Origin: a candidate division SR1 bacterium
GTDB lineage: Bacteria; Patescibacteriota; Gracilibacteria; Absconditabacterales; Absconditicoccaceae
Assembly (NCBI GenBank): GCA_002746475.1
Contig: PDOX01000037.1
Location: 1-12,523 of the forward strand
Direction: 5' to 3'
Length of the DNA stretch: 12,523 bases
This document shows positions 1 through 12,523 of the stretch, piece by piece. The notes beneath the pieces are model-generated. The model had not been told where the DNA came from, did no database searches, and was given only the letters and a program-made list of their open reading frames with translations. How positions within the stretch are numbered: the stretch's first letter is position 1; each line of letters starts with the position of its first letter. The translations under genes were made by a program, and so were the position numbers.

Positions 1-243
1 AAGAGAATACATACTTCGCTTTGTTTCATCCAAATAGTCACATAAATATAGTATATAATTAAATAAAATTTTCATCGTGCTATAATTAAACACACAACAC
101 TATAATATTACAGGAACAGATTTGTTTTTCAAGAGTTTTTGAGGATTTTTTGGGAGGTGAATGTGTTGTGTATGAATATATCATAAATTAAACATAATTT
201 ACAAAATAACGCAAATAAAAAATGTTTAAAATGATGTGATTTC
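1..243. other. AT-rich non-coding region upstream of the giant-protein operon
   Basis: No convincing gene is seen. TATAAT boxes occur at 81-86 and 101-106 on the plus strand without good -35 partners. A strong SD-like string (GGGAGGTGA, 152-160) directly precedes an ATG at 161, but the frame from there gives only 22 codons, even with TGA read as Gly. On the minus strand an ATG at 29-27 opens a frame leaving the window (MKQSEVCIL), too short to judge. If real, that gene would be divergent from the operon and share this regulatory region. Confidence 0.5.
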
Positions 244-272
244 TTGACAAATGAGGGGGGGGGAGCTATACT
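244..272 (+). promoter_or_regulatory. sigma70-type promoter of the small protein/giant protein operon
   Basis: TTGACA (244-249) and TATACT (267-272) are separated by exactly 17 nt, the optimal spacing for a housekeeping promoter. Transcription should start near 279-281, giving a leader of roughly 36 nt before the first ATG. The AGGAGG at 274-279 would therefore lie at or before the transcript start and is not expected to work as a ribosome binding site. The spacer contains nine consecutive G (255-263). I see no other good promoter before the giant gene. Confidence 0.75.
255..263 (+). repeat. G9 homopolymer in the promoter spacer
   Basis: Nine G in a row lie between the -35 and -10 boxes of the promoter at 244-272. 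In such AT-rich DNA this tract stands out strongly. Poly-G or poly-C runs in promoter spacers are a known basis of phase-variable transcription (for example porA in Neisseria), because slippage changes the -35/-10 distance. With nine G the spacer is the optimal 17 nt, so this copy would be in the ON state. Confidence 0.85.
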
Positions 273-316
273 TAGGAGGTAAGTATTTATAGATAGTTTT
301 ACTATAAGAAAGATCC

Positions 317-637
317 ATGATGCAAAAACACACAAAAAGAGAAAATACTATGATCAAAAAAGAGTTATTACTCACAATACTAGAGAAATTGGTAAAATAT
401 TGGGATAAGGCAGAAGGTTTGAAATTGTTTGTGATGAGTGAATATGCGACAGCGGAGGATGTAAATAATATTCTGAAATTTATCCAAGAAAAAGTGAGGA
501 GTTTAAAGAAAAAACAGCAAACACAACACCAACAAGAAAAACAAAACATTCTCAAAGAGAAAATCGCAAAAGCAGAGGAGGAAGAAAAGAGTGATTTAGA
601 AGATATAGAGCTACTTTTAGATACAATGGAATTGTAA
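317..637 (+). CDS. Small helical, charged protein encoded upstream of the giant protein
   Basis: This is a 106-residue protein if started at 317, or 95 residues from the ATG at 350, where MIKKELLLTILEKL looks like a natural N-terminus. Neither start has a good Shine-Dalgarno; a weak AAGAAAG precedes 317. A predicted helical N-terminal half (LLLTILEKLVKYWDKAEGLK) is followed by a Lys/Gln/Glu-rich stretch that looks like a coiled coil (about residues 65-95) and an acidic end. It has no signal peptide, membrane segment or in-frame TGA. It ends one base before the ATG of the giant gene, so the two are almost certainly co-transcribed and translationally coupled. I do not recognise a named family, although similar short W..A..L helical proteins occur in CPR genomes. 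A partner or chaperone role for the giant protein is suggested only by position. Confidence 0.75.
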   Translation: MMQKHTKRENTMIKKELLLTILEKLVKYWDKAEGLKLFVMSEYATAEDVNNILKFIQEKVRSLKKKQQTQHQQEKQNILKEKIAKAEEEEKSDLEDIELLLDTMEL

Positions 638-638
638 A

Positions 639-3600
639 ATGCCAGAAAATACAAGTATATTAGAGCAATTAGATGCACAAGAAGTGAAAGATAACAATAT
701 AGATACTCACGAGCTAGAAGAAGCATTGAGGAGTTGATTTTTTGATAATAAAGAAAATATTATAAAACTGAAAGATGAGTTGGAAAGTGATAATGCAGGA
801 TTGAAGAAGTTGTGAGATAGTTTGAAAGCAAGTTTTCAAAAAATGTTACAAGATGGAAGGAGTAATGATAAAGTATTAGATATTACAAAAATCCTTTATG
901 GAGAAAAATTTCTATCAGCATGATCAAAAGAAAATATTAAGAAAAATGAAAAAAATAATGAAAAAAATAATGAGGGAGAAGAGAATAATAAAATAGTAGA
1001 AATGAACGAAAAAATATTTGAAAATGAAGGAAATGATTATATAAAAAATTTAGAAGAATTGTGAATAGATTGAAATACAAAATTGAATTGGAGAAACGTA
1101 GTTCAAGATATAAAAACAGTTGCAGATATACAAAAAGTAACTTCTGAAACTTTACAAAAATATCTTCCAAACACAGAAAAAATGGAGGAATCAGACCAAG
1201 AATATATTGTAAATAATATACAAGTATTTTTAACCTATTATTTGGGGTGTTTTCCCAAATATCAATCTCCTTTGATAGAAAAATGATTGATGACAGGATT
1301 GAGTTTGCAAGGGATGAATAATGAAATGCATTATTACATCAATGTTGTAAAATTAGCGAAACAGTTATGGTGAAAGACAAATATTCTAGCGTGAAATATA
1401 AATGTAGCAGAACAAGGAAATAAAGATGCATTAAAATTTTATATTAAACAGTCTGCATACTGAAAAAGTGATAAAGATATTAACAAATTTCTGTGAACAT
1501 TGCTGGGTAGTGCTTCAGAAAAGAATAAACAATCAATCATACAATGGGCGAAAAAAGATAGTTTTTTCAAGCCACTTGCAGAGCATATAGAAAATAGTAA
1601 AAAGATTGATGCTTTATACGCAGAGGCTGAAAAGTTTGGTTTTGATAGATCAATATCTGTAGAGGAGATTATATGATTTTATACTGCTATTCAGGAAAAT
1701 AATCAAAAAGTACAGCAAATAGATCATGAAGTAAAAGCTAAAATTGAAAAAAATAAAAAAGATTATCAAGAGGCATGAATCTTTCAAAAATTATTATTAA
1801 ATTGAGCAGATGCTAGAGCTCTTGATCGTTGAGGAATGACAAGAGACGAATTAGAAAGGAATGAAGGTAAAATAAAAAAACAAGAATGTATGCAAGCAAT
1901 GGATAGAAAATATGTAGAGATTATGCTCAAAAAAGATCCTAAACCTACATGAACGATTCCCTCTCCTTTTACAGGAGTAGTACTAGATTTTTCTAAACAA
2001 GGAGTCGATGCAATTATTAGAGATGGATTTTGAGAGCAGTTTGGTGATCAACGAGAACTGTTTAAGAAGAATATAAAAGATGATAAGCAGGCTGCATTTT
2101 GACAAGCGGTATGAATGATTGGAGGAATTGCAGGTGCTACATTGGTATGATTAGCATCAAAAAATCTTCTAATAACTTCAGCATGATTTACAACAGGATT
2201 GAGATTAGGAAATGGGATTGGTCAAGAAGCACGAAATGCTGGAGAACGAGTATTTAATATAGAAGAAAAAGGAAACAATAAAATAGATACTTTTTGAGAT
2301 TCATTTATGAGAGGAGCAGGACTTGAAGAATATACCTATGACAATGAAGGAAAAGTGACAGGACAAGAATTTGTAGGATGGGGAAAACTTGCAACAGATG
2401 TATGATTTGATTATGTTTCTACCGCAGCAACGTTTGGTATCGGAAATAAATTTGCACCATTTCTCAATAAATTATGATGAGCGAGACTTAAGGGAATTAA
2501 TATTTGACATGGATTGAAGTTTGGATTTGAAGAGTTGTTTATGGAGTCATTTTTAGTAGATATTCCTATGAATATTGTACATTCTGGGGTTAATGCTTTT
2601 GTGTTTGGAGAAGGTGAAATCGTGAAAGGACAAACTGCATTATGAAACAAAATGAATACAACAAAACAGAATGTAGCACAATATAACCTAGAAGATGCAC
2701 TTACTATAATGGTCGATGCATCAAAAGAGAATCTTTCGTTTGAAAATCTATCACAGGTATTTTTTAATACCATAACCTATTGAGGATTGTTAGAATGAGG
2801 AGGTGCAGCAATTAGAAAAATTAAAGCTAAGACATCTAAATACACCACATTTCAAACTGATCTTGTTTCTGGAGTGGATGCGTTGCACATCGCAGAGCAA
2901 TGATTACAAAAATTCTTATCTGAAAATAAAATAGCTCATGATAAGGCCAAAAATACTTTCACAAAAGATGGGGTGATATTGACAGGAGATCTGCAAAAAC
3001 AGCTTACGGAACATATGGGAAAAGTAGTGCAAGCACAATCAGAACAGGCGGGGAAGATGAAAGCATTTATGACCGAATATAGACAAAAACTTTCAGACAA
3101 AAATAGCCTTGTGGGGATGTTAGCTAAATTTTGATTGATGAAAGGATATAGAAATCCAGCTAGCATAGTAGCAAAGAGAATACAAATATTAGATAAAAAA
3201 ATTTCAAAAGAACAGAATATAAATGAAAAACAGAAATTAGAAAAATTGAGAGATGAATATCATAAGATTCAAGAAAAGTTAGGAGAGAATAATAATAAAA
3301 ACGAGCTAAAAATACAAGATCAGCAATCCTCTATCCCTGAAAACATTCAAACAGAAAATTCACTTAATTCTGATAGGTTGGTTGATGCAGATGGGAATAT
3401 TAATATGCAAGCTAAAAAATACATAGAAAAGTATTTACAGGATCAGGGAGTGCTATGAAAATGAGAAACATTAACAGAAGCACAAGCAAGAAAAATCTAT
3501 GAAGTCCACAATATGGAGAGAAAAGTGTGAGAGACTGATGATATGGCTTTGAATACGAGAAAATGACTTGCATTGAGAGGATTGTTTTCTCAAGAGCAGA

Positions 3601-6600
3601 TCGTGGTGTTGTTGAGAGGGAAAGTGTGTGGGAGGATTTTTGATAAATTAGCATATTACTGAAAAAATAGACTATATAAAAGAGAACTTGCACAAAATAA
3701 GGAATTAACATTCAAACAAAAAAAATTACTGTATAGATTAATAGATTATGGTTTTGCAAGAAAAGATATACAAGACCTACTAAAACAGCCTGCTCATATC
3801 AAAAATCCTGTATTAAATTATCATGGAAATATACAAAGGCTTGCATCCATAAAGAAAAAGTTAGAAAATATTTGAGTCAATATATATGCTCACAGTGTTC
3901 CTATATTAGAAAAATGTACAGACACACAAATTAGTTTATTAGAACATTTAATACGTAAATATCCCATAGTTAAAGATAAAATAGATATTCAGGTACAATA
4001 TATTAAAGAGATACCTGTTGATAGTAATAAAGTAGAGTTATTTTGAGAATTAGTTGAAAATTGATTATGGAATAGTGGAAACCTAATTTCATTTACATGA
4101 TGGAATAATTTAACTAATAATCTAAATGAGGGTAAAGAATGTATAAAATTACTAAAAGAAAAGAAGTTGGAAGATATATCGAAGACTTTAGTGCAAAATT
4201 ATTGATTCAACATAAAAAATGTAAAATATATTGCTGAAATTTATAGTAAGTTAGATATATTACCATGAGTATATAGAAGATTTTTTCTTGATAAAATTAA
4301 AAGCCCAAATTACGATTTAGAAAGAACTAATAATAAGTATATAATATATGGGCGTTCTCTAAGAGATGATATTGTTGTTTGGAATGATTTATTAAAAGTT
4401 TCTTTAGAAAGTAATAATCAAGAATCTATTTCTTTTCTCAATAAAATATATGACATTCAAAAAAAAGTACAAAAAAAGAGACATTTAACAGTAGAAGAGA
4501 TATCTTTAATTGGTCTTATGAAATATATCATAGATGGTAATTTTTCTGAATACTCTAATATAATGGAAGGAAATTCAGAAATAATACAATCAAAGTTGCA
4601 AGAAGCATTTGTTGTAATAGAAAAACATATGTTTCATAGGAAAAAAGTAAAATCTATAATAGAAGAGACTTGACGTAACATAGAACAAAAGACAAATAGT
4701 CATGAAAAATTAGTAGTTAATTGAAAAATAAAACTCCCTCAATGACAATATCGAGTAAAGGGAATTAAGTCTGTCGATTTTTCTGAATTTTGGAAAAATT
4801 GATTTTTAGCTCCGGAATTTATACCTTGAGCAAACTCTGATCAAACACCATATGATACTGATGGTATAGTAATGGAGAAAAATATACAAAAGATGTCAGA
4901 TTGGTCTAATGAATATGGAAATTGAATAGTTATTATATCGAGATTAACTACAGAACAATATGATGTGATGCAAAAATCAAATTATAAGAGAACAATTACT
5001 AAGAAAAGCGTGTTATTACAATGATCAAAATATGAAGGGAAAAGATTTTTTGGTGTTAGATCTGGATTGTCATCTTCTCAAGTTGATTGTATATTGATTG
5101 CGGATTATCTTTTGAATAAACAACAAAATATATTAAAAAAAATGAAGAGAAATATTATTGAACAAGGATTTTATACTCCTATTGTTGACAGTAAGGGGAC
5201 AGTATTATTTACTCCCGAGGAATTTCATACTACATTAAAAGATATACGTAACCCCTATTTCTGAAAAGAATCAAAATTCTGATTTAATGAAATACAAACC
5301 AAAGCAAACTCTCAATTTATGGATAGTCAGTTAGAAGGATTGAATGAGGGGAATAAAGCTGAAAAGATTCAAAATATAAGAGAAAAAGTTCAAGAACTCT
5401 ACAAACAAAAAACATGAAACGAGCTAGAATTGACTGATGAACAAGTCTTATCACTGATGGATGCTCATGAAAAAGATGGAAAACTTGGGGAACTTACCAG
5501 TACAGAATTGAGAATAAAAGTAAAAACCCTCGCAGAAACAATCAAAGATCCCGAAGTGAGGAGATTTTTGTTAGAAGCTGGATTTAGTGGGAAGATGGGA
5601 GCTTTTAACGAGTGATTTAATCAAGAACTGTATGAACAGAATAAAAAAATTCTAGCTGATTTGAGTATTGATATAGATATGAATATTGTGAAATGATTAT
5701 CAGAATTAGGAATTGATTTAAATAGTATTACAGATCCTCATGCTTTAATTGATTTTTGTGAAAAATATTCGGTAAAAGAGTTAAAATATCTTTATGATTT
5801 ATGATGTAATATTAATGATATTGTTATCCCATTCGATAGTCCCTCCTTAAAGGGAATAGAAAATGTATTGTCGTTAAAACCTCAAATAGAATCATTAGGT
5901 ATTGATTTTGGATCTGTTGGTATTTATGATATGGTCAGTTCCATTGCTGATTTAGTACAAATAACAGAACATGATATAGTACATATTAATAGTATTAAAT
6001 CAGAAATTGAAGATATGGGAGTTTCATTGTCACTTGATAACTTAAAGTTTTGGAGTAAGATATGATTATGAGCAGATATGGCAAAATTGAGAGCTAATCT
6101 CTGAGCATTAAAAAAAGCAAAGATAGATATAAAAACAGATAATGAAAGTTTAAATAATTTGCTTAATTCTCCAGATTATTGGACTAAGGAATTGCCTGCT
6201 ATTGTATATACTTTATGATGAGTGTTTAGGCATTTAGATGGTAATATATTGTCAAAGCTTAATTTAAAACAAGCAAAAAAAACAAAATACTTACATACTT
6301 TAGGAGTAAAAATATATGAGTGGCAGACAGAAAAATGTGATAATATCAGTATAGAATCTATAAAAAAATATAAAACATTGAAACATTGAATAGATAAGTT
6401 AGGAATTAACATGGATATAAATGATTTCTCTGATATTGAAAAGATAGATGTAGATGATTTTTATGCAAATATAGAAAGAAATATAGAAAAAAAATCATTC
6501 TTGGATCAATTGGGTATAAATCTTTATATTTGGAGAATTGAAAATATACAAAAATTAAATATCAATACATTAAAAAAAGTTGTAGCAATAAAGCCAAAAC

Positions 6601-8027
6601 TTGAACAGCTTGGAATAGAAGATATAGAAATATGGGATATTAATAGATTATGAGAGTTAAATGATGTGCAAATACAAAATGTTACTAATATAAAGGAAGT
6701 ATTGAGGGAAGCAGGTATCAGAATATCAGCATGAAATATTAAAGAATTATCAAAATTGAATGAGGATGATATAAAAAAAATTGCAAAGATAAAAAAAGAA
6801 CTTTCTCAAATAGTAGAAGATGTAGAATATATGAGAGTAGATGAGTTATTAAATATAAATGAAGAAGTGTTAAAAAAACTCACAATACAAAAAGTAGAAT
6901 GATTGAATAGAGAAAATATTGTTATTGCAAGCGAACTTGTTATGCAAACAGATATGAAAACTATGAGAGATTTTATAGAGAGAAAAAAATCATATTTAGA
7001 GAAGAATAGAACTTTATCTGAAGAGCATTTTAACGAACTCTTTAGAAAAGAGAAAGTGATCTCGAAAGGGAGATATTTTTATCAAAAATTTGTAGATTTT
7101 TTGAATACATTATTAGGTCGTTATAGTAGTATCCCTTCTAAATATGAAAAAGTTTTTGTCCAAGGGAAATATGGGAAAGCTGAGATCAAACAAAATAATT
7201 TAGGGCTTTGTTATGCATATACTGGGTTTGAGATTCTTAAAAAGAGTAATTATTTTGACACTATGGTACAAACATCAATGAGAGAAATTCCATGATGATG
7301 GGAAATAAAAGTACCATTTGGAAATAAAGATGGGAAAACAATAAAAGTCTATGAAAATGAATTAGACAAAAAATATACATTTGTAGATAATAAGAGTGGA
7401 CATGAAAAAACAGTTAATATTAATAGTAATTCTGCAAAATGATTTAAAATTCTAGAAATTGCATTTATAAAAGAATATATACTTCATTATTCTGGTTGAA
7501 GAGAGGATATATATGATAGTAATATACATATACAAAATGCAAGAAGGCAATTTGAACAGAATGGTATATTTGAGATGACATGAGAGTTGTTGAATACAGT
7601 GGAATGATGATGGACTATGGAGTTTTTGCATCATATGTTATGAAAGGATATTATAAATTCAGTTCGTATTAGAGACAGTGTTCAGAAAGAAATGGCATTT
7701 GAACAAATAAAAACATGATTAGTAAAAATAGAATTATCGTCTTATATGAATAAAAATGATGCTTCTAATACTGTAAAAATTGTAGATGCAGATGAAGATT
7801 GAAAAGTAAAATCTTTTAAAGTTCAGTGAACAAAAAAAGTACTATATACAGGTCATGCATATTCTATAGAAAAAGGGTATGTAGATTCAAAGACAGGAGA
7901 AAAGATGGTTGTTGTAATTAATCCACGGAATACATCAAACAAAATACATATGACATTGGATCAGTGTATGGAATGATTTACAACTTGGGAAATAAATCAG
8001 ATAAATATTGATAAGATGTTTAGGTAA
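639..8027 (+). CDS. Giant multidomain protein (~2462 aa) with C-terminal calpain-like cysteine protease domain
   Basis: The frame is free of TAA and TAG from ATG 639 to TAA 8025 and contains about 75 TGA codons, read as Gly. Layout by residue: helical, charged N-terminus without signal peptide; Gly-rich hydrophobic segments at about 488-515 and 580-661; coiled coil about 847-885; a short module at 945-1003 repeated at 1598-1656; a CPR-type domain about 1365-1545 (GFLAPEF, GVRSGLSSSQVD, FTPEEF); an LxxLGI helical solenoid about 1687-2120; and a protease domain about 2150-2462. The protease has Gln2185 six residues before Cys2191 (QNNLGLCYA), His2406 (GHAYSI) and Asn2428 (INPRN), matching calpain QxxLGDCW, GHAYSV and RNPWG. 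The FKILEIAFIKEY and GELLNTVEGGW segments also fit calpain landmarks. The Cys-His gap (215) is longer than in classical calpains. It is probably an active cysteine protease; target and location are unknown. There are no EF-hand or C2 domains. Sure of the frame and protease fold, unsure of the other domains. Confidence 0.9.
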
Positions 8028-8145
8028 GTGTTTCTGATTCAGTTTTCACGAAAATTTCTCTCCTCCTAAAAATATATTTTTGTGGAATATAATGGGGTAC
8101 GGCTAATAAAGTATTAACATACCGCTCAAGCATAATGTTTTTCTC
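8028..8145. other. Intergenic region with promoter-like motif and hairpin
   Basis: Between the giant gene and the toxin promoter there is a TATAAT box at 8088-8093 preceded by the A/T-rich string AAATATATTTTTGT (8070-8083), which recurs exactly at 8851-8864. Directly after it, 8096-8123 can fold as GGTA/TACC and TAATA/TATTA arms around a 3-nt loop. No T-tract terminator is evident after the giant gene. No coding frame of note is present. Confidence 0.45.
8070..8093 (+). promoter_or_regulatory. Recurring A/T-rich promoter-like motif, copy 1
   Basis: AAATATATTTTTGT followed by GGAATATAATGG gives a perfect -10 box (TATAAT, 8088-8093) but no clear -35. Related copies lie at 8851-8872, 8980-8998 and, more weakly, 12003-12026, always between genes. 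A transcript from here would start near 8100 and run through the hairpin at 8096-8123 towards the toxin gene. Confidence 0.4.
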
Positions 8146-8173
8146 TTGAAAAAGATATACAAATTGATATATT
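8146..8173 (+). promoter_or_regulatory. Promoter of the HicA/antitoxin operon
   Basis: TTGAAA (8146-8151) and TATATT (8168-8173) are spaced by 16 nt. The expected transcript start near 8180 lies downstream of the TTG at 8172, which rules that codon out as the toxin start and leaves ATG 8196 or 8223. Two inverted repeats immediately overlap or follow the -10 box, as expected for an autoregulated toxin-antitoxin promoter. Confidence 0.55.
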
Positions 8174-8182
8174 GTATATACA
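8173..8182. promoter_or_regulatory. Candidate operator 1 (perfect palindrome TGTATATACA)
   Basis: A 10-nt perfect palindrome starts on the last base of the -10 box and covers the expected transcription start. Ribbon-helix-helix antitoxins typically bind short palindromes in this position, so binding here by the downstream antitoxin would block initiation. Regulation is inferred from placement. Confidence 0.45.
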
Positions 8183-8189
8183 CATATTT

Positions 8190-8204
8190 AACAGTATGAC
8201 TGTT
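8190..8204. promoter_or_regulatory. Candidate operator 2 (AACAGT-ATG-ACTGTT)
   Basis: Two perfect 6-bp arms surround the ATG at 8196. The centre is about 20 bp, two helical turns, from the centre of the palindrome at 8173-8182, so both sites face the same side of the DNA, as for cooperative repressor binding. In RNA the arms could pair only weakly because the loop is 3 nt. Confidence 0.4.
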
Positions 8205-8222
8205 TACTTTGAAAAATATTTG

Positions 8223-8462
8223 ATGTCTAAGAAAGATAAAATTAGAGAGCAGTTACTTCAAAATCCGACCAATCTTTCTCTCTCAAAGATTCTTTCTTTT
8301 CTTGAATCAGAAGGATATAGGGTAGAACAACCTACAAGTGGTTCTCATCATAAAATCAGGCATCTTGCTAGTGATAGATATGAAACGATTGCTATTCACC
8401 ATAATGATTGTAAGCCAATTTATAAAATATTGCTAAAAAAGCTTTATCTTAAAAATATATAA
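8223..8462 (+). CDS. hicA: HicA-family mRNA interferase toxin
   Basis: The 79-residue protein has the longer HicA layout: a helical lead (MSKKDKIREQLLQNP), a segment like the family's LLES.GF (FLESEGYRVEQ), the GSHHKIRH motif with catalytic His42/43, and a C-terminal IAIHHNDCKPIYKILLKKL segment. HicA toxins have a double-stranded-RNA-binding-like fold and cut mRNA, and are neutralised by a HicB partner. The ATG at 8223 was chosen because it gives the normal family N-terminus and lies downstream of the operators; ATG 8196 would add nine residues and sits inside an inverted repeat. No Shine-Dalgarno is visible, as for several genes here. The antitoxin gene begins 2 nt after the stop, in the toxin-first order usual for hicAB. 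Confidence 0.82.
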   Translation: MSKKDKIREQLLQNPTNLSLSKILSFLESEGYRVEQPTSGSHHKIRHLASDRYETIAIHHNDCKPIYKILLKKLYLKNI

Positions 8463-8464
8463 AC

Positions 8465-8827
8465 ATGAATAAGAAAACAGATATGAATACCACCAAAACT
8501 ACAACTAAAACTACAACATTGTATATTCCCGTGGGAGTGAGAAAGTACCCTCTTACGATTACGTATACAGGGGAAGTGTTAGAGTGAACAGAACTTGTGC
8601 ATGTTTTTTGCCAAGAAGCGAGATTAGACCAAGATTATCCTAAGGAAGATTTATCGTTGTTATTACAAGATATGGAATATCTCATCCGTGATGAACAAGC
8701 ACAAAAAAAGAATAGTGTGATCAATATTCGTGTAAAAGCAAAAGATAAGGAACTCATCCAAAATTATGCTCAACAATGAGGGTTTAAATCTATTAGTGAG
8801 TATATGCTTGCTAGATCTCTTGCGTAG
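8465..8827 (+). CDS. HicB-like antitoxin with C-terminal ribbon-helix-helix domain
   Basis: The 120-residue frame ends at TAG and reads two TGA codons as Gly (residues about 41 and 104). A Thr/Lys-rich N-terminus (NTTKTTTKTTT) leads to a middle region (TELVHVFCQEA, then EDLSLLLQDMEYLI) that loosely resembles the degraded RNase H-like fold of HicB. The C-terminus has a clear ribbon-helix-helix pattern: INIRVKAKDKELIQNYAQQ, then a Gly-Gly turn and FKSISEYMLARSLA. This tail should dimerise and bind the operator-like repeats at 8173-8204, while the N-terminal part should bind HicA. It is toxin-coupled, with a 2-nt gap. The RHH assignment is firm; the HicB label for the N-terminal half is weaker and rests partly on its hicA neighbour. 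Confidence 0.72.
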
Positions 8828-9099
8828 TTGAAACTTTCCGCTTGAAATAGAAATATATTTTTGTAGTATAGTGGTATATTTATAAAAAATTTTTCTAATA
8901 TACTGGTATAAATGAAAAAAATTTTGAGAATGTCATAGTTTATACCCTTTTGGGCAATTGAGGAGTATCTATAAAAAAACATATTTTTGGAATATAATCT
9001 ATACATTCACCTGATTTTGTGGAATAAGATTTTTTCTCTTGCAACTAATAAACTAATCCCTATCATAAAAACCATATTTACATGGTAAAATAATAACGT
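8828..9099. other. AT-rich intergenic region before efp
   Basis: It holds a second copy of AAATATATTTTTGT (8851-8864) followed by TATAGT (8867-8872), and a third related motif with TATAAT at 8993-8998, about 100 nt before efp and the best candidate for its promoter. A 7-bp AT-only inverted repeat, GTATATT/AATATAC, spans 8874-8903. No gene, tRNA or GC-rich terminator is seen. An ATG at 8911 opens only eight codons. Confidence 0.45.
8980..8998 (+). promoter_or_regulatory. Candidate efp promoter (recurring promoter-like motif)
   Basis: CATATTTTTGGAATATAAT matches the string at 8074-8093 except for a 2-nt deletion, and ends in a consensus -10 (TATAAT, 8993-8998). No -35 match is found at the proper distance. 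The transcript would carry a leader of about 95 nt before efp. A further weak relative (TTTTGTGGAATAAGAT) lies at about 9016-9031. Confidence 0.4.
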
Positions 9100-9654
9100 A
9101 TGGTAAAAATTGATACAGCAAAAGTAAAGAGAGGAATTGTTCTCAAAATTGATGGAAAATTATTTAGAGTTACAGATACTTCACACACCCATATGGGAAG
9201 AGGAGGAGCTACGGATACTTTCAAAGTAAAGGATATCGTTTCTGGGAAAACCAATGTTTTCACCTATAATGCAGGGACAACACTTGAACAAGCAGAAGTA
9301 CAAACTAATGCAGCAATTTTCTTGTATGAAGCTGGTGGAATGTATAGTTTCATGGAAAATGATACGGGTGAAATGTTTGAACTTGATGAAGAGAAAATTG
9401 ACGATGTTGTTGGTTTTTTGAAAGAAAATCTTGATGTATATTTGATGATTTATGAAGGAGAAGTTTTAGGAGTAATACTTCCAACAACTATTGAATATAC
9501 CATCACATCAACAGTACCAGGAGTGAAAGGAAATAGAGCACAGTCGGGAACTAAACCTGCAACCATTGAAACAGGAATGGAAATCCAAGTGCCATTGCAC
9601 AAATCAGAAGGTGATACCGTTACGGTTAATACCCTTACTGGAGATGCAAGTTAA
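9100..9654 (+). CDS. efp: Translation elongation factor P
   Basis: This 184-residue protein is close to the usual EF-P length (188 in E. coli). EF-P binds between the P and E sites of stalled ribosomes and promotes peptide bonds at proline runs. All three beta-barrel domains are present: the KOW-like N-terminal domain (KRGIVLKIDGKLFRV), the central domain (GGMYSFMENDTGEMFELDEE) and the C-terminal OB domain (PGVKGNRAQSGTKPATIETG...VPLHKSEGD). The functional loop reads THMGRGGA, placing Arg34 where E. coli has the modified Lys34. All 19 glycines use GGN and none use TGA, unlike neighbouring genes. There is no Shine-Dalgarno before ATG 9100. The last 20 bases overlap the 3' end of the convergent kinase gene. 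Confidence 0.96.
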   Translation: MVKIDTAKVKRGIVLKIDGKLFRVTDTSHTHMGRGGATDTFKVKDIVSGKTNVFTYNAGTTLEQAEVQTNAAIFLYEAGGMYSFMENDTGEMFELDEEKIDDVVGFLKENLDVYLMIYEGEVLGVILPTTIEYTITSTVPGVKGNRAQSGTKPATIETGMEIQVPLHKSEGDTVTVNTLTGDAS

Positions 9655-10189
9655 TTAATTTATCTATTTGCTGATGAAGTTCTTCAACGGTTCCATTGTT
9701 GTTGAGGAGGACATCAGCTTTTTTTATACATCAGAAAAGATTTTTTTTATGTGCTTCAAGATTTGCGCTTTCAGATTTTTCTTGTTCTTGAAATTTTTCA
9801 AAACTTACATCATCTTTTTCCGATCCTCTCAATGTTATTCTCTCATATCTAATCTTTTGATCTGCATCTATCGCCCAGAGAGAAAAGTTTCCTTGTTTGT
9901 GTAAACTCTCTATTTCTCACAAGGTGCGAATAGATTCGATGATACAGTCTTTTCAATTCTTTTCAGCAAGTTTATAGAGTTCCTCTACTAGATATCAGGG
10001 TCAGAATTTTTTTCTTAATTCATCAGATACTTTACCCATACTATCCCTATTTATTGGAAGTCCTTGTTCTTTGATAATATTTCTTAAAAAACCACTGACA
10101 GAATAATGAACAAATCATTTGTTTTTAAGGTATTCAACAATAGTTCCTTTCCCGGCTCCATTTGTTCCTGTTAGTCAGATGATTTTCAT
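9635..10189 (-). CDS. P-loop nucleotide kinase, adenylate/dephospho-CoA kinase-like (UPF0200-type)
   Basis: Read on the minus strand, the frame codes for 184 residues with seven TGA codons as Gly. It starts MKIIGLTGTNGAGKGT, a Walker A loop typical of nucleoside monophosphate and dephospho-CoA kinases. It continues with HYSVSGFLRNI (like the SxGDxLR segment), DELRKKFGPGYLVEEL, IIESIRTLGEIESL (like the DGxR segment), WAIDADQKIRYERITLRG (lid and arginines) and a C-terminal ADVLLNNNGTVEEL. The order fits archaeal UPF0200/AAA_18 kinases better than bacterial CoaE or Adk. It probably phosphorylates a nucleotide or dephospho-CoA using ATP; the substrate is not readable from sequence. It is divergent from the isomerase gene and overlaps efp tail to tail by 20 nt. 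Confidence 0.85.
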
Positions 10190-10218
10190 AAGTGTGCTAG
10201 TAAAAAAAATAAATATAT

Positions 10219-10248
10219 ATTGTATCTTATACGTATACTACTTGTAAA
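10219..10248 (-). promoter_or_regulatory. Candidate promoter of the kinase gene
   Basis: On the minus strand TTTACA (10248-10243) and TACAAT (10224-10219) are 18 nt apart, placing the transcript start about 20 nt before the kinase ATG. A 10-nt perfect palindrome, TATACGTATA, lies in the spacer (10228-10237) and could be an operator. The match is moderate and such AT-rich boxes occur easily by chance. Confidence 0.35.
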
Positions 10249-10313
10249 ATCAATTCCTTTTATTTTTTTCGTCTCATTTCTTTCACTTCCCATATTATTT
10301 CCACCCTCATTTT

Positions 10314-10341
10314 TTGCATTATTTTGATTTTTGAATACAAT
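10314..10341 (+). promoter_or_regulatory. Candidate promoter of the isomerase gene
   Basis: TTGCAT (10314-10319) and TACAAT (10336-10341) are 16 nt apart; the transcript would start near 10348, about 35 nt before ATG 10383. The gene has no Shine-Dalgarno. The 193-nt divergent region 10190-10382 holds this and the kinase promoter and no gene. Confidence 0.35.
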
Positions 10342-10382
10342 TAGAATAGCGTGAAGAGTTTAATTTATAAAACGTTGAAATT

Positions 10383-11399
10383 ATGGCAGATTTCTCAAGA
10401 GTACAGGATATTGCAAGTAAGATCCAATCCATAGAAATCCAGTGAGCAACCAATGTTGCCAAAGCAGGATTCAAAATCATGGAGGAGGAATTACAAAGAC
10501 AAACATTTTCTGATTATGAAGAACTTCATAAATTTACTAAACAAGCCTCTCAATTGTTGATGTTGGCGAGGGATACCGAGCCAATGCTGTTTAATGGATT
10601 GACCTATGCCTTGAGCGTGTTAGAAGAGGAAGGGCAGAAGGTCACTCAGAGCGTGAGCGAAGAGTCTAGTATGTCTGTTATGGATTCTTCAGCTTTGCTT
10701 CAGAATGACTCTAGTATTTTACAAGCTATCCAACAAAAGGTTGCCGATTCCTACCAAGAATTTTTGCATATGATTAAGAGAGAAAAGGTGAAAAGAATTG
10801 AAATTGGGACTACGTTGATTGACGAGGGGGATAATATCGTAAATCATTGTCATTCAAGTTCTGCGGTAGATATTCTCATCTGAGCACACAGACAGGGAAA
10901 AAATATTCATGTATACAATACCGAGACTAGACCCTTGTATCAAGGGAGGATCACTTCCACAGATTTAGTCAATGCGGGGGTTCCGACAACGATGATTACT
11001 GATAGTACAGCAGGGTTTTTTATTGATAATCTGTATGAATCCCATGTGCATATCAATAAGGTGATTATTGGCTGTGATGCAATAAAACTGAACGGTGATG
11101 TAATCAATAAAGTGGGAAGTTTTAATATTGGGCTTTCGGCTTGGCATAGTGGAATTCCGTTGTATATCGCGGGGAGTTTGCTCAAAGTGGATACGGTCGA
11201 TAGTATCGAAATTGAACAGAGATCTCCGGACGAAGTCTGGCCAGAAAGACCAGAGCAACTGGATATCATCAATTATGCTTTTGATATGATTCCTGCAAAA
11301 TGCGTGACAGGGATTATTACGGAATTTGGCGTAATTCCTCCTTGGGAGTTAAAAAATACGATCAAAAAATATCATCCGTGGATGTTGGGGGAGAAGTAG
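10383..11399 (+). CDS. e2b2: Ribose-1,5-bisphosphate isomerase (eIF2B alpha/beta/delta family)
   Basis: The 338-residue protein begins at ATG 10383 and ends at TAG; two of 20 glycines are TGA. A helical N-terminal domain (IQSIEIQGATNVAKAGF) is followed by a Rossmann-like domain with NHCHSSSAV (Cys156), VYNTETRPLYQG, MITDSTAGFFI, IIGCDAIKLNGDVINKVG (Asp232), RSPDEVW and ITEFGVIPPWEL. The Cys and Asp match the catalytic pair of archaeal R15P isomerase, and ETRP..QG and EFGVIPP are shared with it. The enzyme converts ribose-1,5-bisphosphate to ribulose-1,5-bisphosphate in AMP salvage, upstream of form II/III RuBisCO, a pathway reported in CPR bacteria including SR1. A Ser-rich insert at about residues 88-110 looks variable. 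Methylthioribose-1-phosphate isomerase is a less likely alternative. Its base composition is somewhat more GC-rich than the giant gene. Confidence 0.85.
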
Positions 11400-11422
11400 A
11401 AGTTTATATTATTTTTTTACTG

Positions 11423-12001
11423 ATGACAATGAGAGAGGATAGTGATTTGAATGTACAAGAAAGTACATCACAGTATGTAAAACCTATAGAAAAATCTCAT
11501 GAAATTATATCTACAAGAGAACAAATTAGAGAACTAGTTGAGTTTCCTTTAGTTTCTGCTTGTGAAATTTTGTATGATAAAAAAATCACTACTTTTATGT
11601 CTTCTGCAAATTGAACTAATATATATTTATCTTTGTATTATGATGCTTTAACTCCTGATAATAAGGTATTAATCAATCGTCTTTGATGAGTTATACATAC
11701 AAGTGGTCATAGTTGATATAGACCTATCGTTACTTTTAGTTTACCTCCTATAGAGGCTCCTATATCTTATATTATAAGTTGGAGTGAATGGATAGCTAAT
11801 ACACTAAAAAAACAAAATATTATCTTGAAGAAACCTACGTATTCCGTAGAAGATTTTAGAAGAATTGTTGCTAACGAAGATACTAATGTAAATATTATTG
11901 ATAAATATTTTAATGATAATAGTTTTAAATATATGGGTTTAAGAAATATGTATTCTTATGATAAAGATAAAAAAAGATTTATTTTTAACCGTGAAATATA
12001 A
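11423..12001 (+). CDS. Conserved-looking hypothetical protein
   Basis: The frame codes for 192 residues from ATG 11423 (or 190 from ATG 11429) to TAA and reads four TGA codons as Gly out of six glycines. I do not recognise a named family. The N-terminal 20 residues are polar; then ELVEFPLVSACEILYDKKI, TFMSSANG and YYDALTPDNKVLINRLGG give an alpha/beta pattern resembling a CPR protein type with 'AC..LYDK.I.T..SSAN' and 'DSL...NK', known to me only as hypothetical. A region with HTSGHSGYRPIVTFSLPPIE and SWSEWIANTL follows. There is no signal peptide or clear membrane segment. It lies 23 nt after the isomerase stop and may be in the same transcript; no Shine-Dalgarno is seen. The frame is open further upstream inside the isomerase gene, so a GTG start at 11378 cannot be excluded. 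Confidence 0.72.
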
Positions 12002-12132
12002 GAATATATTTTTAGAAAAATGATAATTACCTTGAATTAGTATAAGTATAATATTTATCTAATCTTATATACCTACCTGGGGACAATTTGTCCCTATGAA
12101 GTTTTGTGATAATTTTAAAAATGGAGGTTATA
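12002..12132. other. Intergenic region after the hypothetical protein
   Basis: It starts with AATATATTTTT (12003-12013), the core of the recurring motif seen at 8071 and 8852, followed loosely by ATAAT (12022-12026). Further on lies the palindrome at 12080-12094. No gene is seen before the SD at 12123-12127. Confidence 0.4.
12080..12094. repeat. Palindrome GGGACAA-T-TTGTCCC
   Basis: Perfect 7-bp arms surround one base. As RNA, GGGAC/GTCCC could form a 5-bp stem with a 5-nt loop, so it might end the upstream transcript, but the following TATGAAGTTTTG is a poor T-tract. As DNA it looks like a dimer-binding operator upstream of the small frame at 12133. I cannot decide between these. Confidence 0.45.
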
Positions 12133-12135
12133 ATG
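12123..12135 (+). promoter_or_regulatory. Strong ribosome binding site for the small frame at 12133
   Basis: GGAGG (12123-12127) lies 5 nt before ATG 12133. Because most genes in the window lack a Shine-Dalgarno, this is one of the two best-placed ones here and supports translation of the palindrome-containing frame. Confidence 0.45.
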
Positions 12136-12354
12136 GAATGAAGCGAGATGTACGAAAAAATCGTATTACTGAAATTACCAGTTTCTAAATATTTACCCCA
12201 CCCCCAAATCTTTCACAGAATCCCTCTTCGTTCAAGAATCACCCCTAACCCCTCTTTAGCAAAGAGGGGAACGAAATATATACAGGAGGGAGTATTCTCC
12301 TTCTTGCCCCGTAGTCCTACGGGGTGAACTAAAGGAGAGGTAGAGAGGATTTAA
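12133..12354 (+). CDS. Small ORF built across a palindromic repeat element
   Basis: From an ATG with a good Shine-Dalgarno the frame stays open for 73 codons to TAA if two TGA are read as Gly. The first 20 or so residues (MEGSEMYEKIVLLKLPVSKY) look ordinary. The rest (TPNPSLAKRGTKYIQEG, LPRSPTGGTKGE) is the translation of two hairpins and is C/G-rich, unlike all neighbours. Peptides of the PSLAKRG type are familiar by-products of intergenic palindromic repeats in many bacteria. It could be a real small gene that captured a palindromic element, as with Rickettsia palindromic elements, or a chance frame. No function can be given. Confidence 0.35.
12249..12269. repeat. 9-bp perfect hairpin CCCCTCTTT-agc-AAAGAGGGG
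   Basis: Nine paired bases with a 3-nt loop in otherwise AT-rich DNA. No T-tract follows, so it is not a typical terminator. Together with the hairpin at 12307-12324 and imperfect outer arms (around 12240-12257 and 12331-12348) it looks like a structured interspersed repeat about 100-160 bp long. Confidence 0.7.
12307..12324. repeat. 8-bp perfect hairpin CCCCGTAG-tc-CTACGGGG
   Basis: Perfect 8-bp arms with a 2-nt centre lie 38 nt after the previous hairpin. There is no T-tract on either side. It belongs to the same GC-richer island (about 12196-12350), which differs from its surroundings in composition and is likely an inserted repeat unit. Confidence 0.7.
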
Positions 12355-12418
12355 AGAGTTATCGATAATTTGTCGATGACTGAAATTATAATTATAAGAT
12401 GATAATATTGTTTTTCGT

Positions 12419-12523
12419 ATGGTATTTAATGCGTGATTTTTTGCAATTTTTTGGATTTTCCTTATTATTAATATAGCAACTATTTTACATTATTGATATG
12501 AGGAAAATACCCATGAAAATAAA
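12419..12523 (+). CDS. Possible N-terminus of a membrane protein, cut by the window end
   Basis: From ATG 12419 the frame is open to the last base (35 codons, two TGA as Gly) and gives MVFNAGFFAIFWIFLIINIA followed by a polar stretch, a typical signal-anchor pattern. No Shine-Dalgarno precedes it, and T-rich DNA readily yields hydrophobic codons, so this is uncertain. The competing start is ATG 12513 in another frame, which has AGGA at 12501-12504, eight bases upstream. Only one of the two can be the main gene; sequence beyond the window decides. Confidence 0.35.
12501..12515 (+). promoter_or_regulatory. Shine-Dalgarno and alternative start at the right edge
   Basis: AGGAAA (12501-12506) precedes ATG 12513 with normal spacing, suggesting a gene that begins MKI and continues outside the window. 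It is in a different frame from the possible membrane protein starting at 12419. Confidence 0.35.

Follow-up and report, generated by a model that had tools for sequence, protein, structure and literature searches.

Small alpha-helical partners are encoded directly upstream of the LXG toxins of type VII secretion, a family of large secreted proteins. Calpains at the C terminus of large bacterial proteins are likewise known. In the accessible part of a 2015 survey, bacterial calpains reach 3,754 residues, the peptidase is mostly C terminal, and signal peptides are predicted in only 3 of 66 (PMC4631099), so that the view in a preliminary description of the present locus, that a large bacterial calpain lacking a signal peptide is unusual, finds no support. 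A reviewer's comment in the same source holds calpain versions fused to WXG domains to be likely secreted toxins (PMC4631099). Giant proteins also occur in the related predatory CPR lineage Vampirococcus lugosii, whose ten longest proteins span 1392 to 4163 aa according to the available sections of its genome description (PMC8080830). The ways in which predatory or epibiotic bacteria of very small size affect the cells that carry them are largely open. Here we analyze a 12,523-nucleotide stretch of DNA (the window) from a Gracilibacteria-class bacterium that is probably host dependent. A giant recoded protein in the window ends in a calpain-like domain and is preceded by a small partner gene (Table 1). 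No description of a module family with this core and partner appeared among the matches listed in the open-licence literature, where the two papers that name both Gracilibacteria and calpain concern, judging from their titles, Candida and caries.

Table 1. Features of the giant protein and its partner gene, with coordinates in the window
Feature	Position (nt)	Strand	Basis or remark
Small partner gene, 106 aa	317..637	+	1-nt gap to giant; conserved
Giant modular protein, 2462 aa, code 25 (TGA=Gly)	639..8027	+	ORF and translation
N-terminal region, aa 138-714	1050..2780	+	common to L053, whose head differs (HATPase)
Gly-rich hydrophobic stretch, aa 485-515	2091..2183	+	hydropathy
Degenerate first core copy, aa 896-999	3324..3635	+	15.0 bits, A4 profile
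Module M, aa 1353-1549	4695..5285	+	homologues in five standard-code giants
Core module, aa 1540-1653	5256..5597	+	133.7 bits, A4 profile
Alpha-type repeats (by eye), each ~33-37 residues, aa ~1665-2135	5631..7043	+	before protease
Predicted calpain-like (C2) cysteine peptidase domain, aa ~2170-2462	7146..8024	+	profile and homologues
Q2185, Gln ahead of catalytic Cys	7191..7193	+	invariant 19/19
C2191, predicted catalytic Cys	7209..7211	+	invariant 19/19
H2406, predicted catalytic His	7854..7856	+	invariant 19/19
N2428, predicted catalytic Asn	7920..7922	+	18/19; Asp in L197

Reading frame and the calpain-like domain

Under table 25 the giant is one ORF with no internal stop; table 11 breaks it up, with no plus-strand ORF longer than 130 aa among those listed. 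The preliminary description had read both correctly, as a single frame of about 2462 residues with TGA as Gly and a row of short fragments under the standard code; that the protein is "hidden" is only the ordinary effect of code 25. Glycine is encoded 181 times, by TGA (75), GGA (59), GGT (24), and GGG (23). Assignment of TGA to Gly is backed by relatives that do not recode, because in the calpain domains of nine standard-code relatives the mean Gly share at the 11 TGA columns (46%) matches that at the 10 GGN columns (43%). Gly fills 45 of the 93 cells at TGA columns, followed by Ala with 8, and 5 of the 11 columns hold Gly once or never, as expected for unconserved sites. Vampirococcus also uses code 25.

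The C-terminal domain is predicted to be a calpain-like cysteine peptidase of family C2, an assignment that holds by sequence, with proteolysis as its presumed activity. Gln2185, Cys2191, His2406, and Asn2428, as named in the preliminary description, are all exact in the translation; Cys2191 is one of two cysteines beyond residue 2150, and Gln2185 presumably serves the oxyanion hole. All four positions were invariant in a first alignment of eight domains (25-42% identity to that of the window), and among 19 aligned domains, nine of them standard-code, the Gln, Cys, and His remained so while the Asn was kept in 18. Left out of the A1 alignment were L021, a 441-aa ORF with a chance-like match in genome G046 (E 0.009), and L022 in G018 (E 1.9e-6), where the Gln, Cys, His, and Asn were seen on reading. 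The profile of the 19 domains (A6) retrieved 19 PDB sequences at E<=1, of which 18 are named calpain (best 4.6e-8); the remaining one, 1kxr, is titled "thiol protease domains I and II" and we take it to be a calpain core. With an earlier eight-domain profile, 19 PDB matches came up at E<=10, including an unrelated ADP-ribosylation factor (E 0.38). The calpain-like active site proposed in the preliminary description is thus borne out by profile matches to PDB calpains and by homologues, in which the Cys-His-Asn triad is kept.

Matched singly to Pfam Peptidase_C2 (PF00648), 14 of the 19 members were recovered (best 7.5e-12), the window copy not among them, and three full giants from other families (L197, L198, and L199) themselves exceed the PF00648 cut-off. 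By hmmscan, the window protein did not reach the cut-off of any family in Pfam or NCBIfam, and phmmer of its domain against the PDB returned one chance match only (E 2.4). A search of the window's own genome with PF00648 gave no match, and neither did its controls. Since there is no direct Pfam or NCBIfam match, the calpain link of this domain is visible only through its homologues. The preliminary description had also stated that calcium-binding domains are lacking; by Pfam this stands for the window, where the protein has no match to the N-terminal EF-hand-like pattern either, but some of the compared proteins do carry EF-hand-like loops. The first 60 residues hold such a loop in 11 of the 56 proteins, of which 10 look plausible on inspection and at least one is probably due to chance, as against 15 of 1060 control stretches.

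Calpain domains were found in 8 of 49 genomes of the family by single-sequence search (own genome included, at least one probably chance), in 9 of 49 by profile search (own included), and in 26 of 353 by class-wide profile search. Pairing of core and calpain with a small upstream gene also occurs in two other families that use the standard code (L197 and L198). Seven calpain ORFs of 410-477 aa in relatives stand without the module, and L019 and L020 among the short ORFs are close homologues in one gene neighborhood. These short ORFs are what would be expected if the protein were a regulatory or housekeeping protease on a very long scaffold that never leaves the cytoplasm. Such a role would also suit the hydropathy profile, in which no hydrophobic stretch lies near the N terminus of the giant, and the mostly intracellular occurrence of the fold in eukaryotes, as described in the available part of the survey (PMC4631099). 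We nevertheless regard it as unlikely, as the patchy distribution within the family and the sharp swapping of heads on a kept N terminus in relatives, described below, fit effectors better.

Modules upstream of the peptidase and the partner gene

The modular build upstream of the protease was overlooked in the preliminary description. The N-terminal region aligns with residues 131-773 of L053 (24% identity over 669 columns), and a profile of the two N termini found no third member among the ORFs searched. Within it, the glycine-rich stretch reaches a best 19-residue hydropathy mean of 1.51, below the value of 1.6 that is exceeded by hydrophobic stretches in 9 of 13 relatives, and is a possible membrane-insertion segment. 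Module M recurs in giants of 1295-2791 aa, two of which are incomplete at sequence ends. Its profile matched a single PDB entry, along 39 positions of a CBS-domain protein (E 0.0023); a candidate reading of module M as an ADP-ribosyltransferase-like fold was dropped, this being the sole PDB match.

The core module is the conserved mark of the giant family. Its 114 residues are 50-54% identical to those of three giants that differ elsewhere, and it is present in 60 of the 353 class genomes and 20 of 49 in the window's own family; across a sample of the phylum it was found in 8 of 379 genomes (own included), only one of them outside the class. A further core in the window's own genome is truncated at the edge of contig C25. 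Comparison of the core with the PDB gave no relative beyond chance. Recognized heads in core-bearing frames lie after the core in 9 of 11 cases, the exceptions being the calpain domain of L015 and the M23 domain of L016, which precede it. Between core and protease, the repeat region matches itself at offsets of 37, 67, and 70.

Repeats together with one hydrophobic stretch could also be read as the build of a giant surface or attachment protein, forming host-contact fibers and using its protease for self-maturation, much as giant membrane proteins of Vampirococcus are thought, in the available part of that description, to form a fibrous surface (PMC8080830). Pfam finds no adhesion domain at its cut-off in the window, however (CshA_repeat, E 0.079). 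Moreover, the relatives bear zeta toxin, adenosine deaminase, and other domains that act inside cells, and we consider a surface role quite unlikely.

One base upstream of the giant lies the conserved partner ORF, which the preliminary description did not mention. Its product is helical looking with an acidic C terminus, as judged by eye, and was aligned with nine homologues (A3), each encoded immediately upstream of a core-bearing giant. Partners of the A3 type are present in 54 of 353 genomes across the class, often in several copies, and in 40 of 49 genomes of the family (own included in both counts). Among core giants of the family with their start in view, 13 of 14 have an A3-type partner, the window included; L045 has a different small ORF upstream instead. 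Against the PDB the A3 profile reached no match better than chance (best E 0.043), and it showed no detectable homology to the small genes of other families.

Association of a small gene with the giants was measured at loci chosen by calpain, core, or module M, and not by the partner, counting any ORF of 80-160 aa whose end lay at most 60 nt before or 30 nt past the start. Core matches on contig-cut frames (L047, L048, and L054) were excluded from partner counts, and L199, a calpain giant by Pfam that the profile missed, went into the group of "other" genes. Such a small gene preceded each of the 16 core-bearing frames whose start was in view (13 of A3 type, two from other families), as compared to 8 of 175 other genes of at least 250 aa and 2 of 15 others of at least 800 aa; for 16/16 versus 8/175, Fisher p is ∼1e-17 with related sequences counted apart. 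This test replaced a looser one (17/21 versus 129/409), in which loci had been picked for the partner and nested starts allowed. The small gene is absent from all seven calpain ORFs below 600 aa and from four of six larger ones without the core. As 11 of 13 core-less calpain ORFs thus have no small gene, the small gene goes with the giants and not with the protease. The typical arrangement in the family is a gene of ∼95 aa followed by a giant with the core and exchangeable enzymatic heads.

Exchange of heads among relatives

Pfam recognized domains above cut-off in 6 of 14 core giants scanned, a set that excludes L054, and none in the other 8. The six carry Zeta_toxin (L015, together with the calpain domain aligned in A1), M23 (L016, together with calpain), A_deaminase (L043), Zeta_toxin (L046), Metallophos (L052), and HATPase_c (L053). 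A further 37 partner-linked proteins of at least 550 aa were available, and the last 980 residues of 20 drawn from them were scanned; three exceeded the Pfam cut-off (PP2C_2, Peptidase_Mx1, and NAGPA), and 17 were without a recognizable head. A RelA/SpoT head had been suspected on the L014 giant, where Pfam listed none; L093 has a sub-threshold RelA/SpoT match.

A sharp exchange is seen between L016 and L043 of one genus, whose 841 N-terminal residues are 91% identical. In successive 60-residue windows identity then passes from 95% through 68%, 19%, and 10% to 26%, and beyond the break at residue ∼835 only the core is common (61%, 153 aa), with M23 plus calpain heads on one protein and A_deaminase on the other. 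The reverse pattern is found in L042 and L044, where the C-terminal 652 aa, core included, are 54% identical and the N termini 30%. In three genomes of one genus (G034, G038, and G039), one pair of genes, recognized as probable tsaD and ppdK, flanks giants of different build, of which L015 and L042 still have several blocks in common. The zeta heads of L015 and L046 are 53% identical over 302 aa, and the genes adjacent to them downstream, read from a motif as putative HD-type hydrolases, are 55% identical over 255 aa; these are the only heads for which a common downstream gene recurs.

Heads including calpain, zeta toxin, adenosine deaminase, M23, and phosphoesterase are therefore exchanged on kept fronts. 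A kept N terminus with diverging C-terminal heads is the signature of polymorphic toxins, and it is best shown in the relatives; for the window's own front, exchange is suggested only by the match to L053.

Polyvalent proteins are multi-domain giants that resemble those with zeta-like and metallopeptidase heads, and a protein of this kind, carried by a mobile element and used in intracellular conflicts of phage or plasmid with host, would account for the look of these heads and for L016 and L043 loci that have no neighboring gene in common other than the partner. We hold this origin to be very unlikely: the calpain domain was unmatched in 50,697 phage and 72,556 plasmid records by tblastn with TGA read as stop, no relative of the core was found in viral contigs, and several neighboring genes look housekeeping.

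Proposed role and comparison with known systems

We favor, with reasonable but not strong confidence, a reading in which the partner gene (317-637) and the giant (639-8027) form one module and the giant acts as an effector that is delivered to other cells and carries a protease as its head. The small protein would bind the newly made giant and hold it ready for export, and the N-terminal ∼800 residues with their Gly-rich hydrophobic stretch may serve export and entry. The core, from its usual position, may mark the junction to the variable part, and the repeats may present the head or bind a target. The calpain-like head would cleave proteins of the contacted cell through its conserved Cys-His-Asn triad. 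Of the preliminary proposal of an effector or contact protein, the effector-like role is supported by head swapping in relatives and by the partner gene, and delivery is something we infer.

As to a possible route, a VirB4/TraG-type ATPase (PF19044) is encoded in 46 of 49 family genomes; a search of the window's own genome, which is 66% complete, did not recover it. In the accessible parts of two studies, Patescibacteria are reported to have type IV secretion system components, some of which are absent from Gracilibacteria or divergent there (PMC12102498), and groundwater Gracilibacteria to have subunits of type II and of pilus-related type IV secretion, a number of them detected at the protein level (PMC11452946). 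Beside the window's giant, no immunity gene was recognizable; downstream lies a HicA/HicB-like pair, below Pfam cut-offs.

More broadly, Gracilibacteria-class bacteria, many of them TGA-recoding, might possess undescribed giant polymorphic effectors with partner and core and a secretion route of their own to prey or host, the calpain giant being one warhead of this arsenal. We offer this tentatively, leaning slightly against it; if true, no polymorphic weapon system would, to our knowledge, have been traced in such ultra-small bacteria before. The family also places bacterial calpain peptidases in a weapon-like context. The giants, whose fronts stay constant while their enzymes change, and their partner gene supply defined candidates for experiments, and genomes can be searched for the whole set with the core and partner profiles.

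The module family appears to work like the polymorphic toxin systems of Zhang et al. 2012, which, in the available text, likewise join a conserved N terminus to exchangeable C-terminal enzymes, papain-like peptidases among them, and combine head and neighboring gene in a cassette-like manner, matched here by the zeta heads (PMC3482391). It differs in its giant size, in the lack of a known trafficking domain, and, for the window, of a recognized immunity gene; "calpain", "zeta", and "adenosine deaminase" are absent from the accessible text of that paper (PMC3482391). By Pfam, no WXG/LXG, PAAR, RHS, or MuF domain was found in the window (E up to 1) or in 14 relatives (E up to 0.05). Membership among polymorphic toxins is not claimed, since neither a known trafficking domain nor an immunity gene belonging to the calpain head was found. 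A small protein directly upstream of a large toxin is a likeness to LXG toxins; in contrast to these, no LXG/WXG family was detected here, and A3 has no PDB relative beyond chance. Giants of V. lugosii, as described in the available sections, are membrane proteins with adhesion-type and alpha-2-macroglobulin domains, unlike the window protein (PMC8080830). With the bacterial branch of calpain family C2 (Rawlings 2015), as far as the accessible part describes it, the window protein has in common the Gln, Cys, His, and Asn with NCY- and HAYS-type motifs, the C-terminal position, and the apparent absence of a signal peptide that is usual there (PMC4631099). Its copy is too divergent for the Pfam model (PF00648), and to the architectures in the available part of that description, from which they are absent, it adds the repeats, the core module, and module M (PMC4631099).

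Module M and core beyond the window

Module M (residues 1353–1549 of the window giant), with the conserved pattern GIRTG-PSSE and IPI-D--G--IFTPEQF, was also present in five giant proteins read in the standard code (L164, L165, L166, L167 and L168). The core, the conserved module at residues 1540–1653, had a sole match outside the class (inferred to be Gracilibacteria) within the 379-genome phylum sample, lying in a 1586-aa frame (L210; G517:C1:29702-29986).

Repeat-bearing and calpain ORFs in related genomes

At L050, a core giant is immediately followed by a 793-aa ORF (6035–8416) that opens with nearly identical repeats; by eye, these resemble the repeats ahead of the window calpain domain. 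At L014, a 772-aa protein (7401–9719) consisting of repeats and calpain without the core, and lying immediately upstream of a partner–giant pair, may represent a separate head cassette. Two tandem calpain ORFs occur at L201 (2096–9466), each followed by an ORF of ∼125–130 aa; by eye, these small ORFs have a C-terminal motif in common and could be immunity proteins.

Neighboring genes in the window

Window 9100–9654 appears to encode elongation factor P.

Neighboring genes and their coordinates
Feature	Window position	Strand	Remarks
HicA-like gene, then ribbon-helix-helix-like gene	8172–8827		downstream of giant; sub-cut-off Pfam matches
P-loop kinase-like gene	9635–10189	minus	Pfam scan
IF-2B family gene	10383–11399		PF01008, 6e-57; 2 TGA codons inside

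In the Pfam scan, the first gene of the couple downstream of the giant matched HicA_toxin at 22.2 bits and the second a NikA-like profile at 25.8 bits, each against a cut-off of 27; the two probably form a HicA/HicB-type toxin–antitoxin pair.
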